Below are positions 1 to 64,000 of a stretch of 64,000 nucleotides of DNA, piece after piece (position 1 is the first letter of the stretch; the number at the start of each line of letters is the position of its first letter). The notes under the pieces are model-generated. The model was not told where the DNA came from. It did not search any database and saw nothing but the letters and a program-made list of their open reading frames with translations. Where the stretch lies: assembly GCA_030445245.1 (NCBI GenBank), contig JAUCSD010000001.1:750671-814670 (forward strand). The letters run 5' to 3'. The position numbers and the translations under genes were made by a program. This DNA is from Candidatus Saccharimonadota bacterium. GTDB taxonomy: Bacteria; Patescibacteriota; Saccharimonadia; Saccharimonadales; Saccharimonadaceae.

Positions 1-202
1 GCATCTCACTGGCCGTCATGCCCCGCTCTAACATTGCAAGCCCCTCAGTACGGAGTGCAAGGTTACCGTACGCCTGGGTTGCTAATGCACCGCTACCAGC
101 AGCGGCAGCTGGCACAAACCCACCTACGGCTAAGAATTTACTCGCAACGGCAACACCCAATATTTTACCATCTTTACTTCGTCCTACAATCGAAAATGTC
201 AT
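1..202 (-). CDS. DUF1028 family protein (partial, N-terminal 67 residues)
   Basis: The reading frame opens at an ATG at 202 and runs off the left edge of the window. The N-terminus reads MTFSIVGRSKDGKILGVAVA and continues with a VASKFLAVG-like stretch, an Ala/Gly-rich stretch and ATQAYGN. This is the recognisable start of DUF1028, a predicted Ntn-hydrolase-like family with no firm function. It lies 53 nt downstream of prs on the same strand and may be co-transcribed with it. Only the N-terminus can be judged here. Confidence 0.75.
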   Translation of the reverse strand, partial: MTFSIVGRSKDGKILGVAVASKFLAVGGFVPAAAAGSGALATQAYGNLALRTEGLAMLERGMTASEM

Positions 203-255
203 GACCTGACTATAAGGTGGGCGATTCAGACTGTCAAACGAGTCAGAATTATGTC

Positions 256-1302
256 TTATCGATTATTACGATCGTTGAACATTTTAGACACTGATCCGTT
301 TGTTGCTATCTCACTCAATGCTCTACCAATCACCGATGCACTGGGAAGTACAAAAAGCCTGTTGCCAAGTATCTTTTGTGCATCTTCGAGCGGAACTGTA
401 TCAGTAACAATAACTTCGTCGATTGGAGCATCGCGCAGACGTTCAAGAGCGGGGAACGAGAAGAGGCCATGTGTTGCACCGACAATAATTCGCCGAGCGC
501 CCGAATCTTTTAGCGTCTTAGCAGCAGACACTAGCGTCCCAGCTGTGTCGATCATGTCGTCAATGAGAAAGCAGGTGCGACCCTCGACTTCACCAATGAA
601 ATCTGGCCGAATAATCTTACTCGAGTCATTAACATCTCGCGACTTTGGCATATGTACTACCTCGATATTCAACTTGCCTGCATAATCCTCAGCAACTTTC
701 GCCCTGCCTCCATCGGGTGATACGACAATAAAACTAGATAGGTCCGCTTTTACGCGAACCTTCAGTGCCTCCGTAAGAAGTGGCTCTGCCATAAGATGAT
801 CGAATGGGCCATAAAAAGCCGCCTGCGTCTGTGGTGAGTGCATATCGACGCTCACTAAACGATCCGCACCGGCGCCTTGAAGCATTTGAATAACTGCCGC
901 TGCCGATATCGGCTCACGTCCTCTCGCTTTCCTATCTTGCCGCGAGTAGGCCATATATGGTGCGACGACGGTTATTTCCCGCGCTGATGATCGCCGCGCA
1001 GCATCAATCATCAGCATGAGTTCCATCAGTGAGTCGTTTACCGAACAACCGTTTGAGGCAGCGAGTGCTTGAATAATAAAGACATGCTGGCCCCTTACGG
1101 AGTTACCGTAGCGAACATACTGTTCAGTATTAGGAAATTGCTTCCGTTCCACTAGTCCCAACTCAAGTCCCATAAATGTCGCGATATCCTCGGCTAGTTT
1201 CGGATGGGTGCTCCCGCTTGCTAAATAAATACCTTGACGTTGTTTTAGACTTAATTTGAGACTCTGCATAGATTGTTCATCTTCCTGGAGAGGTAGCTCC
1301 AT
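256..1302 (-). CDS. prs: Ribose-phosphate pyrophosphokinase (PRPP synthetase)
   Basis: Makes PRPP from ribose 5-phosphate and ATP in the cytoplasm, feeding purine, pyrimidine and NAD synthesis. The 348-residue protein has the PYMAYSRQDRK segment near residue 115, the KSRDVNDS catalytic-loop region near 220, and the PRPP-binding signature FLIDDMIDTAGT at 245-256. A tail of about 20 residues precedes the usual IYLASGSTHPKL start of the fold, so the protein is slightly long for the family. Translation could begin at a later Met, for example residue 12. PRPP users in this window include PurF. Confidence 0.95.
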   Translation of the reverse strand: MELPLQEDEQSMQSLKLSLKQRQGIYLASGSTHPKLAEDIATFMGLELGLVERKQFPNTEQYVRYGNSVRGQHVFIIQALAASNGCSVNDSLMELMLMIDAARRSSAREITVVAPYMAYSRQDRKARGREPISAAAVIQMLQGAGADRLVSVDMHSPQTQAAFYGPFDHLMAEPLLTEALKVRVKADLSSFIVVSPDGGRAKVAEDYAGKLNIEVVHMPKSRDVNDSSKIIRPDFIGEVEGRTCFLIDDMIDTAGTLVSAAKTLKDSGARRIIVGATHGLFSFPALERLRDAPIDEVIVTDTVPLEDAQKILGNRLFVLPSASVIGRALSEIATNGSVSKMFNDRNNR

Positions 1303-1535
1303 GATTGTTTAGTGGTGCGTATAGTCATTACCCACTATAGCACTATCTAAATAAAATGGATTTTCTGTAAAATAGCTTTCAGAACAGTGGCGACACACAA
1401 AAAAGTGCTTTTTATGTGCAACAATATCAGTTTATGCTTTAATGATCTCCCCATTAACATAAATGGATTTTACACATCTATAACCGAACTGCTGTCCCCG
1501 TCTATCGTACACACTCGCCACCTAAATCCAAACAA

Positions 1536-1570
1536 AAAACGCCGACCGGTAGCGAAAATGTCGACGTTCT
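1536..1570 (-). terminator. Hairpin after tRNA-Lys
   Basis: On the minus strand an imperfect stem (AACGTCGAC pairing with GTCGGCGTT) is followed by a T-run. It sits just downstream of tRNA-Lys, so it is the likely terminator of that transcript. Confidence 0.6.
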
Positions 1571-1575
1571 TTGCT

Positions 1576-1652
1576 TGGAGGGCCAGCGGGGACTTGAACC
1601 CCGGACACCCTGCTTAAGAGGCAGGTGCTCTAACCAGCTGAGCTACTGGCCC
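1576..1652 (-). tRNA. tRNA-Lys (anticodon CTT)
   Basis: A complete cloverleaf reads on the minus strand. The acceptor stem is GGGCCAG/CTGGCCC, the D-arm GCTC..GAGC, the anticodon loop CTCTTAA (anticodon CTT, reading AAG), and the T-arm CGGGG-TTCAAGT-CCCCG. The 3' CCA is encoded. Length is 77 nt. Confidence 0.96.
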
Positions 1653-1712
1653 ATATTTAACTTTAGTAACTATAGCAAATAGAGGTAGATTTGTAAATAT
1701 CGATCGAGTTCT

Positions 1713-3245
1713 CTATAGTTCGTCTTTTTTGCTCGTAATGAAGACGCCCCACTGACGAATGAGATGAAGAATCGTTTTGAGTGGCAGTTCAATAACCATA
1801 TCAAGAACCATTGCAACAATGTTTACGCGAGCGTATTTCTCACTGATCCATCGGCCAACGACAACAAACGGAATATAGAGGAAGTCCCGGAGGACCGTAA
1901 TGCCGTCCTGTTGTCCGGCCACCAATTCCAACTCACGAATCTGACGAGACAAACGAAATCCAAGGAAGCTCGCAGTTGAAAGAAAGATAAAGAAGATAAA
2001 CAGATGGAGAAGCGAGAAGCCAAGGCTAATGAGACCGAGGGCGACGCCACCAAATAAGGCGACGAAGAAAAACGCATAGGCCACATTAAATGCTAACCCA
2101 AAGCCCGAACGTGAATTACGTGTGAGTGTAACGGTATGTTTATCTCCATAAAGGAGATGATCAATCGTATCCGTAAGTGCACGCGAGTTCGCCTCTCCGG
2201 GTAGTCGCAGCGTAAAACGAAGCAAAATCATATAGATAGGTGGGAAGAGCAAGTTGATGGCTAGTGGCGTGACTAAGATTGCACCATGGACTAAATAATC
2301 ATACGGGACTTCAACCGCAACCCCAATAAGCACCTTAGTGATGATCAAAAAGATAACACTCTTTACAATTCCCTTATTAATACGAGAATTTATTCGTGAA
2401 TATTCATTTTCAATTTGTGTCTCATACGCTGAGAGAAATTGCTCACGCGAGCTAAGCAACTGGGATACATTTTCATGCTCATCGATGAGACGCCATAAAA
2501 TACGAAATGGTGCGCCCTTCCGGTTCACGAGACGAAAGAGTTTCTCGACCGTATTTGAATCAAGTACCTGATCGATCATCTCGTTCGTTTTGCCGTACAC
2601 GTCTGTGTGAGGATTCTGTCGATAGCGATGAAGCAGTGCCGTGCGTATTGTTGCCGTGTCAGACTTCAACAGTGCTCGTTGGATCGCAACGAATAAGGCG
2701 ATTTCAAAATCAGGTATTTGCCTACCAAATACTTTTTCTTGATCAATTGAATGTAGAAAATGATCGTAGGCAAATTGCGTAAATACATCACGCTTTAAGT
2801 CTTGACTGAGTAGACGTTCGACTTCAACCGCAAGGACACTCAGCGTCCAGGCTTCTTTTGAGTACTTAAGATGTGCTGCGAAATAATCAATCGCTAGATT
2901 ATCAATCTTATCAATCGTTGAGGCCATAATAGTATCATTTTGCAGGTAACCCGCAAGCGTCAGTTCGATGATAAGTTCGTCACCACTGTTTTTAACAATC
3001 TTATTGTCCCGTGTGAGAAATACACGTCGATAAAAGCGCTGAATCGCACGCTGCAATAGCAGGTGTTCCTCAGTATATTCAGCCGCATTACGAAGCTGTT
3101 CGTAAGCAAATGTCAGTGTTCTGCCAGCTCCGCTGACATGAACCTTTTCACTATCATTTTTAGAGACGGCCGCCATATCATTTTGGGTCGTAGCTGTGGT
3201 AAGTGCGTCGGCAAAATTCCGACCGATTGTATTAAGTGTATTCAT
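1713..3245 (-). CDS. Large conserved-type membrane protein of unknown function
   Basis: About 510 residues. The N-terminal 290 or so are soluble and mostly helical. After that come hydrophobic segments around GIVKSVIFLIITKVLIGVAV, GAILVTPLAINLLFPPIYMI, and a long hydrophobic stretch near residues 395-445. I do not recognise a family. The reading frame extends to an ATG at 3260, but that codon overlaps the CCA end of tRNA-Arg, so I chose the next Met (MNTLNTIGRN) at 3245. The neighbours are two tRNA genes on the same strand and give no functional hint. Confidence 0.75.
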   Translation of the reverse strand: MNTLNTIGRNFADALTTATTQNDMAAVSKNDSEKVHVSGAGRTLTFAYEQLRNAAEYTEEHLLLQRAIQRFYRRVFLTRDNKIVKNSGDELIIELTLAGYLQNDTIMASTIDKIDNLAIDYFAAHLKYSKEAWTLSVLAVEVERLLSQDLKRDVFTQFAYDHFLHSIDQEKVFGRQIPDFEIALFVAIQRALLKSDTATIRTALLHRYRQNPHTDVYGKTNEMIDQVLDSNTVEKLFRLVNRKGAPFRILWRLIDEHENVSQLLSSREQFLSAYETQIENEYSRINSRINKGIVKSVIFLIITKVLIGVAVEVPYDYLVHGAILVTPLAINLLFPPIYMILLRFTLRLPGEANSRALTDTIDHLLYGDKHTVTLTRNSRSGFGLAFNVAYAFFFVALFGGVALGLISLGFSLLHLFIFFIFLSTASFLGFRLSRQIRELELVAGQQDGITVLRDFLYIPFVVVGRWISEKYARVNIVAMVLDMVIELPLKTILHLIRQWGVFITSKKDEL

Positions 3246-3259
3246 AAATAAGATCAACA

Positions 3260-3336
3260 TGGTGCACCCGGTAGGATTCGAACCTACGACACCTGGTTCC
3301 GAAGACCAGTGCTCTAATCCACTGAGCTACGGGTGC
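3260..3336 (-). tRNA. tRNA-Arg (anticodon TCG)
   Basis: A complete cloverleaf on the minus strand: acceptor GCACCCG/CGGGTGC, anticodon stem CTGGT/ACCAG with loop CTTCGGA (anticodon TCG, reading CGA), T-arm GTAGG-TTCGAAT-CCTAC. CCA is encoded. Length is 77 nt. Confidence 0.96.
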
Positions 3337-3403
3337 ATAACTTTGGTATTATACCAGATGAGAACGAATCTGTCAGCCAAGTTACTTTCATATTTGAGAC
3401 AAA

Positions 3404-3434
3404 CAAAAAAGGCATGCAAAGCATGTCTTTTTAA
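3404..3434. terminator. Short hairpin with A/T runs on both sides
   Basis: AAAAAGGCATGC and GCATGTCTTTTT pair around a 3-nt loop, giving an intrinsic terminator usable in either direction. It separates the high-GC gene from the tRNA-Arg promoter side. Confidence 0.6.
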
Positions 3435-3492
3435 AACGTGGGTTGCGGTCCGAGACAGCTTAGCGCTGCCCCGAACCGTGTTCGCAATCCGA

Positions 3493-4356
3493 TCAGTCCG
3501 CGAGGACCACGAGACCCATGAAGGCGGACGTGTAGCCGTCCTCACCACGCTCATCGGCAGCACGCTTGCTCGGCCAGACGAGGTTGCCCTCGCCGTCCCG
3601 ATCAGTCATGTTGTTTCGACCGTCCAGGTGGATCTGGTTCGTCAGCACGCCGGCGACCCGCCACAGGTCGTAGAACAGCCCGACCAGATCAAGCGCGTAG
3701 GTCTTCGTCCGACCCTGCTGCTCCACCGGAGTGGAGAGAAGCTGGATGCGTCCACCATCGATGAACTGCGAACCACCTCCGGCCAGCAGAGCCTGACCCT
3801 TCGTGTCAATGAAGAAGGTCTCAGCCCGAGCGCCAGGTGAGAGAATCACCCAGAGGTCCTGGACGTCGAACGTCATGCCCATCTCTTGGACCTGCTGCTT
3901 CATCAACTGGATGGTCTGATCGACCGTCCCCTTGGGAAGCTGCTGCCAGATACCGGACACTGCCGCCGTGACGCCCGTAGGAGTGTGCGCGACAACAGCA
4001 CCCGGTGCGTCCGCGAAAGTCACGCCCGCGACGATTCCGTGCAGCGAAGCCGGCAACACCAGACCCATCCCCGAAGGGTTGTTCGGGTTCTCCCCCTGGT
4101 AGCCGGAGCCACCCGAGAGGTTGATGAGCGGTGATGCCTTGGTGTCGTACTTCCGAGGAAGTGCGGCACCCCGGGCTCGGAGCGCGGAGATCACCTTGCC
4201 GAAGCTCGTGTCGAGCTGGCTGGGCGTCCCGTAGACGCGGTTGAAGGTCTCGCCGTCACCGGGGCACGCCAGCATGCAGTCGGCCGTGAGGCCAGTGCGG
4301 AGTGCCGCGTTGAGTCTGGCGAGGAACGTCCGAGGACGTTCGAACCTGGTTTCCAT
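3493..4356 (-). CDS. Laccase-domain (YfiH/DUF152-like) protein with degenerate metal site, high-GC gene
   Basis: A 287-residue protein that aligns by eye to the multicopper-polyphenol-oxidase/YfiH fold. VYGTPS at 41-46 sits where the family has QVHGT. GVTFADAP at 111-118 sits where the family has LTADCxP. TAAVSGIWQQL at 130-140 sits where the family has AAxHAGWRG. The C-terminal DLWRVAGVLTNQIHLDGRN matches the family's last helix and strand. All three expected metal or catalytic residues (His, Cys, His) appear replaced by Tyr42, Ala117 and Val133. The gene is about 60 % G+C against the mid-forties around it, and its codon choice differs. An AAGGA-type ribosome site precedes the ATG, and a TATAAT lies upstream. 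The family assignment is moderate and enzyme activity is doubtful. Confidence 0.6.
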   Translation of the reverse strand: METRFERPRTFLARLNAALRTGLTADCMLACPGDGETFNRVYGTPSQLDTSFGKVISALRARGAALPRKYDTKASPLINLSGGSGYQGENPNNPSGMGLVLPASLHGIVAGVTFADAPGAVVAHTPTGVTAAVSGIWQQLPKGTVDQTIQLMKQQVQEMGMTFDVQDLWVILSPGARAETFFIDTKGQALLAGGGSQFIDGGRIQLLSTPVEQQGRTKTYALDLVGLFYDLWRVAGVLTNQIHLDGRNNMTDRDGEGNLVWPSKRAADERGEDGYTSAFMGLVVLAD

Positions 4357-4403
4357 TGAAAGGTCCTTCCGAAACGAATGGATATAGCTGCGAACACGTA
4401 TAT

Positions 4404-4409
4404 TATACT
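4404..4409 (-). promoter_or_regulatory. -10 element of the high-GC laccase-fold gene
   Basis: On the minus strand a TATAAT-type hexamer sits in the short A+T-rich gap just beyond the high-GC gene, about 48 nt before its ATG. This gene therefore has a leader with a ribosome site, unlike many of its neighbours. Confidence 0.45.
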
Positions 4410-4523
4410 ACATAAATACTAAATAATCAATAGCGTTTTGCTTTGTCCTCGACGACCTAATCTCATATATAATTGATAGATTACCGTACTAGCTTAAATG
4501 CGCTATAATCTAATTACCTAATC

Positions 4524-5543
4524 ATGGATATACACACTAACATACCCCTCAAAAATTACACCACTATGCGTCTCGGTGGTAATGCCCGTTTCATGACCGA
4601 AGTTCATACACCTCAAGAGGTAGCTGACGTCTGTCGTAATGCCCATGCTCAAAGTCTTCCTATCTTTATTCTAGGAGGTGGCAGCAACGTTATCGTTCGC
4701 GATGAAGGCTTCGCCGGCATCGTCGTACGCAATCGTTTAACCGGTTTTGATATTGTGAGTGAAGAGCCGAGCCAGACGACTATCAAAATTGGAGCGGGTG
4801 AGAACTGGGATGAAGTTGTCAAACGCACAGTAGATATGAATCTGAGCGGTATCGAGGCTATGTCTGCCATACCTGGCACCGCAGGCGCAGCACCTGTCCA
4901 AAACGTTGGCGCCTACGGCCAAGAAATTGCCGATACGCTCATATCGCTTGATGCCTACGACATTCAGACTGATAGGTTCGTGACACTTCAAGCCAGCGAC
5001 TGCGGCTTCTCGTATCGCCAGAGTATTTTCCGCAGTACAAGCGCAGAACGATACGTTATTACAAGTATTACCTTACGACTCTACAAAGCTGCTCCTCAAC
5101 CACCTTTTTACAAAGATGTACAAGATTATTTTGATACGAATAGTATCACCATCTTCACACCTCAGGCCATAAGAGATGCAGTGATTATTATTCGAACAAA
5201 CAAACTACCCGACCCTGCCGTCACGCCAAATACAGGTTCATTTTTTAGAAATGCTGTCATCGAAGACTGGCAGCTAGCTGATCTGAGAAAACAATATCCT
5301 GACATACCTACGTACGATATGCCAGATGGTCGGTTTAAAGTCCCTACCGGCTGGCTCATCGAGCAAACAGGATTTAAAGGTAAAACACTTCATGGCATGC
5401 GAGTCCACGATAAAAACGCTCTCGTTCTTATTAACGAATCTGCACAAAGCTACGCCGATCTTGCGGCTGCTCGTAACGAAATTATCGGCGCAGTACGTGA
5501 CCAGTTCCGCATTACCATCGAACAAGAGCCGCTTGAAATATAA
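4524..5543 (+). CDS. murB: UDP-N-acetylenolpyruvoylglucosamine reductase (MurB)
   Basis: Reduces UDP-GlcNAc-enolpyruvate to UDP-MurNAc with FAD and NADPH in the cytoplasm. The N-terminus has NYTTMRLGGNARFM. The FAD-binding segment ILGGGSNVIVRD lies near residue 50. The PGTAGAAPVQNVGAYGQE block follows, and GSFFRNAV carries the catalytic-loop Ser. The 339-residue length fits the E. coli-type (type I) enzyme. A TATAAT at 4504-4509 places the transcript start about 8 nt before the ATG, and no ribosome site is visible. Its MurA-type partner is encoded at 11173. Confidence 0.95.
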   Translation: MDIHTNIPLKNYTTMRLGGNARFMTEVHTPQEVADVCRNAHAQSLPIFILGGGSNVIVRDEGFAGIVVRNRLTGFDIVSEEPSQTTIKIGAGENWDEVVKRTVDMNLSGIEAMSAIPGTAGAAPVQNVGAYGQEIADTLISLDAYDIQTDRFVTLQASDCGFSYRQSIFRSTSAERYVITSITLRLYKAAPQPPFYKDVQDYFDTNSITIFTPQAIRDAVIIIRTNKLPDPAVTPNTGSFFRNAVIEDWQLADLRKQYPDIPTYDMPDGRFKVPTGWLIEQTGFKGKTLHGMRVHDKNALVLINESAQSYADLAAARNEIIGAVRDQFRITIEQEPLEI

Positions 5544-5585
5544 TTCCACTTGCGCCAGCGTATCAAACCTCTTATGCTATAAGGT

Positions 5586-6089
5586 ATGAACCGCGAAAAT
5601 GGGTTTACACTCGTCGAACTCCTCGTCACCATGGTTATCATGGTTATCTTAATAACGCTGTCTGTCGTAAATTTGCGAAGCAGCCAAATAACCGCGCGTG
5701 ATGACCAACGCAAAGCAGACGTGACGAACATCGCTCAACAACTAGAAAACTATTATAAGTTGGGGTCAGACAATGATGCGGCTGGGCAGTACCCACCAAC
5801 TGACCACTTGGACACCGAGGCTGATATCAAAGCCACCCTACGTGATGTTAATGCCGACGTACTTCGCGCGCCCAACGTAGCCTCCACTGATCCGGTCAGT
5901 GTTGTCATCGCTACTGATACCAACCCGGTCGTACCGACACCAACAGTAAATACGTATGTATATGAGCCGATCCAGTCAGACGGGACGCTATGTCAAAGCG
6001 TTGGAGATGAATGTCGTAAGTTTAACTTATACTATATGCTCGAGTCGGAGCCGAATGTCGTAAAAAAGGTAACCAGTAAAAACCAATGA
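5586..6089 (+). CDS. Type IV prepilin-like protein (minor pilin)
   Basis: A class III signal: a short leader MNRENG, then FTLVELLVTMVIMVILITL with Glu at +5. This is the prepilin-peptidase site and assembly helix of type IV pilins. The soluble part of about 140 residues carries two Cys (CQSVGDEC). First gene of the pilin cluster: its TGA overlaps the next ATG by 4 nt. TATGCT ends 7 nt before the ATG. The ATPase for this system probably includes the pilB-type gene at 63340. Confidence 0.88.
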   Translation: MNRENGFTLVELLVTMVIMVILITLSVVNLRSSQITARDDQRKADVTNIAQQLENYYKLGSDNDAAGQYPPTDHLDTEADIKATLRDVNADVLRAPNVASTDPVSVVIATDTNPVVPTPTVNTYVYEPIQSDGTLCQSVGDECRKFNLYYMLESEPNVVKKVTSKNQ

Positions 6090-6472
6090 CCACACTCCAC
6101 AACGCTACCCAAGCAGGCTTCTCAGCTGTCGAGCTGTTAATTACTCTGTTCATTGCGGCAGCCTTCATTGGGACTGGTGCTCAACTATACTCAGTTATCA
6201 TCCAAAACAGTGATGAGGCCCGCATGCGCTCGATCGCAAGTAATATTGCTTACAACAACATGCGACGTTACGCCGCCGATGCAACTAACCCCTGCACAAC
6301 TTCTACTCCAACAGCTACACTTCCATCCAATAGCGGTCTTACAAATGCCAGTATCGTCGTCACCATTACGTGTCCATTTGGGGTCAGCACGCCAACATCC
6401 CGAGTAGAGGCCAAAGTATTATATAGTTCACCACAACAGGAGGCCGTCCATGCGCTTTACATTACCAACTAG
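6086..6472 (+). CDS. Type IV prepilin-like protein (minor pilin)
   Basis: A 128-residue protein with prepilin-like leader MTTLHNATQAG, then FSAVELLITLFIAAAFIGTG, Glu at +5. It has a two-Cys soluble domain. It overlaps the previous gene by 4 nt and the next by 23 nt, so the three genes form one translationally coupled unit. It probably primes or caps the pilus; this role is inferred from its size and position. Confidence 0.85.
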   Translation: MTTLHNATQAGFSAVELLITLFIAAAFIGTGAQLYSVIIQNSDEARMRSIASNIAYNNMRRYAADATNPCTTSTPTATLPSNSGLTNASIVVTITCPFGVSTPTSRVEAKVLYSSPQQEAVHALYITN

Positions 6473-8465
6473 TCGTCGTAGGTCTGCTGTATCCGGGTTT
6501 ACGCTTATCGAGGTACTCATCATCGCCCCTATCGTTGTGCTTGTTATCGGAGGTTTCGTTGCGCTAATTATGGCGATGGTCGGTGATGTTCTGCTTACCA
6601 GAGATCAAAACATTATGGCATATGAAACCCAAGACGCACTTGATCGAATCGAACAAGATACTCGTATTGGCACTCAATTTCTCGATACAAGCAGAACACT
6701 TGCCGCGCCCCAAGGAAGTGACGATGGTACCGCTGCATTCTCAAGTAGTAACTCGCTTGTCATTGGGGCGCTCGCCACGAATGAAAATCCAGCCGCTCCT
6801 GATCGTCAGCTCATTTACTATGCAGACCAGCCAAACGCCTGCGGTTCAACCCAAGGACAAAACCGCGTATTCATCGATAAGTTAATTTACTATATAAAAA
6901 ATGGATCACTTTGGCGACGAGTCGTCGTCCCCCCGTATAACCTCAACAGTCCGAGTGATGCGTTATCTCTTTGCTCACCACCTTGGCAACAAAATAGCTG
7001 TACGCCTGGCTACACGCTAGTTCCCCCATGTCAGACTGATGATACTGAGGTCATGAAAAACATAGATACCATGACCGTCACCTACTATGACAGTCCGAGT
7101 GGCGCCAATGTACTGACAGGTTCGGCGATTCTTAATGCATCAACTATCGACGTAACGATCACCGGCAAAAAGACAACCGTCGGCAAAGTGGCCGCATCAA
7201 GCGGTACAATACGCGCCTCGAAACTTAATACCGTCTCTGCCGATATTCCGCCTCCAACCTCGCCCGTGGTTTCTCATACGACAACGAACTCGCCTGATCC
7301 TACCGCCAACTTTACATGGGCTAGCTCTCAATACGCTACGTCATACAATGTCTCATACAAAATTAATAGTGGTTCATGGGTAAATACATCAGTAAGCGCA
7401 GCCACTGCCTCGTATGCAGTGAGCGCTTCGCGCAACGACACGGTATCGTTTAAAATAGCTGCCGTTAATACTTCGGGTGTATCCCCAGATTCCAATGATT
7501 CAACGACGTTCCCGGCTTGGTATAACTTCGATCTTCAAAACGACTGGGAAAACTATGGCGGTGGATACAACACAGCACAGTATACTAAAACAAGCGCAGG
7601 AGTTGTTTTTCTAAAAGGATTGATTCGATACGGAACGGCGACAGCTAATACGGTCATCGGAACGTTACCCGCTGGCTACCGTCCATCCGCGGCACTCGTC
7701 TATCAGGTGACCACCTCACCAAATGCGACCGCTCGTATTGACGTACTTGTTGATGGAACGGTCATCATCGTCACCGGTAGCACAAACTGGATATCACTCG
7801 ATAGTATTGCGTTTTTGCCAAGCACCACATCAAACACATGGACCAATCTACCCATGAATGGTGCGGGTGGCTGGACAAACTGGGGTGGCATTTACACTGT
7901 AGTACGTACAGCTACTGATAACATCGGACGGATTCACATACAGGGGCTCGCAAAAGCTGGCACACAAACAGTAAACACGATTATTACCACATTGCCTAAT
8001 GCCAACCAACGACCACCAAAGACATTGCACTTTCCGGCTGGAGGTAGCGTCGATAGCAACTGGTGGGTTTGGTATGGCGGAGGCGAAATTGTCAAACGAG
8101 GCGCTCAAACATCGAGCTACCTAGGGCTCCAAGCCATTTATTACCCTGGGACCGCAGGCACCTGGAATACTCTCGCTCCGGGGAGCACCTGGGTGAATGT
8201 GGGTGGAAACTATCCAGATCTCCAGTACACAAAAGCAAGTGATGGTGTCGTGACCCTCCGTGGCTTTATTAAAAGCGGAACAACTACCTTAAACACAGTT
8301 ATTGCAACACTTCCGGTAGGCTATCGACCTTCAGGAAGAGGTGTGTTTGCTGTTACAACAAACGAAGCTTTTGGCCGAGTTGATATCGATGCCACCGGGG
8401 CTATTATCGTACAATCGGTCAGTAATGTCGGTCTAGCCCTGAATCTCTCCTTTATCTCCGATTAA
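6450..8465 (+). CDS. Very large pilin with Fn3-like domain and three tail-fibre-like repeats (candidate pilus-tip adhesin)
   Basis: 671 residues. A prepilin leader (…SAVSG / FTLIEVLIIAPIVVLVIGG) is followed by a pilin globular region. Near residues 268-358 lies a fibronectin type III-like segment (TANFTWASSQYATSYNVSY, VSFKIAAVN). Three related units then start near 364, 474 and 580. Each begins W-x-N-x-GG-x-Y, then a short G(V/R)(V/I)xLxG strand, a GTxTxNT(V/I)I motif, and in units 1 and 3 LPxGYRP. Such units are familiar from phage tail fibres. The start is set by CAGGAGG 6-12 nt upstream. Binding to a host surface is an inference. Confidence 0.85.
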   Translation: MRFTLPTSRRRSAVSGFTLIEVLIIAPIVVLVIGGFVALIMAMVGDVLLTRDQNIMAYETQDALDRIEQDTRIGTQFLDTSRTLAAPQGSDDGTAAFSSSNSLVIGALATNENPAAPDRQLIYYADQPNACGSTQGQNRVFIDKLIYYIKNGSLWRRVVVPPYNLNSPSDALSLCSPPWQQNSCTPGYTLVPPCQTDDTEVMKNIDTMTVTYYDSPSGANVLTGSAILNASTIDVTITGKKTTVGKVAASSGTIRASKLNTVSADIPPPTSPVVSHTTTNSPDPTANFTWASSQYATSYNVSYKINSGSWVNTSVSAATASYAVSASRNDTVSFKIAAVNTSGVSPDSNDSTTFPAWYNFDLQNDWENYGGGYNTAQYTKTSAGVVFLKGLIRYGTATANTVIGTLPAGYRPSAALVYQVTTSPNATARIDVLVDGTVIIVTGSTNWISLDSIAFLPSTTSNTWTNLPMNGAGGWTNWGGIYTVVRTATDNIGRIHIQGLAKAGTQTVNTIITTLPNANQRPPKTLHFPAGGSVDSNWWVWYGGGEIVKRGAQTSSYLGLQAIYYPGTAGTWNTLAPGSTWVNVGGNYPDLQYTKASDGVVTLRGFIKSGTTTLNTVIATLPVGYRPSGRGVFAVTTNEAFGRVDIDATGAIIVQSVSNVGLALNLSFISD

Positions 8466-8549
8466 GTAGATGAAAATGCTTGCGCTTATATTGAACGGGT
8501 AGTATGATACAGACATATAACTAAGAACCAAATAGGGGGCAAAATTAGG

Positions 8550-9056
8550 ATGATTCTTAATAAAGTTAAACAAATGAAAGACGAACGCGGTTTCACTATC
8601 GTAGAGCTTTTGATCGTGATTGTTATTATCGCGATTCTGGCTGCCATTACGATTGTTGCGTACAACGGTATCACAGCTCGTGCTAATACGACTAAAGCAC
8701 AGACAAATGCTGCTAACGCACAAAAAGTAGCGGAAGCGTATAACGCGGATAATGGACGTTATCCAGCAACAACCGTAGAGCTTACTTCAGGTGGAACTTC
8801 AGCTAAGTTACCGAGTGGAATTAGCGTAGCTATCGGTCTCCCTGGAACAAACGGTACTACGTTTACGGGTACAGAACTTGTCACCTCAGGAAATGGACTA
8901 ACGACTGTATCGTACTCATGTTACATTACTTGTACTAACTCCACTGGTGGACGTATTAGGTACTGGGATTTCACAACACAAGCAGCTTCAACGACCGTCA
9001 TATACGTTGGCGCAGCCAACGCAACAACTGGCGCATTCGTGGCACCAGCAAGCTAG
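8550..9056 (+). CDS. Type IV major-pilin-like protein
   Basis: 168 residues with leader MILNKVKQMKDERG and the classic FTIVELLIVIVIIAILAAI assembly helix, Glu at +5. The globular domain holds a CYITC pair. Its first 50 residues are nearly the same as those of the next gene, so the two arose by tandem duplication. A G-rich AGGGGGCA stands 11-18 nt upstream of the ATG. It follows the large pilin by 84 nt and probably has its own promoter (TATGAT near 8505). Confidence 0.92.
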   Translation: MILNKVKQMKDERGFTIVELLIVIVIIAILAAITIVAYNGITARANTTKAQTNAANAQKVAEAYNADNGRYPATTVELTSGGTSAKLPSGISVAIGLPGTNGTTFTGTELVTSGNGLTTVSYSCYITCTNSTGGRIRYWDFTTQAASTTVIYVGAANATTGAFVAPAS

Positions 9057-9077
9057 GAATAGCCTAGTCAATCACAA

Positions 9078-9113
9078 CTACGAGAATAGACCTGCAAAGG
9101 TCTATTCTCGTAG
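9078..9113. terminator. Perfect 15-bp hairpin between the two pilin genes
   Basis: Arms at 9078-9092 and 9099-9113 pair without mismatch around TGCAAA. No T-run follows, so it may stabilise the pilin mRNA 3' end or attenuate read-through rather than act as a classic terminator. Confidence 0.65.
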
Positions 9114-9229
9114 TAAGAGGCATCATCACTTTAAGTACACATACTGCTTATTCTTACTTTTATAAACGATAAATGAATAGTATACTACAAACATTATTAT
9201 CGTCATTTATCATGGGGGGCAGAATCGAT

Positions 9230-9757
9230 ATGATTCTTAACAATACTACTGTTAACGGCATGAGAAAGGAGCGAGGCTTCACTATTGTCGAGCTTTTGAT
9301 TGTGATTGTCATTATCGCTATCTTGGCTGCCATTACCATCATTGCGTATAACGGTTTGACGGCGCGTGCTAATACGTCCAGTTCACAAAGTGCTGCAGAA
9401 AATGCCACAAAGAAGGCCTCAGCCTATAATGCAGAAGTTGGTACATATCCAGCTGCAAGTTCGCTGATGACTACTGCAGCCAGCTCGACGACTTATTACC
9501 TTAACGGAATTACCTTTGACGCTACCATCTTATCTTCAGGTAACCTTCCCGCTTCACCATCTGAGCTTAACTTCTATAAATGTGGTACCGGGGCTACAAC
9601 AGCTGCTCCGACTACATTAGCTGGCATAACGACCCAGACTGGAACAAAGGTTAACTATTGGAATTACTCGACGGCTACTGTAGGTATTCAATCTACCGGC
9701 ATAATAGATCCCTCTGTAATCGCTACCTACAACGTTGGTTGCGTATTGAGTACCTAG
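9230..9757 (+). CDS. Type IV major-pilin-like protein (second tandem copy)
   Basis: 175 residues with leader MILNNTTVNGMRKERG and FTIVELLIVIVIIAILAAI. The frame is open from 9173, but the ATG at 9230 is preferred: its first residues match the paralogue's MILN start, and the same G-rich box (GGGGGGCA) lies upstream as at 8550. Cys pair at FYKCG and YNVGC near the end. It probably provides an alternative or additional pilus subunit. Confidence 0.9.
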   Translation: MILNNTTVNGMRKERGFTIVELLIVIVIIAILAAITIIAYNGLTARANTSSSQSAAENATKKASAYNAEVGTYPAASSLMTTAASSTTYYLNGITFDATILSSGNLPASPSELNFYKCGTGATTAAPTTLAGITTQTGTKVNYWNYSTATVGIQSTGIIDPSVIATYNVGCVLST

Positions 9758-9780
9758 TTTACAAAATAGGTACTGTTAAG

Positions 9781-9812
9781 AATAACGGATCTCATTTCTG
9801 AGATCCGTTATT
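9781..9812. terminator. Bidirectional terminator between pilin and glyA
   Basis: A 14-bp perfect stem (AATAACGGATCTCA and its complement) around TTTC lies between two convergent genes. Confidence 0.85.
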
Positions 9813-9825
9813 CTATATGTATCTG

Positions 9826-11103
9826 TTATTTATCGCTCGGTAGCGGGAATTGCTGAACGAATTCTTTCACTTCATTACGAAGCTTAGTGAGCTCAACCTC
9901 ATCCTCGCGAGCATCAATCGCTTGCTTCATCCACGTAGCGATTTGAGCCATGTGCTCTTCTTTAAGTCCGCGAGTAGTAATCGCTGGCGTACCAAGACGG
10001 ATACCACTTGGTTTAAATGGTGGGAGTGGGTCGTCGGCAACACTGTTGGCGTTAAGCGTTAGGCCAATTTTATCGAGAGCTCGCTCGACAACTTTACCGT
10101 CAAGACCAAAACTTTTATATACGTCAGCCAGAATCAAGTGATTACTCGTTCCGCCCGTGACTAGCTGGAAGCCCTGCTTCTGCATTTCGTCAGCCAGAAC
10201 TGCGGCATTTTTAATAATCTGCGCTGCATATTCTTTGAACTCTGGCTTGAGCGCTTCGCCGAATGCGACCGCTTTCGCTGCGATAGAGTGCATATGTGGC
10301 CCTCCCTGCGTACCTGGGAAGATAGAACGATCAATAAGCGTTGGAATGTTCTCAAGTGTCTTCTCAGGCTTTTTAAGTGGGTTGCCAACCGTGCCGCGAG
10401 ACAGAATCAGACCGCCACGAGGTCCACGTAGTGTCTTATGCGTTGTGGTTGTAATGACATGAAAGCCATGATCGAATGGGTTCTCGGCGACCCCACCGAC
10501 AATCAACCCTGCAATATGAGCCATGTCAGCCATCAGAAGCGCGCCCACTTCATTACCGATGGCAGCAAACTTAGCATAGTCGAGCTCACGGGGATAGGCG
10601 CTAAAACCGGCAAGAATAATCTTTGGCTTCGTTTCAAGCGCCACGCGGCGTAATTCTTCGTAGTCAATTTCACCTGTGTCAATATTCTTCATTTTATAGC
10701 GTACGAAGCTATATAGCTGTGCACTCCGCGTCACCGGCGCACCATGAGTGAGGTGACCACCATGAGAGAGATCCATGGCAAGAACAGTGTCACCTGGTTC
10801 AAGCCAAGCATTGTATACCGCCTCATTTGCCGGAGCTCCTGAGTGTGGCTGAACATTGGCATGGTCAGCTTTAAAAAGCTCTTTGGCGCGGTCAATTGCA
10901 AGCTGCTCGACCTGATCGGTAAAATCCTGACCCCCGTAATAACGACGACCTGGATAGCCTTCAGAGTACTTGTTAGTAAAAATGCTTCCGAGTGCAGTTA
11001 GCACGTCTCGCGATACATAATTCTCACTTGGGATAAGCTCAAGCCCATCACGTTCTCGTTGTTCTTCACCTGCTATTAAATCGGCAATTCGTGTATCTAT
11101 CAT
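9826..11103 (-). CDS. glyA: Serine hydroxymethyltransferase
   Basis: PLP enzyme that interconverts serine and glycine and charges tetrahydrofolate with a one-carbon unit. Visible marks are LIPSENYVS, NKYSEGYPGRRYYGG, NVQPHSGAPANEAV, SHGGHLTHG, DMAHIAGL, and the PLP-lysine segment TTTTHKTLRGPRGG. The start is the ATG at 11103 (MIDTRIADL), preceded by AGGAGA; the frame continues upstream to 11136 without such support. 425 residues, normal for the family. Divergent from the HTH-murA gene. Confidence 0.96.
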   Translation of the reverse strand: MIDTRIADLIAGEEQRERDGLELIPSENYVSRDVLTALGSIFTNKYSEGYPGRRYYGGQDFTDQVEQLAIDRAKELFKADHANVQPHSGAPANEAVYNAWLEPGDTVLAMDLSHGGHLTHGAPVTRSAQLYSFVRYKMKNIDTGEIDYEELRRVALETKPKIILAGFSAYPRELDYAKFAAIGNEVGALLMADMAHIAGLIVGGVAENPFDHGFHVITTTTHKTLRGPRGGLILSRGTVGNPLKKPEKTLENIPTLIDRSIFPGTQGGPHMHSIAAKAVAFGEALKPEFKEYAAQIIKNAAVLADEMQKQGFQLVTGGTSNHLILADVYKSFGLDGKVVERALDKIGLTLNANSVADDPLPPFKPSGIRLGTPAITTRGLKEEHMAQIATWMKQAIDAREDEVELTKLRNEVKEFVQQFPLPSDK

Positions 11104-11160
11104 GACAGTTCTCCTATGTACATTTAAGTATACCATCTATTGCATATATATCGTATGTGA

Positions 11161-11166
11161 TATAAT
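11161..11166 (+). promoter_or_regulatory. -10 hexamer of a leaderless-type promoter
   Basis: A perfect TATAAT ends 6 nt before the ATG at 11173, so the predicted transcript start is the first base of the codon. This is the clearest example of a spacing that recurs across the window. Confidence 0.65.
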
Positions 11167-11172
11167 GCTTAC

Positions 11173-12708
11173 ATGACTAATGAAGATTACAAAGTAAAAA
11201 TTGGCACCCTTATTCAAGAAGCCCGCATCCACCGCGGCCTTACACAAGCAGAGTTAGCGCTTGAGCTTAATACAAGCCAAAGCGCTGTTAATCGTATCGA
11301 AAAAGGTGGTCAAAATATCAGCCTTGAAATGATCGCTCGCATCAGTGATGTTCTGGCAAGCAATATCGTTACCCTTAACAGTACTAATAAAATTAACTTC
11401 CGTGTACGCGGTGGCAAAAAGCTAGCGGGCAGCATTGAAGTAAAGACAAGCAAAAATGCGGCTGTCGGGCTTCTTTGTGCTTCACTCCTCAATAAAGGAC
11501 GAACTACTCTTCGCCAGGTTGCTCGCATCGAAGAGGTTAACCGCATCATCGAAGTACTTCAAAGTATCGGTGTAAAGACGCGTTGGATCGGTGACACGAA
11601 CGACCTTGAGATTACTCCACCAAAGCGTCTTGAGCTTGAGAAGATCGATGTTGAAGCAGCTAAGCGTACACGTACCATTATCATGTTCCTCGGACCTCTC
11701 CTTCACCAATACAGCGACTTCAAATTACCCTTTGCTGGCGGCTGTAACCTTGGCACCCGAACAGTAGAGCCTCATATGGTCGGACTTGCCGCTTTCGGCA
11801 TGAAAGTGGTCGCCGCACCAAACACTGATTACTACCATGCAATTGTCACGAAGAAGAAGGTGACGAGGACGATCCTTCTCACCGAACGCGGTGACACGGT
11901 CGCTGAAAACGTTATTATGGCCGCAGCGTTGTACGACGGCACTACTATGATCCGTAACGCCAGCCCAAACTACATGGTGCAGGATGTTTGTTTCTTCTTA
12001 CAAAAACTCGGTGTTAAAATCGAAGGTATCGGAACAACCACCCTTACGATCACCGGCAAGAAAACGATCAATCAAGATATTGAATATTACCCAAGTGAAG
12101 ACCCTATTGAAGCCATGAGTCTCATCGCAGCCGGTATCGTAACCGATTCTGAAATCAGCATCACTCGTGTCCCTATTGAATTCGTTGAAATTGAGCTTGC
12201 CACCCTTGAAGGCATGGGGCTTAACTACGAACGAACAACAGAGTATACGGCACGCAATGGTTCGACGCGACTCGTTGATATCACACTTGGCCACTCCAAG
12301 CTGCACGCGCCAAAGGACAAGCTTCACAGCATGCCATTCCCAGGTGTTAATATGGACAATCTTCCCTTCCTTGGGCTGATCGCAACAGTAGCCGAAGGCC
12401 GTACACTCGTCCACGACTGGTCGTACGAAAACCGTGCAATCTATTTCACGGAACTGAGTAAGCTAAATGCCAAAATTGAATTAGTTGACCCACACCGCGT
12501 TTACATTACCGGTCCAACAAAATGGAAGCCAGCTGATATCATTGCCCCGCCCGCCCTGCGTCCTTCGGTTGTGATTTTGCTCGCTATGCTTGCAGCTCCA
12601 GGCAAATCAACGCTACGTGACGTTTACTCAATCAACCGTGGCTACGAGGAGCTTGCAAACCGTCTCAATATCCTAGGCGCCGATATTGAGACTCTCCGAG
12701 AAATCTAG
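11173..12708 (+). CDS. murA: MurA-type enolpyruvyl transferase with N-terminal XRE-type HTH domain
   Basis: 511 residues. Residues 8-64 form a Cro/C1-type helix-turn-helix (LIQEARIHRGLTQAELALEL, then SQSAVNRIEKGG). From residue 73 the EPSP/MurA fold begins. KTSKNAAV at 91-98 holds the Lys-Asn pair that binds the sugar nucleotide. GGCNLGTRTVEPH at 189-201 holds the catalytic-loop Cys191. The enzyme transfers enolpyruvate from PEP to UDP-GlcNAc, the step before MurB. Catalytic residues are kept, so activity is likely; a sensor or regulator role for the fused HTH is inferred. A perfect TATAAT ends 6 nt before the ATG. Confidence 0.9.
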   Translation: MTNEDYKVKIGTLIQEARIHRGLTQAELALELNTSQSAVNRIEKGGQNISLEMIARISDVLASNIVTLNSTNKINFRVRGGKKLAGSIEVKTSKNAAVGLLCASLLNKGRTTLRQVARIEEVNRIIEVLQSIGVKTRWIGDTNDLEITPPKRLELEKIDVEAAKRTRTIIMFLGPLLHQYSDFKLPFAGGCNLGTRTVEPHMVGLAAFGMKVVAAPNTDYYHAIVTKKKVTRTILLTERGDTVAENVIMAAALYDGTTMIRNASPNYMVQDVCFFLQKLGVKIEGIGTTTLTITGKKTINQDIEYYPSEDPIEAMSLIAAGIVTDSEISITRVPIEFVEIELATLEGMGLNYERTTEYTARNGSTRLVDITLGHSKLHAPKDKLHSMPFPGVNMDNLPFLGLIATVAEGRTLVHDWSYENRAIYFTELSKLNAKIELVDPHRVYITGPTKWKPADIIAPPALRPSVVILLAMLAAPGKSTLRDVYSINRGYEELANRLNILGADIETLREI

Positions 12709-12745
12709 ATTTACCCCTTGCTGTGTGTTACAATAGCTGATGTTT

Positions 12746-12823
12746 GGCGAATGTAGCTCATCTGGTTAGAGCGCCGGGTTGTGGTTCCGGAGGTAGTGGG
12801 TTCAATCCCCATCATTCGCCCCA
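12746..12823 (+). tRNA. tRNA-His (anticodon GTG)
   Basis: A complete cloverleaf with the extra G at -1 opposite C73, typical of tRNA-His. Acceptor GCGAATG/CATTCGC, anticodon loop TTGTGGT (anticodon GTG), T-arm GTGGG-TTCAATC-CCCAT. CCA is encoded and forms the first bases of a CCAAGCATAAG direct repeat. Confidence 0.95.
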
Positions 12824-12839
12824 AGCATAAGCACAATGA

Positions 12840-12886
12840 AAAGAGACTTCTTTCGGGAAGTCTCTTTGTTTTGTTACAATGAAGTA
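12840..12886 (+). promoter_or_regulatory. Terminator-promoter module 1 (after tRNA-His)
   Basis: Hairpin AGAGACTTC…GAAGTCTCT with a T-rich tail, then TACAAT at 12875-12880 ending 6 nt before the ATG at 12887. It terminates tRNA-His and starts the NUDIX gene. Confidence 0.7.
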
Positions 12887-13405
12887 ATGATAAATTCTGA
12901 CGAACTTCTATTCTCCGTTGATGAAAGTAATAGCCCTATTGACCCTCGGCCGCGAGCCTTATCACACCAAACAGGAATATGGCATCGCTCGTGCCATGTT
13001 TGGATTATTAACCACAAACGAGAGATCCTTTGCCAACAACGTTCACTTTTGAAAGACAGTAATCCAGGTCGATGGGAACCATTCTTTGGTGGTCATCTAG
13101 CACCCGGTCAAGAATATATGGCAAACGCTATATCTGAGCTAGAAGAAGAGCTAGGTCTAGATGTGAATCCTAGCCAATTGCATTTCTTCGAGGAATACAA
13201 ATATTCCAAAGGAACAGAGTTCCAAGGCGTATTCATCTTGGAATGGAATGGTGACCTCAACACGCTTAAACTAGAAGAAGATGAGGTTCAGAGGGTAGAG
13301 TGGAGAAGCATCGATGAAGTTGAGCGGCTTGTTGTACGTGAGAAAAGCGAACGATGGACTCTCATTGGTTACGAGGAAAAGTTGTTGAACCAGCTAAGAA
13401 AATAG
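12887..13405 (+). CDS. NUDIX hydrolase (isopentenyl-diphosphate isomerase-like)
   Basis: 172 residues. The Nudix box GHLAPGQ-x7-SELEEELGL (near residues 68-90) has Gln for the first Glu and Ser for Arg, but keeps the metal-binding ELEEEL. HQTGIWHRSCHVWI at the N-terminus and GRWEPFFGGH are typical of the IDI-like branch. The ATG at 12887 is chosen because a -10 hexamer ends 6 nt before it; the frame is open from 12836. The gene lies between two copies of CCAAGCATAAG, so it looks like a single-gene insertion behind tRNA-His. Substrate unknown. Confidence 0.87.
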   Translation: MINSDELLFSVDESNSPIDPRPRALSHQTGIWHRSCHVWIINHKREILCQQRSLLKDSNPGRWEPFFGGHLAPGQEYMANAISELEEELGLDVNPSQLHFFEEYKYSKGTEFQGVFILEWNGDLNTLKLEEDEVQRVEWRSIDEVERLVVREKSERWTLIGYEEKLLNQLRK

Positions 13406-13433
13406 TTCGAACATCTCTTACTATCCCGTCCCA
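13406..13433 (+). repeat. 28-bp interspersed repeat, copy 1 (divergent)
   Basis: Begins TTCGAAC directly after the TAG of the NUDIX gene and ends GTCCCA. The same length as the other copies, but more diverged, with 16 of 28 positions matching the copy at 18565. Confidence 0.5.
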
Positions 13434-13448
13434 AGCATAAGTACGTTA

Positions 13449-13495
13449 AAAGAGATCTCTATCTAGAGGTCTCTTTATTTTGGTATGATAAGTCT
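13449..13495 (+). promoter_or_regulatory. Terminator-promoter module 2
   Basis: Hairpin AGAGATCTCTATCTAGAGGTCTCT, T-rich tail, then TGGTATGAT (extended -10). TATGAT ends 6 nt before an ATG at 13496 whose frame stops after four codons. It is preceded by CCAAGCATAAGTAC, a near-copy of the sequence at the tRNA-His end. Confidence 0.65.
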
Positions 13496-13774
13496 ATGAG
13501 TAAAGAATAGGTTTCAGAGTTATTTTTATCGAGCTTAGTGCACCGCTCGAGACACGAGTTGAGCGAGCGAACCATCCCGATAGGCGACGACTCAAAGTTC
13601 ATGCCCCGGACGCAACGAGAGCCGCACAACTCGAGACGACACATAACTTCCCGAGTCCCTCACCCTTCTTTTATCCTGACAACTATACGAAAATTAATAC
13701 TGCCTATAAAAATCCGAAGAGATTGCACGAGAAATCATTCATGCCTAGTGCAGTCTATTATGCGTACGGGTTGA
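13496..13774 (+). pseudogene. Candidate decayed gene behind an intact promoter module
   Basis: The ATG is placed exactly as in the other leaderless units, but codon 5 is TAG. Read in the same frame, the sequence after the TAG stays open for about 88 more codons to a TGA at 13772-13774. The hypothetical product matches nothing I recognise. It may be a broken cassette gene, a very short peptide, or a non-coding transcript. Confidence 0.35.
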
Positions 13775-14132
13775 AGCCTCGAGTTGGTGGTTCCTTAAAA
13801 CTCGGACGTGGTTGAGGTACGGAAGGAATGGATGGATGGTTATCTGAATGGGCAAGCGGGTCGGTAGTATTTTGCACTTGTCGTCCAGTTGGCACAATGG
13901 GGTCACGTCTGAAAGAATCTATAACTCCTTGGCGTGCTTGGTATCGCAATCCACCCCGCCCAATGTGTGAGTCACGATACTTACGAACCACCGAACGGCT
14001 CTGGTCAGCGTTGTAGCGCTGCCCGAATGTTTGAGAGTTAGTAGAGCCAATCGAACCGCCATTTGACACCTCAGCATAGCCGCTTGAGTGGAACGGTTTC
14101 TCGGTTTGATCACCAAATCTATGAATATTCAT
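13758..14132 (-). CDS. Small polar protein of unknown function
   Basis: 124 residues, hydrophilic, no membrane segment, rich in Ser, Arg, Gln and Pro, with a proline-rich tail (HPSIPSVPQPRPSFKEPPTR). No family recognised. A clean TATAAT at 14151-14146 on the minus strand lies 13 nt before the ATG, which supports a real gene. It shares its upstream region with tRNA-Gly on the other strand. Confidence 0.6.
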   Translation of the reverse strand: MNIHRFGDQTEKPFHSSGYAEVSNGGSIGSTNSQTFGQRYNADQSRSVVRKYRDSHIGRGGLRYQARQGVIDSFRRDPIVPTGRQVQNTTDPLAHSDNHPSIPSVPQPRPSFKEPPTRGFNPYA

Positions 14133-14181
14133 GGTTATGGTTTATATTATAGCGCATAACCTGGTATAATTTGTTAGACGT

Positions 14182-14256
14182 GCGGGCGTCGTATAATGGC
14201 TAATATGCCTGCCTTCCAAGCAAGCGATGAGAGTTCGATTCTCTCCGCCCGCACCA
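14182..14256 (+). tRNA. tRNA-Gly (anticodon TCC)
   Basis: Acceptor GCGGGCG/CGCCCGC, anticodon loop CTTCCAA (anticodon TCC, reading GGA), T-arm GAGAG-TTCGATT-CTCTC, CCA encoded. One mismatch in the anticodon stem (C28-A42). Length is 75 nt. Confidence 0.95.
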
Positions 14257-14294
14257 AACTAAAAAGACATCTTAGCGATGTCTTTTTAGTTTGG
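14254..14294. terminator. 18-bp perfect hairpin, bidirectional terminator
   Basis: The stem begins inside the CCA of tRNA-Gly and has A/T runs at both ends, with loop TTAGC. It ends tRNA-Gly on the plus strand and purF on the minus strand. Confidence 0.9.
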
Positions 14295-14301
14295 TAGATT
14301 A

Positions 14302-15711
14302 TTACGCGTGAACGGCTTGTTTTATGGCGTCTTTTTGCCTGCCGATAGGTATCGGATAAACGCCATCGAAACAAGCAGTCGAAAGGGAACTCGCCGGTAG
14401 ACCCGTCGCCCGAACGGTCGCCGCTTGAGATAAGTACCCAAGCGAGTCGACACCGAGGTGCTTCCTAATTTCTGATGGATTCATATGATGAGCAATCAAA
14501 TCATCTTGTCGTGGTAAGTTAATGCCATAAAAATCAGGATATCTCACGGGAGGTGAGCTAATAAGGATATGGACCTCTTTCGCACCCGCGTCATAGAGCA
14601 TTCGTGCAATTTTACGCGTCGTCGTACCACGCACAATTGAGTCATCGATCAGTATCACACGCTTCCCTTTTAAAATATACGGAATGGGATTGAGTTTCAT
14701 CTTAAGATCCTGTTCACGCAATTTTGCCGTAGGACGAATAAAGGTACGGTGAATGTAGCGATTTTTCATGAGAGCCATTTCAAATGGAATGCCACTTTCA
14801 CGCGAGTATCCGAGTGCTGCCGGAATAGCTGAGTCAGGAACAGGCACAACAAGGTCAGCTTCAATCTTATATTCTCGGGCTAGCTCCTCGCCCATATTCT
14901 CACGGGCTAGATTTACGCTTCGGCCTTCGATCACGCTGTCAGGACGTGCAAAATAGACAAATTCAAAAATATCCATCTTTAGATTCCCAGGGGCAGCTTG
15001 GTGCGACCGTATTCCGTTCTGGTCAATCACGACTAGCTCACCAGGTTTCACGTCACGTACAAATGTAGCGCCGACAGTATCAAACGCACACGTTTCAGAG
15101 GAGACCACGTAGCCACCTTCGAGTGTCGCGACTGATAGCGGGCGTATGCCACACCTGTCACGAAAGGCTACCAACTTATCCGCTACCATAGCAACGGCGG
15201 AGAATGCTCCTTCGAATAGTGGATACGCTTGCAAGACGGCATTCTCAAGACTTAGCTTATCTTGGCGCACGTAACAGGCAATAGCTTCAGCCATCATCTC
15301 AGAGTCGTTTAATCGTTTGCAATCTACGCCACGTTCACGCAGGAATGCTTCAAGGTTTTCAGTAGCTGGTAGATTGCCATTATGTGCGAACGCTACACCA
15401 CTCGTACGATTGAGAATGGGCTGACTGTGCGCGCCATCGGCCGCGCCAGATGTTGAGTAGCGGTTATGACCGATGGTAATCGTGCCAGCTAGTTGTTCAA
15501 GATCTTCTTCACGATATGCGCTTGCTACAAGTCCTGGGCTAGTGTGCCGATAAAAAGAGACGCCGTCACTACTAACGATACCCGAGCTTTCCTGTCCTCT
15601 ATGCTGCAGAGCCCACAATCCATAGAATGTCGTGCGCGCCGCCTCCTCTCCGATGCCAAATGTACCAAATACCGCGCACTTTTCATGAATAGATTCGTCA
15701 GACAAAATCAA
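14302..15711 (-). CDS. purF: Amidophosphoribosyltransferase
   Basis: First committed step of purine synthesis: PRPP plus glutamine gives phosphoribosylamine. 469 residues. An 11-residue propeptide precedes the catalytic Cys12 (HEKCAVFG), as in the B. subtilis-type enzyme. The glutamine-site segments ALQHRGQESSG, GHNRYSTSG and AFAHNGNL follow, and the PRPP motif VILIDDSIVRGTT is at 352-364. No ATG is available in frame before the Cys; the likely start is TTG at 15711. No other pur gene lies in the window, so it may support salvage-linked or partial purine metabolism. Confidence 0.94.
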   Translation of the reverse strand: MILSDESIHEKCAVFGTFGIGEEAARTTFYGLWALQHRGQESSGIVSSDGVSFYRHTSPGLVASAYREEDLEQLAGTITIGHNRYSTSGAADGAHSQPILNRTSGVAFAHNGNLPATENLEAFLRERGVDCKRLNDSEMMAEAIACYVRQDKLSLENAVLQAYPLFEGAFSAVAMVADKLVAFRDRCGIRPLSVATLEGGYVVSSETCAFDTVGATFVRDVKPGELVVIDQNGIRSHQAAPGNLKMDIFEFVYFARPDSVIEGRSVNLARENMGEELAREYKIEADLVVPVPDSAIPAALGYSRESGIPFEMALMKNRYIHRTFIRPTAKLREQDLKMKLNPIPYILKGKRVILIDDSIVRGTTTRKIARMLYDAGAKEVHILISSPPVRYPDFYGINLPRQDDLIAHHMNPSEIRKHLGVDSLGYLSQAATVRATGLPASSLSTACFDGVYPIPIGRQKDAIKQAVHA

Positions 15712-15820
15712 TATCGAATAGGCGATTTATTATCCTAATGCCTATATTCCTTCAAGTTCATTCTAGCACAGGCATTGTCCAGCGACGAATTGTAGGTTAT
15801 CAGGTATAATAATCAGGAAT

Positions 15821-15896
15821 GCCCCGGTAGCTCAGTGGATAGAGCAAGAGACTTCTAAGCTTTTGGTCGCTGGTTCGATTCCAGCCCGGGGTACCA
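15821..15896 (+). tRNA. tRNA-Arg (anticodon TCT)
   Basis: Acceptor GCCCCGG/CCGGGGT (last pair G-T), D-arm GCTC..GAGC, anticodon loop CTTCTAA (anticodon TCT, reading AGA), T-arm GCTGG-TTCGATT-CCAGC, CCA encoded. Weak anticodon stem with an A-G mismatch. It marks the left end of the main cassette-like array. Confidence 0.93.
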
Positions 15897-15911
15897 TAGT
15901 GCTTATGTTTA

Positions 15912-15955
15912 AATAGACTTCCTAGGAAGTCTATTTTGTTTGGTATGATTAGGCG
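15912..15955 (+). promoter_or_regulatory. Terminator-promoter module 3 (after tRNA-Arg)
   Basis: ATAGACTTCCTAGGAAGTCTAT hairpin, TTTTG tail, then TTTGGTATGAT, an extended -10. TATGAT at 15944-15949 ends 6 nt before the ATG at 15956. Confidence 0.75.
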
Positions 15956-16666
15956 ATGGACAAGGTGTTTATTCGAGGAGTACGGCTGGGTGAAGTGGAT
16001 TATTCTACTTATCCTTTTTCTATTCCTGCAGTAAAAGATATTGAATCGGTACATTTCGCATCGCCCGTTACTTTTTTCGTAGGTGAAAATGGAAGCGGTA
16101 AATCGACTCTGGTTGAAGCGATCGCTGTTGCTGCAGGTTTTAATGCCGAGGGTGGCACCAAGAATTATAACTTTAGCTCGCAAGATACCACGTCTTCATT
16201 GACGAGTAATATCACTCTTATTAGGGGTATCGTTAGAGAGAAATATGGATACTTTCTACGTGCAGAAACTTTCTATACTACTGCTAGCTACGCAGAAAAT
16301 GATGTAGAAGCTCCGCTATTATTTGGTGGCAAACGTATTCACGAACAGTCTCATGGGGAAGCATTTTTATCGATAGTTAAGGAATTTAGACCGGGTTTAT
16401 TTATCTTTGACGAGCCTGAAGCAGCCCTGTCCCCACAACGACAACTAGCACTACTCGTTGCAATGCATGACTTAGTCCAACAAGGTTCCCAATTTATCAT
16501 AGCGACCCACTCTCCTATTCTTCTTGCTTATCCTAAAGCGAATATTTATCAACTTTCACAGGAGGGCATAGGCAAGGTTGGATACGAGGATGTTGAACAC
16601 GTCACTCTTACCCGAGACTTCTTAGCTAATCCATCGGGATACTTAAATAGACTACTAATAAGCTAA
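15956..16666 (+). CDS. AAA/ABC-type ATPase (AAA_21-like)
   Basis: 236 residues. Walker A GENGSGKST near residue 43, signature-like SHGEAF near 130, Walker B FIFDEPEAALSP near 150, switch His in ATHSPI near 180. The family (predicted ATPases of the OLD/RecF-like type) has no uniform function, and no nuclease or toxin partner is next to it. First gene of the array behind tRNA-Arg, transcribed from module 3. Confidence 0.85.
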   Translation: MDKVFIRGVRLGEVDYSTYPFSIPAVKDIESVHFASPVTFFVGENGSGKSTLVEAIAVAAGFNAEGGTKNYNFSSQDTTSSLTSNITLIRGIVREKYGYFLRAETFYTTASYAENDVEAPLLFGGKRIHEQSHGEAFLSIVKEFRPGLFIFDEPEAALSPQRQLALLVAMHDLVQQGSQFIIATHSPILLAYPKANIYQLSQEGIGKVGYEDVEHVTLTRDFLANPSGYLNRLLIS

Positions 16667-16685
16667 ATGCCGACCAAGATCTTGG

Positions 16686-16713
16686 TTCTAATTTCGTACA
16701 TAGTACTGTACCA
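16686..16713 (+). repeat. 28-bp interspersed repeat, copy 2
   Basis: Starts TTCTAATTTCGTACATAG and ends CTGTACCA, 19 nt after the ATPase stop codon. Followed by a long second-type element. Confidence 0.8.
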
Positions 16714-16726
16714 AATCCCGTTAACA

Positions 16727-16786
16727 GATCTGATTTAGTTCGAGCCCTTAGACCACTTTAACAGCCTATCTATTAAACAGTCCTAG
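16727..16786 (+). repeat. Long companion repeat, copy 1
   Basis: Roughly 60 bp beginning GATCTGATTTAGTTCGAG. Related to the elements at 18174, 20298, 23410 and more weakly 24247. Confidence 0.6.
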
Positions 16787-16811
16787 CCTACCAACTGTTA
16801 TAATTAGTTAC

Positions 16812-17306
16812 ATGAGTATACCTGTCGTAAATGAAGAAGATGAAATAATCGGACATAAAGACCGTGCTGATATTAATCCATCTGTAGATATTGTTCGCTC
16901 GGCATCACTATGGATAACTAACCGTAATGGTGACATACTTCTTGCCCAGCGAAAATACACTAAACGAAATAACCCAGGAAAATGGAGTGAGGCTGTTGGT
17001 GGAACTGTCGAAAGCGAAGACAACTATGAGTCAACAATGCTTCGTGAAACCGAGGAAGAGATTGGGCTTAAGGTCGACAGTTACGAGATCGGACCAAAAC
17101 AATATATCAGTTCGCCTGCGAGATACTTTGTACAGTGGTATCAGACTGTCATCGACAAACCCATTGAAGCTTTTCGTCCTCAAGAAGAGGAGCTGGAACA
17201 ACTTGCTTGGATAAGCGAAGGGCAATTCGTAAAAGAATTAAAGGATGCTCCTGAAAAATACATCGACGAAATGCAGGAAATCGCCCGCCTGTTTATTAAA
17301 CTCTAG
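16812..17306 (+). CDS. NUDIX hydrolase
   Basis: 164 residues, IPP-isomerase-like. Nudix box GTVESED-x7-RETEEEIGL near residues 64-86, with Asp for the first Glu. MSIPVVNEEDEIIGHKDRAD at the N-terminus is typical of the IDI-like branch. TATAAT at 16799-16804 ends 7 nt before the ATG. Single gene between repeat copies 2 and 3. Substrate unknown. Confidence 0.9.
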   Translation: MSIPVVNEEDEIIGHKDRADINPSVDIVRSASLWITNRNGDILLAQRKYTKRNNPGKWSEAVGGTVESEDNYESTMLRETEEEIGLKVDSYEIGPKQYISSPARYFVQWYQTVIDKPIEAFRPQEEELEQLAWISEGQFVKELKDAPEKYIDEMQEIARLFIKL

Positions 17307-17316
17307 AAAAACGCAG

Positions 17317-17344
17317 TTCTAATTTCATACATAGTGCGATGCCA
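17317..17344 (+). repeat. 28-bp interspersed repeat, copy 3
   Basis: Starts TTCTAATTTCATACATAG, ends GATGCCA, 10 nt after the NUDIX stop. A short CTATG-ATA-CATAG palindrome follows. Confidence 0.8.
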
Positions 17345-17377
17345 TTTCTATGATACATAGCTGTATACTACAATTAT

Positions 17378-18121
17378 ATGATTTTTCTTATTCTTGCAGT
17401 CTTAATATTTATGGCTATTTTAAATGCAATTATTCCTTTACCTGGATTCTCTTTCTTCATACCGCTGCTTTCGACAGTCATGTCAACCCAAGGGGCTCTG
17501 ACCTTTGCTACAATCTACTTCCTCATAAGTTCAAGTATTATAGTATTTGTATTCCGCAAGTACTTACGCAAAGAGCTAATCATCTTACTTTTACCAGCAT
17601 CAATAATTGGTGCCTTAGCAGGAAGCTTTTTCTCTGCTGCCCTGAATGAAAAACTACTAACGGCAGTCATCTTTATTTTCGTAGTTTATTTCTTAATAAA
17701 AAAGATTCGCGCCTTAAAACAACCTACTGATAAAGAGGTCAAAAAGTCTAGTAAAAAAGAACGTCATACAGTAGCTTTTGTGGGAATAGTGTCTGGATTC
17801 TTACAAGGTGGTGGCCTAGGAGGCGGAGATGTAAGGAATGGTTTTCTGTACGCCAAAGGACTTACGATGCAGGAAGTTCGCGCCACTACTGCTGCTGTAG
17901 GTGTGGGGAATTTCTTAATTGCAATGATAACACGTGGCGCTACTGGACACATCGTTATTGAGCAACTTTGGGTCTTTCTCGTAATGATTCCGCTTCTTGT
18001 CGGTGCTACTTACATCGCAAGGCATATCACTACTAAGTTGAATCATAAGATGCAAAATGGCATCGTCGTTGGATTAATGGTTGTTGCCGTAGGGTTACTA
18101 GTCATCAAGCTAGTGCAATAA
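17378..18121 (+). CDS. Sulfite exporter TauE/SafE family membrane protein
   Basis: 247 residues, almost entirely hydrophobic helices. The repeated TauE/SafE pattern is visible: IGALAGSFFSAALN in the first half, then GFLQGGGLGGGDVRNGFL in the second. These transporters move small sulfur-containing or organic anions across the membrane; the substrate here is unknown. TATACT ends 8 nt before the ATG. Single gene between repeat copies 3 and 4. Confidence 0.88.
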   Translation: MIFLILAVLIFMAILNAIIPLPGFSFFIPLLSTVMSTQGALTFATIYFLISSSIIVFVFRKYLRKELIILLLPASIIGALAGSFFSAALNEKLLTAVIFIFVVYFLIKKIRALKQPTDKEVKKSSKKERHTVAFVGIVSGFLQGGGLGGGDVRNGFLYAKGLTMQEVRATTAAVGVGNFLIAMITRGATGHIVIEQLWVFLVMIPLLVGATYIARHITTKLNHKMQNGIVVGLMVVAVGLLVIKLVQ

Positions 18122-18132
18122 AAATAACTCAG

Positions 18133-18160
18133 TTCTAATTTCATACATAACGCTGTACCA
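18133..18160 (+). repeat. 28-bp interspersed repeat, copy 4
   Basis: Starts TTCTAATTTCATACATAA, ends CTGTACCA, 11 nt after the TauE stop codon. Confidence 0.8.
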
Positions 18161-18173
18161 TTTCTAGGTTACA

Positions 18174-18242
18174 GATACCATTCAGTTCGAACTTATGAGC
18201 CATTTTATTCAGTCATCTATTAATCGGTTCTAACTTTACAGG
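18174..18242 (+). repeat. Long companion repeat, copy 2
   Basis: Begins GATACCATTCAGTTCGAAC and ends with GGTTCTAACTTTACAGG. That tail itself resembles the start of the 28-bp repeat. Confidence 0.6.
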
Positions 18243-18275
18243 ATTTTAAATTAAGTCACGTATACTTATTAGTGA

Positions 18276-18506
18276 ATGAGAAAGACAAAGACTATACTGA
18301 GCGGCACAGAACGAGGATTCTTCCAAGGTTGTCTTCTGATTATTTCTTGTTTTGTATTGATCCTGAACTACCTCTTCCTGCAAACTGGTGAACTATTATC
18401 TCTTGCGATTGTTGATATTGTTTACGGTTTAGCACTATGGGCTTACATTTCACTTCTTCAAGGTAAAAATAAATCAGAAGTACTCAAATACTCTTTAGCA
18501 TTTTAG
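18276..18506 (+). CDS. Small membrane protein of unknown function
   Basis: 76 residues with two predicted membrane helices (FFQGCLLIISCFVLILNYLF and LLSLAIVDIVYGLALWAYIS). No family recognised. TATACT ends 9 nt before the ATG. Flanked by repeat copies 4 and 5, like the other array genes. Confidence 0.65.
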   Translation: MRKTKTILSGTERGFFQGCLLIISCFVLILNYLFLQTGELLSLAIVDIVYGLALWAYISLLQGKNKSEVLKYSLAF

Positions 18507-18564
18507 CCACGGCTATCTCCATATACTTACCTTGGGCTGTAATGACATTACACTTCTAGTTTAG

Positions 18565-18592
18565 TTCTAATTTCATACATAGTGCCGTACCA
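18565..18592 (+). repeat. 28-bp interspersed repeat, copy 5
   Basis: Starts TTCTAATTTCATACATAG, ends CCGTACCA, and runs directly into AGCATAAGCA, the sequence that also follows tRNA-His. Confidence 0.8.
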
Positions 18593-18607
18593 AGCATAAG
18601 CATTATA

Positions 18608-18651
18608 GAACGAACTTTCTTGGAAGTCTTTTTGTTTGGTATGATAAGTTC
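18608..18651 (+). promoter_or_regulatory. Terminator-promoter module 4
   Basis: GAACTTTCTTGGAAGTC hairpin, TTTTTG tail, TTTGGTATGAT. TATGAT at 18640-18645 ends 6 nt before the ATG. Confidence 0.75.
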
Positions 18652-19056
18652 ATGAACCAGACCTACAGTGCAGGCGGAATTATTATAAATAGAGGCAATC
18701 AAGTCCTTCTTCTTAGTGAAGGAGACGACTTCTGGGGACTACCTAGAGGCAGAATCGAAGTAGGCGAAGAAATGTTGGCTACAGCAATGCGAGAGATCAA
18801 AGAAGAAACTGGCCTTGTAAATATTGAGCTTATTAAAGAACTCGGTTCATATCAGCGTCATCCGGTTATTTCAGGAGTCGAGGACCCAAGCGAGATAAAG
18901 AATATTACATTGTTTTTGTTTCGTACCGATGAAGTAGTTCCAGCATTAAATGAAGAGAATAATGAGTGTGCTTGGTTTTCATTTAAGGACGCAGCCAATA
19001 AACTGTCTCATCCAAAGGATAAAGAATTTTTCATAGATACGATGATTAGAAGTTGA
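18652..19056 (+). CDS. NUDIX hydrolase
   Basis: 134 residues with a canonical Nudix box GRIEVGE-x7-REIKEETGL near residues 39-61. The opening SAGGIIINRGNQVLLL is typical of MutT-like pyrophosphohydrolases. Single gene between the copy 5 repeat and the degenerate copy that follows. Substrate unknown. Confidence 0.92.
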   Translation: MNQTYSAGGIIINRGNQVLLLSEGDDFWGLPRGRIEVGEEMLATAMREIKEETGLVNIELIKELGSYQRHPVISGVEDPSEIKNITLFLFRTDEVVPALNEENNECAWFSFKDAANKLSHPKDKEFFIDTMIRS

Positions 19057-19057
19057 G

Positions 19058-19085
19058 TTCGTTTCATATAATACGCTATCTCGGC
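19058..19085 (+). repeat. 28-bp interspersed repeat, degenerate copy 6
   Basis: TTCGTTTCATATAATACGC right after the NUDIX stop codon; only the first half is recognisable. About 75 bp later comes the hairpin ATTTCTATG-GTG-CATAGAAAT (19159-19179) seen after other copies. Confidence 0.5.
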
Positions 19086-19204
19086 CTTTCAAGATCGACT
19101 ATAAATAGCTTTGGATTCATTTGTATTTTTGTCCGAATAACCTCAATCAAGAGGTGCCATTTCTATGGTGCATAGAAATTATTTATCTCTGATAGAATAG
19201 AGAA

Positions 19205-19783
19205 ATGAAAACAGTACTTTTTGTTCCAGGATTTCAGGAAGATTTGAACTTCAGGGATTACACCTCTGTTATTGCCACTATCGAGAAGCGAGGCTATAAA
19301 GTTAAATTTATATCTATTAACTGGAAGCGAACGACTATCGAAGATTGGGTTAGCGAACTAGACAAAGTCTATGTCACTTATGATTCGAGTCAGACTATAC
19401 TGGCCGGATTCTCGTATGGAGCAATGACAGCATTTATTTGCGCTACAAAAAGGAATCCCTCAGAACTTTGGTTATTTTCCCTTTCGCCGTATTTTGCTAA
19501 AGACTTAAGAAGCAAAAATATGAAGTCTACCTGGCTAAAGCAAATTGGAAAACGACGCGTGACTGCTTTTAGTAAATTGTCATTCAGTGATTTGGCTAAA
19601 AGTGTTAAGTGTAGAACCCTGTTATTCGTAGGACAAGTCGAGGCTGCTGAGTGGCCGGTTATGCAAGAACGAGCAAATGAAGCTCACGAGCTTTTAAGAA
19701 CTAACGAGCTAATAATTGTTAAGGATGTCGGCCATAATGTTGCTGACAGCCGATATATTGATAAAATCATGTCCGTTATATAG
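19205..19783 (+). CDS. Alpha/beta-hydrolase-like protein
   Basis: 192 residues. KTVLFVPGFQED is the first strand and oxyanion-hole region, AGFSYGAMTA near residue 79 is the nucleophile elbow (Ser in GxSxG), CRTLLFVGQVE near 140 is the acid-strand region, and VGHNV near 178 gives the catalytic His. The fold is clear but the substrate is not. TAGAAT ends 6 nt before the ATG. Single gene in its array unit. Confidence 0.85.
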   Translation: MKTVLFVPGFQEDLNFRDYTSVIATIEKRGYKVKFISINWKRTTIEDWVSELDKVYVTYDSSQTILAGFSYGAMTAFICATKRNPSELWLFSLSPYFAKDLRSKNMKSTWLKQIGKRRVTAFSKLSFSDLAKSVKCRTLLFVGQVEAAEWPVMQERANEAHELLRTNELIIVKDVGHNVADSRYIDKIMSVI

Positions 19784-19792
19784 ATAGTACGG

Positions 19793-19820
19793 TTCTAATT
19801 TCGTACATAGTGCCGTATCA
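19793..19820 (+). repeat. 28-bp interspersed repeat, copy 7
   Basis: Starts TTCTAATTTCGTACATAG, ends CCGTATCA, 9 nt after the hydrolase stop codon. It joins the 9-bp-stem hairpin ATTTCTATG-GTG-CATAGAAAT at 19820-19840. Confidence 0.8.
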
Positions 19821-19894
19821 TTTCTATGGTGCATAGAAATCATTCGATTCAACGATTTTACAAAGAGATAGCCTTATAAGCTATACTTATCATT

Positions 19895-20230
19895 ATGCAT
19901 AATGATAACCCACAACACCTAATCGACCGACTTCGCAGAGATTTATTAGACGCACGTAGAACACGTAATCAGCTCACCACAACAACACTACAGGGAGTTC
20001 TTTCGTCAGTTGATAATGCAGGCGCCGTTTCGGTTCCTGAAAACATCAACTTCATTGGCACAGGCTCAACTGATGTATCTCGTCGAGAATTATCATTGCA
20101 AGATATACGAGAACTAGTAAGCGGTGAAATTACCGAAGCACAAAATGCTATCAAGGAACTTGGCGACAAGGAAGGCGCTTACGTGGATGAATTAAACGAG
20201 AGAATAGCTATTTTAGAAAATTACTTATAA
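19895..20230 (+). CDS. GatB/YqeY-like domain protein
   Basis: 111 residues. LIDRLRRDLLDARRTRNQLTTTTLQGVLSSV and EAQNAIKELGDKE…LNERIAILENYL match the helical YqeY pattern (usual opening LxxDLKxAMKAKD). The family resembles the tRNA-binding tail of GatB, and its role is poorly known. The protein is shorter than typical YqeY (about 150) and its middle part differs. TATACT ends 7 nt before the ATG. Confidence 0.7.
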   Translation: MHNDNPQHLIDRLRRDLLDARRTRNQLTTTTLQGVLSSVDNAGAVSVPENINFIGTGSTDVSRRELSLQDIRELVSGEITEAQNAIKELGDKEGAYVDELNERIAILENYL

Positions 20231-20256
20231 ACGTGAAGTATTTACCACAATTTTAG

Positions 20257-20284
20257 TTCTAATTTCATATATAGCGCTGTACCA
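20257..20284 (+). repeat. 28-bp interspersed repeat, copy 8
   Basis: Starts TTCTAATTTCATATATAG, ends CTGTACCA, 26 nt after the YqeY-like stop codon. Confidence 0.8.
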
Positions 20285-20297
20285 TTCCTATGTAATG

Positions 20298-20358
20298 GAT
20301 GCGATTTGGCTCGAAATTTATGAGCCATTTTGTCAGTCTATCTGATAATTGATTCAGG
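20298..20358 (+). repeat. Long companion repeat, copy 3
   Basis: Begins GATGCGATTTGGCTCGAA and contains TATGAGCCATTTTGTCAGTC, very close to the element at 18174. Confidence 0.6.
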
Positions 20359-20363
20359 CTCCT

Positions 20364-20402
20364 AAACGTAAAACACCGCTCAAACAAGCGATGCTTTACG
20401 TA
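20364..20402. terminator. Hairpin between convergent genes
   Basis: CGTAAAACACCGCT and AGCGATGCTTTACG pair with small bulges. It lies downstream of both the YqeY-like gene and the Sir2-like gene. Confidence 0.5.
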
Positions 20403-20461
20403 CTACATACAGGGCATTGGGAATCAAAATTCGCCCAAGAAAAAGGGAACCTAAAATAAAG

Positions 20462-21676
20462 TTACATTTTACTCAAGATCTTCTGTGCAAATTCTTCGGC
20501 GCTCATTCGCACCAGAATATCTTCATCTTGTGGCGCTTCTACGGGATATTCATACCGTAGTCCCGTCTCTTCTTCAAGGTAACTTTCTGGATCTACATAG
20601 ATTATTTTTAAGCCTGATGCACGCGCCTTTTCCTGTAGCTTACGACGGTCTGCGTGCGAGCCTACAACCACGAGTGCTTTCGCATGTTCGTCAAAATCGA
20701 CATCGGGAAAGATATGAGCATCTTCGAATTTACGCATATAAAATTCCGTCATGCCAATATCAGAAACTAACCCATCATAATTGTTAGTGAATACTGGGTC
20801 AATTATCTTACCTTCCTCAAAGAGCCTTTTTATAGACTCATAGAAGAAAGTGTTTGGCCGTGCTTTCATTGACGTTGCGTAAATAAGCGACGCATCCATG
20901 TAGAACTTAGCCGTATTACCAAAGAAACGAACGGGTAAATCATCTGCCCCACCCATCAAATATTCATGGGTTTTTGGATCGGAGATTGCATACGTCTTAT
21001 GAAGATGGGCAAGCGGCGGCACACCCGCCTCAATAGAAGGTCCACAACCAAGCTCAAGATGGAAAGGAACGTACTGACTAAAATCGAGGGAGTCGGTGAC
21101 AAGTTCTGGCGCCCCTCGCTCAAGCGATTTACGTATACCTGTTCCTAAAATAACCCAGGGTCGCATACGTTCATCATCAGTGAGGTGCATTTCAGGACCA
21201 AAGACTTCAATATCGAGCACTTCATAACCTTCGGGGAGCTCTCGTCCTGCCAGTTTTTCGGCTTCCTCCTTAGCCTGAAACCTTACGACAGCAGTCATAC
21301 TATTCAAGGTTGCAATAACCCCATCGTCACTATCAGCCACGGTCCAGCCGCCTCGTCCCATCGCCTCAAGAGTCTTATCATAGTACTGTCGTAATTCTTG
21401 TTTTGGCAGTGCTGTATTCCACCAGAGGTAAGGCTTTTGGAGCACGAGAGCATATGTATCACCGGTTTGCACTAAGTCGTACTCGTCAAAAAAGTGCGCA
21501 AGCTTCCATCGGCCGTCTATCTCAGTTTCATAATGCGAATTCTTACTTGTAGCAAGCTCTTGCGTTCGACGCCATACACCCTCATGTTTTTTACGATTGT
21601 TTTGGACAAATTGACGTTGCCACTTTGTATTTGAGTCTTCAGGCAGCCCTGAAATAATAGTAAAAGGTAGGTTCAT
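20462..21676 (-). CDS. Sir2-like NAD-binding domain protein with unknown N-terminal domain
   Basis: 404 residues. The last 200 show a divergent sirtuin-type Rossmann pattern: GCGPSIEAGVPPL at 210-222 (compare GAGxSxxSGIPxF), TNNYDGL at 297-303 (compare TQNxDxL), VVVGSHADRRK at 336-346 and IIYVDPE at 358-364. No catalytic HG motif or zinc Cys set is visible, so protein deacetylation is unlikely; NAD binding or cleavage is more plausible. Residues 1-205 match nothing I recognise. The gene is on the opposite strand to most of the array but sits between repeat copies 8 and 9. TATAAT lies 4 nt before the ATG. Confidence 0.65.
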   Translation of the reverse strand: MNLPFTIISGLPEDSNTKWQRQFVQNNRKKHEGVWRRTQELATSKNSHYETEIDGRWKLAHFFDEYDLVQTGDTYALVLQKPYLWWNTALPKQELRQYYDKTLEAMGRGGWTVADSDDGVIATLNSMTAVVRFQAKEEAEKLAGRELPEGYEVLDIEVFGPEMHLTDDERMRPWVILGTGIRKSLERGAPELVTDSLDFSQYVPFHLELGCGPSIEAGVPPLAHLHKTYAISDPKTHEYLMGGADDLPVRFFGNTAKFYMDASLIYATSMKARPNTFFYESIKRLFEEGKIIDPVFTNNYDGLVSDIGMTEFYMRKFEDAHIFPDVDFDEHAKALVVVGSHADRRKLQEKARASGLKIIYVDPESYLEEETGLRYEYPVEAPQDEDILVRMSAEEFAQKILSKM

Positions 21677-21717
21677 GATTATTATAATATCAGAATAACA
21701 TCTCCTACGAAAATTAG

Positions 21718-21745
21718 TTCTGCTTTCATGTGTAGTGCTGTACCA
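21718..21745 (+). repeat. 28-bp interspersed repeat, copy 9
   Basis: Starts TTCTGCTTTCATGTGTAG, ends CTGTACCA. Joined to hairpin ATTTCTAT…ATAGAAAT at 21745-21765. Confidence 0.75.
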
Positions 21746-21770
21746 TTTCTATGCTTTATAGAAATTATTA

Positions 21771-21817
21771 CAAAAAGACTTCGTAGATGAAGTCTTTTTA
21801 TTTGGTATACTTTCTTT
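21771..21817 (+). promoter_or_regulatory. Terminator-promoter module 5
   Basis: AAAAAGACTTCGTAGATGAAGTCTTTTT hairpin split by a short loop, then TTTGGTATACT. TATACT at 21806-21811 ends 6 nt before the ATG. Confidence 0.75.
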
Positions 21818-22168
21818 ATGGCATCAAATATACAAATTGGGAACGCAGAACTTGATTCATCAGGTACTCGCGGTTGGCTTATTGGAAGCTTCATTGAAGA
21901 AAAGTTTGGGCTACGACATACTGCCGACATTGAGTTGAAATGGGGTGTCTTAAAAACAGGAGATGCCAGAAATGAATGGGCCACGGGAGAGACACGGACA
22001 ACTATTGGAATCTTGATATCTGGAAAGTTTACTATGGAATTCCGAGACCAGTCGGTAACATTTGATAAGCCGGGTGACTACGTCATGTGGGGACCAGGTA
22101 CAAGTCATAGGTGGAAGTCTCGTGAAGACGCTGTTTGGCTTACTATTCGCTGGCCACCAGAAGAGTGA
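21818..22168 (+). CDS. Cupin-fold protein
   Basis: 116 residues. The double-stranded beta-helix pattern shows as GILISGKFTMEFRDQSVTFDKPGDYVMW followed by GTSHRWKSREDAVWLTIRW. Only part of the usual metal-binding set is visible (His in GTSHRW). Similar small cupins are common but their ligands are unknown. Single gene between repeat copies 9 and 10, from module 5. Confidence 0.8.
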   Translation: MASNIQIGNAELDSSGTRGWLIGSFIEEKFGLRHTADIELKWGVLKTGDARNEWATGETRTTIGILISGKFTMEFRDQSVTFDKPGDYVMWGPGTSHRWKSREDAVWLTIRWPPEE

Positions 22169-22176
22169 TAGAGCGG

Positions 22177-22204
22177 CTCTAACTTCATACAACACGCTAC
22201 GCCA
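22177..22204 (+). repeat. 28-bp interspersed repeat, copy 10
   Basis: Starts CTCTAACTTCATACAACA, ends CTACGCCA, 8 nt after the cupin stop codon. Confidence 0.7.
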
Positions 22205-22215
22205 AGTGCTTCTGC

Positions 22216-22261
22216 TAAATAGACTTCCCAAGAAGTCTATTTATTTTGATATGATTAGGTC
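22216..22261 (+). promoter_or_regulatory. Terminator-promoter module 6
   Basis: ATAGACTTCCCAAGAAGTCTAT hairpin, TTATTTTGATATGAT. TATGAT at 22250-22255 ends 6 nt before the ATG. Almost identical to the module behind tRNA-Arg. Confidence 0.75.
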
Positions 22262-22822
22262 ATGCTACCAAATGAAAATCTCCACTACTTTGGATTATAC
22301 GGCCTACTTTTCGGTACACTTGCTATTATCCTAATGCTTTACAAGTGGCGTGGAGATAAATCCATGACCTTAAGCCTACATGCTGCTTCACATCCAAGTG
22401 CATACATTACCATGGGAATCGCTGCGACCGTTACCGCCATATTCATTTATCCCTTTTTCTTCTGGTGGTTTGCACCCACACTACAGCTACCGGTTCTATT
22501 TAATTGGTGCATTGGAATTGCTGCAATATGTCAAATTCTTATTGGTTGGATTCCTGATAAACCAGGCAGACTAAGCCGTATCCATAACATACTCGCTTTT
22601 ATCGCTGGAGCTATGATAGTCCCAATTACGATATTCATTGCATCATCTCCTGTCCTCTCTTCAGCCTTAAAATACTCGGCACTTGTCTATCTTGGACTGT
22701 CATTACTATTTATATTTCTCTATTTCTTCGTGCGCAGTACCAGAAAGCACAGTCTTGTTTACCAAATGATCTTTTATTGGGGCTTCTTTACTATCATTTT
22801 AAGTGCAGCTTATTTACGTTAG
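22262..22822 (+). CDS. Multi-pass membrane protein (DUF998-like)
   Basis: 186 residues with about six hydrophobic helices, regularly spaced from residue 10 to the C-terminus. GRLSRIHNILAFIAGAMIVP recalls the DUF998 family; the match is weak. No known function. Single gene between repeat copies 10 and 11. Confidence 0.6.
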   Translation: MLPNENLHYFGLYGLLFGTLAIILMLYKWRGDKSMTLSLHAASHPSAYITMGIAATVTAIFIYPFFFWWFAPTLQLPVLFNWCIGIAAICQILIGWIPDKPGRLSRIHNILAFIAGAMIVPITIFIASSPVLSSALKYSALVYLGLSLLFIFLYFFVRSTRKHSLVYQMIFYWGFFTIILSAAYLR

Positions 22823-22836
22823 TTGTAAAATTCCAG

Positions 22837-22864
22837 TTCTAACCTCATACATAATACTGTGCCA
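22837..22864 (+). repeat. 28-bp interspersed repeat, copy 11
   Basis: Starts TTCTAACCTCATACATAA, ends CTGTGCCA, 14 nt after the membrane-protein stop codon. Confidence 0.75.
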
Positions 22865-22966
22865 AATCTCGAATTCATTATTCTGATCTGTAGTCTTAGT
22901 TCTGATATTACACAAACCATATTGGAATTGAAAACTCTCACTATAACTACATGTTAAAATAGACAA

Positions 22967-23368
22967 ATGAGAGTTGTCGGTTGTTTTCTAGAATATAATA
23001 ATGAATTTGTCTTGCTCAAGCGTCATAGCCATAAACCAAATGGATCGACTTGGGGATTGCCCGCCGGTAAGGTTGAGCCGAATGAATCTGATGAGACCGC
23101 AATGATGCGTGAGCTTTACGAAGAAACAGGTTATCAATCAAATGCTTTGGAGTTAAAGCATCTAGGTGTGTACGATTTCGTAACACCGTCGGGAGCAGTT
23201 AATAATTTTGTGACGTATAGTGTCAAACTTAGCGGGCTATACGAAGTTGTCCTAGAAGACGCAGCACATTCAGAATATAAATGGGTTAGTGTTGTAGAAG
23301 CTAACAAAATGTCTGATTTAATTTTTGGACTTCATGATTTATTTAAAATGATTGGATATATAAAGTAG
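22967..23368 (+). CDS. NUDIX hydrolase
   Basis: 133 residues with a canonical Nudix box GKVEPNE-x7-RELYEETGY near residues 36-58. VVGCFLEYNNEFVLLKRHSHKPNGSTWGLP is the usual MutT-like opening. TAAAAT at 22955-22960 ends 6 nt before the ATG. Third NUDIX gene inside the array; not a recent copy of the other two by sequence. Confidence 0.92.
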   Translation: MRVVGCFLEYNNEFVLLKRHSHKPNGSTWGLPAGKVEPNESDETAMMRELYEETGYQSNALELKHLGVYDFVTPSGAVNNFVTYSVKLSGLYEVVLEDAAHSEYKWVSVVEANKMSDLIFGLHDLFKMIGYIK

Positions 23369-23396
23369 TTCTAATTTCATGCATAGTGCTGCATCA
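23369..23396 (+). repeat. 28-bp interspersed repeat, copy 12
   Basis: Starts TTCTAATTTCATGCATAG directly after the TAG stop codon of the NUDIX gene, ends CTGCATCA. Confidence 0.8.
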
Positions 23397-23409
23397 CATC
23401 TCGACACCA

Positions 23410-23470
23410 GATATGATTTAGTTCGAGCTTTATGACCAGTTTATTGGTCTATCTGTTATTGATTTCGGTT
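23410..23470 (+). repeat. Long companion repeat, copy 4
   Basis: Begins GATATGATTTAGTTCGAG and contains a small hairpin GACCA-GTTTAT-TGGTC. Confidence 0.6.
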
Positions 23471-23485
23471 TTCCAAGAAATAGAT

Positions 23486-24175
23486 TCAATAGCCTCCAAA
23501 ACTATCGATTCTAATGTTGCGAATCTGTACGCCCATATCTATCAGTAGATGTTCATTACTTTCCACCATTCCAGGAGGACCTGATATGTAAAAGTTTTGA
23601 TTCGCATTTTTGATTAGTGAACGCATTAATCTCTCTCTTTTCTTTCGGTTTATCTCTTTCGTGGAGATATAAATAACAGAGAGACTTGGCAGTTTCGTAG
23701 ACCACATGTCTAATTCATCTTTAAAGAGGAAGTCCTCATTTTGATTTAGGTAAATCAGAGTAACCTTGTTTTTGTCACCATTATCAAACATCTCCTTTAG
23801 CATACTCCGAAAAGGAGCGACTCCAATACCTCCAGCTATTAATACGCTCGATTGATTCTTCTTTAACTGAAATCCATAGTCATTCCCAAATCGTGTAATA
23901 AAAAATCTATCATTTGGTCGAGTTCCCTGCAGAGCTTTCTTTAATTCACTTATACCTTCACGAAATGTAATCTGAAGATCTGAATCTGTAGGGGACGATG
24001 ATAAAGAGTACGTCTTGCCACCACGCAATTCTTGACCAGCAAACTCAATATCCATCCAATCACCGGCCTCATATTGAAAATTGAGGGGACGACGAAATAG
24101 AATACTCCAGTGATTAGGTGTTTCAGCGTTAAGAGATTCTACGACAAGTTCCGTATGAAGATTTTTGTGAATCAT
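23486..24175 (-). CDS. Ferredoxin-reductase-type FAD/NAD(P)-binding oxidoreductase
   Basis: 229 residues. An FAD-binding beta-barrel comes first (FQYEAGDWMDIEF, KTYSLSSSP with the flavin-binding R/KxYS pattern), then the nucleotide-binding domain (VLIAGGIGVAPFRSML, VTLIYLNQNEDFLF, FYISGPPGMVES). No iron-sulfur Cys cluster follows, so it is a bare reductase module. The start is Met at 24175; TATGCT on the minus strand ends 7 nt before it. The frame also opens at 24187, which would overlap the -10. Opposite strand to the surrounding array genes. Confidence 0.88.
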   Translation of the reverse strand: MIHKNLHTELVVESLNAETPNHWSILFRRPLNFQYEAGDWMDIEFAGQELRGGKTYSLSSSPTDSDLQITFREGISELKKALQGTRPNDRFFITRFGNDYGFQLKKNQSSVLIAGGIGVAPFRSMLKEMFDNGDKNKVTLIYLNQNEDFLFKDELDMWSTKLPSLSVIYISTKEINRKKRERLMRSLIKNANQNFYISGPPGMVESNEHLLIDMGVQIRNIRIDSFGGY

Positions 24176-24246
24176 TCCCCCAAGCATAACAGATCAAAGG
24201 CCCCCTACATGAGATCGTTAAGTGTAATCCCCCTATTGGAGTCGAG

Positions 24247-24304
24247 CAATTTGAACTTATAGATCATTCCGTCAACCTATGTCATATGGTTCTGACTTTA
24301 CAAG
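24247..24304 (+). repeat. Long companion repeat, copy 5 (divergent)
   Basis: CAATTTGAACTTATAGATCAT followed by GGTTCTGACTTTACAAG, comparable to the tail of the element at 18174-18242. No clear 28-bp repeat precedes it. Confidence 0.4.
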
Positions 24305-24338
24305 CCAATACCAGACATAACTGGTATCATAAAGAGAG

Positions 24339-24617
24339 ATGAAAACATTAACGAACATGCTTACTTGGTTCATTCGTGGTAAAGATAGCCGTGTTTACAT
24401 TATACAATGGCCCAACCTACCTATTATTGGCTGGTTCTTGTCCATGATTATAGCAATTTTCGTTGCATCAGGATCGGCGAAACTAAGTTTTTCAAATCTA
24501 AGTCTTGCCTTCTTGGCAATATGGTCATACCTCGAAGTAACGCAAGGGTTATCTTATTTTAGGCGAACACTCGGCATAATAGTCGCCATACTGACCATAT
24601 ATAGCTTCTTCAAGTAG
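24339..24617 (+). CDS. Small membrane protein of unknown function
   Basis: 92 residues with two to three hydrophobic helices (LPIIGWFLSMIIAIFVASG, LSLAFLAIWSYL, GIIVAILTIYSFF). The YIIQWPNLPIIGW segment occurs in many small hypothetical membrane proteins; no function is known. TATCAT ends 8 nt before the ATG. Confidence 0.65.
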   Translation: MKTLTNMLTWFIRGKDSRVYIIQWPNLPIIGWFLSMIIAIFVASGSAKLSFSNLSLAFLAIWSYLEVTQGLSYFRRTLGIIVAILTIYSFFK

Positions 24618-24666
24618 GCCGCAAAATGCAATACAACCCAACCTTGAACTCACTCGACCGGTTCTG

Positions 24667-24694
24667 CTCTAATTTCACACATGGCACTGTACCG
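24667..24694 (+). repeat. 28-bp interspersed repeat, copy 13
   Basis: Starts CTCTAATTTCACACATGG, ends CTGTACCG. Followed by TTTCTATGGTGCA, the left half of the palindrome seen at 19159. Confidence 0.75.
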
Positions 24695-24718
24695 TTTCTA
24701 TGGTGCAGGGAGATTATT

Positions 24719-24764
24719 TGAAAGACTTCATAGTTAAGGTCTTTTTGTTTGATATGCTATTCTC
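24719..24764 (+). promoter_or_regulatory. Terminator-promoter module 7
   Basis: AAAGACTTCATAGTTAAGGTCTTT hairpin, TTGTTTGATATGCT. TATGCT at 24753-24758 ends 6 nt before the ATG. Confidence 0.72.
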
Positions 24765-25346
24765 ATGACAAGAATAACGACTCTTGAAAATAGCGTCCAC
24801 GAGCTCTACGATGCAAAAAATCCTGATCGCGCAGATTGGGCTGATTGGCTTGGTGATAATCACGTATTTTTAGTTGCCGAGAACGCCGCTTCTCTTGCCG
24901 GTCGCTACGGGGCAAATGTTGAGCTCGCTCGTGCTGCAGCTCTTCTGCACGATATCGCGGATACAGAGATGAGTCGATTTGCCGATGTGCATGAAGAAAC
25001 CAGTTTGAAAATTGCGCGAAAACTCATGCGAGAAGTTGGTTTCAATGAACAAGAGATAAGGTTGACTGTTGACGATGCAATTCGCTACCATAGCTGCCAT
25101 GACGGTAATATACCAGCTAGTACGGAGGGTAAGGTGCTCGCCACAGCAGATTCACAGGCTCATCTTCACTCAGATTTCTATATATTTGCGACATGGGTAA
25201 TGGGCAAAGAAAAGTCACTCGAAAACGTCAAAGAGTGGGTATTGAAAAAGATCGAGAGGGATTTCAATAGTAAGATCTTATTCCCCGAGGTTAAAGATGA
25301 ATGTCGAGAGGACTACGAACGGCTCAAAACGCTATTTAATCGCTAA
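24765..25346 (+). CDS. HD-domain phosphohydrolase
   Basis: 193 residues. Metal-binding pattern: His in DNHVFLVAENAA, then AALLHDIADTE near residue 62 (the HD pair), and a distal Asp in VLATADSQAHLHSD near 125. Such proteins cleave phosphate esters of nucleotides or related molecules. No fused domain. Single gene between repeat copies 13 and 14. Confidence 0.88.
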   Translation: MTRITTLENSVHELYDAKNPDRADWADWLGDNHVFLVAENAASLAGRYGANVELARAAALLHDIADTEMSRFADVHEETSLKIARKLMREVGFNEQEIRLTVDDAIRYHSCHDGNIPASTEGKVLATADSQAHLHSDFYIFATWVMGKEKSLENVKEWVLKKIERDFNSKILFPEVKDECREDYERLKTLFNR

Positions 25347-25364
25347 GAGCAAATTGTAAAACGA

Positions 25365-25392
25365 TTCTAATTCCATGCGTAGTACCGAATCA
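25365..25392 (+). repeat. 28-bp interspersed repeat, copy 14
   Basis: Starts TTCTAATTCCATGCGTAG, ends ACCGAATCA, 18 nt after the HD gene. It is the last copy seen in the window. Confidence 0.7.
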
Positions 25393-25401
25393 AATAGTGA
25401 A

Positions 25402-27279
25402 TTACCAAGAACTATCAACAAAATAAGATTCATCCGGTAGAAGTACTACCGGCCACTCCAAGTTAACCTCCATGTCGGTTCGATCTTTTCCTAACGAAGA
25501 AAGCGTTACCCTGCCACTACGTTGTTGCGCGTCTAAAATCGATGCCGCAACGGTATCTTGAGAAAAATTAGTAACCGAAATAACTTGTCGCCTTGGATTC
25601 TCAGGATCATTACGAGCAAACGCAAGTACATCCTCATGATCTGTATGAAGCATACGTATGCTTCCCTTGCGAAGTGCGGCATCGCTGAGCCGGCGTATGA
25701 GGACTTCCGTAACTAGCCGATACGGTGAATTCGGGTCGCGTGTCTGTACCTCAATATTGTCACTCCGATATACATCCGAGTCCACCGAAGGGAGCCATAG
25801 CTTTCCTAATTCAGCCCGAGAAAATCCACCGTTTTTAGATGCATTCCATTGCATTGGCACACGCTCACCGTCACGTTTGCCGATGTCTCCGTCTTGTTGC
25901 ATATCCTGTGGGACGATCATATTTGGCCGTCCAAACATATCACCCTGCCAGGTATACAGCGCGCCCGGCAAAGCCGCTAACATAAAGTGCGCCGCCCGTG
26001 CCGTTGCCGCCGACCCAAGCCGCGTCCTAATGGTGTCTGTATCGTGATTTCCCGTTACCTGATTTGGCACGGCACCTGGTAGCGATTCGATATGCTCATA
26101 ATACTTTCGAATTAACCTTCCCATATTGCCAGCCACCCAACTCGACCGGTTTGTGTTAAGAAGGGTTTCGAAGTTAAAAACAGTAGCTTTATCGGGCCGC
26201 AGCATGTCAAGCCGAGTATCATCACCAAGTGCTGACATCCAGTCCTCAAGGACAAGCCGAATATTCCTATCTTCATACTGCTCTTCGTCCAGTACCGAGA
26301 GCAGATCCGCTACATACTCACCCAGCTCTGGCCAGTGACTGACCAGCCGCTCTTGCTTCCATTGGTCATGCGGATTAGTGACGCCGAGATTATACATACC
26401 AAGCTCCGGGCCAACAGGCGCCGGTTCCTCATTCCGAAACTCCGTATCCTTGCCTATGTGGTTCATTACGTCTACACGAAAACTGTCCACTCCCAGATCA
26501 AGCCAAAAACGAACGACACTCTTAACCTCTTCCCTTACCGCAAGATTCTCCCAATTGAGCGTTGGTTGTTCTTTCATAAATTCCGCGAGATAAAACTGCT
26601 GACGTTGCTCATCCCACGTCCAGGCTGTCATCGCAGGAATATCAACACCTTCAGGAATTTCACCGTCATACTGTTCACGCACTATATCAATCTGCGGCAG
26701 TGAGAAAATGCTCGACCAATTATTTGGAACGGTGAGGCCGTTTGGCAAACCTTCGAGGCGATCACCTCCTACAATCCTTTCCGGCAGTTCGCCTTCGACG
26801 GGATCACGCCAAATGTAATAATCCCTATACATTTCATGATCAGGGTGATCTGGGTCGCGAGAAGCTTTGAACCACTCACTTTGATCCGATGTATGATTCG
26901 GAACAAGATCGAAAATAACTCTAATATCACGATCGTGGGCCGCATTGATAAGTTTCTTGACATCATCCATCGTACCTAGCTCAGAGTTTACTTTGTAGTA
27001 ATCTGAGATGTCGTAGTTACCATCTAATCCAGGTGATTCATAAATAGGACCGAGCCAAATCGCCGTAATGCCCGACTCCTTTATCCAGTCGAGTTTCTCC
27101 GTGATGCCTAGTATTGAGCCGAGTCCATGATGCTTTTCGTCGCGAGGACGCTCCTCATTAAATGTGCGAGGATAGACATGAAGCACATTCTCATTCCAAT
27201 CGCGAGTGCGATATGTTTCTCTCCGTACAGATTCGGCTTCAACAGAGGTTCGAGGTAAACTCTCTATGCCTATTTGCAT
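25402..27279 (-). CDS. GH13 family alpha-glucosidase / alpha-amylase-like enzyme
   Basis: 625 residues, cytoplasmic (no signal peptide). Order: barrel start VYPRTFNEERPRD; IRVIFDLVPNHTSDQSEWF (region I and calcium loop); GVDSFRVDVMNHI (nucleophile Asp); IRLVLEDW (general acid Glu); NQVTGNHDTDT (transition-state Asp). This matches oligo-1,6-glucosidase or trehalose-synthase-like GH13 enzymes, which hydrolyse or rearrange short glucans. The ATG at 27279 is preferred; a TTG at 27291 is possible. Its 3' end abuts the last array repeat. Confidence 0.9.
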   Translation of the reverse strand: MQIGIESLPRTSVEAESVRRETYRTRDWNENVLHVYPRTFNEERPRDEKHHGLGSILGITEKLDWIKESGITAIWLGPIYESPGLDGNYDISDYYKVNSELGTMDDVKKLINAAHDRDIRVIFDLVPNHTSDQSEWFKASRDPDHPDHEMYRDYYIWRDPVEGELPERIVGGDRLEGLPNGLTVPNNWSSIFSLPQIDIVREQYDGEIPEGVDIPAMTAWTWDEQRQQFYLAEFMKEQPTLNWENLAVREEVKSVVRFWLDLGVDSFRVDVMNHIGKDTEFRNEEPAPVGPELGMYNLGVTNPHDQWKQERLVSHWPELGEYVADLLSVLDEEQYEDRNIRLVLEDWMSALGDDTRLDMLRPDKATVFNFETLLNTNRSSWVAGNMGRLIRKYYEHIESLPGAVPNQVTGNHDTDTIRTRLGSAATARAAHFMLAALPGALYTWQGDMFGRPNMIVPQDMQQDGDIGKRDGERVPMQWNASKNGGFSRAELGKLWLPSVDSDVYRSDNIEVQTRDPNSPYRLVTEVLIRRLSDAALRKGSIRMLHTDHEDVLAFARNDPENPRRQVISVTNFSQDTVAASILDAQQRSGRVTLSSLGKDRTDMEVNLEWPVVLLPDESYFVDSSW

Positions 27280-27388
27280 TTCTGAGACCAATTGACAAGA
27301 GATTGCTCATGCATAATTAACCTTATTATAACATCAGAACGATTTCATCTGGAGGTTTGATATATCTGTCAGATAGCTCTAGCCTTCG

Positions 27389-27434
27389 CTGAGACTTCTA
27401 CGCGAAGTCTTTTTATTTGCTATGATAGTTCCAT
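27389..27434 (+). promoter_or_regulatory. Terminator-promoter module 8
   Basis: GAGACTTCTACGCGAAGTCTTT hairpin and T-rich tail, then TATGAT at 27421-27426 ending 8 nt before the ATG at 27435. No 28-bp repeat precedes it. Confidence 0.7.
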
Positions 27435-28070
27435 ATGAAAGATTGGGTAAAATGGCATACACATTACGACGCGACAGACTCTTCTCTTAAGCAGCGACTT
27501 GCGCTGGTTCAAGATGCGATTCGTCAGAGTCTTCCCGAAAAACCTGCGACCGAGGGCTACACGATTCTTGACATCTGCGCCGGTGATGGGCGTGATTTAA
27601 TAGAGGTGCTCGAGACGTACAAGTATAAAGATTCGATACGTGGATGTGCTATTGAACTTGATTCACAATTAGCAAATGAAGCCAAGGACCGTGCACGAAT
27701 AGCCCGATTGCCTGATAACTTAAAGATTATACAAGGAGATGCGAGCTCAACGAACACATACAAAGATAACATACCAGCTGATCTAGTCCTTGTCTGTGGC
27801 GTATTTGGCAATATTAGTGATGACGACGTCATAAAAACGGTACAGAATTTGCCAAAATTCTGTACGCAGGGTACCCGAGTTATATGGACACGAAACCGTC
27901 GAGCACCAGATCATACTCACATGATCAGAGCCCTGTTTCGAGACAACGGATTTGACGAAACCGGTTTCCTCTCCACCGATGACGGCGCCTACGGAGTCGG
28001 CGTTCATACGTTCAACACTTCAACTCCAGACATCGGCGACGACGTTACAATGTTCAGTTTCATAAGATAA
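27435..28070 (+). CDS. Class I SAM-dependent methyltransferase
   Basis: 211 residues. Motif I ILDICAGDGRDLIEVLE near residue 45, acidic residue ending strand 2 (GCAIELD), GDASST, and a LVLVCGVFGNI strand 4. The substrate is not evident. It carries the same promoter type as the array genes but lies outside the repeats. Confidence 0.87.
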   Translation: MKDWVKWHTHYDATDSSLKQRLALVQDAIRQSLPEKPATEGYTILDICAGDGRDLIEVLETYKYKDSIRGCAIELDSQLANEAKDRARIARLPDNLKIIQGDASSTNTYKDNIPADLVLVCGVFGNISDDDVIKTVQNLPKFCTQGTRVIWTRNRRAPDHTHMIRALFRDNGFDETGFLSTDDGAYGVGVHTFNTSTPDIGDDVTMFSFIR

Positions 28071-28106
28071 CCAGTTCGCCCGAATGCACACGTACTCTCT
28101 TCGTGC

Positions 28107-29117
28107 TTAGTCCCTACGTATGACAGCGTCACCCTCGGGCTGAGTCTCAACCAAACCGAAACTCTGTTTTGCAGATTCAAGGAGATTTTTACTATCACTA
28201 AACAGACTCGTAGCGTCTGCATCATCCATAATAACGCCGATCAGTGTCACTTCCTGTCCCTTTTCAGTAGTGTAGCGTGCTGCAAATAATAAGCAGCTAC
28301 CAGCACTGCCCGTAGTACCGGTTTTAATACCCACTACTCCGTCCGTGCCAAGCAGCTCGTTTGTATTTTTGACGATGCCCACGCCTGGTATTTGCGCCTG
28401 TGATTGATCGACGATCTCGGCAATCACCGGATTCTTAAGCGCAGCAATACCTATAGTAACGAGTTCCGATGGAGTACTAACCGTAGCCGGACTAAAACCG
28501 CTAGCGTCAGCAACAACCGTCCGGCTGCATCCCATATGTCGCAACATGTCCCTAGCGTACGACACGTACGCCTCTTCCGAGCCAAACACCCTTTCGGTCA
28601 ACATCTTGGCAATATTGTTAGCCGAGGGAATCAGCATCGCCTGCATGGCTTGATATTGGGTCAGTACCATACCTTCATACACAGGCAATACCGAGCCTCC
28701 TTCAGAGACATAGGTATGATAGTTCGTAACATCTTTTGCGGTCAGTACGTACGATGGGCTAGCCTGCTCGGATTCGAGTGGCTGTTTTTTCATAATAGCT
28801 AGCGCAGCAATTACCTTCGCCATACTGGCTATCGGACGCAACGCTTCAGTATCGGATGAATGCGCAAGGAATCCATCTTCGACACTCCCGACTGCCGCCT
28901 GGCCAACCGCCGGCCAAGCGAGCTGGACATTTTTAGCCAGAGGTGTTCTTGAAGGATTCGTTCCGACTGAAAGCGTCGGGGTATCCTTATGAAACGGAAT
29001 GATGTTGTAGCCGCAAAACAACAGCAGAAGTACGCCGAGCAGACTAGCCAAGAGTAGTCGGCGACGCGGTTTTTTTACGTGTCGAGCACGTGAGCGGTAG
29101 GTATGAGTCATTTTCAT
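28107..29117 (-). CDS. D-alanyl-D-alanine carboxypeptidase (SxxK serine type, membrane-anchored)
   Basis: 336 residues. Basic N-terminus, then one membrane anchor (LLLASLLGVLLLLFCGYNII, 21-40) and an extracytoplasmic peptidase S11-like domain with S98-M-A-K101, SAN (IPSANN) and KTG (GIKTGTTG) motifs. It trims the terminal D-Ala from peptidoglycan stem peptides. It lies 30 nt after the VanZ-like gene in the same direction, so the two are probably co-transcribed, divergently from the two-component pair. Confidence 0.9.
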   Translation of the reverse strand: MKMTHTYRSRARHVKKPRRRLLLASLLGVLLLLFCGYNIIPFHKDTPTLSVGTNPSRTPLAKNVQLAWPAVGQAAVGSVEDGFLAHSSDTEALRPIASMAKVIAALAIMKKQPLESEQASPSYVLTAKDVTNYHTYVSEGGSVLPVYEGMVLTQYQAMQAMLIPSANNIAKMLTERVFGSEEAYVSYARDMLRHMGCSRTVVADASGFSPATVSTPSELVTIGIAALKNPVIAEIVDQSQAQIPGVGIVKNTNELLGTDGVVGIKTGTTGSAGSCLLFAARYTTEKGQEVTLIGVIMDDADATSLFSDSKNLLESAKQSFGLVETQPEGDAVIRRD

Positions 29118-29147
29118 TACTTTCGTATTCCTTTCTTTTTATCCAGC

Positions 29148-29636
29148 CTAATACCGCACCTTAAAGACTAGAAAACGAAGGAGGATAAGTATAGTAAGAA
29201 GAATCACACCAGCTACAACAAGAAACCAATCTTGTTTTTCCTTATCTACACATTTAGCACCGAGAGTATAGAGCATCAGCCCAAGGAATCCGCCCAGAGT
29301 ATTCGTAATAACATCTGTTATATCTGTCACTCCGATCGCAAGTATGAATTGAAGCGCCTCGACAATAACACTAAAAATGAATATGTATATGAGCTTCCGC
29401 CAAACAGTAATTCGCTTAAAATTGACACTCAGAAGTAAACCAAAAGGCACAAAGACGACAACATTAGAGATCATCTCACTAAGACCCCAGGAAGAACCTG
29501 CGAACGGGACTAGGTTAAGACTTCTCATTTGATGATCTAATAATACCGATGAAAAATCGGATGAAAATTTGAACAAAACTAACCATAGCAGAATGAGTAG
29601 ATAGACGGCTAGTACTACTTTTGGTAGTGGCTTCAT
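29148..29636 (-). CDS. VanZ-like membrane protein
   Basis: 162 residues with about four membrane helices. NLVPF near residue 40, then EMISNVVVFVPFGLLLS, EALQFILAIGVTDITDVITNTLGGFLGLML: the VanZ hallmark. VanZ-like proteins modestly reduce teicoplanin or lipoglycopeptide binding in some Gram-positives; the mechanism is unknown. The Met at 29636 is chosen because GGAAGG precedes it; the frame is open to 29651. Confidence 0.9.
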   Translation of the reverse strand: MKPLPKVVLAVYLLILLWLVLFKFSSDFSSVLLDHQMRSLNLVPFAGSSWGLSEMISNVVVFVPFGLLLSVNFKRITVWRKLIYIFIFSVIVEALQFILAIGVTDITDVITNTLGGFLGLMLYTLGAKCVDKEKQDWFLVVAGVILLTILILLRFLVFKVRY

Positions 29637-29700
29637 TGGTAATCCTTCCAAGTCTTAGTTGATGGCATACTGATAGTCCGTCACTTTACCAATAGTAGCG

Positions 29701-29751
29701 ACGAGTTGTGAAATGGATATGAAATTATTTCATCTTATTTTCACAACTCGT
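29701..29751. promoter_or_regulatory. 51-bp nested palindrome (candidate operator)
   Basis: Outer arms ACGAGTTGTGAAA (29701-29713) and TTTCACAACTCGT (29739-29751) are exact complements. Between them, at the centre, lies GAAAT-T-ATTTC (29721-29731). Both spacers are 7 nt, so the element is symmetric about 29726. It stands in the divergent gap, 48 nt before the response-regulator ATG and 65 nt before the VanZ start, where a regulator would act on both transcripts. Confidence 0.75.
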
Positions 29752-29798
29752 ATCTATACTTACCATTACAAATATTAATAAGTTGGTACACTACATAT

Positions 29799-30476
29799 AT
29801 GGAAGTTCTGATTATTGAAGACGAGGCATCGATTCGTGAGTTTGAAGTAACATACCTACGTGATGCCGGATATAAGACAATCGAGGCAGCGGATGGTCAG
29901 ACCGCGGTCGAACTGTTCGAGCAGCACAAACCTGATCTCGCAATTATAGATATTAACCTGCCGAGAATGAGCGGACTGGATGTCTGTAAGACAATCCGAA
30001 TGACCTCTACCATACCAATCTTGATAGTAACCGCACGGGATAGCGACGAGGATGAAGTGATTGGGCTTGCGATGGGTGCTGACGATTACATCAAAAAACC
30101 ATTTAATCCGAACATACTGGTTGCACGCGTACAGGCGCTCCTTCGCAGACACGATGCTACAAGGAGCCTACATTTTAAGGGACTGAGTATCGATCCTGAA
30201 ACGATGTCGGTCGTTAAAGATGATAAAACCATACAACTCACGACGACGCGGTTCAATCTCCTGCTAGCACTTGCCTCCCACCCTAAAGCAGTGCTCTCAA
30301 GAGCACAACTTGTCGATCGAATTTACAGCGACCCGACGAGTCATTTTGTCTATGATCGCACGATCGATGCCCACGTAAAAGCACTCCGTCAATCAATTGA
30401 AACGGATACGAAAAATCCACAGTTTATAGAAACAGTATTCGGTAGCGGCTATCGCTTTATTGGAGAGGCCGAATGA
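29799..30476 (+). CDS. Two-component response regulator, OmpR family
   Basis: 225 residues. Receiver domain with the acidic pocket IIEDE, phospho-acceptor Asp51 (AIIDINLP), T in VTARD, and Lys in YIKKPF. A winged-helix DNA-binding domain follows (LTTTRFNLLLALASHP…RTIDAHVKALRQSIE). Its TGA overlaps the kinase ATG by 4 nt. TACACT ends 6 nt before the ATG. A likely ligand of the upstream 51-bp palindrome. Confidence 0.95.
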   Translation: MEVLIIEDEASIREFEVTYLRDAGYKTIEAADGQTAVELFEQHKPDLAIIDINLPRMSGLDVCKTIRMTSTIPILIVTARDSDEDEVIGLAMGADDYIKKPFNPNILVARVQALLRRHDATRSLHFKGLSIDPETMSVVKDDKTIQLTTTRFNLLLALASHPKAVLSRAQLVDRIYSDPTSHFVYDRTIDAHVKALRQSIETDTKNPQFIETVFGSGYRFIGEAE

Positions 30477-31561
30477 CCGACTCACCTCCCATCGGCATAT
30501 CTTTTGGGGAATTACTTTTCATACTCTTATTGTTCGTCTTCGTATGTGCGGCAGCTCTATTTATTTTTCAGGAGAAACTGTATAGCAGGTTGAGTGTGCG
30601 CATCGCCATACTTATCCTCGCGTCTGGAGTTGTCACATTCATCATGGCACTGACGTACAACGAGATTACCCGTGATACGTTATCGACGCCCGGAGAGCGT
30701 CTTCTGCAAATATCACTCATCGTACTCGGTGGCCCCGTAGTGATTGGCCTGCTTGCTGCACGTTTCGTGCGACGACCGTTACGCCAATTTAATAAGGCCG
30801 TTGCCTCACTGGAGCAAAGCAACTATAAAGTACAGCTACGACCATCAGGCATTCATGAATTTGATGAAGTTTTTACAAAGTTTAATAACCTTATACATCG
30901 CTTGCAGACCGAAGAAAAACTTCGTAAAGACTTGGTCTCGGACACCTCGCATGAGCTCAACACACCACTAACTACTATGATCGGGCAGCTCACTGCTATG
31001 CAAGAGGGTAAGTACCTCCTGACGAAGGAACGAGTAGATATCCTGAAAGAACAGGCTGAGCGGCTTGCGGAATTAGTGAAACAATTGGACGCCTATACGA
31101 AAGCTCGTATGCTCGATACCAGCAAATCCGAAGAGATTCATTTGAAGCAATTCTGCGAGGAGCACATTGATCACTTCAGTCTTGAGCTCGAACAAAAAGG
31201 GATAGTTGCAAAACTACATATTGCAGAGGATTACACGATCAATGCAAATCGTGGCACGCTTCACCAAATTCTTACGAATCTCATGCAAAATACCTTACGT
31301 TATTCACAGGGGACAGAAGTCACTATTGAAGTCACCGCACATAAGCTCCTGTTTTCAGACAACGGGCGAGGTGTGCCAGCCAAAAGTCTGCCCTATCTAT
31401 TCGAACGTTTCTACAGAGTAGATAAGAGTCGAAACAGGACAACGGGAGGATTGGGGCTCGGGCTTGCAATCGTAAGAGAACTCGCCGAGCAACAGGGATG
31501 GCATATTCACGCAAAGCTTTTACGCCCTGGAATAGTCTTCATTCTAGACTTCGAAGAATAA
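30473..31561 (+). CDS. Membrane sensor histidine kinase
   Basis: 362 residues. Three hydrophobic segments (about 11-32, 42-62, 78-98), with very little outside loop, then a HAMP-like linker, H-box DTSHELNTPLTT (phospho-acceptor His160), N-box LTNLMQNTLRYS, G1 DNGRGVP, and G2 GGLGLGLAIVREL. The short extracytoplasmic part suggests sensing within or at the membrane, as in cell-wall-stress kinases. Co-transcribed with the response regulator. Confidence 0.94.
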   Translation: MTDSPPIGISFGELLFILLLFVFVCAAALFIFQEKLYSRLSVRIAILILASGVVTFIMALTYNEITRDTLSTPGERLLQISLIVLGGPVVIGLLAARFVRRPLRQFNKAVASLEQSNYKVQLRPSGIHEFDEVFTKFNNLIHRLQTEEKLRKDLVSDTSHELNTPLTTMIGQLTAMQEGKYLLTKERVDILKEQAERLAELVKQLDAYTKARMLDTSKSEEIHLKQFCEEHIDHFSLELEQKGIVAKLHIAEDYTINANRGTLHQILTNLMQNTLRYSQGTEVTIEVTAHKLLFSDNGRGVPAKSLPYLFERFYRVDKSRNRTTGGLGLGLAIVRELAEQQGWHIHAKLLRPGIVFILDFEE

Positions 31562-31625
31562 TACGAATCGAATTCATGTAGTTAAAGCATAACCATTACG
31601 CGCGATATTCTGTTAGAATAGTCCC

Positions 31626-32249
31626 ATGATTAAAAAGCGCTTCTTAATTACGTTCAGAATTGCATTAGGAGGACTAGCGTTAGCTGGTGTTGCTACTCAG
31701 CTATACTTAACTATTACAAATCAACATAGTGTTATAAACTTCTTTAGCTACTTCACGATACTCAGTAACATAATCGCAGCTGCCGTTTTTATCATTAGCG
31801 CAGTACGACTCGGATCTGGCTACGCGCCAAATAAGTTTGACGATGCAATTCGGGGCGCTTCAATTGTTTACATGATTTTCGTTGGTATTGTTTTTAGCAT
31901 CCTACTCCGCGATACTGACTTAGGCGATCTGATGCCGTGGATCAACACCGTTCATCACTATATAATGCCAGTCGCTGTTATTATCGATTGGGTGTTACAA
32001 CCACCAAAGTCAAAGATCAGCAAGCGAACCGCCCTCTTGTGGCTGTCATTCCCAGCAATCTATGTTGCCTACTCACTCATTCGAGGTGTTATCACAGGTT
32101 TCTACCCATATCCTTTTTTCAGCCCGAGTATACAGAATGGGTACAGTGGCGTTGCCGTCTATTGCATAGTTATGCTTGTCGCATTCGTAGTGCTTAGTTT
32201 TGGAGTTCGATGGATGGCGAACAATAATCGAATTCATCGATCTGTCTAG
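31626..32249 (+). CDS. Pr6Pr-type integral membrane protein
   Basis: 207 residues with six or so helices. FFSYFTILSNIIAAAVF near residue 40, then HHYIMPVAVIIDWVL and YPYPFF match the Pr6Pr (FAR-17a/AIG1-like) family, function unknown. TAGAAT at 31614-31619 ends 6 nt before the ATG, within a CTGTTAGAATAG sequence that recurs at 36163. Confidence 0.8.
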   Translation: MIKKRFLITFRIALGGLALAGVATQLYLTITNQHSVINFFSYFTILSNIIAAAVFIISAVRLGSGYAPNKFDDAIRGASIVYMIFVGIVFSILLRDTDLGDLMPWINTVHHYIMPVAVIIDWVLQPPKSKISKRTALLWLSFPAIYVAYSLIRGVITGFYPYPFFSPSIQNGYSGVAVYCIVMLVAFVVLSFGVRWMANNNRIHRSV

Positions 32250-32337
32250 CCTCCCGTTTTAGCTATATACGTTATATTATTCCTAGACAAATAAACCATG
32301 CATTCTCTAAAGTAATCATAAGTGTTAATCTATTCAT

Positions 32338-32904
32338 ATGGTAAAACAAAAATCGAGATTGCGTAAGAACAAGGTTAACCCTTCCAAAGAAAAGATACTT
32401 CTCATTGGTGTGATTGTGTTCATTGTCGTGTCACTGCTAGCTATTACGCTATACGTCCTCGTACCTAAGATGATAAGTGAATCGAGAAAGAATCGTATAC
32501 TCGATACGTATGCGAAGATTAATCTTGGCGATGAATACGCGGTACAATCTCAGAACATCTTCGGCGAGAAGCAAGTCTACAGCTGGGATAATTCTCGAAC
32601 CTACTCGTCAAGCGAAGAGTTAGTTCGTGGCAAGAATGTTGATGACACTGTTCAAGAGCTCCAAACACACATCTTAAAGGCGGGCTTCAAGCTTATAGAT
32701 CATCCCTATTCGTATCAATGGCAGTACAAATCAAACAATAATATTTATGTCCGCTTCAACGTACTAAGCAAGCCCCGAATGGAATATATTCAGAATCAAA
32801 GTCTAATGGGAGAGACTATTGATATGTCTGTAAGCAAGATTGGCCCTAACGCAGGACCTTCTCTTGTAACTCTTAAGGTAAATCTTGATGACAATAACGA
32901 GTAG
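32338..32904 (+). CDS. Single-pass membrane protein of unknown function
   Basis: 188 residues: basic start, one membrane helix (ILLIGVIVFIVVSLLAITLYVLVPKMI, about 20-46), then an extracytoplasmic domain of about 140 residues, poor in Cys. No family recognised. It follows the Pr6Pr-like gene by about 90 nt. Confidence 0.65.
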   Translation: MVKQKSRLRKNKVNPSKEKILLIGVIVFIVVSLLAITLYVLVPKMISESRKNRILDTYAKINLGDEYAVQSQNIFGEKQVYSWDNSRTYSSSEELVRGKNVDDTVQELQTHILKAGFKLIDHPYSYQWQYKSNNNIYVRFNVLSKPRMEYIQNQSLMGETIDMSVSKIGPNAGPSLVTLKVNLDDNNE

Positions 32905-32950
32905 CGATGTGTATTGATACTATAACGGCTCAATCTGTTAAAATAAACTG

Positions 32951-34354
32951 ATGGATAAGACACATGGCTTGAATGTCCAACGAATATCTCAACAAGTTGA
33001 AGCATTCTTCAAAAACAAAAAATCATTCCGCATATTTCACGGCGCTACTAATTCGACGCGCGTGCTTACGTTCAAAAAGGACGAGATAATCGATATTTCT
33101 GGCCTTAATCACGTTCTTTCGATTGATTCCAAAAAACACACGGCTGTTGTTGAACCAAATGTATCAATGGATACATTAGTAAAAGCTACTCTACGGCATA
33201 ATCTCATCCCACCCGTCGTAATGGAATTTCCCGGTATTACGGTCGGTGGAGCAGTCCAAGGCAATGGCGGCGAGAGCAGTTCGTTTAAATGGGGCACATT
33301 CAATCAAACACTCAATTGGTACGAAATAATAACGGCTGATGGTGAGATTCGTACTGCGTCGGACAAAGAAAATAGTGATCTGTTTTACGCAACGCCTGGC
33401 TCAGCTGGTACTCTAGGCATACTAACCGCTGCGGAGATTACGTTAATACCTGCCAAAAAATACGTTGAGCTAAAGTATATACCTGTACATAGCTTTGAGG
33501 ATGCAAAGAATATAATCGAGTCAATTCATAAAAATGAATCAGATTTTGTTGACGGCATTATGTTCTCGAAAAGTTCAGGCGTCATTATCGTCGGCCAGCT
33601 TACCGATAAAGCTACGGCGAAGATCCGACGTTTTAGCCGTGCGCATGATCAATGGTATTACCTTCATGTTGAAAACACGTATCAAGCCAACCCACAAGGA
33701 TGGACTGAAACAGTCCCCCTTACAGACTACCTATTTCGTTATGATCGTGGTGCATTTTGGGTAGGTCGATTTGCCTTTGAGATGTTCAACATACCTTATA
33801 CGCGATTTATGCGATGGGTACTTAACCCAATATTACACACCCGCAAACTTTACCAAGCTCTGCAAGAGAGTGGCGCCTCGCAGGAGCATGTCGTACAAGA
33901 TCTTGTCTTATCTAGTGAAAGCTTCGTGCAGTTTGCTCAGTTTATCGACACGGAATTCAACACCTACCCCCTTTGGCTCTGCCCAATGCTACCTGATACA
34001 AAAGCGCTATTCCAACTTAATAACCTGAAGACAGAATCTATTATTAATGTCGGCGTATGGGGATCTCGCATTCCTGTTTACGATGATTTCATAAAGGCAA
34101 ATAAAGTAATTGAAAAGAAGGTTTTAGCTATTGGCGGTAAGAAATGGTCGTATGCCCATTCTTACTTTTCAGAGAAAGAGTTTTGGAGTATGTACGACAA
34201 GAAACTCTATGATAAACTCCGCATAAAGTATCACGCGGAGTCCCTCGCTACTATCTACGATAAGATAACGGTCACCAAACGTCATCCTATTCAGAAAAGA
34301 AAAGCAGTCCTAAAAACGCTTTTTGGCATCGCTAAGCTCAAGATTGAAAAATAA
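32951..34354 (+). CDS. FAD-linked oxidase-like protein (FAD_binding_4)
   Basis: 467 residues. FAD-binding half: VEPNVSMDTLVKATLRHNLIPPVVMEFPGITVGGAVQGN in pieces along residues 60-105, ending GGAVQGNGGESSS, then SDLFYATPGSAGTLGILTAAEI. The C-terminal half resembles the plant DWF1 / delta24-sterol reductase branch more than the glycolate oxidase branch. The substrate is unknown. TAAAAT ends 6 nt before the ATG. Confidence 0.85.
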   Translation: MDKTHGLNVQRISQQVEAFFKNKKSFRIFHGATNSTRVLTFKKDEIIDISGLNHVLSIDSKKHTAVVEPNVSMDTLVKATLRHNLIPPVVMEFPGITVGGAVQGNGGESSSFKWGTFNQTLNWYEIITADGEIRTASDKENSDLFYATPGSAGTLGILTAAEITLIPAKKYVELKYIPVHSFEDAKNIIESIHKNESDFVDGIMFSKSSGVIIVGQLTDKATAKIRRFSRAHDQWYYLHVENTYQANPQGWTETVPLTDYLFRYDRGAFWVGRFAFEMFNIPYTRFMRWVLNPILHTRKLYQALQESGASQEHVVQDLVLSSESFVQFAQFIDTEFNTYPLWLCPMLPDTKALFQLNNLKTESIINVGVWGSRIPVYDDFIKANKVIEKKVLAIGGKKWSYAHSYFSEKEFWSMYDKKLYDKLRIKYHAESLATIYDKITVTKRHPIQKRKAVLKTLFGIAKLKIEK

Positions 34355-34419
34355 TTTAATAACAGACTAAAGTCTTAATAGACTGATAAATGAATTGATT
34401 CAAAAATCAGTAACGGGAC

Positions 34420-35085
34420 TTAAGCAGCCTTGTTTTTGCGATGCATGCGAATGTATATAACACTCGCGATAAATGCCACCCACACGAGACTCAACAACCA
34501 TCCCGCTAGAATATCTGTCGGGTAGTGAACACCGAGATATAAGCGCGAGAAGCCTACCGATATAACATACAAACTGGCAACTACTATCGCTGGAATTCGC
34601 CACTTGGTATTCCAAAGAATAGCTACAATTCCAAAGGCGAAAGCGCTGCTGCCCATTGCATGACCGCTAGGAAACGAGAACGATGTCTCGTCAACAAGAT
34701 GCGTCCATAAGTCCGGCCGTGCTCGCTCAAAAATGAACTTAACCGTATAGTTAGCAAAAGCCGCTCCACCAACCGCAAAGAAGAGCAGTAACGCTTTATA
34801 GCGACGTGCGGTGAACCATAGATAGCCAACAATCATCATTGTTACGATTGCTACAACTGTGACGCCGCCTATTTCTGTGTACATTGGGAAGAAATGATCG
34901 AGGGCAGGACTGGCATGCGCGTGAATAGATCGAAGAATTGATTCATCGGCTTTGAGTGTTTCGCCCTCATGTACACCATCAGCAAGCATCGCAAACCCAA
35001 TTAATGCAACCAGGAACATTGCGAACGCTAGTGATAATTTTCTTAATAATTGTTTGTTGTTCTTGATAAAAGCTCTTATATCCAT
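34420..35085 (-). CDS. PAP2-family membrane phosphatase
   Basis: 221 residues, six helices. The three PAP2 motifs are in order: KFIFERARP, FSFPSGHAM, and SRLYLGVHYPTDILAG. Such enzymes dephosphorylate undecaprenyl or other lipid phosphates at the membrane. TATGAT on the minus strand supports the Met at 35085; the frame continues to 35103. Confidence 0.93.
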   Translation of the reverse strand: MDIRAFIKNNKQLLRKLSLAFAMFLVALIGFAMLADGVHEGETLKADESILRSIHAHASPALDHFFPMYTEIGGVTVVAIVTMMIVGYLWFTARRYKALLLFFAVGGAAFANYTVKFIFERARPDLWTHLVDETSFSFPSGHAMGSSAFAFGIVAILWNTKWRIPAIVVASLYVISVGFSRLYLGVHYPTDILAGWLLSLVWVAFIASVIYIRMHRKNKAA

Positions 35086-35170
35086 ATCTAATAATCGTAT
35101 CATATTACGAGGTTAATCGGGATAAAATCTCTTCTATTTTCCCCATTACCATGAGTATTAAAAAAAGTTC

Positions 35171-35199
35171 TTGACCATAGGCACATTCATTGCTATATT
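35171..35199 (+). promoter_or_regulatory. Promoter with consensus -35 and -10
   Basis: TTGACC (35171-35176), a 17-nt spacer, and TATATT (35194-35199). It faces a 150-nt stretch without an ORF that ends in a strong terminator. Confidence 0.65.
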
Positions 35200-35205
35200 A
35201 ACGCT

Positions 35206-35364
35206 AGGGAGACCAAGTGATACAGCACATGAATCATTATGTGTGACCAATCAAGTTAAAAAGTTCAGTTCAATAGTACATGTTTTTGTTAGTTAGTAGG
35301 TCACATCTGTTGGTGCAAGTCTTCTGAGAATAAGAGACACGAAAGTGTCTCTTATTTGTTTTTA
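35206..35364 (+). ncRNA. Candidate small RNA of about 155 nt
   Basis: The predicted start is about 7 nt behind the -10 at 35194-35199, and the end is the T-run after the hairpin at 35329-35356. The segment has no ORF longer than a few codons and contains a CACAT…ATGTG stem near its 5' end. It matches no RNA family I recognise; it lacks SRP, RNase P and tmRNA signatures. It could also be the leader of the gene at 35409. Confidence 0.4.
35329..35364 (+). terminator. Strong intrinsic terminator
   Basis: AATAAGAGACAC and GTGTCTCTTATT form a 12-bp stem around a GAAA tetraloop, followed by TGTTTTT. Confidence 0.88.
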
Positions 35365-35408
35365 TAAGCATTAGCCTATACTATAAGAAGTATAAAATCA
35401 GGGGGCTC

Positions 35409-36134
35409 ATGAAATATTTCCTACTCAACAAAATCAGACTATCCTACTACCTCGTAACACTATTCATTATATTCGCCTTACTTGTTATAGCCGCTCCGGA
35501 TATGCATTTTACAAGCGGCGCCTTAACTCTCTTCTCAGTTAACTCCTTCCTTTACGGTTTCTATATCGCTCCGATCCTTAGTTTGCAGAAAGCTCGTATC
35601 GAAGAATTACATAAAATTGTACGCGCCGAATCCAATGCGATTTTCGGCATGGTACTCAGTATTAAGAAACTGCCTGACGGTTTACGTAATCAGATCCAAG
35701 ACATGTTTCTTGATTACTTAAAAATATCTGTTCGCCAGAAAAAATCAGGAGAAGGTGAAGCGAGATACGAATCACTTATTACCTTCTGCCTTGAATATAA
35801 GGGTGAAGACCAAGATCAAATCGACAAGTTGCTCGATAAACTAGTGGCAAATCAGCAGAATAGAACTAACTTTGCTATGCAAATGAGTAATAAGGTATAC
35901 AGCAACGAATGGACAATTATGGTTATCCTCTTCAGCGTAACCCTGTCGTTCATTATCTTACTTGATACAGGAGATGGCTATTTCTATCAACTACTGGCGG
36001 CACTCCTCTGTACAGGCCTCACTATGCTTCTCCTTATCCTCGTAAAGATGTCGACGCTCACTCATAAAAAAGCAAAGCAAATTTGGAATCCTTATAAGAA
36101 ATTAATAGAGAGTCACTTCTACCGAATTGATTAG
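35409..36134 (+). CDS. Membrane protein of unknown function
   Basis: 241 residues. Two N-terminal helices (about 13-30 and 40-58), a polar middle of about 110 residues with many charged residues, and two C-terminal helices (TIMVILFSVTLSFIILLD, LAALLCTGLTMLLLILV). This layout recalls the DUF4239 (bestrophin-like) group, but the match is weak. The ATG follows an AGGGGGCTC box, as in the pilin genes. Confidence 0.65.
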   Translation: MKYFLLNKIRLSYYLVTLFIIFALLVIAAPDMHFTSGALTLFSVNSFLYGFYIAPILSLQKARIEELHKIVRAESNAIFGMVLSIKKLPDGLRNQIQDMFLDYLKISVRQKKSGEGEARYESLITFCLEYKGEDQDQIDKLLDKLVANQQNRTNFAMQMSNKVYSNEWTIMVILFSVTLSFIILLDTGDGYFYQLLAALLCTGLTMLLLILVKMSTLTHKKAKQIWNPYKKLIESHFYRID

Positions 36135-36177
36135 ATATTCGGGCGGCATGAGGCTCCCGTTCTGTTAGAATAGCGAC

Positions 36178-36933
36178 ATGACGACAGGACATTTTTTTAC
36201 CTACTTTGCCATCGCGCTGTCTTGTATTATTGCCTACGGCATTATTGAGCTTTTAATCATAAAATATAATGGCAAACTTGTTCCCGCGCCAAACATTCCA
36301 CGCGCTCCGCAGACATCTGGTCAAGGATTAAAACTCACCTACGTGATCATGGGAGATAGCACCTCAATCGGCCAAGGAGCTGAATATAGACGCAGCTACG
36401 CGGTAGCAACTACTAGCCACCTTGCTAATAGCTACCGCGTAACGCTCACTAATACGGGCGTGTCAGGCGCAAAGATTGGGGACGTGCTCGACGACCAGCT
36501 AAGCAAGGTTGTCGCCTTAAAGCCAGACGTTGTCCTGCTAGGTATTGGTGCAAATGATACGACCCATTTCACCAACCTGAAGCGAATACAGCAATCATTA
36601 CAAGAAATCGTTGACTTACTAAAACAAGCGAACCCTAATGTCCGTATCGTTACCACTCGTTCGCCAGCCTTAGACTCCGTGAGCCGGTTTCCGCCGATCT
36701 CTAAGTACATACTCCGAATACGTACCGAGCGAGTCAACGATGCCTTTGACGATATTATCAAAAAGAACCATCTCACGCCTGCACTAATTGCCGAAAAAAC
36801 ACGGACTGCCTTCCTGGCATACTCAAGCCTCACTGCGAATGATAACTTCCATCCCAATGCGCGGGGTTATGCTCTTTGGACTCCTATAATTAACGAGGCA
36901 CTCGACCAGGCCTTAGCTTCAACTAAGAAGTAG
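36178..36933 (+). CDS. SGNH/GDSL-type hydrolase, membrane-anchored
   Basis: 251 residues with one N-terminal membrane segment, so the enzyme faces outside. Block I YVIMGDSTSIGQG (nucleophile Ser), block III LLGIGANDTTH (Asn), block V NDNFHPNARGY (Asp-His). Likely an esterase acting on cell-surface acyl groups. TAGAAT at 36166-36171 ends 6 nt before the ATG. Confidence 0.9.
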   Translation: MTTGHFFTYFAIALSCIIAYGIIELLIIKYNGKLVPAPNIPRAPQTSGQGLKLTYVIMGDSTSIGQGAEYRRSYAVATTSHLANSYRVTLTNTGVSGAKIGDVLDDQLSKVVALKPDVVLLGIGANDTTHFTNLKRIQQSLQEIVDLLKQANPNVRIVTTRSPALDSVSRFPPISKYILRIRTERVNDAFDDIIKKNHLTPALIAEKTRTAFLAYSSLTANDNFHPNARGYALWTPIINEALDQALASTKK

Positions 36934-36996
36934 CCATTAGTCCATCTTTCTCTTTTGTAAAATCCGGCATACAATAACCATAAGGATATTACAAAA

Positions 36997-37458
36997 ATGA
37001 AGAAACTACATGTCGCAGCTATTATCGGCCTACTGATTATTACTATCGGGACAGCAATCTGGTATAGTGCCTACAATCAAAAAAGTAACAATATGCATAG
37101 CTACGACGAGTGTGCCGCGGCAGGTTACCCGGTTCTTGATTCATTCCCCGGAAAATGCTCCATGCCTGATGGCAGAACATTCACCCAAACAACGAATGAT
37201 GGAGCGATCGTATCACTCGAGGGCTTAACCGTCTGTTTGCCACACAAGGATATGAACGCACCCCACACGATGGAATGTGCCATGGGACTTAAGACGGATG
37301 ATGGAAGCTATTATGGGCTCGGCACTGACTCTTCCGACACGTCTCTCAGTGTCGTTAATCGTCGCGTTAGAGTCAGCGGGACACTGAGACCAATCGCCGA
37401 TTCAAAATACCAAAATCAAGAAACGATCACCGTCACCAAATACGAATTCCTCGATTAA
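36997..37458 (+). CDS. Small exported protein with YDECAAAGYPV motif
   Basis: 153 residues: signal or anchor helix (VAAIIGLLIITIGTAIWYSA), then YDECAAAGYPVLDSFPGKCSMPDGRTF. This short Cys-containing motif is common in secreted Patescibacteria proteins, with unknown role. The rest is a small beta-rich domain with two more Cys. Its stop lies 10 nt before the convergent Clp gene end. Confidence 0.7.
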   Translation: MKKLHVAAIIGLLIITIGTAIWYSAYNQKSNNMHSYDECAAAGYPVLDSFPGKCSMPDGRTFTQTTNDGAIVSLEGLTVCLPHKDMNAPHTMECAMGLKTDDGSYYGLGTDSSDTSLSVVNRRVRVSGTLRPIADSKYQNQETITVTKYEFLD

Positions 37459-37468
37459 CCTAGCTACT

Positions 37469-39943
37469 TTACTGTTTTACGGAAGACTCGGGTATTGATG
37501 GTGGCGTAGGCTGGTTGTCAGCTACAATCTGATTTGCTTGCTGCTGCGTACCCAATATGAGTTGAACTTGTTCAAGACTAATCTCAATCGTACTTCCGGG
37601 TGCGACCGTACCAGAAAGCATCTGCTTAGCGACTGTGTTCTCGACTGCTCGCTGTACCACACGGCGCATTGGCCTGGCTCCGAGGCGCGGATCGTAGCCT
37701 TTGTCTACCAAAAAGAGCTTGGCTTCTTGTGAGACATTAACGCGTATCTTTTGCAATGCTAACGTCTTGTTCATACCGGCAAGAATTAGATCGATCACTT
37801 GAACCAACTCGTCCTTCGTGAGGGGTCTGAAAGTGACTATCTCGTCGAAGCGGTTAAGAAACTCGGGGCGGAATTGGGTACTACTGATAAGCTCGTCGAT
37901 AAATTGCGGCTCAAATTGCTCAATCTGATAACCACGTTCAATATATTCACGAATTCGGTCGGCACCAGCATTGCTCGTCGCAATCACAATCGTATCGCGA
38001 AAACTCACTTCGCGGTTTTTAATATCTCGTAAGATTCCTTCATCAAGTAGCTGCAGAAGGGTTGTTAATACATTTGGATGTGCTTTCTCGATTTCATCAA
38101 GAAGCACAACACTAAAGGGTTGTTTCATTGCTCTTGCCGTAAGGCTTGAGGGATCGTTTGCACCGTCGGCAATCAAACGTGCAACATCTTCACTACGAAC
38201 ATATTCATTGAGATCAAGTCGGATTAAGCGATCTTCACCACCAAAGTAGACATCCGCTAATGCCTTAGCAAGTTCCGTCTTACCGACACCAGTTGGACCA
38301 AGAAAAAGGAATGTCCCGATCGGGCGGTTTTGGTTTCGTACTCCAGCTCTCGCCCGACGAAGCGCGTCACTAACGACGCCGACAGCGCGTGTTTGGTTGA
38401 TCATTCGCTCATGAATAAGCTGCTCCAGATTAAGTAGCTTCTCGCGCTCGTCAGTACCGCTCGCCACACCCACTTTTATGTCCATAGTTTGCTCGATAGC
38501 CTTTTGAACCGATAAGGCCGTCACTAATCCATCGCTAGCGCACCCTGCCGCTGATTCTAAGAGCTTGATAGCACGACCTGGCATGGCAAGGTCATGTATA
38601 TAGCGTTCGCTTAAACGATAGGCTTCTTTAAGTGCCTGATGTGTATACGTTACCTTACGCTGATACTCAATGACAATGAGCTGGTCTTGCATGACCGCCA
38701 ATGTTTCAGCCTCGGTTGCCTGTTTGATGCTGATTCGATTCAATGCGTTGATTAAAGCCGCATTACGCTGACCTATTTGCAAATAGCGCTGTTCATCCAT
38801 CGTAAGAATGATACGTAGTCTCCCCGCTTCTAGAATTGGTAAGAGCACGTTAGTTAGATCGACCGAACCAATCCCTTCCTCGAAGAAAAGCTGAGCATTG
38901 TCGAGACAGATGATAATATTTTTCGCACTATAGGCCTCGCCGAGTACTTGCATAATAATCGTTTCCAGTTCACCACGACCCGGTGCCGCACTAATAAGTG
39001 CCGAGGAGTCGAGGATAAAGACTTGGCGGAACTTTAAGCTATCTGGTAAAGAACTCTCGGCATCGAGCAGTCGTTCAGCAAAAGCATGGACAATAGTCGT
39101 TTTACCAACTCCAGCAGGACCTACGAGTACGGCATTCTGGCGACCAGCATCCCCAAACGTGCTGATCATTTGGTCAAGCGCTTGTTTGTGCGCTTCGAGT
39201 TCAGACGATAATAGACCGCCTTGCATGATCTGTTCGCTAATATTTTGACCAAAGCGAGTTAGAAGTGGAATGTAGCCGAACGACCAGTCGCGCGCTATAC
39301 CGCCAGTGCGGCGAGGTTTCGCGTGTTGATTGACCAGATCACGAATATGCTGCTGCCAGCGTATGCCCTGAACGAGATCGTCACTGTCGATCTGAAGATG
39401 AGCTAGCAACCCTTCATAGCCAGGGAATGTGCGGACAAGAGCCACGAGGAGTATGCCACCAGAGATCTGCTCTTGTCCTACTAATTCACGGATTGCGAGA
39501 GCCTCTTTCCATAGGGCTGGCGTATCCGTCGCCTTCTCGGATGAAATCTCTTGGAGGAATCGGGCACTTATACCAAATCTCGCTCCGAAGAACTGACCAC
39601 TAAAGACGCTACTGACTGCTGTTGCGATCTCGCGCGGACTTGGTTCTTTTGAAAGCTGGCCCAAGATATCACCTGCCAACATATCGTCAATTGTTCGAGG
39701 CTTCTTAGCAATTGGCAGCTCGGCGAGTCCGTTCACGTACCACTGGTGAATCATGTATGGGACTGCTGCAAGTCCAAAGAATATCCAACCGGCTGCAACG
39801 CCGATGATAAGAAGGCCCAACCCAACGAGTACCAAGAGGATAGATCCAACGAATAAGAGTCGGTGCCACGTACCTTTGAGCGCGCGTCCGATCCGAGCTT
39901 TCGCTGCTCGACTACTCCCATACTTAAATACTACAGACTCCAT
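37469..39943 (-). CDS. Membrane-anchored Clp-type double AAA+ ATPase
   Basis: 824 residues. Two adjoining hydrophobic segments come first (LLFVGSILLVLVGLGLLIIG and WIFFGLAAVPYMI, residues 29-65). A divergent Clp N-terminal region follows, then AAA-1 with GPAGVGKTT and AAA-2 with GPTGVGKTE, LLDEIEKAHP, TSNAG and the Clp C-terminal RLGARPMRR. Such proteins unfold substrates, with or without ClpP. The start at 39943 overlaps the stop of the upstream small membrane gene by 13 nt and has a GGATGG site. No ClpP in the window and no clear IGF loop, so partner use is open. Confidence 0.92.
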   Translation of the reverse strand: MESVVFKYGSSRAAKARIGRALKGTWHRLLFVGSILLVLVGLGLLIIGVAAGWIFFGLAAVPYMIHQWYVNGLAELPIAKKPRTIDDMLAGDILGQLSKEPSPREIATAVSSVFSGQFFGARFGISARFLQEISSEKATDTPALWKEALAIRELVGQEQISGGILLVALVRTFPGYEGLLAHLQIDSDDLVQGIRWQQHIRDLVNQHAKPRRTGGIARDWSFGYIPLLTRFGQNISEQIMQGGLLSSELEAHKQALDQMISTFGDAGRQNAVLVGPAGVGKTTIVHAFAERLLDAESSLPDSLKFRQVFILDSSALISAAPGRGELETIIMQVLGEAYSAKNIIICLDNAQLFFEEGIGSVDLTNVLLPILEAGRLRIILTMDEQRYLQIGQRNAALINALNRISIKQATEAETLAVMQDQLIVIEYQRKVTYTHQALKEAYRLSERYIHDLAMPGRAIKLLESAAGCASDGLVTALSVQKAIEQTMDIKVGVASGTDEREKLLNLEQLIHERMINQTRAVGVVSDALRRARAGVRNQNRPIGTFLFLGPTGVGKTELAKALADVYFGGEDRLIRLDLNEYVRSEDVARLIADGANDPSSLTARAMKQPFSVVLLDEIEKAHPNVLTTLLQLLDEGILRDIKNREVSFRDTIVIATSNAGADRIREYIERGYQIEQFEPQFIDELISSTQFRPEFLNRFDEIVTFRPLTKDELVQVIDLILAGMNKTLALQKIRVNVSQEAKLFLVDKGYDPRLGARPMRRVVQRAVENTVAKQMLSGTVAPGSTIEISLEQVQLILGTQQQANQIVADNQPTPPSIPESSVKQ

Positions 39944-40314
39944 GGTATCCATCCGGTAGCAAAAAGGATAATGCCAATGACTGGCATTAACGGTATAATG
40001 GCCCACACGACAAGAAGAGTCATGCCGAGTATCCCATGAAAACAGATAGTAATCGATCCGATAATAATCACGATGAATCGGATCATCGCACCGATAATGC
40101 GTGAGATAATCCGATCGAGAAATGCACGCATCTGCACGCCGAGTGGCCCACGAACCTTACCGGCGGAAATCTGACGGAATGGAGCGAAAAATGTCCGAAC
40201 CAACAGATCGATCGAGAAATAATCCATACTAGCATTCAGACGCTCACCCAGACGCGCCACGCGCTGACGCCATCCTGGGCCGTACCACCATGAAAGGATC
40301 CCCACTATAAACAT
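39931..40314 (-). CDS. Small membrane protein coupled to the Clp ATPase
   Basis: 127 residues. Short N-terminal helix (MFIVGILSWWYGPGWRQ), a basic middle (FFAPFRQISAGKVRGP) and two C-terminal helices ending in GWIPWSL. Start at 40314: TACAAT on the minus strand ends 6 nt before it, while the frame opens at 40332. It overlaps the Clp gene by 13 nt, so it probably works in the same membrane complex. Unknown family. Confidence 0.75.
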   Translation of the reverse strand: MFIVGILSWWYGPGWRQRVARLGERLNASMDYFSIDLLVRTFFAPFRQISAGKVRGPLGVQMRAFLDRIISRIIGAMIRFIVIIIGSITICFHGILGMTLLVVWAIIPLMPVIGIILFATGWIPWSL

Positions 40315-40360
40315 AAGTCTATTGTAACGCACCCTTGCCTCTTAGGCTATAATAGATACC

Positions 40361-41635
40361 ATGCAAATACCTTATGTAACGCTGCTCGGTAAGGCAGTCC
40401 GAAAGATCGCCCTACTTCGTGGAGGTGGTTCAGCTCTGCCGGGTCTTTTTATTGAGACGATCGATCCAGATTTTATAAAGCGAACTCTCGACCAACTACC
40501 CCAAGGAATTGTTATCGTAAGCGGTACAAACGGTAAAACAACGACAACAAAGATGACCGTCGAGCTACTCGAGAGTCAGGGGCTAAAGGTTTTTACTAAC
40601 CGAACTGGAAGTAATTTTACTCGTGGTGTGGCGGCGGCTTTGCTTGGTGAAGTGGACAAGAAAGGCAACCTTGATGCTGACATCGCCGTTTTAGAGCTCG
40701 ATGAGGCGCATGCTATCCAGTTCATTAAAACCATTCCGCCCCGCTACAGTCTTCTTCTCAATGTGATGCGCGATCAGCTTGATCGTTTTGGGGAGATCGA
40801 TGCAACCGCTAAATTACTTACCAAAATCGCCGTTAGCACCACCGACACGGTTATCCTCAACCGCGAAGATCCACGTATTGTAGGTATATCCTCTTCTCTT
40901 AAGGATCAGAAGGCCGTGTATTTTGGATTGTCACCAAAGCTTTTAACTCTTTTTCCTAATGATGACGATATACATGGGCAACCGGCCACGCTAGCCCACT
41001 CGACCCTCCCGGCCGAAGTCATCCTATCCGACCTCAATGACGACGCTGCTCAATTCACTATCGGTGACCATACTGTTACGACCACCCTCGAGCTCAAGGG
41101 TGTCTACAATGTCTACAACGCCGCGGCCGCACTAGCACTCGCTCGTGTCGTAGTCGGTGATACGCTCGATGAGACAAAACTCATAGATACATTAGCTCAT
41201 GTTACCCCAGCCTTTGGACGCGGTGAAACGCTTACTATCGACGGACAACCCCTTGAGCTAGTGCTCGTTAAAAACCCGAGCGGCTTTCGTTTGAGCCTGT
41301 CCTCATTTAAGCCAGCTGGCTACCAAACAATGATCGCCATAAACGACAACTACGCCGATGGACGTGACATGTCCTGGCTATGGGACGTTAATTTTGACAC
41401 GTTACAGCCAGGGGGCGTTTCAACTGTTTCCGGTCTACGCGCCTACGATATGGCCTTGCGTTTACAGTATGATGAAGTCGCCACTGCCCACGTCGACACG
41501 GATCTTGCAGCCAGTCTGCAGTATTTCATAGTGAACGGCGCTGGATTGCCAAAGCGAATTTTTTGTACGTACACGGCTATGCTCACGCTCCGTCGTGAAC
41601 TTGCCAAAATCACTGACGTGGAGACAATATCATGA
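40361..41635 (+). CDS. murT: Lipid II isoglutaminyl synthase, Mur ligase subunit MurT
   Basis: With GatD it amidates the D-glutamate of lipid II. 424 residues. ATP-binding VSGTNGKTTTTK near residue 54, LNVMRDQLDRFGE, TVILNREDP, and GVYNVYNAAAALA, then the C-terminal DUF1727-like domain (KNPSGF, INDNYADGRDMSWLWD). The zinc-ribbon insertion typical of MurT (four Cys) is replaced by a Cys-free stretch around 190-235. TATAAT ends 7 nt before the ATG. Overlaps gatD by 4 nt. Confidence 0.94.
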   Translation: MQIPYVTLLGKAVRKIALLRGGGSALPGLFIETIDPDFIKRTLDQLPQGIVIVSGTNGKTTTTKMTVELLESQGLKVFTNRTGSNFTRGVAAALLGEVDKKGNLDADIAVLELDEAHAIQFIKTIPPRYSLLLNVMRDQLDRFGEIDATAKLLTKIAVSTTDTVILNREDPRIVGISSSLKDQKAVYFGLSPKLLTLFPNDDDIHGQPATLAHSTLPAEVILSDLNDDAAQFTIGDHTVTTTLELKGVYNVYNAAAALALARVVVGDTLDETKLIDTLAHVTPAFGRGETLTIDGQPLELVLVKNPSGFRLSLSSFKPAGYQTMIAINDNYADGRDMSWLWDVNFDTLQPGGVSTVSGLRAYDMALRLQYDEVATAHVDTDLAASLQYFIVNGAGLPKRIFCTYTAMLTLRRELAKITDVETIS

Positions 41636-42354
41636 ACGAAAAACGTATTACTATCCTGCAGCTCTATCCAAAAGATATGAACATTTACGGCGATTGGGGC
41701 AACGTACTTGTACTTAAGCGACGGCTTGAATGGCATGGTTACACTCCTGTGCTCATCGAATATAATCCCGGAGATTCTTTTCCAAGCGACATAGATCTCG
41801 TCCTCGGTGGCGGCGGACAAGATTCCGGGCAAGATACGGTCCAAAAAGATCTACTCTCAATTAGCGCCAACCTTCATGACCTTGCCGACAGTGGGACACC
41901 TATGCTCATGATCTGCGGCCTTTATCAAATGTTTGGTAAGTTTTTCAAAGCTCAAGATGGCCATATCATCGAAGGGATCAGCCTGCTTGATATTGAAACA
42001 CATGCTGGGCCAGAGAGACTAATCGGCAATATTGTCACCGCGAGCAGTGAGTTCGGTGATATTGTCGGCTACGAAAACCATAGTGGCCAGACTTTCCTCG
42101 GCACAAACATTAAACCGTTCGGTCGCGTCGTTAAAGGCGCGGGCAACAATGGGCAGGACGATACCGAGGGCGCACGGTACAAAAACGTCATTGGTACCTA
42201 TCTCCATGGGTCAATTCTCCCGAAGAACCCAAATATAGCTGATTTTCTCATTGAAAAAGCAGTCATTAAAAAATATGGTGAATTTACTCCAACCGTTATC
42301 GATGACCGATTTGCCGAGCTTGCCCGTAATGTAGCTCTCAAACGACCTCGCTAA
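41632..42354 (+). CDS. gatD: Lipid II isoglutaminyl synthase, glutaminase subunit GatD
   Basis: 240 residues, class I glutamine amidotransferase of the CobQ/GatD type. Nucleophile Cys in MLMICGLYQMFG near residue 94, catalytic His in GTYLHGSILPKNP near 189, and GYENHSGQTF in between. It supplies ammonia to MurT. The translational overlap with murT fits a fixed complex. Confidence 0.95.
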   Translation: MNEKRITILQLYPKDMNIYGDWGNVLVLKRRLEWHGYTPVLIEYNPGDSFPSDIDLVLGGGGQDSGQDTVQKDLLSISANLHDLADSGTPMLMICGLYQMFGKFFKAQDGHIIEGISLLDIETHAGPERLIGNIVTASSEFGDIVGYENHSGQTFLGTNIKPFGRVVKGAGNNGQDDTEGARYKNVIGTYLHGSILPKNPNIADFLIEKAVIKKYGEFTPTVIDDRFAELARNVALKRPR

Positions 42355-42387
42355 CATACACATATACTACGTACCATAATTGACATT

Positions 42388-42456
42388 ATGGCTAATACCC
42401 AATACTATTTATATAACCGTGAAGGTTTTATTATCTCCGGACACCTTGATAAATAG
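42388..42456 (+). pseudogene. Interrupted short reading frame (candidate gene 5' end)
   Basis: A CATAAT ends 7 nt before this ATG, as in other leaderless genes. The 22-residue product MANTQYYLYNREGFIISGHL(DK) stops at a TAG that lies inside the left inverted repeat of the high-GC insertion. A coding-like stretch resumes beyond the right repeat (IYHHLKIRLHQDQYPKHVHE). I infer that the insertion split a gene; it could instead be a genuine small peptide. Confidence 0.4.
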
Positions 42457-42494
42457 ACCGTGTCCGCCCTTCTAGAGTGCTGGGAGTCGTTCTC

Positions 42495-42845
42495 ATGAGT
42501 GAAGAGCGTGCGACACTCATCGAAACACTGGTCGCCAACAACGATCCGTGTGCCGGTTACTGGCTATCCCTCAACTACAGCACCATCAGCGACAGTCCGC
42601 AGCATCTCGCGGTCCGCATCCAGCAGATCGCCGTGACTGAGGACGACGAGGTGATCATCAGCACGATCAACCCGGACGACAATTCGATCGTTCGACGACG
42701 CTTCTCCGGCGAATACACTTCACTGGAGAACCCCGGTGGCCTTGGGGGCATCTGGTTCAGAATTGAGCATGCCGACTACGCCGACCATGGGCTGTGGATA
42801 TGTATCTCACCTGAACCTCAGACCATGGGTCTGATAACCCAATAG
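42495..42845 (+). CDS. Hypothetical protein inside the high-GC insertion
   Basis: 116 residues starting MSEERATLIETLVANND, acidic, with a beta-rich look (HLAVRIQQIAVTEDDEVIIS, GIWFRIEHADY). No signal or membrane segment. Start chosen behind a GGGAG site; the frame extends to 42477. Codon use (many GTC, ATC, GAC) differs from its neighbours, as in the gene at 3493. No family recognised. Confidence 0.55.
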   Translation: MSEERATLIETLVANNDPCAGYWLSLNYSTISDSPQHLAVRIQQIAVTEDDEVIISTINPDDNSIVRRRFSGEYTSLENPGGLGGIWFRIEHADYADHGLWICISPEPQTMGLITQ

Positions 42846-42852
42846 CGTCCGC

Positions 42853-42896
42853 GGCGGACACGACGACCCTGGAATTGTCCAGACGTCGTGTCCGCC
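42853..42896. terminator. GC-rich nested hairpin
   Basis: GGCGGACACGACG (42853-42865) pairs exactly with CGTCGTGTCCGCC (42884-42896), with a second stem CTGGA/TCCAG inside. No T-run follows. It probably ends the insertion's own transcript. Confidence 0.65.
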
Positions 42897-43048
42897 AGAC
42901 AGGATACGTGCGGTCTATTTATCATCACTTGAAAATTCGTCTCCACCAAGATCAATACCCTAAACATGTCCATGAGATACATGTTGTAAATAATGCTCTT
43001 GTTGCTACGTTGCCAGCTCCTTACACTGAAACAACGAGGAGAAGGTTA

Positions 43049-43636
43049 ATGAGAACAAATCAACCAGCTGAAAATATCAGACACAAGATACAGGAAGAAA
43101 TTAAGGCGCTCCGACCGCTTGATTCACTCGAGTCCCAGCATCGCGATGACGTACTCGAGTGGATAGATAGCGGAGCTGACCTCTTCAGAATTCAAAAACC
43201 TGATATTCCCCCAAAACACCTCGTCTCTTACTTCGTATTGATTGACCCGGTTCAAAAAAGCATGCTACTCGTTGATCACATTAAGGCTCAGCTCTGGCTC
43301 CCGACCGGCGGACACGTTGAACTAAACGAGCATCCTAAAGAAACTGTTAAGCGAGAAACCACCGAGGAGCTGCGCATGAAAGCCGTTTTCCTACGTAACA
43401 ATGACTCGCCTTTCTTTATAACGGTCACGGAAACAGGAGGTCTTACGCCTGGACATACAGACGTTAGCCTATGGTACCTACTAAAGGGCAGTGCCCATGA
43501 TTTTATCGACTACGACCGAACTGAGTTCAATGATATCGAATGGTTTAGCTTCGAAGAGATACTTCAATCCGACTCCGTTATATTTGATCCACACCTGCAA
43601 CGGTTTACAAGAAAACTTATAAATTACTTGGCTTGA
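43049..43636 (+). CDS. NUDIX hydrolase with N-terminal extension
   Basis: 195 residues. Nudix box GHVELNE-x7-RETTEELRM: the usual Gly near the end is Arg. A helical extension of about 65 residues (IRHKIQEEIKALRPLDSLESQHRDDVLEWID) precedes the box. Start at 43049 because GGAGAAGG lies just upstream; the frame is open from 42875, beyond the insertion end. Overlaps the convergent peroxiredoxin gene by 13 nt. Substrate unknown. Confidence 0.85.
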   Translation: MRTNQPAENIRHKIQEEIKALRPLDSLESQHRDDVLEWIDSGADLFRIQKPDIPPKHLVSYFVLIDPVQKSMLLVDHIKAQLWLPTGGHVELNEHPKETVKRETTEELRMKAVFLRNNDSPFFITVTETGGLTPGHTDVSLWYLLKGSAHDFIDYDRTEFNDIEWFSFEEILQSDSVIFDPHLQRFTRKLINYLA

Positions 43637-44085
43637 AGTGCCTTCAAGTCGGTAATGATTTGCTCTCCATGACCGAGAGGAGTAACGCGACCATATACTT
43701 TTACGACGGTACCTTCGGGATTGATAATAAAGGTCCTTCGAAGAATACCTTCTTTGCCAAACATTTTCTTACCCCAAGCACCGTAGGCTTCAATCACACG
43801 TCGATCAGGATCACTCAGTAGCGTGAAGTTAAGGGTGTGCTTAGCCTTAAAGGCCTCGTGAGCCGAGATATCATCCTGGCTTATGCCAATGATCTCCGCC
43901 CCGAGAGCGGCAATCTCATCACGAGCGTCACGCAGACTACAGGCTTCAACCGTACAGCCTGGCGTATCATCCTTTGGATAGAAGTAGAGGACAATCCACT
44001 TACCCGCGTAATCGCCAAGCGAATGGGTTACGGCTTGGTCGTCTTGAAGAGAAAATGAGGGAGCGGTATAGGGAGCTTGTTTCAT
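43624..44085 (-). CDS. bcp: Peroxiredoxin, BCP/PrxQ type
   Basis: Reduces hydroperoxides in the cytoplasm with thiol electron donors. 153 residues: LYFYPKDDTPGCTVEACSLRD carries the peroxidatic Cys and, five residues on, the resolving Cys typical of the BCP/PrxQ class. TFIINPEGTVVKVY follows. TATACT on the minus strand ends 7 nt before the ATG. Confidence 0.95.
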   Translation of the reverse strand: MKQAPYTAPSFSLQDDQAVTHSLGDYAGKWIVLYFYPKDDTPGCTVEACSLRDARDEIAALGAEIIGISQDDISAHEAFKAKHTLNFTLLSDPDRRVIEAYGAWGKKMFGKEGILRRTFIINPEGTVVKVYGRVTPLGHGEQIITDLKALQAK

Positions 44086-44128
44086 ATTACTCAGTATATC
44101 CTAATCAATGAGATATACTATATAGCTA

Positions 44129-45241
44129 GTGGACACGCCGAAACGACCCCGCATCCTTACATTCGACCTTATGAGAGGTTATTTTTTAGTGGCGATTATC
44201 CTAGATCATCTGAGGTTTTTCCCAAGTGGACTTGAGTTCTGGTCAGCACAAGGTGATCTATTTACCACGACAGCTGAGGGGTTTTTCCTTATCTCTGGTC
44301 TCGTGCTCGGTATTGTACGGGGCTCGAAACTACTCGCTAAACCGTTCTCTGTCGTTACCAGACTGCTTATTAACCGAGGAGTGCAGCTATACATTACGGC
44401 AATCTCCCTGGTACTCATCTTTACATTAATTGGCTGGCTCCTTATTGATAATCCTGGACTCAAGGTGGGTATCATCCTTCCGACGACGAATCTGCTCGAT
44501 GTATTATGGAAAACGATTACACTGCAATACTTCTACGGCTGGGCGGATTACCTGCGACTCTATGCGATATTCCTATTAGTCAGTCCGCTCGCAATGTGGC
44601 TGTTACGACGCGGCTGGTGGTATATACTGCTTGGGGCGAACTTCGCTGTATGGTTGCTCTTTCCGTCGGACCCTACCGTTCCTGATATTACCCAAGAACT
44701 GCTCCAACCTCTTACCTGGCAACTCATTTTCTTTGGCGGTATAACGATTGGATTTTACTGGAATCAGATCACCGCTTGGTGGCTCAGTCTCACCCTACGA
44801 ATGCGTTCAATCGTTACCTGGAGCGTGGTTGGTCTTGCGGTGATAACGCTTGTTATTAATGTATTAATCGTCTTTGCCCCTGATTATCTCCACTCGATTG
44901 GCTACCCTGTCGACTTGCATTACACACTATATAGGGGCTACTTCGACAAGGAACGCTTACCGCTCACTCGTATTGGATTGTTCTTACTCTGGTTTTGGGC
45001 AGCCTTCGCGCTCTTCCAACGCTTCGAACCGTTCATCTTACGTATTCTCGGATGGTTACTCCTGCCATTTGGCACGAACTCGCTTTACGTGTACACTGTT
45101 CACGCCTTTGTCATCTTCTTCATTCAGTTATATCTAAAGCCGAGTAACTGGTTGGTAAATCTCGTCGTCTCTCTTTCGGCCATACTACTGATCCGAATAA
45201 TGATCCACTATAAAGTCCTGATGAAGATCATACCTCGATAG
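44129..45241 (+). CDS. OpgC-like multi-pass membrane protein
   Basis: 370 residues, about ten helices. The opening ILTFDLMRGYFLVAIILDHLRFFPSG and TAEGFFLISGLVLG match the OpgC_C group of membrane acyltransferase-like proteins, which modify glycans with succinyl or other acyl groups. The start is GTG at 44129; TATACT lies 9 nt upstream. It ends exactly where the convergent GT39 gene ends. Confidence 0.8.
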   Translation: MDTPKRPRILTFDLMRGYFLVAIILDHLRFFPSGLEFWSAQGDLFTTTAEGFFLISGLVLGIVRGSKLLAKPFSVVTRLLINRGVQLYITAISLVLIFTLIGWLLIDNPGLKVGIILPTTNLLDVLWKTITLQYFYGWADYLRLYAIFLLVSPLAMWLLRRGWWYILLGANFAVWLLFPSDPTVPDITQELLQPLTWQLIFFGGITIGFYWNQITAWWLSLTLRMRSIVTWSVVGLAVITLVINVLIVFAPDYLHSIGYPVDLHYTLYRGYFDKERLPLTRIGLFLLWFWAAFALFQRFEPFILRILGWLLLPFGTNSLYVYTVHAFVIFFIQLYLKPSNWLVNLVVSLSAILLIRIMIHYKVLMKIIPR

Positions 45242-46810
45242 TTAGTTGGCGAGATATTCAACAGCCTTGTATGACGGCTTGTTGCTTACGGAATCGTTTA
45301 CTTCAACCTGACTAATCTGCATCCAGGTGTCTTTTGGTGGAGTAAGTGAGTTATTGCCTGGTCGGCCTAAGTACCATATGACTGGATGTACTTTAGCAAA
45401 AGCATCGAGATCCTTGATCTTGTGTTGATCATTGTCACGAAGCATGTTGAGCGAACCGAACTTATACTCGGTATTAGCGTCAATAAAGTAAACCGGGTGG
45501 TTATCAGTTGAATAGAATACGGCTTCATAGAAGAGCCATGGAGAATCAGCAATAATAGGCTGACCATCACCCGCCTTCGCGACCAGAGCTTCAATCGTCT
45601 GCCTCGTGTTGTTTGAACTATGCAATGTCTTATTATAGTTGCCTAGTTGATAGACATTAAAAATGCCAAACACCATAGCGATTACCATAAGACCAGCGAG
45701 CGCCTTCTGTAAGATAGGCTTGATCCATTCACTACTGAGCGCTAATGTGACGGCAGCAAACAATGGGATAGCAAGCGTTGATGGAATCAGGTAGCGATCG
45801 ACAAACGATGAGCGCAGGGGCGGCATTGATGCTAAAAAGAGCAGCGTCACGGGAACAAAGGCAATTGCAAGAATAAGCATGTAGCCCCGACGCTTGTCAC
45901 CACTTAGGCGACGAAGCAGTCTGACGGCGAATGTAACCATGGTAATGGCGAGAATAATAAGGAAGAGTGTCGCCCATGGATTCACCGTTTCTTGATCCTG
46001 ATAATAAAGCACATTTGTTAGGAAGTTCGGTATGGTCGCCGCAATAACTGGTGGTATCCAAAACCCGTTTGCCTGAACGATAGCAAGTTGCCATACAAGT
46101 GATGGTAGCCATGGCAGGAATATCCCCACCGCTACTATGTGAGCAAGTATCCATTCCCGAATAAAGAACGCTTTGATAAATGCTTGTCTTTTTTTATGCT
46201 TCTCTCGAACCGTCCAAGCACGCCAGACCCAATGAGCAAGCCATACGAGTGCGGTGAAATAGTGCGTCCACATCCCAAGCCCGACAAGCACTCCATAGAC
46301 AATCCAAGGCAGACGTCGCTTACTTTCCGTTGCAATCGTAAGGACGTACGTTGCTGCAAGAGCAATAGCAGTGACCATAGTATACATGCGCATTTCTTGG
46401 CTATAGCGTACAAGCATCGGAGAAAGAATCATAAATAATAATCCAAGCCAAGCAGCCTTACGCCCCAGTAGCCGTTTAACCGTTAGGAAGCCGAAGGTAA
46501 TTGCAATAGCAGCGAACAAGACGCTCATCGAACGCAGCGCGAATTCGCTCGTACCAAACAGCAGACTCCAGAGCTTTAGCATCCAATAATAAAGAGGTGG
46601 ATGGACATCGGACGCGGTATAGGTAGCAATGTGCCAAAAATCAAAACGAATGAGATAGGCGCCAAAGGCCTCGTCGAACCAAATCGAAGATTTCGTAATA
46701 GTTGCAAGTGAAGTTGTTACAAATATAATTAAGCCGACTATAAGTATAAGCCAATCAGGCTTATCGAGTGGAAGAATGCTTTGTCGTTTTTTAAATATCG
46801 TTTTTAACAT
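45242..46810 (-). CDS. GT39-type (ArnT/PMT-like) membrane glycosyltransferase
   Basis: 522 residues with about eleven helices. The first outer loop holds SSIWFDEAFGAY with the conserved Asp-Glu pair, then DVHPPLYYWMLKLW, both hallmarks of dolichyl/undecaprenyl-phosphate-mannose-type transferases. It would move a sugar from a polyprenyl-phosphate donor to a surface acceptor on the outside of the membrane. A soluble C-terminal domain follows. Acceptor unknown. Confidence 0.88.
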   Translation of the reverse strand: MLKTIFKKRQSILPLDKPDWLILIVGLIIFVTTSLATITKSSIWFDEAFGAYLIRFDFWHIATYTASDVHPPLYYWMLKLWSLLFGTSEFALRSMSVLFAAIAITFGFLTVKRLLGRKAAWLGLLFMILSPMLVRYSQEMRMYTMVTAIALAATYVLTIATESKRRLPWIVYGVLVGLGMWTHYFTALVWLAHWVWRAWTVREKHKKRQAFIKAFFIREWILAHIVAVGIFLPWLPSLVWQLAIVQANGFWIPPVIAATIPNFLTNVLYYQDQETVNPWATLFLIILAITMVTFAVRLLRRLSGDKRRGYMLILAIAFVPVTLLFLASMPPLRSSFVDRYLIPSTLAIPLFAAVTLALSSEWIKPILQKALAGLMVIAMVFGIFNVYQLGNYNKTLHSSNNTRQTIEALVAKAGDGQPIIADSPWLFYEAVFYSTDNHPVYFIDANTEYKFGSLNMLRDNDQHKIKDLDAFAKVHPVIWYLGRPGNNSLTPPKDTWMQISQVEVNDSVSNKPSYKAVEYLAN

Positions 46811-46927
46811 AGTAGTTTTATTATCCTTATATTAGCTTGTTTTTTACTGGGCGACAAGCCATAACAACATACAGTAACACTAGTAATATCAAAATAAATA
46901 CGGTATAATCACTCAGGTAACACCTAT

Positions 46928-47003
46928 CGGGGTGTGGCGCAGTTGGTAGCGCGCGCGGTTTGGGACCGTGAGGCCGAAGGTTCGAGTCCTTTCACCCCGA
47001 CCA
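46928..47003 (+). tRNA. tRNA-Pro (anticodon TGG)
   Basis: Acceptor CGGGGTG/CACCCCG, anticodon stem CGCGG/CCGTG with loop TTTGGGA (anticodon TGG, reading CCA), T-arm CGAAGG region with TTCGAGT, CCA encoded. Length is 76 nt. Confidence 0.95.
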
Positions 47004-47044
47004 ATTGAATTTATTATGTTGTAGTATGTTTTTACATACTACAT

Positions 47045-47863
47045 TTATTTTTGTCGTTGTAGTCGACACACAACACGGACCACAATATAAATACCAAAAC
47101 TTATAAACGTAATGAAAACACTAGGCTTAATGTCCCCGCTCGCGAGACTTGCAAGCAAGCCACCCACGCTTGCTATTAAAGCAAATGCTATCGATAATAA
47201 CGTAACGATGATTGGCCGCGAAGAGAGCCGCTGTGCAGCTGCAGCGGGCGTAATTGCAAGACTAAGTACCAGAAGCGTTCCCACGATCTGCGCCGCTTCG
47301 GTGACAGCAAACGCCAAGATAAGTAAAAAGAGAATCCCGACAAGCTTCATAGGAACACCGCGCGCTTCAGCAACCTCAGGATCAACTGACGCGAATAGGA
47401 GCGGTCGATACATAACGAGCATGGCAATTGTTGCACCGACACCTATTACTATCAGGAATAAAAGTTGGTTACTACTGACACCAAAAATATTGCCGAATAG
47501 AATATTCGTAGCTTCAGAGGCAAAACCATGATAAAAGCTGAGGAGCAGCACACCCACCCCTAATCCAAAGGCAAGAATAACACCAATCGCCGAATCGCGT
47601 TCGCGTTCGCGCACACCGAGTGTTCCGATGATTGATGCGAAGAGGAGTGTTCCGACAAGTGCACCGGCAAGCGGATTATTGCCAACCAATAATCCAGCCG
47701 AAGCACCTGTAAATGCTAACTCACTCGTCCCGTGCACAGCAAATGCCATACTTCGCATGATAACAAACGGTCCAATGATGCCACATATGACCGCCACGAT
47801 AACGGCAGCTAGCAGCGCGTGTTGAGCGAATGGCTGGGTGAGGTAGAAAAATAAATCGGTCAT
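47045..47863 (-). CDS. Metal (Zn/Mn) ABC transporter permease
   Basis: 272 residues with eight or so helices. The ABC-3 family pattern is visible: GPFVIMRSMAFAVHGTSELAFTGASAGLL, ARGVPMKLVGILFLLILAFAV, LVLSLAITPAAAAQRLS. Last gene of a three-gene uptake operon (binding protein, ATPase, permease). With the Fur-type gene upstream, it imports zinc or manganese. Confidence 0.93.
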   Translation of the reverse strand: MTDLFFYLTQPFAQHALLAAVIVAVICGIIGPFVIMRSMAFAVHGTSELAFTGASAGLLVGNNPLAGALVGTLLFASIIGTLGVRERERDSAIGVILAFGLGVGVLLLSFYHGFASEATNILFGNIFGVSSNQLLFLIVIGVGATIAMLVMYRPLLFASVDPEVAEARGVPMKLVGILFLLILAFAVTEAAQIVGTLLVLSLAITPAAAAQRLSSRPIIVTLLSIAFALIASVGGLLASLASGDIKPSVFITFISFGIYIVVRVVCRLQRQK

Positions 47864-47869
47864 GAAACG

Positions 47870-48697
47870 TTATCCCTCTACCTTGATGGCCGGAATATGA
47901 TGATGTCCGCTAAGTCCGGGGTTGTCGCTGGCGTTCACTACGATAATACGTCCACGAATTCTCAAAACGTCAACAGGCGTTCCATACAACTGAGTTAATG
48001 AAGCGGTCGTTAATATTTCCTCAGGAGTTCCGATCGCCCACTTTCCATTCACAAGGTAGAGCACGCGGTCAACGATATCAAGGACGGGATTAATATCATG
48101 CGTCACAAAAAGCACAGTCGTGTTAAATTGTTTTCTATACGAGTCTATCAGCGTGCTGATAGACTGCTGGCTCTTAAGATCGAGAGAGGAGAGTGGTTCG
48201 TCGCAGAGCAAGAGGCTCGGCTTGCTGAGCAGGCTCTGTGCAATGCGCAATCGTTGCTGTTCACCACCCGAGAGCAGACCGATCGGACTATCCGCATACC
48301 GCGTCGCACCGACCTCCTCTATGGCTTCGTCTACCCGCTTCATCACATTCTTGTTACGACGTACGGCTCCAAAGCGATGTCCATCCAGTCCGAGTTTTAC
48401 TAGGTCACGACCGCGTATAGACAAATCTTTATCAAACGTCTTTTGCTGAGGAATGTAGCCAATGTCACTATTTCCTCGATGAGGTAACGTACCTCGTATA
48501 CTCACTGTCCCCTCAGTAAATTGCTGCAAACCGAGAAGACCTCGTAATAAACTTGTTTTACCCGTTCCATTCGGACCCAGAATCGCGATAAATTCACCCT
48601 CGTTTACCGTTAGGTTTAGTTCTTTCCATAATGTACGCTCACCAAATTGAAGCGCTGTGTCCTTAAGAGAAAGAAGAGGTTTCGAGGGTGAGCTCAT
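47870..48697 (-). CDS. Metal (Zn/Mn) ABC transporter ATP-binding protein
   Basis: 275 residues from the ATG at 48697 (a GTG at 48703 abuts the upstream stop codon). Walker A GPNGTGKTSL, Q-loop YIPQQKTFD, signature LLSGGEQQRLRIAQSLL, Walker B LLLCDEPLSSLD, switch VTHDI. Energises the permease encoded next to it. A C-terminal extension of about 50 residues includes a His-containing tail (GHHHIPAIKV) that may bind metal. Confidence 0.94.
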   Translation of the reverse strand: MSSPSKPLLSLKDTALQFGERTLWKELNLTVNEGEFIAILGPNGTGKTSLLRGLLGLQQFTEGTVSIRGTLPHRGNSDIGYIPQQKTFDKDLSIRGRDLVKLGLDGHRFGAVRRNKNVMKRVDEAIEEVGATRYADSPIGLLSGGEQQRLRIAQSLLSKPSLLLCDEPLSSLDLKSQQSISTLIDSYRKQFNTTVLFVTHDINPVLDIVDRVLYLVNGKWAIGTPEEILTTASLTQLYGTPVDVLRIRGRIIVVNASDNPGLSGHHHIPAIKVEG

Positions 48698-48703
48698 TAT
48701 CAC

Positions 48704-49624
48704 TTACCCCTCAAGCGCCTTAAGAAGCGACTTCACTTGATCGAGCTGCCACGATTGATATGTCGGTTCGCCCTTAGGCAATGTCTCAGTAACGCCAACA
48801 ACTGGAATGCCTGCTTGTTTTGCGAGATCACGCACATGCTCGGTAACACTACTAGTCGCCTGAGCATTATAAAGGAGTATGCGAATGGAGCGGTTTGTCA
48901 TTAAAACGTCCATCGTTGCCGTGTCTGCCGGACTCGGATCGTTTCCTTCCTCGATCGCACCGGCAAATCCAGTAGGTGTTTTTGCGTCAAGACCCGCCGC
49001 TGTAAGTAAATAGCCTGGTACGCGCTCCGTATAGGCAACCGGAGCGTTTGGATACTTTGTTTTAATCTCTTGTATAGTATCCAGAATTGGCTTGAGGGAA
49101 TTCTTAAACGTCGTCAGATTGGCCTTGTACGCATTAGTGTTCGAAGGGTCTTTTGCCGCAAGCGCCTCTTCAAATGCATCCGCAACTGCCCCAACACGAA
49201 GAATGTCGTACCATAAGTGGGGATTTGGATTATCGCCTGTGATATTTAGTATCTTGTCGACGGATAGAACCTGTCGGCTGTCATTGTGTGATACCGACAA
49301 AAGTTTATCCATAAAGTCATCGTAACCAAGACCATTATTTATCACCAAGTTCGCTCGGGCTAATGCCGCCGCATCATGCGCGTTAGACTCGTAAAGGTGC
49401 GGATCAGTACTTGGGTCACTAATAATAGACGTAACTTCAATGTGATCACCGCCGATTTGAGAGACGATGTTTCCCCAGAAGTTTTCAGCTGCTACAACTT
49501 GTACCTTTTGATTGTTTGACACTGAAGGATTTGTCTTGTATTGGATAGCAAGAATAGTCACTATAGCGATTGCTAGAATAATAATGACCGAGATAACTAT
49601 TCGTCGTATGTTCTTTGTTTTCAT
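48704..49624 (-). CDS. Metal (Zn/Mn) ABC transporter substrate-binding protein
   Basis: 306 residues with one N-terminal hydrophobic segment (IVISVIIILAIAIVTILAI) and no lipobox Cys, so it is membrane-tethered. Ligand regions of the cluster A-I family: DPHLYESNAHD, NPHLWYD, and VAYTERVPGY. Glu in the third position resembles the manganese-type set rather than the zinc-type His, but this cannot decide the metal. No His-rich loop. An AAGGA site precedes the ATG. Confidence 0.92.
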   Translation of the reverse strand: MKTKNIRRIVISVIIILAIAIVTILAIQYKTNPSVSNNQKVQVVAAENFWGNIVSQIGGDHIEVTSIISDPSTDPHLYESNAHDAAALARANLVINNGLGYDDFMDKLLSVSHNDSRQVLSVDKILNITGDNPNPHLWYDILRVGAVADAFEEALAAKDPSNTNAYKANLTTFKNSLKPILDTIQEIKTKYPNAPVAYTERVPGYLLTAAGLDAKTPTGFAGAIEEGNDPSPADTATMDVLMTNRSIRILLYNAQATSSVTEHVRDLAKQAGIPVVGVTETLPKGEPTYQSWQLDQVKSLLKALEG

Positions 49625-49669
49625 AGATGATTTCCTTATATTTTATTGGTCAATGATAGTAGCCACAGA

Positions 49670-49702
49670 TTTGTTGCAATAATCAAGTAAGCATGCAACA
49701 AA
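49670..49702. promoter_or_regulatory. Inverted repeat upstream of the metal-uptake operon
   Basis: TTTGTTGCA (49670-49678) and TGCAACAAA (49694-49702), exact 9-bp arms 15 nt apart, 46 nt before the binding-protein ATG. Shares the TTGCA core with the next element. Confidence 0.55.
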
Positions 49703-49797
49703 TAGCAACCCGTCCTTGAGTTGATTTGGTGACGTTTTATGACATGCGTTAAACAGCTGCCTATGCCACCCAATGGAAATTCTAGAAGGAAGTAATT

Positions 49798-49822
49798 GTT
49801 TTTGCAAATATGTTGCAAAAAC
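49798..49822. promoter_or_regulatory. 25-bp palindrome, candidate Fur/Zur-family operator
   Basis: GTTTTTGCAA and TTGCAAAAAC are exact 10-bp arms around ATATG. It lies between the Fur-type gene and the metal-uptake operon. A related TTGCAA also lies in the Fur gene's own promoter at about 50326, as expected for autoregulation. Confidence 0.7.
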
Positions 49823-49866
49823 GTAACTCAAATTGCACTATAAAGTATTCTCCGCCCAATAACTAT

Positions 49867-50298
49867 CTACTGTGCTGCGTTCGACCGGCAGCGGTCGCAA
49901 TATCCTTGCATCTCTAACTGATGGGACTTTAGAACAAACCTATTAGCCTGACCTAGACGCTCAATCATTTCTTCAAACATTGGCTCGTCTTTTACAGCCA
50001 CTACACGTCCGCAATCCAGACATGTCATATGGTGGTGGTGATCCAAAAAGACATCACTTAATTCTATTTTGTATTTCCAGCCAATATTTATTCGCTGCGC
50101 GACGCCAAGCTTTTCATATAGCTCGACTATCCGGTACACGCTTACCCTGTCAATACGGCCCTCTGTGGCTTCTATGAGTTGATGCATAGTCCGAGGATCA
50201 TCCGAGCCCAGAAGTAAATCAAAGATAAGGCTGCGAGCTTTTGTTGTGCTGTACCCGCTATCTCGCAAAATTTTCTTAAATAGCGTTTGCTCTTTCAT
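49867..50298 (-). CDS. Fur-family metal-dependent repressor
   Basis: 143 residues. Winged-helix part GYSTTKARSLIFDLLLGSDD…GRIDRVSVYRIVELYEKLGV, then the metal-binding HHHHMTCLDCGRVVAV with CxxC, and a second CDRC near the C-terminus. His-rich DHHHH plus two CxxC pairs fit Zur or Fur; position before the uptake operon favours zinc or manganese control. TATAAT on the minus strand ends 8 nt before the ATG. Confidence 0.93.
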   Translation of the reverse strand: MKEQTLFKKILRDSGYSTTKARSLIFDLLLGSDDPRTMHQLIEATEGRIDRVSVYRIVELYEKLGVAQRINIGWKYKIELSDVFLDHHHHMTCLDCGRVVAVKDEPMFEEMIERLGQANRFVLKSHQLEMQGYCDRCRSNAAQ

Positions 50299-50474
50299 GT
50301 AGCAAAATTATAACATGAATTGCAACTTAGCTGCGCTAATAAATAATTCTCCTTTCAGTACTAATACTTGATCATTCGTACTCGTTCACCTTTTTCAGTA
50401 AATTTTCCGATTGCTCAGGATTGCAGATTATATAATCCAACAGTTTGAGTAGTAAATGATCATCTCGACCATAT

Positions 50475-50504
50475 AAAACGAACCTCCTCAACGAGGTTCG
50501 TTTT
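50475..50504 (-). terminator. Intrinsic terminator after the deacetylase gene
   Basis: AAAACGAACCTC and GAGGTTCGTTTT form a 12-bp stem around CTCAAC, about 90 nt past the stop of the gene at 50596. The rest of the 50299-50595 gap shows only the Fur promoter and no ORF worth naming. Confidence 0.8.
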
Positions 50505-50595
50505 CCTGTTTGTTATTATCTTCTAGATATACAGTGTAAGTCCACCCACCCATACTTACAAAAGTCTTGTGTTTGTCAATGCGATCACCAGCAGA

Positions 50596-52311
50596 CTATA
50601 CTAAACTATACCCTTGCGCACGAATACCCTCGATGATAGCTGGGAGAGCGTCAACTGTTTGCTGGTAGAGTACATGTAATATCACAACTGCCCCGGCCCT
50701 ATCTGCTCCAAGAACACGTTGAGTAATAACACTACTGCCTGGCTGCGCCCAGTCTCGCGGATCAACCGACCATAAATCGGTCGACATGCCCATACTTGAA
50801 GCCACTTCTCGCACTGTCTGGTTCAGCGAACCGTAAGGTGGGCGAAAAGCAGTCGGCGTAACACCACATGCAGCCTGTATTGCTTGCTGAGTACTGACTA
50901 GTTCTTGTACGACCCCGACTCTGGAAAGATTTGCGAGATCAGTATGCGAAAATGAATGATTTCCTATTTGATGGCCTTCACGTACTATGCGTTGCATGGT
51001 AGCCGGATAACGCTGAACATTACGTCCAATAGCATAGAAGGTAGCGTGTACGTTATACTTACTTAAAATATCAAGCACTTGTTCAGTATGTGCACCCGGA
51101 CCATCATCGAAGGTTAGACGTATCAGGCCCGTACCTGTGTGAGTTTGGGGACTAGCAACAAACTGCTGAACAACTGGCGGGTTTACTGCCACAAGAGGTA
51201 TTTGTGCCACATCGGGTGTAGCAACTCCAGTTTGGCGCTGAATAAGCGCCGTAAGGACGTGTTCAAGCGTATGAGTGTCCTCGACTTGCAACCCGCTTTT
51301 CCCCTGTTGTATCACCTGTCTACCATTCATGATGGTTGGCGTAGGGGCGACTACCACTTGCTTCACTACCCCATCAACGATGGCGTTAAGTTTTGCTTCG
51401 TCAAACGATACTTGAGCAACCATTTTATGAGCATCTTTTATATCTGGTACGACCTTCGGCACCACTAGATTAACGAGTTGCTCTGAGGAAAGAGTCGTTT
51501 TGCCACTGCCAGCCTCAATAGTTAATGGTTTCTGGGCAATTGCTTGAACCTGCGATAGGAGCGGAGTAAGCAATGATGCCGTAATGGTAGCTAAGGGGTG
51601 CTTGATAGGCAGTATCACCTGGGTGTTGAGCGTAGGATTAACATGGTGCAGAGTTTCAACGGCTGCATTCACATCTATCACTCTTCCCAAGTGATCTGGA
51701 TGTATTACCGTTTTTTGGTTTTCATAGGCAAACAAGGCGTCAATCGGTGCGATATCGACACTCGCATCAAGTGTGGCGACATACGCTTTGGCCAGACCAT
51801 TATTAAAATTGGGCTGTCCAATGAACACAGTACGTCTACCAATCAATGCTAAGTCCTGGTCAGTGAGTATTGAAAGCTCATTTTTAGATCGACCAACAGA
51901 TAGTAGTCTCATTTTGAGTTGTTCTATGTCTGTCTTTACACCCAATTGACGCAGATTAGCTACATGCGTCTTATCGGCTGTCTTGACGGTAAAGTTCTTC
52001 GTTTCGTAGGCCAGAATAAGAGCCCGTACTTGCTCAGAGTTGTTGCCATATAGTTTGCTGATTGTTTGGTTCTCAAGCCGTAAACCCAGTATTGGTTCCT
52101 GATTTCGTATACTATTTATACTAAGCAAAGTAATTTGACCTACTAGTAAGATCATTATTATTCCTATTACGATACGCAATAGAGGCATCTTTTTTAATGC
52201 ATGCTTTACTATCCGAGATAGTTTCAGCGGGTGGTGCCATAACTTTAGCAGATAGGTTGACTGGGAACGTCGTTTTCGCTTCACCTGGCCCCGCCCTCTA
52301 TTGCTTGACAT
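50596..52311 (-). CDS. Membrane-anchored polysaccharide deacetylase with N-terminal PG_binding_4-like region
   Basis: 571 residues. A basic start and one membrane helix (about 45-66), then roughly 300 residues resembling the YoaR/VanW-associated peptidoglycan-binding module (FTVKTADKTHVANLRQLGVK). The C-terminal NodB domain (about 390-571) has LTFDDGPG (Asp-Asp), GNHSFSHTD (metal His pair), RPPYGS, DPRDW and ILHVL. Predicted to remove N-acetyl groups from peptidoglycan or another surface glycan. Overlaps the upstream small gene by 31 nt. Confidence 0.9.
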   Translation of the reverse strand: MSSNRGRGQVKRKRRSQSTYLLKLWHHPLKLSRIVKHALKKMPLLRIVIGIIMILLVGQITLLSINSIRNQEPILGLRLENQTISKLYGNNSEQVRALILAYETKNFTVKTADKTHVANLRQLGVKTDIEQLKMRLLSVGRSKNELSILTDQDLALIGRRTVFIGQPNFNNGLAKAYVATLDASVDIAPIDALFAYENQKTVIHPDHLGRVIDVNAAVETLHHVNPTLNTQVILPIKHPLATITASLLTPLLSQVQAIAQKPLTIEAGSGKTTLSSEQLVNLVVPKVVPDIKDAHKMVAQVSFDEAKLNAIVDGVVKQVVVAPTPTIMNGRQVIQQGKSGLQVEDTHTLEHVLTALIQRQTGVATPDVAQIPLVAVNPPVVQQFVASPQTHTGTGLIRLTFDDGPGAHTEQVLDILSKYNVHATFYAIGRNVQRYPATMQRIVREGHQIGNHSFSHTDLANLSRVGVVQELVSTQQAIQAACGVTPTAFRPPYGSLNQTVREVASSMGMSTDLWSVDPRDWAQPGSSVITQRVLGADRAGAVVILHVLYQQTVDALPAIIEGIRAQGYSLV

Positions 52312-52757
52312 CCGGCAAGTACAAGCATGCCGTCCATTTGATCATGTTCCGGTAAAATATGCAGATCAGTTTCAAAAATATCTCTATTCTCTGAACAAAT
52401 TCGCGCCAACGACACCTTTCGATCAATCGAGAGCCGTGGCAGTAGAATTAAAACCTGCTGTTGGTAGCTCCGCAGCATCGTAAGTGCTACTTCTGCTACG
52501 TTTGTATCACCTCTAGAAAGTGATTCATCAAATTGAGCAAACGTCTGAGTAATATTTGCCTGAGCTATCACCGCTATTGAATCCTGGGATTCTAGCGCTG
52601 AAGCCGCTGTAGCACCAAGAACATGATGCGTGGTTGGGCTGGGCATGTTCTTGACGGCGTGAGTTGGATACCACATGAGCGTAGCGACTACTCCGACGAG
52701 CACTACTAGACTAATTGGTCTGTGGCGTATGACCACTCTATACACGTTATACATCAT
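52281..52757 (-). CDS. Small exported protein of unknown function
   Basis: 158 residues: hydrophobic segment (SLVVLVGVVATLMWYP, about 16-31), then a mostly helical extracytoplasmic part (IAVIAQANITQTFAQFDESLSRG…MLRSYQQQVLILL) with two Cys. No family recognised. The 31-nt overlap with the deacetylase gene suggests a shared job in the envelope. Confidence 0.65.
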   Translation of the reverse strand: MMYNVYRVVIRHRPISLVVLVGVVATLMWYPTHAVKNMPSPTTHHVLGATAASALESQDSIAVIAQANITQTFAQFDESLSRGDTNVAEVALTMLRSYQQQVLILLPRLSIDRKVSLARICSENRDIFETDLHILPEHDQMDGMLVLAGCQAIEGGAR

Positions 52758-52860
52758 AATAATTATGCTTGGATCCTATGTGGCCTATTCTACTCCGATA
52801 GTGTCTTTTATGATAACTTTTTAAATTATAATTTAAGGCTATTATTCAGTGGTGACTAAG

Positions 52861-52891
52861 AAAAATCCTGTCCGATTGGACAGGATTTTTC
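52861..52891. terminator. Hairpin upstream of the TIM-barrel-like gene
   Basis: AAAAATCCTGTCC and GGACAGGATTTTT form a 13-bp stem around GATT. The promoter of the next gene begins right behind it. Confidence 0.8.
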
Positions 52892-52923
52892 TTGTTTACC
52901 CATTTTTTACTATAATAGAGTTT

Positions 52924-54090
52924 ATGGATATCAAAAAAAAGTCGTATCTGCTCCTCGTAGGTTTTCTTGCAATTATTATTGGCCTCAGCATTTTAGGATA
53001 TCGTCACTCGCGCCCTGCCGTTACCACTGCTCCAAAGCCGACAATAGCACATACCCCGCCAGGCTGTAGCAATGGCAACCCCGCCCATGCTTCGATATCC
53101 TCAAGCGATGATGCAGTGCTTCAAAAGCTAAGCGAGTACGAGACGGTTTGCCCTGGAGTACCTATTGATACGATGATGCTCTTCGCGGCAATGCCTACCT
53201 CAGACGACGAAGCGAGTACATCTGCAAAAAATACGGCGAGTCGATTGAAGGAATTTGCAAAGTACAACATACAGCCGCTTGTTTCATTCGAGCCGAATGC
53301 GGATATGCCGACGATAATTAATGACATTCGGGCTGGCAAATATGACACTATTCTTGCTTCTTATTTCCAAGATCTTAAGGCGGCTGGTATTTCGAGCGAG
53401 CAATTAGGAACATGGGTTCTTTTTCCTGAAGCCAATACCCCAACGTGGCATAATACAGACCCAGCTACATTCACTGCAAATGTCATGAAACTAGCAACTA
53501 TTCAACGGCAGGTATTCCCAGATTGCCAGCTTACGATACTACTCAATAACACAACATACACGAGCAACGACGAACAGTGGAGCCATGGAGTGAAAAAGGA
53601 TTTCGGAGATTATGTTAATTCCATTCCAGCGGGAACTTTGGACAGTTTCGGATATCAAGGTTTTCCATTTGTTGCGCCTAAGGATGCATCAACACAATAT
53701 GACCAACTTGATGCGAAGGATTTCCTTCCGCTTGCTACGGCGCGCAATGCGGCTAACAAATTGCATACAAAAAAAATATGGCTGAATACCGGAACCTTCC
53801 GATACGCCCATACTGATTCGGATGCTCAGTTGGTGACACTCTCCTTGTCTCAGCGTCAACAGACACTCGACGGTATTGCACGCCAAGCCTCCGAGTTTCA
53901 CGATCAAGGTTTCGATGTTTCCTTGAATCTTTTTGCGATGGACAAAACGAATGAATCGGAGCACATCAATTGGTCGTACTGGCCAGCTGGAAATTATTCG
54001 GATAGTCCCGATACCCGTCTTTTCAAAGCTTTTTTTGAGCAACTACACAATCGCCAAATTCATCTTTCACTATACGATTCCAAGCCGTAA
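52924..54090 (+). CDS. Exported TIM-barrel-like protein (possible glycoside hydrolase)
   Basis: 388 residues. One N-terminal hydrophobic segment (YLLLVGFLAIIIGLSILGY), then a domain with (beta/alpha)-barrel rhythm: TMMLFAAMP, YNIQPLVSFEPNADM, LGTWVLFPEANTPTW, LDSFGYQGFPF, KIWLNTGTFRY, FDVSLNLFAMD. I cannot name the family; Glu in FEPNA and FPEAN are candidate acids. TATAAT at 52911-52916 ends 7 nt before the ATG, which fixes the start. Beside a deacetylase and a GT2 gene, so a role on the same glycan is plausible. Confidence 0.7.
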   Translation: MDIKKKSYLLLVGFLAIIIGLSILGYRHSRPAVTTAPKPTIAHTPPGCSNGNPAHASISSSDDAVLQKLSEYETVCPGVPIDTMMLFAAMPTSDDEASTSAKNTASRLKEFAKYNIQPLVSFEPNADMPTIINDIRAGKYDTILASYFQDLKAAGISSEQLGTWVLFPEANTPTWHNTDPATFTANVMKLATIQRQVFPDCQLTILLNNTTYTSNDEQWSHGVKKDFGDYVNSIPAGTLDSFGYQGFPFVAPKDASTQYDQLDAKDFLPLATARNAANKLHTKKIWLNTGTFRYAHTDSDAQLVTLSLSQRQQTLDGIARQASEFHDQGFDVSLNLFAMDKTNESEHINWSYWPAGNYSDSPDTRLFKAFFEQLHNRQIHLSLYDSKP

Positions 54091-54100
54091 AAACAGACGC

Positions 54101-55513
54101 CTACTTTCGAGCTGCAGCAGCGGCCTCACTCATTGTCATGATGCCTAGTCCGCTCTTTTGTATCATTTTTAACTGCTGTTCAAATTGTTGACTCGTCATG
54201 CTGTACTGACCCGTTTCGTCGACTCGGTGATATACAAGCACCAGCCATAACCGATGGGTCTCCGCATACGACAGCCATGTCTCAAATGCCGCATCGCTGG
54301 TATCATTCGCAATAGCCATAGAATGGATATTTGTTTCATCATAGTAACGATCATTATACCCAGCGATAGATGTGCGTATGAGAGGGTACTGTTTTTCATA
54401 CACTGCTTGTGTCTTTTTATTATATTCGCCAAGAGGATAGGCAAACGTTTTTATTGGCCCTAGTTTTTGCTGCTCAAGCGCCTGCTTACTTTTAACCGCA
54501 TTATCTTCGAGTAAGCTCGGGGAAAGTTCCGTTTGGTTACAGTGGGTAAGCGAATGGGATCCAATCTCCTGCCCGGCTGCCTTTAACTTCGCAATCTCAC
54601 CATAGGTCATATAGCCAGGAACTTTATGCGCGGCCACCTCGGTAATAATAAACTCAGTACTCCGAATGCCGTACTTCTCGAGCAATGGAAGTGCTTTAGT
54701 CTTAATACTCTCCCATCCGTCGTCAAACGTAACGGTCACTATTCCTTTATTTAATTTTGCATTGGCTATCTTATGAACGTCGAGTCCCTTTGTGTCTACC
54801 TGTCCGACACCTGTACTATTAATATCAACTCGAAAGGTCGTCGCCTTATCATTATTGTCAAAGTGGGCCGTAAACTGTTTCCAGGTATCTGTCGCATCAA
54901 GAGTCATAACATCACCATATCGCGTTCGAGTATCCGCGGTGTACTCAGTTGAAACGTGAACGGGAACGGTACTGCGATACCAGAAGCTATACGCATACGT
55001 CTTCATATCAGGAGAAATAGCGACAGGATCCATCTCCCAAGCTGGCGAAAGTTGCCCATTCGATCGCTGCTTGGTATTAGTGACTCGTAAAAATTTAGTA
55101 TCATCACTCTTTTCGGTCAAATATTGATACGACGCACTGTCATCATCAATACTATGCGAATAGCCAACTGGATCACCCGTGTAGCTATCTACTTGAGATA
55201 GATCTGCGTTCGAGACACCATTGGAAGTGATCGGTTTCTGCTGTCGAATACGATTTTGGTACGCTAATGAAAGAAGTGGCTGTGGATCCTGGAGCTTGCC
55301 TTCCTCATCCTGATCCTGACACACAATTTGAGCAGTACTGGGCGGATTAAAAACTGATTGTTCGATCGCAACGATAGGTGCCGCTATGAGAACCAGACGA
55401 TAAAAGAAATACAACGCGGCGACAAAGCCACAGATAACAACAAACGTTGAGGCGGAAGCGACATTTCGCTTCCAGCTCGCATATCGCCTTGCCCGTGCTT
55501 TCACATCAATCAC
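54101..55513 (-). CDS. Membrane-anchored polysaccharide deacetylase with carbohydrate-binding-like region
   Basis: 470 residues. One membrane helix (about 22-44), a beta-rich middle (YSFWYRSTVPVHVSTEY, WKQFTAHFDNNDKATTFRVD) like a carbohydrate-binding module, then the deacetylase domain: VTVTFDDGWESI (Asp-Asp), IGSHSLTHCN (metal His pair), TFAYPLGEYN, LVLVYHRVDE. This is the PgaB/IcaB-like type. It overlaps the GT2 gene by 4 nt, so the pair probably makes and de-acetylates one polymer. Confidence 0.9.
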   Translation of the reverse strand: MIDVKARARRYASWKRNVASASTFVVICGFVAALYFFYRLVLIAAPIVAIEQSVFNPPSTAQIVCQDQDEEGKLQDPQPLLSLAYQNRIRQQKPITSNGVSNADLSQVDSYTGDPVGYSHSIDDDSASYQYLTEKSDDTKFLRVTNTKQRSNGQLSPAWEMDPVAISPDMKTYAYSFWYRSTVPVHVSTEYTADTRTRYGDVMTLDATDTWKQFTAHFDNNDKATTFRVDINSTGVGQVDTKGLDVHKIANAKLNKGIVTVTFDDGWESIKTKALPLLEKYGIRSTEFIITEVAAHKVPGYMTYGEIAKLKAAGQEIGSHSLTHCNQTELSPSLLEDNAVKSKQALEQQKLGPIKTFAYPLGEYNKKTQAVYEKQYPLIRTSIAGYNDRYYDETNIHSMAIANDTSDAAFETWLSYAETHRLWLVLVYHRVDETGQYSMTSQQFEQQLKMIQKSGLGIMTMSEAAAAARK

Positions 55514-56628
55514 TGGATTGTCACCTTGGCATCATCAGTTGCAATTTCATACCGGCGCCCTTCAGTCCCCCATCCTACCGGAACAGTCTTAAAACGCCTT
55601 AGTAGCATCACTTCGATGAAGGCTTGAATGAATATCATGAGCTCAAAAAGTCTCAGAACATAGAAATAAGTAAGCGTAGCAAGAATGATCGGGCGCTTGG
55701 CAGCAATAGCTGAGAAAACGGCAAGTGTCACTATAGCTAAGTAGTCCGCGAGAAAAAGACCAAGAGATAGACTCCAATTGCGATTAACCATAACGAGAAG
55801 TGGCATTATGATAACAAGCTGGCATAGGTAATAAACACTCTCGCTCATCTGATACCCTACTCCAAGATCAATGATGTGCGGACGAAGTCCGATATGATAT
55901 TTACGCACCCCCTGGAAGAAACCTCTTTGCCAGCGAATCGTCTGATCGTAGAAATCTTTAAGCGTTCGGGGATCCTGAGTGAAGTTCACCGCCTCGGGAA
56001 TAAATCTAATTCTTCCTAAATGCTTCCTGTGGATCTGTATGGTAAGATCAAAATCTTCGGTCAGACTTTCCGTTTCAAAATCCAAGCTTTTAATGATGTC
56101 CGTCTTAAAGCACGTTACAGGTCCGGGAAGAACGGCGATTATTCCAAACCAAGATTGGATCCTTTTAAAAATATGCTGTCCGTAGGTATAGCTAAAGCTA
56201 CGATAATTTGCTATCCAGTTACCACCTAGGCTTTGGACAAATCCTACCGCAGCAGACCAATCCTTGCTATTCAGGTGTTTACGATATATTTTAAAATAAT
56301 CTGGACAAAATATACTGTCCGCATCTGCCACATGCAGCCAGCAATATCGTTTTTCAATATCAAAATAGACGAGAGCCTGTTTGACAGCTCGAGCTTTCCC
56401 GCTACGGGCGACGCTGAGAACATTTTCTGGGGAAAGTTCCCGTTGGGCGATTGCCAGAGTGTCATCAGATGAATTATCATCGACGACATATATATCTCGT
56501 TTATTCATACCAGCCACAATGGCAGAGTGGATTGTCGTTGCAAGTATTAGTTGCTCATTGTGTGCGGGTAATAATAAGGCAATTCGTTTACGTCGAGTTG
56601 GTTTCTTAGTAGGACTTCCTCGTTTCAT
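55510..56628 (-). CDS. Processive family-2 glycosyltransferase (membrane)
   Basis: 372 residues. GT2 core: LLLPAHNEQLILATTI, VVDDNSSDDTL, HVADADSIF (DxD), ESLTEDFDLTIQ (TED), and QTIRWQRGF (QxxRW, the mark of processive enzymes). Three or four membrane helices follow. It resembles PgaC/IcaA but is shorter at the N-terminus, lacking the first helices. The partner deacetylase follows directly. Confidence 0.92.
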   Translation of the reverse strand: MKRGSPTKKPTRRKRIALLLPAHNEQLILATTIHSAIVAGMNKRDIYVVDDNSSDDTLAIAQRELSPENVLSVARSGKARAVKQALVYFDIEKRYCWLHVADADSIFCPDYFKIYRKHLNSKDWSAAVGFVQSLGGNWIANYRSFSYTYGQHIFKRIQSWFGIIAVLPGPVTCFKTDIIKSLDFETESLTEDFDLTIQIHRKHLGRIRFIPEAVNFTQDPRTLKDFYDQTIRWQRGFFQGVRKYHIGLRPHIIDLGVGYQMSESVYYLCQLVIIMPLLVMVNRNWSLSLGLFLADYLAIVTLAVFSAIAAKRPIILATLTYFYVLRLFELMIFIQAFIEVMLLRRFKTVPVGWGTEGRRYEIATDDAKVTIQ

Positions 56629-56905
56629 GATCGTATAATCTACTCAAATTCGATCTCCCTCCTATAACTTGAAAATAACATAGGACTTATGCTTTTACAA
56701 TGAATAAACCATGTGATTATAAGGTATTTGTCATATTCGTTTTATTGACCGCACCCTTCTCGTCATCTGTTGTTGTTTTGATTAATTTGCACGCAAATAC
56801 AAACTCGTTTACGAGATATATATGACCAAATATCACGCAATGATTTGATAGATTTCGGCACTAGTAACAAAGATTGGATACACAGTAGAAGCTACCTACG
56901 GCTGC

Positions 56906-58432
56906 TCATTCCCATTCAACAGTTGCTGGTGGCTTAGTCGTAATTTCATAGACGACGCGGTTGATGCCATGCACCTGACTGACAATACGGCTCGACATTG
57001 TCGCAAGTAAATCGTAGGGCAAACGCGCCCAATCGGTCGTCATAATATCGTCCGAGTGAAATGCTTTAATAACAACTGCATATTCATAAGTGCGTTGATC
57101 GCCCATGACACCGACTGATTTAACAGGCAACAACACAGCAAAATATTGAAAGAGGTCCTTACGAATCTCCGGCAGACGCTCGATCTCTTCACGAACAATT
57201 GCATCTGCCTGTTGCAGAATAACGACCCGTTCGGGCGTGATCTCTCCAACTATTCGCACGCCAAGGCCAGGCCCAGGAAATGCCTGACGCTGGACAATGC
57301 TTTCTGGCAACCCAAGCGTAGCACCTATCACTCGCACCTCATCCTTAAATGTTTCGCGCAACGGTTCGATAAGTTTTAGCTGCATCTTTTCAGGCAAGCC
57401 ACCGACATTGTGATGCGACTTAATAACGACTGACGAACCGTGTACAGCTACTGATTCGATCACATCTGGATATAATGTTCCTTGTACTAAAAAGTTCGCA
57501 CCTTTAATCGCTTTGGCTTCCCGTTCAAAGATACGAATGAATTCACCACCAATAATCTTTCGTTTCTGTTCTGGATCCGTCACGCCCTTGAGCTTATCGA
57601 GAAATAGCTTAGCAGCCCTAATTGGTTTTACTTGCAGGCCCATTGTTTTATATACTGCCAGCACCTCATCATATTCATTCTGACGAAGCAATCCGTTGTC
57701 TACAAAAATACAAATCTGCTGATCACCGATAGCACGATCGACTAACGTGGCGGCAATCGAAGAATCAACCCCACCCGATAGTGCACAGATAACCTTACTC
57801 GTTCCGACCGTCGCACGAATCGTTTCAATTTGCTGCTCGATAATTGACTCTGCCGTCCAATCTCGTGTAAAGTGACAAAGCTCAATAAAGTTTTCGAGTA
57901 TTTGGCGGCCGTATTCACTATGAACGACTTCTGGGTGAAACTGAAGTCCAAAAAGGCCAAGAACTGGATCCTCAATGGCACAGATAGTATCACCACTTTT
58001 CGCCGTTACGCTAAACCCTTCGGGTACTCCGATAACATGAGTTCCGTGGCTCATCCAGATTGTACTCCTATCAAACGACGCATCAAGCAAAACGCTCTCG
58101 CCTACTTTCTTAAGCGTAGCTTTGCCATACTCGCGCGTACTTGAGGCCTCGACCGTACCGCCGAGATGCTGAGCCAGCAGCTGCATACCATAACAAATAC
58201 CAAGAATAGGAACCTCAAGATTTAATATTGCCTCGTTGAGATCGGGTGCCCCTTCGTCATACACAGAGTTGGGACCACCTGAAAGGATGATGCCGAGTGG
58301 AGCCAATTCGGCTATCTTTTCTATGGAAGTACTAAACGGCAAAATAATACTGTGAACATTGAGTTCTCGGGCGCGTCGTGCGATAAGCTGCGTGTACTGT
58401 GAACCGAAATCAAGAATTACGAGTGTTTGCAT
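56906..58432 (-). CDS. guaA: GMP synthase (glutamine-hydrolysing)
   Basis: Converts XMP to GMP. 508 residues from ATG 58432, supported by AGGAG and by the family's usual opening TLVILDFGSQYTQLIARR. Amidotransferase: GICYGMQLL (nucleophile Cys), GLQFHPEV. PP-loop: ALSGGVDSSIAATL. C-terminal dimerisation domain: RQAFPGPGLGVRI…IMTTDWARLP. Seven nt separate it from guaB, so the two form one operon. The frame runs on upstream to 58669, but only as an overlap with guaB. Confidence 0.96.
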   Translation of the reverse strand: MQTLVILDFGSQYTQLIARRARELNVHSIILPFSTSIEKIAELAPLGIILSGGPNSVYDEGAPDLNEAILNLEVPILGICYGMQLLAQHLGGTVEASSTREYGKATLKKVGESVLLDASFDRSTIWMSHGTHVIGVPEGFSVTAKSGDTICAIEDPVLGLFGLQFHPEVVHSEYGRQILENFIELCHFTRDWTAESIIEQQIETIRATVGTSKVICALSGGVDSSIAATLVDRAIGDQQICIFVDNGLLRQNEYDEVLAVYKTMGLQVKPIRAAKLFLDKLKGVTDPEQKRKIIGGEFIRIFEREAKAIKGANFLVQGTLYPDVIESVAVHGSSVVIKSHHNVGGLPEKMQLKLIEPLRETFKDEVRVIGATLGLPESIVQRQAFPGPGLGVRIVGEITPERVVILQQADAIVREEIERLPEIRKDLFQYFAVLLPVKSVGVMGDQRTYEYAVVIKAFHSDDIMTTDWARLPYDLLATMSSRIVSQVHGINRVVYEITTKPPATVEWE

Positions 58433-58439
58433 GGAACTC

Positions 58440-59573
58440 CTATGTATAGTTATCACCTGGGTTAGTAATGAAAAGATCGTGGGGATGGCTTTCGGTAAGA
58501 GAAGCCTGGGTAATTCGTATAAACTGAGCCGTTTCCCAAAGTTCCGGGATGCTCTTAGCACCGACATAATACATGCCAGAGTAGATACCCCCAAGAAGCT
58601 GATCCACAAGCATCTTAACTGTGCTCGAGCAAGGAACAAGTCCTTCGACGCCCTCAGCAACCAGCGCATCTCCTTGATAGCTCTTACCGTGAAACTCGTC
58701 TTCAGAACTTATGGCCATACCTCGTTTCATAGCTGCAATCGAACCCATGCCGCGGTATTCCTTAAATGTATAGTCGGGTGATCCATCAATAATATTTTGG
58801 AAACGACTAGGAACTTGGTCCGCCTTAAGCTTCACTGTATTGCCAGGGGCTTCTTCGGTCGTAGCGAACATCCGTCCCATCATGACGCTCGAGGCTCCGG
58901 CGGCAAGTGCCTTAACAATATCACCCGAATACATAATACCCCCATCAGCAATAACAGGTACCTGATGATTTCTTGCAACGCGAGCAGTATCGAGTAGCGC
59001 CGTCAGTTGGGGCACACCCATGCCCGATACAACTCGGGTTGAACATATCGCTCCCGGACCCATGCCTACTCGCAGTCCGTCTGCCCCGGCCGCGATAAGT
59101 GCCTCCGCACCTTCAGCCGTAGCCACATTACCAGCGATTACATCAATCGTATAATGCGCCTTTATGTAGGTTACGGCATTAATGACATTGCGAGAATATC
59201 CATGAGCCGAGTCAATCAATACCACGTCAACGCCGGCTGCAACGAGGGCGTCAACCCGCTTTTCATAACTAGAAGTTGAGCCGACGGCAGCACCTACCTG
59301 TAGTTTTTGTTTCTTTACTTTTACCACTTCAGCCGCTTGGTCATCTATGGTTAGGTTACGATGAATAAAACCAATGCCCCCGAGGCGAGCGAGGGCAATG
59401 GCAAGTTTGTGTTCAGTAACCGTATCCATGGGTGCGGACACGAGAGGGCTACTTATACTGATATGTCTACTTAGTTGAGTCTTGAGACTGATATCTTGAC
59501 GGGCAAAGCCAGAATAACCCGGACGAAGCAATACGTCATTAAATGTAAGGGCGAGTGTGTAGGTATCTTCCAT
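58440..59573 (-). CDS. guaB: IMP dehydrogenase lacking the CBS domain pair
   Basis: Oxidises IMP to XMP with NAD. 377 residues. The barrel is complete: [44 protein letters not shown] (catalytic Cys), [22 protein letters not shown]. The usual ~120-residue CBS insertion after [13 protein letters not shown] is absent, so nucleotide feedback through CBS is lost. The start at 59573 is chosen because TAGAAT ends 5 nt before it; the frame opens at 59600. Confidence 0.95.
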
Positions 59574-59631
59574 AGACCATTCTAGGTCTAGGTCGGTCAA
59601 TAAGTCAATAAAACCCGCTTATACTTTTTAT

Positions 59632-60258
59632 TTAGTCTTTTTTCACTGGCTTTGCTTCAAGTACGTCGCGTCCATCTGAATCACCCTTTAGGTTACATGA
59701 GTATAACGTTAGCTGCGGGTCTTTGGTGGGTGACTCGACTGCTACGCCAGCTGGTTTAATGGTATATTTCTCACTAATCTCATATTCATAACGTTTTGAC
59801 TTATAATCGACAACTATGTGATCGCCCTTTTGTAGCTTACCGATGTTGTAAAATGGCGACTTCTCAACCGTCTCTTGTGGCGTATAGCCCATGACAAATC
59901 GACGAGCACTTAGTACGAAATTACCGCCTTTGATAGGATCACCGTTTTCGGGCTTGCGATTCCAAGCGCCTTGTTCAAGAACACTACTGTCTCTACCTTG
60001 TGAAATTTCTATATTGATATTTATCGCAGAAATATAGAGACGATCACCATAGGTGCCCGCTGGCTTAGCTAGCTTCTTCTCAGTTTCATTTCCTGTCTTA
60101 CCTGAGAGAATTGGTAATGTAGGCGAAAACATCGTCACAAGAGCATACCCTAAAAGGCTGACAAGAATGATACCAATGATGCCGGCGAGTATACCCGGCC
60201 AGCGACGACGTTTAACTTTAATCTCAAGCACGTTCTTTTTCTCCAAATGTCTGTTCAA
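59632..60258 (-). CDS. Sortase-like protein with catalytic His replaced
   Basis: 208 residues. Membrane anchor (WPGILAGIIGIILVSLLGYAL, about 20-40), then the sortase barrel: NFVLSARRFVMG, SPFYNIGKLQKGDHIVVDY, LTLYSCNL (TLxxC-type catalytic Cys), DGRDVLEA (catalytic Arg). The family normally has SAHR; here residue 119 is Arg. The codon is CGT, one transition from CAT. The start may be the ATG at 60258 or a GTG at 60231 with GGAGAAA before it, which would overlap the upstream stop by 8 nt. Confidence 0.8.
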   Translation of the reverse strand: MNRHLEKKNVLEIKVKRRRWPGILAGIIGIILVSLLGYALVTMFSPTLPILSGKTGNETEKKLAKPAGTYGDRLYISAININIEISQGRDSSVLEQGAWNRKPENGDPIKGGNFVLSARRFVMGYTPQETVEKSPFYNIGKLQKGDHIVVDYKSKRYEYEISEKYTIKPAGVAVESPTKDPQLTLYSCNLKGDSDGRDVLEAKPVKKD

Positions 60259-60709
60259 TATAACCAGAGCGACCAGTCGCCCAATACTTAATTACTTTAC
60301 CATAAGCTCGATCATCCGTCCTCACCTGATCACGGGTGACGAGCATATATTCATCAATTTCTGACGTTTGCAGGACTATCTCTTTGAGACTGCCTGTGAG
60401 AAGTGGCGACTTAAAAATAAACTGATATGTTTCGGCATAGTCACTTCGCCTATCGACAACCGCAACAAATTCTATCTTCTGTGGGTCAATAACAATGCCC
60501 ACCTCCTCGAATGTTTCACGAATCGCGCCCTCTTTTGGTGTTTCGTGAGGATCAATAATACCTCCTGGAAACGTCCAGTATGGCTTATAGTTCGACTTAA
60601 CAATCAATACTTGGCCGATACTGTTTTCGAGTATCATAGTCGAGCTCGATACACGCTTTGGCAATGTTCTTAGCCACCGTTTATTGCTATTTCGCGTCAG
60701 TATTCTCAT
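60224..60709 (-). CDS. NUDIX hydrolase
   Basis: 161 residues. Canonical Nudix box GIIDPHE-x7-RETFEEVGI near residues 50-72. RVSSSTMILENSIGQVLIVKSNYKPYWTFPGG is a usual MutT-like opening. TATACT on the minus strand ends 8 nt before the ATG. The start of the sortase-like gene overlaps its end. Substrate unknown. Confidence 0.92.
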   Translation of the reverse strand: MRILTRNSNKRWLRTLPKRVSSSTMILENSIGQVLIVKSNYKPYWTFPGGIIDPHETPKEGAIRETFEEVGIVIDPQKIEFVAVVDRRSDYAETYQFIFKSPLLTGSLKEIVLQTSEIDEYMLVTRDQVRTDDRAYGKVIKYWATGRSGYIEQTFGEKERA

Positions 60710-60766
60710 CTACTACCAGTATACAAGATGCTTGTGCCTATTTGATAGGTTGAAAGGTAATCCTAT

Positions 60767-62257
60767 TTATTTCGCAAATTCAATTGCTCGAGTTTCACGA
60801 ATAACATTCACTTTGATCGTACCAGGATATTGCATCGTGCTCTCAATCTTTGTCGCAATATCACGAGCCAGTTTAATCGCAGACAGATCATCAACATTCT
60901 TTGGACTAACAATTACACGAATCTCGCGGCCAGCACTAATTGCGTAGGCCTTGTCGATACCCGAGAAGCCCATGGCAATATTTTCAAGATCGCGCATACG
61001 TTCTACGAAGTTCTCAGCGCTAATATTACGAGCACCAGGACGTGCCGCTGAAAGGGCATCACATACTCGTACGATCAATGCCTCTGGAGTAGTGGCATCA
61101 ATATCATCGTGGTGCGCCTCAATAGCATGAACAATTCGTTCATCCATACCATTCTGCCGAGCTAGCTCAGCTCCAATGTGATGATGCTTGCCCTCTACCT
61201 TGTGCGTAACAGCCTTGCCTACATCGTGAAGGAGTGTGGCAATCTTAGTAATGCGTACGTCAGCACCAATTTCGGCAGCAATGAGGCCGGCCATATGTGC
61301 CATTTCGGTACTGTGCATCAAGACGTTCTGCCCATAACTCGTACGGAACTTAAGCTCACCAAGAAGTCTGAGCATCTCTTTTGGAATGCCAGCAACACCC
61401 ACTTCGCGAGCCGCGTCTTCACCAGCACGGATAATATCTTTCTCGATTTGTTTCTCAGCCTTCGCCACCACTTCCTCGATGCGTCCGGGATGGATACGAC
61501 CATCTTTCATCAGCATCTCAAGAGCAATACGAGCCACTTGACGACGGATCGGGTCAAAGCTTGAAAGCACAATCATTCCAGGAGTATCGTCAACCAGAAT
61601 ATCAACACCAGTTGCTCGTTGAAGTGCTTGGATGTTACGACCTTCCTTACCAATAATGCGTCCCTTCATTTCTTCGTCAACCAGCTTAACAGCGGTTACG
61701 GTACGCTCGGCGGTCACTTCACTCGACATGCGCTCCATCGCAGTTACAAGAATAGTTTGCGCTTGCTCTTCAGCATCTTCCATAGCGTCATGCTGCAGCT
61801 TCGTAATAAGACCGACGAGATCTTCTTTGATATCTCGTTCGGTCATTTTCATCAGCTTATCGGCGGCATCGCTCTTTTTTAGCCCTGCGATTTTTTCAAG
61901 TTTCTCTTGTTGCTTTGTACGAATTTCACGAATCTCGGTCTTTAGTTCTTCAACTTCATCCTCTTGGCGTCGCAGCTTCTCAGCACGTTGGTCGATCTGA
62001 TCAAGCTTCGTATCGAGTGTCGTTTCACGATCCGCCAAACGACCTTCTGTTTTCTGCCACTCCTTACGGCGTTCATTCTCAAGATTAAGCGCTTCGTCTT
62101 TTGCCTTTAGGACAATGTCACTAGCCTTAATCTTAGCGCTGGCAATCTCTTTTTCAGCCTTATTCTTGCCATCAAGTATTCGACGTTTTTCGTACACCAC
62201 TGTACCGCCAACACCAAAAACTACCCCAATTATTGCGGCAATAATTCCCTCTATCAT
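60767..62257 (-). CDS. rny: Ribonuclease Y
   Basis: Membrane-anchored endoribonuclease that starts mRNA decay. 496 residues: N-terminal helix MIEGIIAAIIGVVFGVGGTV, long coiled coil (about 25-150), KH domain (GRIIGKEGRNIQALQRATGV), HD domain (HSTEMAHMAGLIAAE, LLHDVGKAV). Start at 62257, after AAAGGA; the frame opens at 62275. All parts are in the normal order and length. Confidence 0.96.
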   Translation of the reverse strand: MIEGIIAAIIGVVFGVGGTVVYEKRRILDGKNKAEKEIASAKIKASDIVLKAKDEALNLENERRKEWQKTEGRLADRETTLDTKLDQIDQRAEKLRRQEDEVEELKTEIREIRTKQQEKLEKIAGLKKSDAADKLMKMTERDIKEDLVGLITKLQHDAMEDAEEQAQTILVTAMERMSSEVTAERTVTAVKLVDEEMKGRIIGKEGRNIQALQRATGVDILVDDTPGMIVLSSFDPIRRQVARIALEMLMKDGRIHPGRIEEVVAKAEKQIEKDIIRAGEDAAREVGVAGIPKEMLRLLGELKFRTSYGQNVLMHSTEMAHMAGLIAAEIGADVRITKIATLLHDVGKAVTHKVEGKHHHIGAELARQNGMDERIVHAIEAHHDDIDATTPEALIVRVCDALSAARPGARNISAENFVERMRDLENIAMGFSGIDKAYAISAGREIRVIVSPKNVDDLSAIKLARDIATKIESTMQYPGTIKVNVIRETRAIEFAK

Positions 62258-62417
62258 AGTTGTTCCTTTCTCCAAGGACTCGTCTTTGCAATAATTTTAT
62301 CGAGCGTGCATTGGTACTAAGCAAATATAAACGAGAGTTGGAAATTTTCAAAAAGTTTCATCAAAAGCCTGAATAGACTTTCTATATTGTAGCGCTTTTT
62401 ACATAATAGGAGCAAGC

Positions 62418-62804
62418 TTATTTACGAGGTTTTGTAATGTGAGCTTCACTGCCATAAAAAGGTAAGACGATCTCCTCGTCAGTACCGGCTGTCAACTTCT
62501 CGATAACTTCAGTCTGCCAATTGTCACCCTTAGCTCCAACAATAGGGATGTTTTCGCTACTAGCAATAGTATTAAGGACTGTGAGGCCAATCCTCAGACC
62601 AGTAAAGCTACCTGGACCCGCAAAAACACCTATGCCTTTAATGTCAGCAAACGTTTTATCGTTCTTTTGCAATTGTTCCTGTAGATATTTTAACAAGCCT
62701 TTAGCTAACTGGCGATCAGCCTGCCACTCGTCATGATAACGTGAGTTCTCGTTAACTAATGTCAACTTACAGAGCGGCGTTGACGTATCAAGCAATAGAA
62801 TCAT
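62418..62804 (-). CDS. tsaB: TsaB, short form
   Basis: Scaffold partner of TsaD in t6A tRNA modification. 128 residues: MILLLDTSTPLCKLTLV, GIGVFAGPGSFTGLRIGL, and GAKGDNWQ. The usual protein is about 220 residues; here the second ASKHA half is missing, leaving just the N-terminal lobe that contacts TsaD. It overlaps tsaE by 4 nt. Confidence 0.85.
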   Translation of the reverse strand: MILLLDTSTPLCKLTLVNENSRYHDEWQADRQLAKGLLKYLQEQLQKNDKTFADIKGIGVFAGPGSFTGLRIGLTVLNTIASSENIPIVGAKGDNWQTEVIEKLTAGTDEEIVLPFYGSEAHITKPRK

Positions 62805-63256
62805 ACAGATCCCTTCAGAAGCGTCTCGCTCTTTTCACCACCGGCGTTGCATTCGATTCGGCGAGTAGCCTCCGCAGGAGATGTAATGTGGATTGTTAAC
62901 CGGTCGGTCGGTAGCACCCCGCTAACAACTTCGGCCCATTCGATAATTGTCACACCAAGAGGATCATTAACCGTTTCACTCAGTTCATCCGCCATAATAC
63001 CGGCATCATGCAAGCGATAAAAGTCATAGTGCGACAGACGGAGGCCAGATGGCGCGTCATACACGCGACTAATCGTAAAGCTTGGACTTTGAACATCCTC
63101 GTCGATATCAAGTCCGGCGGCAATACCTTTAGTGAGAGTCGTTTTGCCAGCACCTACGTCACCAACGAGTTCAATTACTTCGCCGCCTAGCAATAGACTG
63201 CCTAGCCGTGCGCCGAATGCTTTCATCTCCGTCTCGTTATGTACCTCTACGATCAT
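62801..63256 (-). CDS. tsaE: TsaE ATPase of tRNA t6A synthesis
   Basis: 151 residues. Walker A GDVGAGKTTLTKG, SPSFTISRVYD, HYDFYRL, and IIEWAE, all standard TsaE marks. TATAAT on the minus strand ends 8 nt before the ATG at 63256; a GTG at 63262 is less likely. Works with TsaB and TsaD; tsaD is not in this window. Confidence 0.95.
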   Translation of the reverse strand: MIVEVHNETEMKAFGARLGSLLLGGEVIELVGDVGAGKTTLTKGIAAGLDIDEDVQSPSFTISRVYDAPSGLRLSHYDFYRLHDAGIMADELSETVNDPLGVTIIEWAEVVSGVLPTDRLTIHITSPAEATRRIECNAGGEKSETLLKGSV

Positions 63257-63339
63257 TATCACGTATTATACCACTACGCCACGGGGTGAGAAAGTGTAGC
63301 ACTTTCAGAGCATCTCACGTACAATAGAGCTTAAGCACT

Positions 63340-64000
63340 ATGCGTATTTCAGATGTTACGATTGAACAACTGCTCGAAGGCGCTGGCGTAGCGACGAAGG
63401 AGCAGATTGACGTCTTAAAAGAGGAGGCGGTTCGTTCAAGACGACCCCTGCAAGCGCTTGTCATTCAAAATGAACTTATCACCGAGAAAGACCTCGTTAA
63501 AGCATACGCTGAGTATGCGCAAATTCCTTTCGTTGAAATAGAACCAAAAGACATAATCGAAGATGTTCTTAATAAAATACCCGAACGTATTGCCCGGCAG
63601 TACAACGCAGTACTCTTTAAGATCAGCGATGACGGCGTCATGCATCTTGCCATGGACGACCCCGATGATGTCCAGGCAGTTAATTTCATCCAAAAACAAA
63701 TTGGTGAAAATATCAAATTATATATTGCGACACGTAGCAATATCTTAAACTGTCTTGAGAATTATCGTGGCGACGTTAACCAAGAGCTTAACCAGGTTAT
63801 CGATGTCCAACGTGAAGATAATGGTGAAGCACAAGTTATAAGTGAAACGGATGTCTCTGAAGACTCCCCAATCGCCCAAACCGTTAATCTCTTACTCGAG
63901 TATGCAATCCGCTCAAGTGCCAGCGATGTTCACATTGAACCACGGGAAGACTATGTGCAAGTGCGCTATCGTATCGATGGTGTACTCAAAGAAGTAAACC
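63340..64000 (+). CDS. pilB: Type IV pilus assembly ATPase PilB/GspE (partial, N-terminal part)
   Basis: The frame opens at ATG 63340 and runs off the right edge (220 codons seen). The N-terminal T2SSE_N domain is visible: EQIDVLKEEAVRSRRPLQALVIQNELITEKDLVKAYAEYAQIPFV in pieces over residues 18-65, then AIRSSASDVHIEPREDYVQVRYRIDG, the start of the ATPase core. TACAAT ends 14 nt before the ATG. Powers extension of the pili whose subunits may be those at 5586-9757. Confidence 0.93.
   Translation, partial: MRISDVTIEQLLEGAGVATKEQIDVLKEEAVRSRRPLQALVIQNELITEKDLVKAYAEYAQIPFVEIEPKDIIEDVLNKIPERIARQYNAVLFKISDDGVMHLAMDDPDDVQAVNFIQKQIGENIKLYIATRSNILNCLENYRGDVNQELNQVIDVQREDNGEAQVISETDVSEDSPIAQTVNLLLEYAIRSSASDVHIEPREDYVQVRYRIDGVLKEVN

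Follow-up and report, generated by a model that had tools for sequence, protein, structure and literature searches.

The window, that is, the whole 64,000-nt stretch of DNA that was analysed, contains a locus of five pilin genes between murB and glyA and, at its far end, the start of a type IV pilus (T4P) assembly locus. The features are listed below in order of position.

4524..5543, forward strand: murB, the left flank of the pilin locus, conserved in 80 related loci and not a pilus part
5586..6089, forward strand: minor pilin 1, in a conserved PilV2-like position, with a class III leader (Pfam N_methyl 4e-8)
6086..6472, forward strand: minor pilin 2, a small pilin overlapping the ORFs on both sides (N_methyl 7.5e-4, just under cut-off)
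6438..6443, forward strand: Shine-Dalgarno-like AGGAGG of the modular pilin, seen in the sequence and lying within the preceding ORF
6450..8465, forward strand: PilW2-like modular minor pilin of 671 residues, comprising a pilin part, an Fn3-like linker and three units predicted to be phage receptor-binding protein (RBP) heads
6450..7235, forward strand: pilin module, residues 1-262, with a class III leader (residues 1-16), a helix and a globular domain
7251..7511, forward strand: Fn3-like linker domain, residues 268-354, from a phmmer match to 4u3h and an fn3 match in a related unit-bearing pilin
7512..7817, forward strand: head unit 1, residues 355-456, from an AlphaFold2 model matched to phage RBPs by Foldseek
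7866..8144, forward strand: head unit 2, residues 473-565, from the unit HMM and Smith-Waterman alignment; the most diverged unit, without LPxGYRP
8184..8453, forward strand: head unit 3, residues 579-668, from the unit HMM; similar to a Janthinobacterium phage protein
8550..9056, forward strand: PilA2-like pilin (N_methyl 1.1e-8, above cut-off; GspG and PilA models under theirs)
9173..9757, forward strand: second PilA-like pilin (N_methyl 7.3e-9)
9826..11136, reverse strand: glyA, the conserved right flank of the pilin locus
63340..64000, forward strand: start of pilB2, the first gene in the T4P-2 assembly locus (pilB2 C2 M2 N2 O2, recX, recA and one pilin), which runs past the window (L296)

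The sequence-only reading of this DNA had described the 671-residue protein as a pilin joined to an Fn3-like segment and three repeated units, encoded behind two minor pilins in one coupled unit, and the present analysis bears out this description. The class III leader was found as MRFTLPTSRRRSAVSG/FTLIE, with Glu at +5 and a hydrophobic helix following; G16 and E21 are invariant in the alignment of the pilin family. On this protein alone, the Pfam N_methyl model gave a value of 0.076, under its cut-off, and the family profile (A6) matched PDB pilins across the N-terminal helix (9egp, 1.2e-5). The pilin part also has homologues in sister genera in which it stands alone. By sequence, the Fn3-like segment is weak here, with a phmmer match between residues 278-353 and the designed Fn3 chain 4u3h (E=1.1e-3); at the equivalent position of a unit-bearing pilin from a related genome (L196), Pfam fn3 was above cut-off at 5.5e-10. 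Both minor pilin ORFs lie ahead of the gene, and the second also matched TIGR02523 PilV at 3.5e-5, under cut-off. Because the ATG at 6450 lies within this preceding ORF, which ends at 6472, and is itself preceded by AGGAGG, translational coupling is plausible.

The unit HMM set the bounds of the three units at residues 361-456, 473-565 and 579-668. Units 1 and 3 aligned with a Smith-Waterman score of 200, compared with a maximum of 69 in 500 shuffles, and the corresponding values were 103 and 58 for units 1 and 2 and 100 and 65 for units 2 and 3; the three units are thus mutually homologous, far beyond chance. The motifs named in the sequence-only reading were recovered, with LPAGYRP in unit 1, LPVGYRP in unit 3 and LPNANQRP in unit 2, and with GTATANTVI, GTQTVNTII and GTTTLNTVI across the three. 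The joining of pilin and units recurs in 45 further ORFs of related genomes; the architecture is not an assembly accident.

The locus order, murB, pilin, small pilin, PilW-like pilin, one or two PilA-like pilins and glyA, is kept across the family. We found the same murB to glyA order in a named Candidatus Saccharimonas, where the locus is pilin-only, and scans of contigs from further named relatives gave no match beyond that one. The five-pilin locus has no machinery genes, and the separate machinery locus, which starts 55 kb away, carries recAX and one pilin, with no PilT. A T4P-1-like locus is also present in the genome, comprising pilM N O B T C, pilins and a gene that is likely to be pilD. 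Machinery genes were named by order, length and motifs, and T2SSE was identified by HMM. Compared by description with TM7x (PMC12206443), the T4P-1 and T4P-2 machinery loci correspond to its loci one and two and the five-pilin locus to its locus three. The neighbours of the 671-residue pilin are pilins, murB and glyA, not a phage structural gene cluster. On these grounds, the protein is probably a modular minor pilin from a type IV pilus of Saccharibacteria, the counterpart of PilW2 in T4P-2. Next to glyA, an ORF at 11173-12708 on the forward strand resembles, as judged by eye, a fusion of an XRE-type helix-turn-helix and a MurA-like enolpyruvyl transferase; similar ORFs of about 510 residues adjoin glyA in most syntenic loci.

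In TM7x, the pilins of locus three form the thin pilus, T4P-2, which contributes to host binding, and T4P-2 mutants lose half or more of their host binding; the adhesin candidate, PilX2, is encoded in that locus, and deletion of pilW2 had no effect whereas pilX2 mattered (PMC12206443). This counts against an adhesin role for the window pilin, which would require that the role had moved to PilW in its lineage. No gene for an RCC1-bearing PilX2 was present in the pilin locus of the window. Elsewhere in the same genome, outside the window and away from the pilin loci, there is an RCC1-bearing PilX-like ORF of 727 residues (G000:C1:189660-191795).

The sequence-only reading had further held that the unit is of a type familiar from phage receptor-binding fibres, and comparisons of sequence and of predicted fold agree on this. 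No Pfam model covers the unit. In PHROGs, the array matched a minor tail protein family (8.1e-20), which also matched 51 of 56 unit sequences. A tblastn search returned 109 phage records, with a best value of 3e-17; Microbacterium phages aligned across all three units, as three-head arrays, and single-unit matches came from Janthinobacterium, Streptococcus, Geobacillus, Bacillus, Arthrobacter and Streptomyces phages. The best single-unit matches were not specific to phages of Actinobacteria, since those from Janthinobacterium, Geobacillus and Streptococcus scored equally; unit 3 and the Janthinobacterium phage protein were about 41% identical over 90 residues. When profiles were compared, eight full-length pilins matched gp98 of Microbacterium phage Pumpernickel over the whole array with a probability of 99.85%. 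Short repeat matches to designed 'Pizza' propellers also appeared among the profile matches and were discarded.

RBPs are usually encoded at the last large tail gene before the endolysin or beside the tip attachment protein, and several of the matched phage genes occupy the former place or adjoin the latter. When viral contigs were scanned with a single protein, either the window array or Pumpernickel gp98, no match was obtained, and the unit alignment was too variable for a pattern search; a DNA pattern worked, and IMG/VR contains at least the matches listed with it. Among the matches listed, the unit was C-terminal, within 30 residues of the end, in 92 of 103 non-redundant viral ORFs. In PLSDB, the unit was present in one plasmid record.

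A structure was predicted for unit 1 with AlphaFold2 from an alignment of this unit and 55 other rows (unit 3 of the window and 54 viral units), and the model had a pLDDT of 96.3. Foldseek against the PDB revealed that the best 28 matches were all phage tail or RBP proteins, the next match having a probability of only 0.33. The leading match was the Listeria phage PSA RBP gp15 (6r5w), with an E-value of 1.2e-5 and a TMq of 0.75, followed by the Pa223 tail needle and the RBP heads of p2 and TP901-1 (TMq 0.55-0.68). As modelled, the unit is the small all-beta head barrel of the PSA gp15, p2 and TP901-1 type. Against viral models, it matched minor tail proteins of Streptomyces, Microbacterium and Arthrobacter phages and an Actinomyces phage protein. 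The three-unit model had a pLDDT of 82.1 and a pTM of 0.83, with about 40 residues of unit 2 poorly predicted (pLDDT 43-56); it matched the model of a Microbacterium phage Truong minor tail protein across the whole array, with a TMq of 0.87 and an rmsd of 2.7, so that two separate predictions gave the same arrangement. The C-terminal part was thus found, as a single unit and as an array, to be modelled as the sequence-only reading had anticipated, and we assign the unit, from its sequence and predicted fold, to the phage RBP head domains.

The count of three is nearly constant in the pilins. Exactly three units were present in 45 of 46 unit-bearing pilin ORFs, and the remaining ORF has room for a diverged third; a single unit was found in 98 of the 103 non-redundant viral ORFs, among the matches listed. 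This count matches the trimeric state of the phage heads, a correspondence that the sequence-only reading had not drawn. For p2 and TP901-1, the binding sites for glycerol and saccharides lie where the heads of the trimer meet (PMC3893620). Since phage heads bind saccharides between the subunits of a homotrimer, three heads in cis are, by analogy, probably a one-chain trimer, with which the pTM of 0.83 of the three-unit model is consistent, and a pilin present once at the tip would need all three heads in one chain to form such sites.

Unit trees placed each position in its own group in phages, and in pilins this held strongly for unit 2 and less so for unit 3. When only three-head proteins were included, the best tree joined unit 2 with unit 2 and unit 3 with unit 3 at modest support; joining of unit 1 with unit 1 was not rejected. 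Independent triplication, with all pilin units in one clade, was 16 log units worse and was not rejected (AU 0.145). In the tree that included single-unit phages, units 2 and 3 of the pilins stood apart from units 2 and 3 of the phages. The best tree of three-head proteins favours positional homology of the pilin array with the phage array, tentatively in view of the last two results.

We found the heads to be far more divergent than the pilin that carries them. Between two close species (G007 and G113, murB 97% identical), the pilin was 95% and the Fn3 domain 92% identical, whereas the heads were 72, 61 and 75% identical, with an abrupt step at about residue 360; this is the variability that the sequence-only reading had expected of the repeats. 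The dS was about 0.5-1.0 in the pilin and most flanking genes and 2.4-3.0 in the heads. Recombination is the simplest reading of the raised values, which could also reflect saturation. The PilA-like neighbour was variable too, at 63%. Over nine pairs with murB above 85%, the pilin was 77% and the heads were 60-67% identical.

Units were present in 56 of 245 genomes of the window's family. In wider samples, 31 of the 393 genomes from the order and 7 of the 380 from the phylum carried them; every one of these genomes belongs to this same family, in which the units were on pilins wherever the gene was examined. No units were found in lineages of other lifestyles among these 393 and 380 genomes. 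In these samples the C-terminal part is confined to one Saccharibacteria family, and neither this distribution nor the predicted fold refutes the sequence-only reading. There was no GC shift of the kind that marks recent transfer (0.49-0.50 in the units and 0.48 in the pilin part). The wide phage range, the one plasmid record and the single family in the phylum sample favour a transfer from phage to pilin; the unit trees themselves fix no root.

At a conserved adhesin slot, several modules can replace one another, and the cassette is one of them; this point went beyond the sequence-only reading. In the 80 murB-anchored loci, the PilW-like gene carried the head cassette in 43, another extension in 8 and no extension (a short gene) in 23, and it was absent from 6; within a single genus (g36), bare PilW is present alongside heads and other modules. 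Other modules on PilW or neighbouring pilins comprised CBM_4_9, Laminin_G_3, Fibrinogen_C, Fib_succ_major, FG-GAP, Gly-rich and F5/8 type C, and the other extensions of PilW are often sugar-binding. A PilX2-like RCC1 pilin followed short PilW genes only (5 of 23, as against 0 of 51 extended genes; Fisher 0.002, with kinship ignored), a test made at the pilin locus because RCC1 is too common genome-wide. The Fn3 and three-head cassette was also found on the small minor pilin, the counterpart of minor pilin 2, in G080 (L193:8592-10229) and on a PilA-type pilin in G191 (L196:122-1753).

Adjoining this last gene on the reverse strand is a 780-residue pilin (L196:2857-5199, G191:C21) with N_methyl, fn3, three phage tail collar domains (PF07484, 5.6e-58) and Gp10_C matches. 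Two unrelated phage tail-fibre domains have thus been taken up by pilins of this family, each in three copies. In L218 (G155), the PilW-like gene is split into ORFs of 143 and 443 residues, the latter with three units, possibly by a frameshift or a phase-variable switch. The small minor pilin beside a head-bearing pilin has its own Laminin_G_3 lectin-type module at L191:9018-10043 and L250:5313-7838, so that two kinds of binding module can come from a single locus. At L253:162-7105 (G179), all three minor pilins are enlarged (673, 513 and 1106 residues), with glycine-rich and F5/8-type galactose-binding domains.

Saccharibacteria are tiny bacteria of a group that lives on other bacteria. We propose, with a probability of roughly three in four, that the 671-residue protein is a modular pilin that acts as an adhesin and binds cell-wall glycans of the host through a three-head cassette spaced by the Fn3 domain. 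After processing, the pilin module would be incorporated into the pilus, probably in a tip or near-tip position, since the bulky C-terminus would not be expected to pack in the shaft. The three heads would pack into one body mimicking a phage RBP homotrimer, and a single pilin copy would thereby offer inter-head saccharide sites. These sites may bind a host cell-wall glycan and tether the epibiont ahead of close contact. The alignments describe heads that are quickly replaced or diversified on a pilin module that is kept, and a cassette that is lost or exchanged at the same gene; the host that is recognised might change as a consequence.

The heads might instead have no part in host recognition and serve as a rigid spacer, in DNA binding or, like CofB with CofJ, in holding a secreted partner. 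The trimeric tip pilins CofB and TcpB do serve as adapters (PMC8179133), but the same pilin slot bears lectin-type modules in sister species, the heads are the fastest-changing part, unlike a spacer, and the Fn3 domain is already one; we consider this explanation unlikely. It is also conceivable that the pilus heads chiefly occupy the phage receptors of the host, shielding the host and thereby the epibiont, with adhesion secondary. Shared receptors are possible, as the heads are of one family with actinophage tail heads; however, few copies would be available on a thin pilus for covering receptors, and the locus corresponds to that of a TM7x pilus with a demonstrated role in host binding (PMC12206443), which makes this proposal quite improbable.

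A separate matter is the origin of the array, which phages may have taken from bacterial surface proteins, or which both may have obtained elsewhere. The trees fix no root and to that extent allow it, but the unit is diverse and widespread in phages, by the tblastn records and by at least the IMG/VR matches listed, and has one plasmid record and one family in the phylum sample, so a reversed direction or third source also seems unlikely. Phage resemblance is the only point in favour of a prophage remnant, a chimeric assembly or a chance repeat. No phage genes surround the ORF at 6450-8465, synteny is conserved, the pilin ORFs hold to three units and the GC of units and pilin part is nearly equal; a remnant or chimera was dropped as contradicted by these observations, and the chance of any of the three being correct is negligible.

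Beyond the adhesin reading, we suggest tentatively, as less likely than not, that a complete single-chain three-head RBP device passed as one cassette between actinophage tails and the host-binding pili of Saccharibacteria. Epibiont and phage would then read the same host surface with homologous heads, and the cassette would have moved among three pilins (PilW-like, small minor and PilA-type) and been swapped with other modules as the host range changed. For host recognition by episymbiotic Patescibacteria, a process that still needs an explanation, the three-head pilin is a concrete, folded candidate. Its phage relatives point to cell-wall saccharides as the candidate ligand class, and with such a ligand class and with locus modules that vary between species, host recognition could be predicted and tested. 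Phage tails and cellular pili would have receptor-binding modules in common, and the number three would have a simple structural explanation.

Modular type IV pilins are already known, for example PilB and PilC of Streptococcus sanguinis (Raynaud et al. 2021, PMC8179133). The pilin of the window bears the same marks, namely a leader with Glu at +5, a C-terminal module foreign to T4P, and pilin neighbours with a T4P system. It resembles PilB and PilC in its class III leader and pilin module, its C-terminally grafted binding module and its T4P gene set (PMC8179133), and would, like them, probably be exposed at the tip. The grafts described in the available text of that report are vWA, ConA-like lectin, S74 and others, and a phage RBP head or three-head cassette is not mentioned in that text. 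The tip minor pilins CofB and TcpB present a threefold, ligand-holding structure at the pilus tip (PMC8179133), as proposed for the window pilin; in contrast, they assemble as homotrimers from three separate chains and have another C-terminal fold, whereas the window pilin has three copies in one chain.

The closest pilus system for comparison is T4P-2 of TM7x (Grossman et al. 2025, PMC12206443), which likewise has a recAX machinery locus and a separate five-pilin locus. In both, one minor pilin with an enlarged C-terminal domain is the candidate host adhesin; in TM7x this is PilX2 with an RCC1 beta-propeller, whereas in the window it is a PilW-like pilin with phage heads. The siphophage RBPs PSA gp15 (6r5w), p2 and TP901-1 share the beta-barrel fold and the C-terminal position, but carry one head per chain and trimerise, while the window pilin has three heads in one chain. 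Microbacterium phage Pumpernickel gp98, Truong gp37 and JordanFarm gp39 have three tandem units in the same predicted arrangement, at about 23-30% identity to the window array; their N-terminus is a phage region, not a pilin. No report of pilins joined to phage tail or RBP domains was found in the literature covered, mainly open-access journal papers. Modular pilins are therefore known, as is the proposal of a saccharibacterial pilin adhesin (PMC12206443); the phage head cassette on a modular pilin is, to judge from that literature, new.
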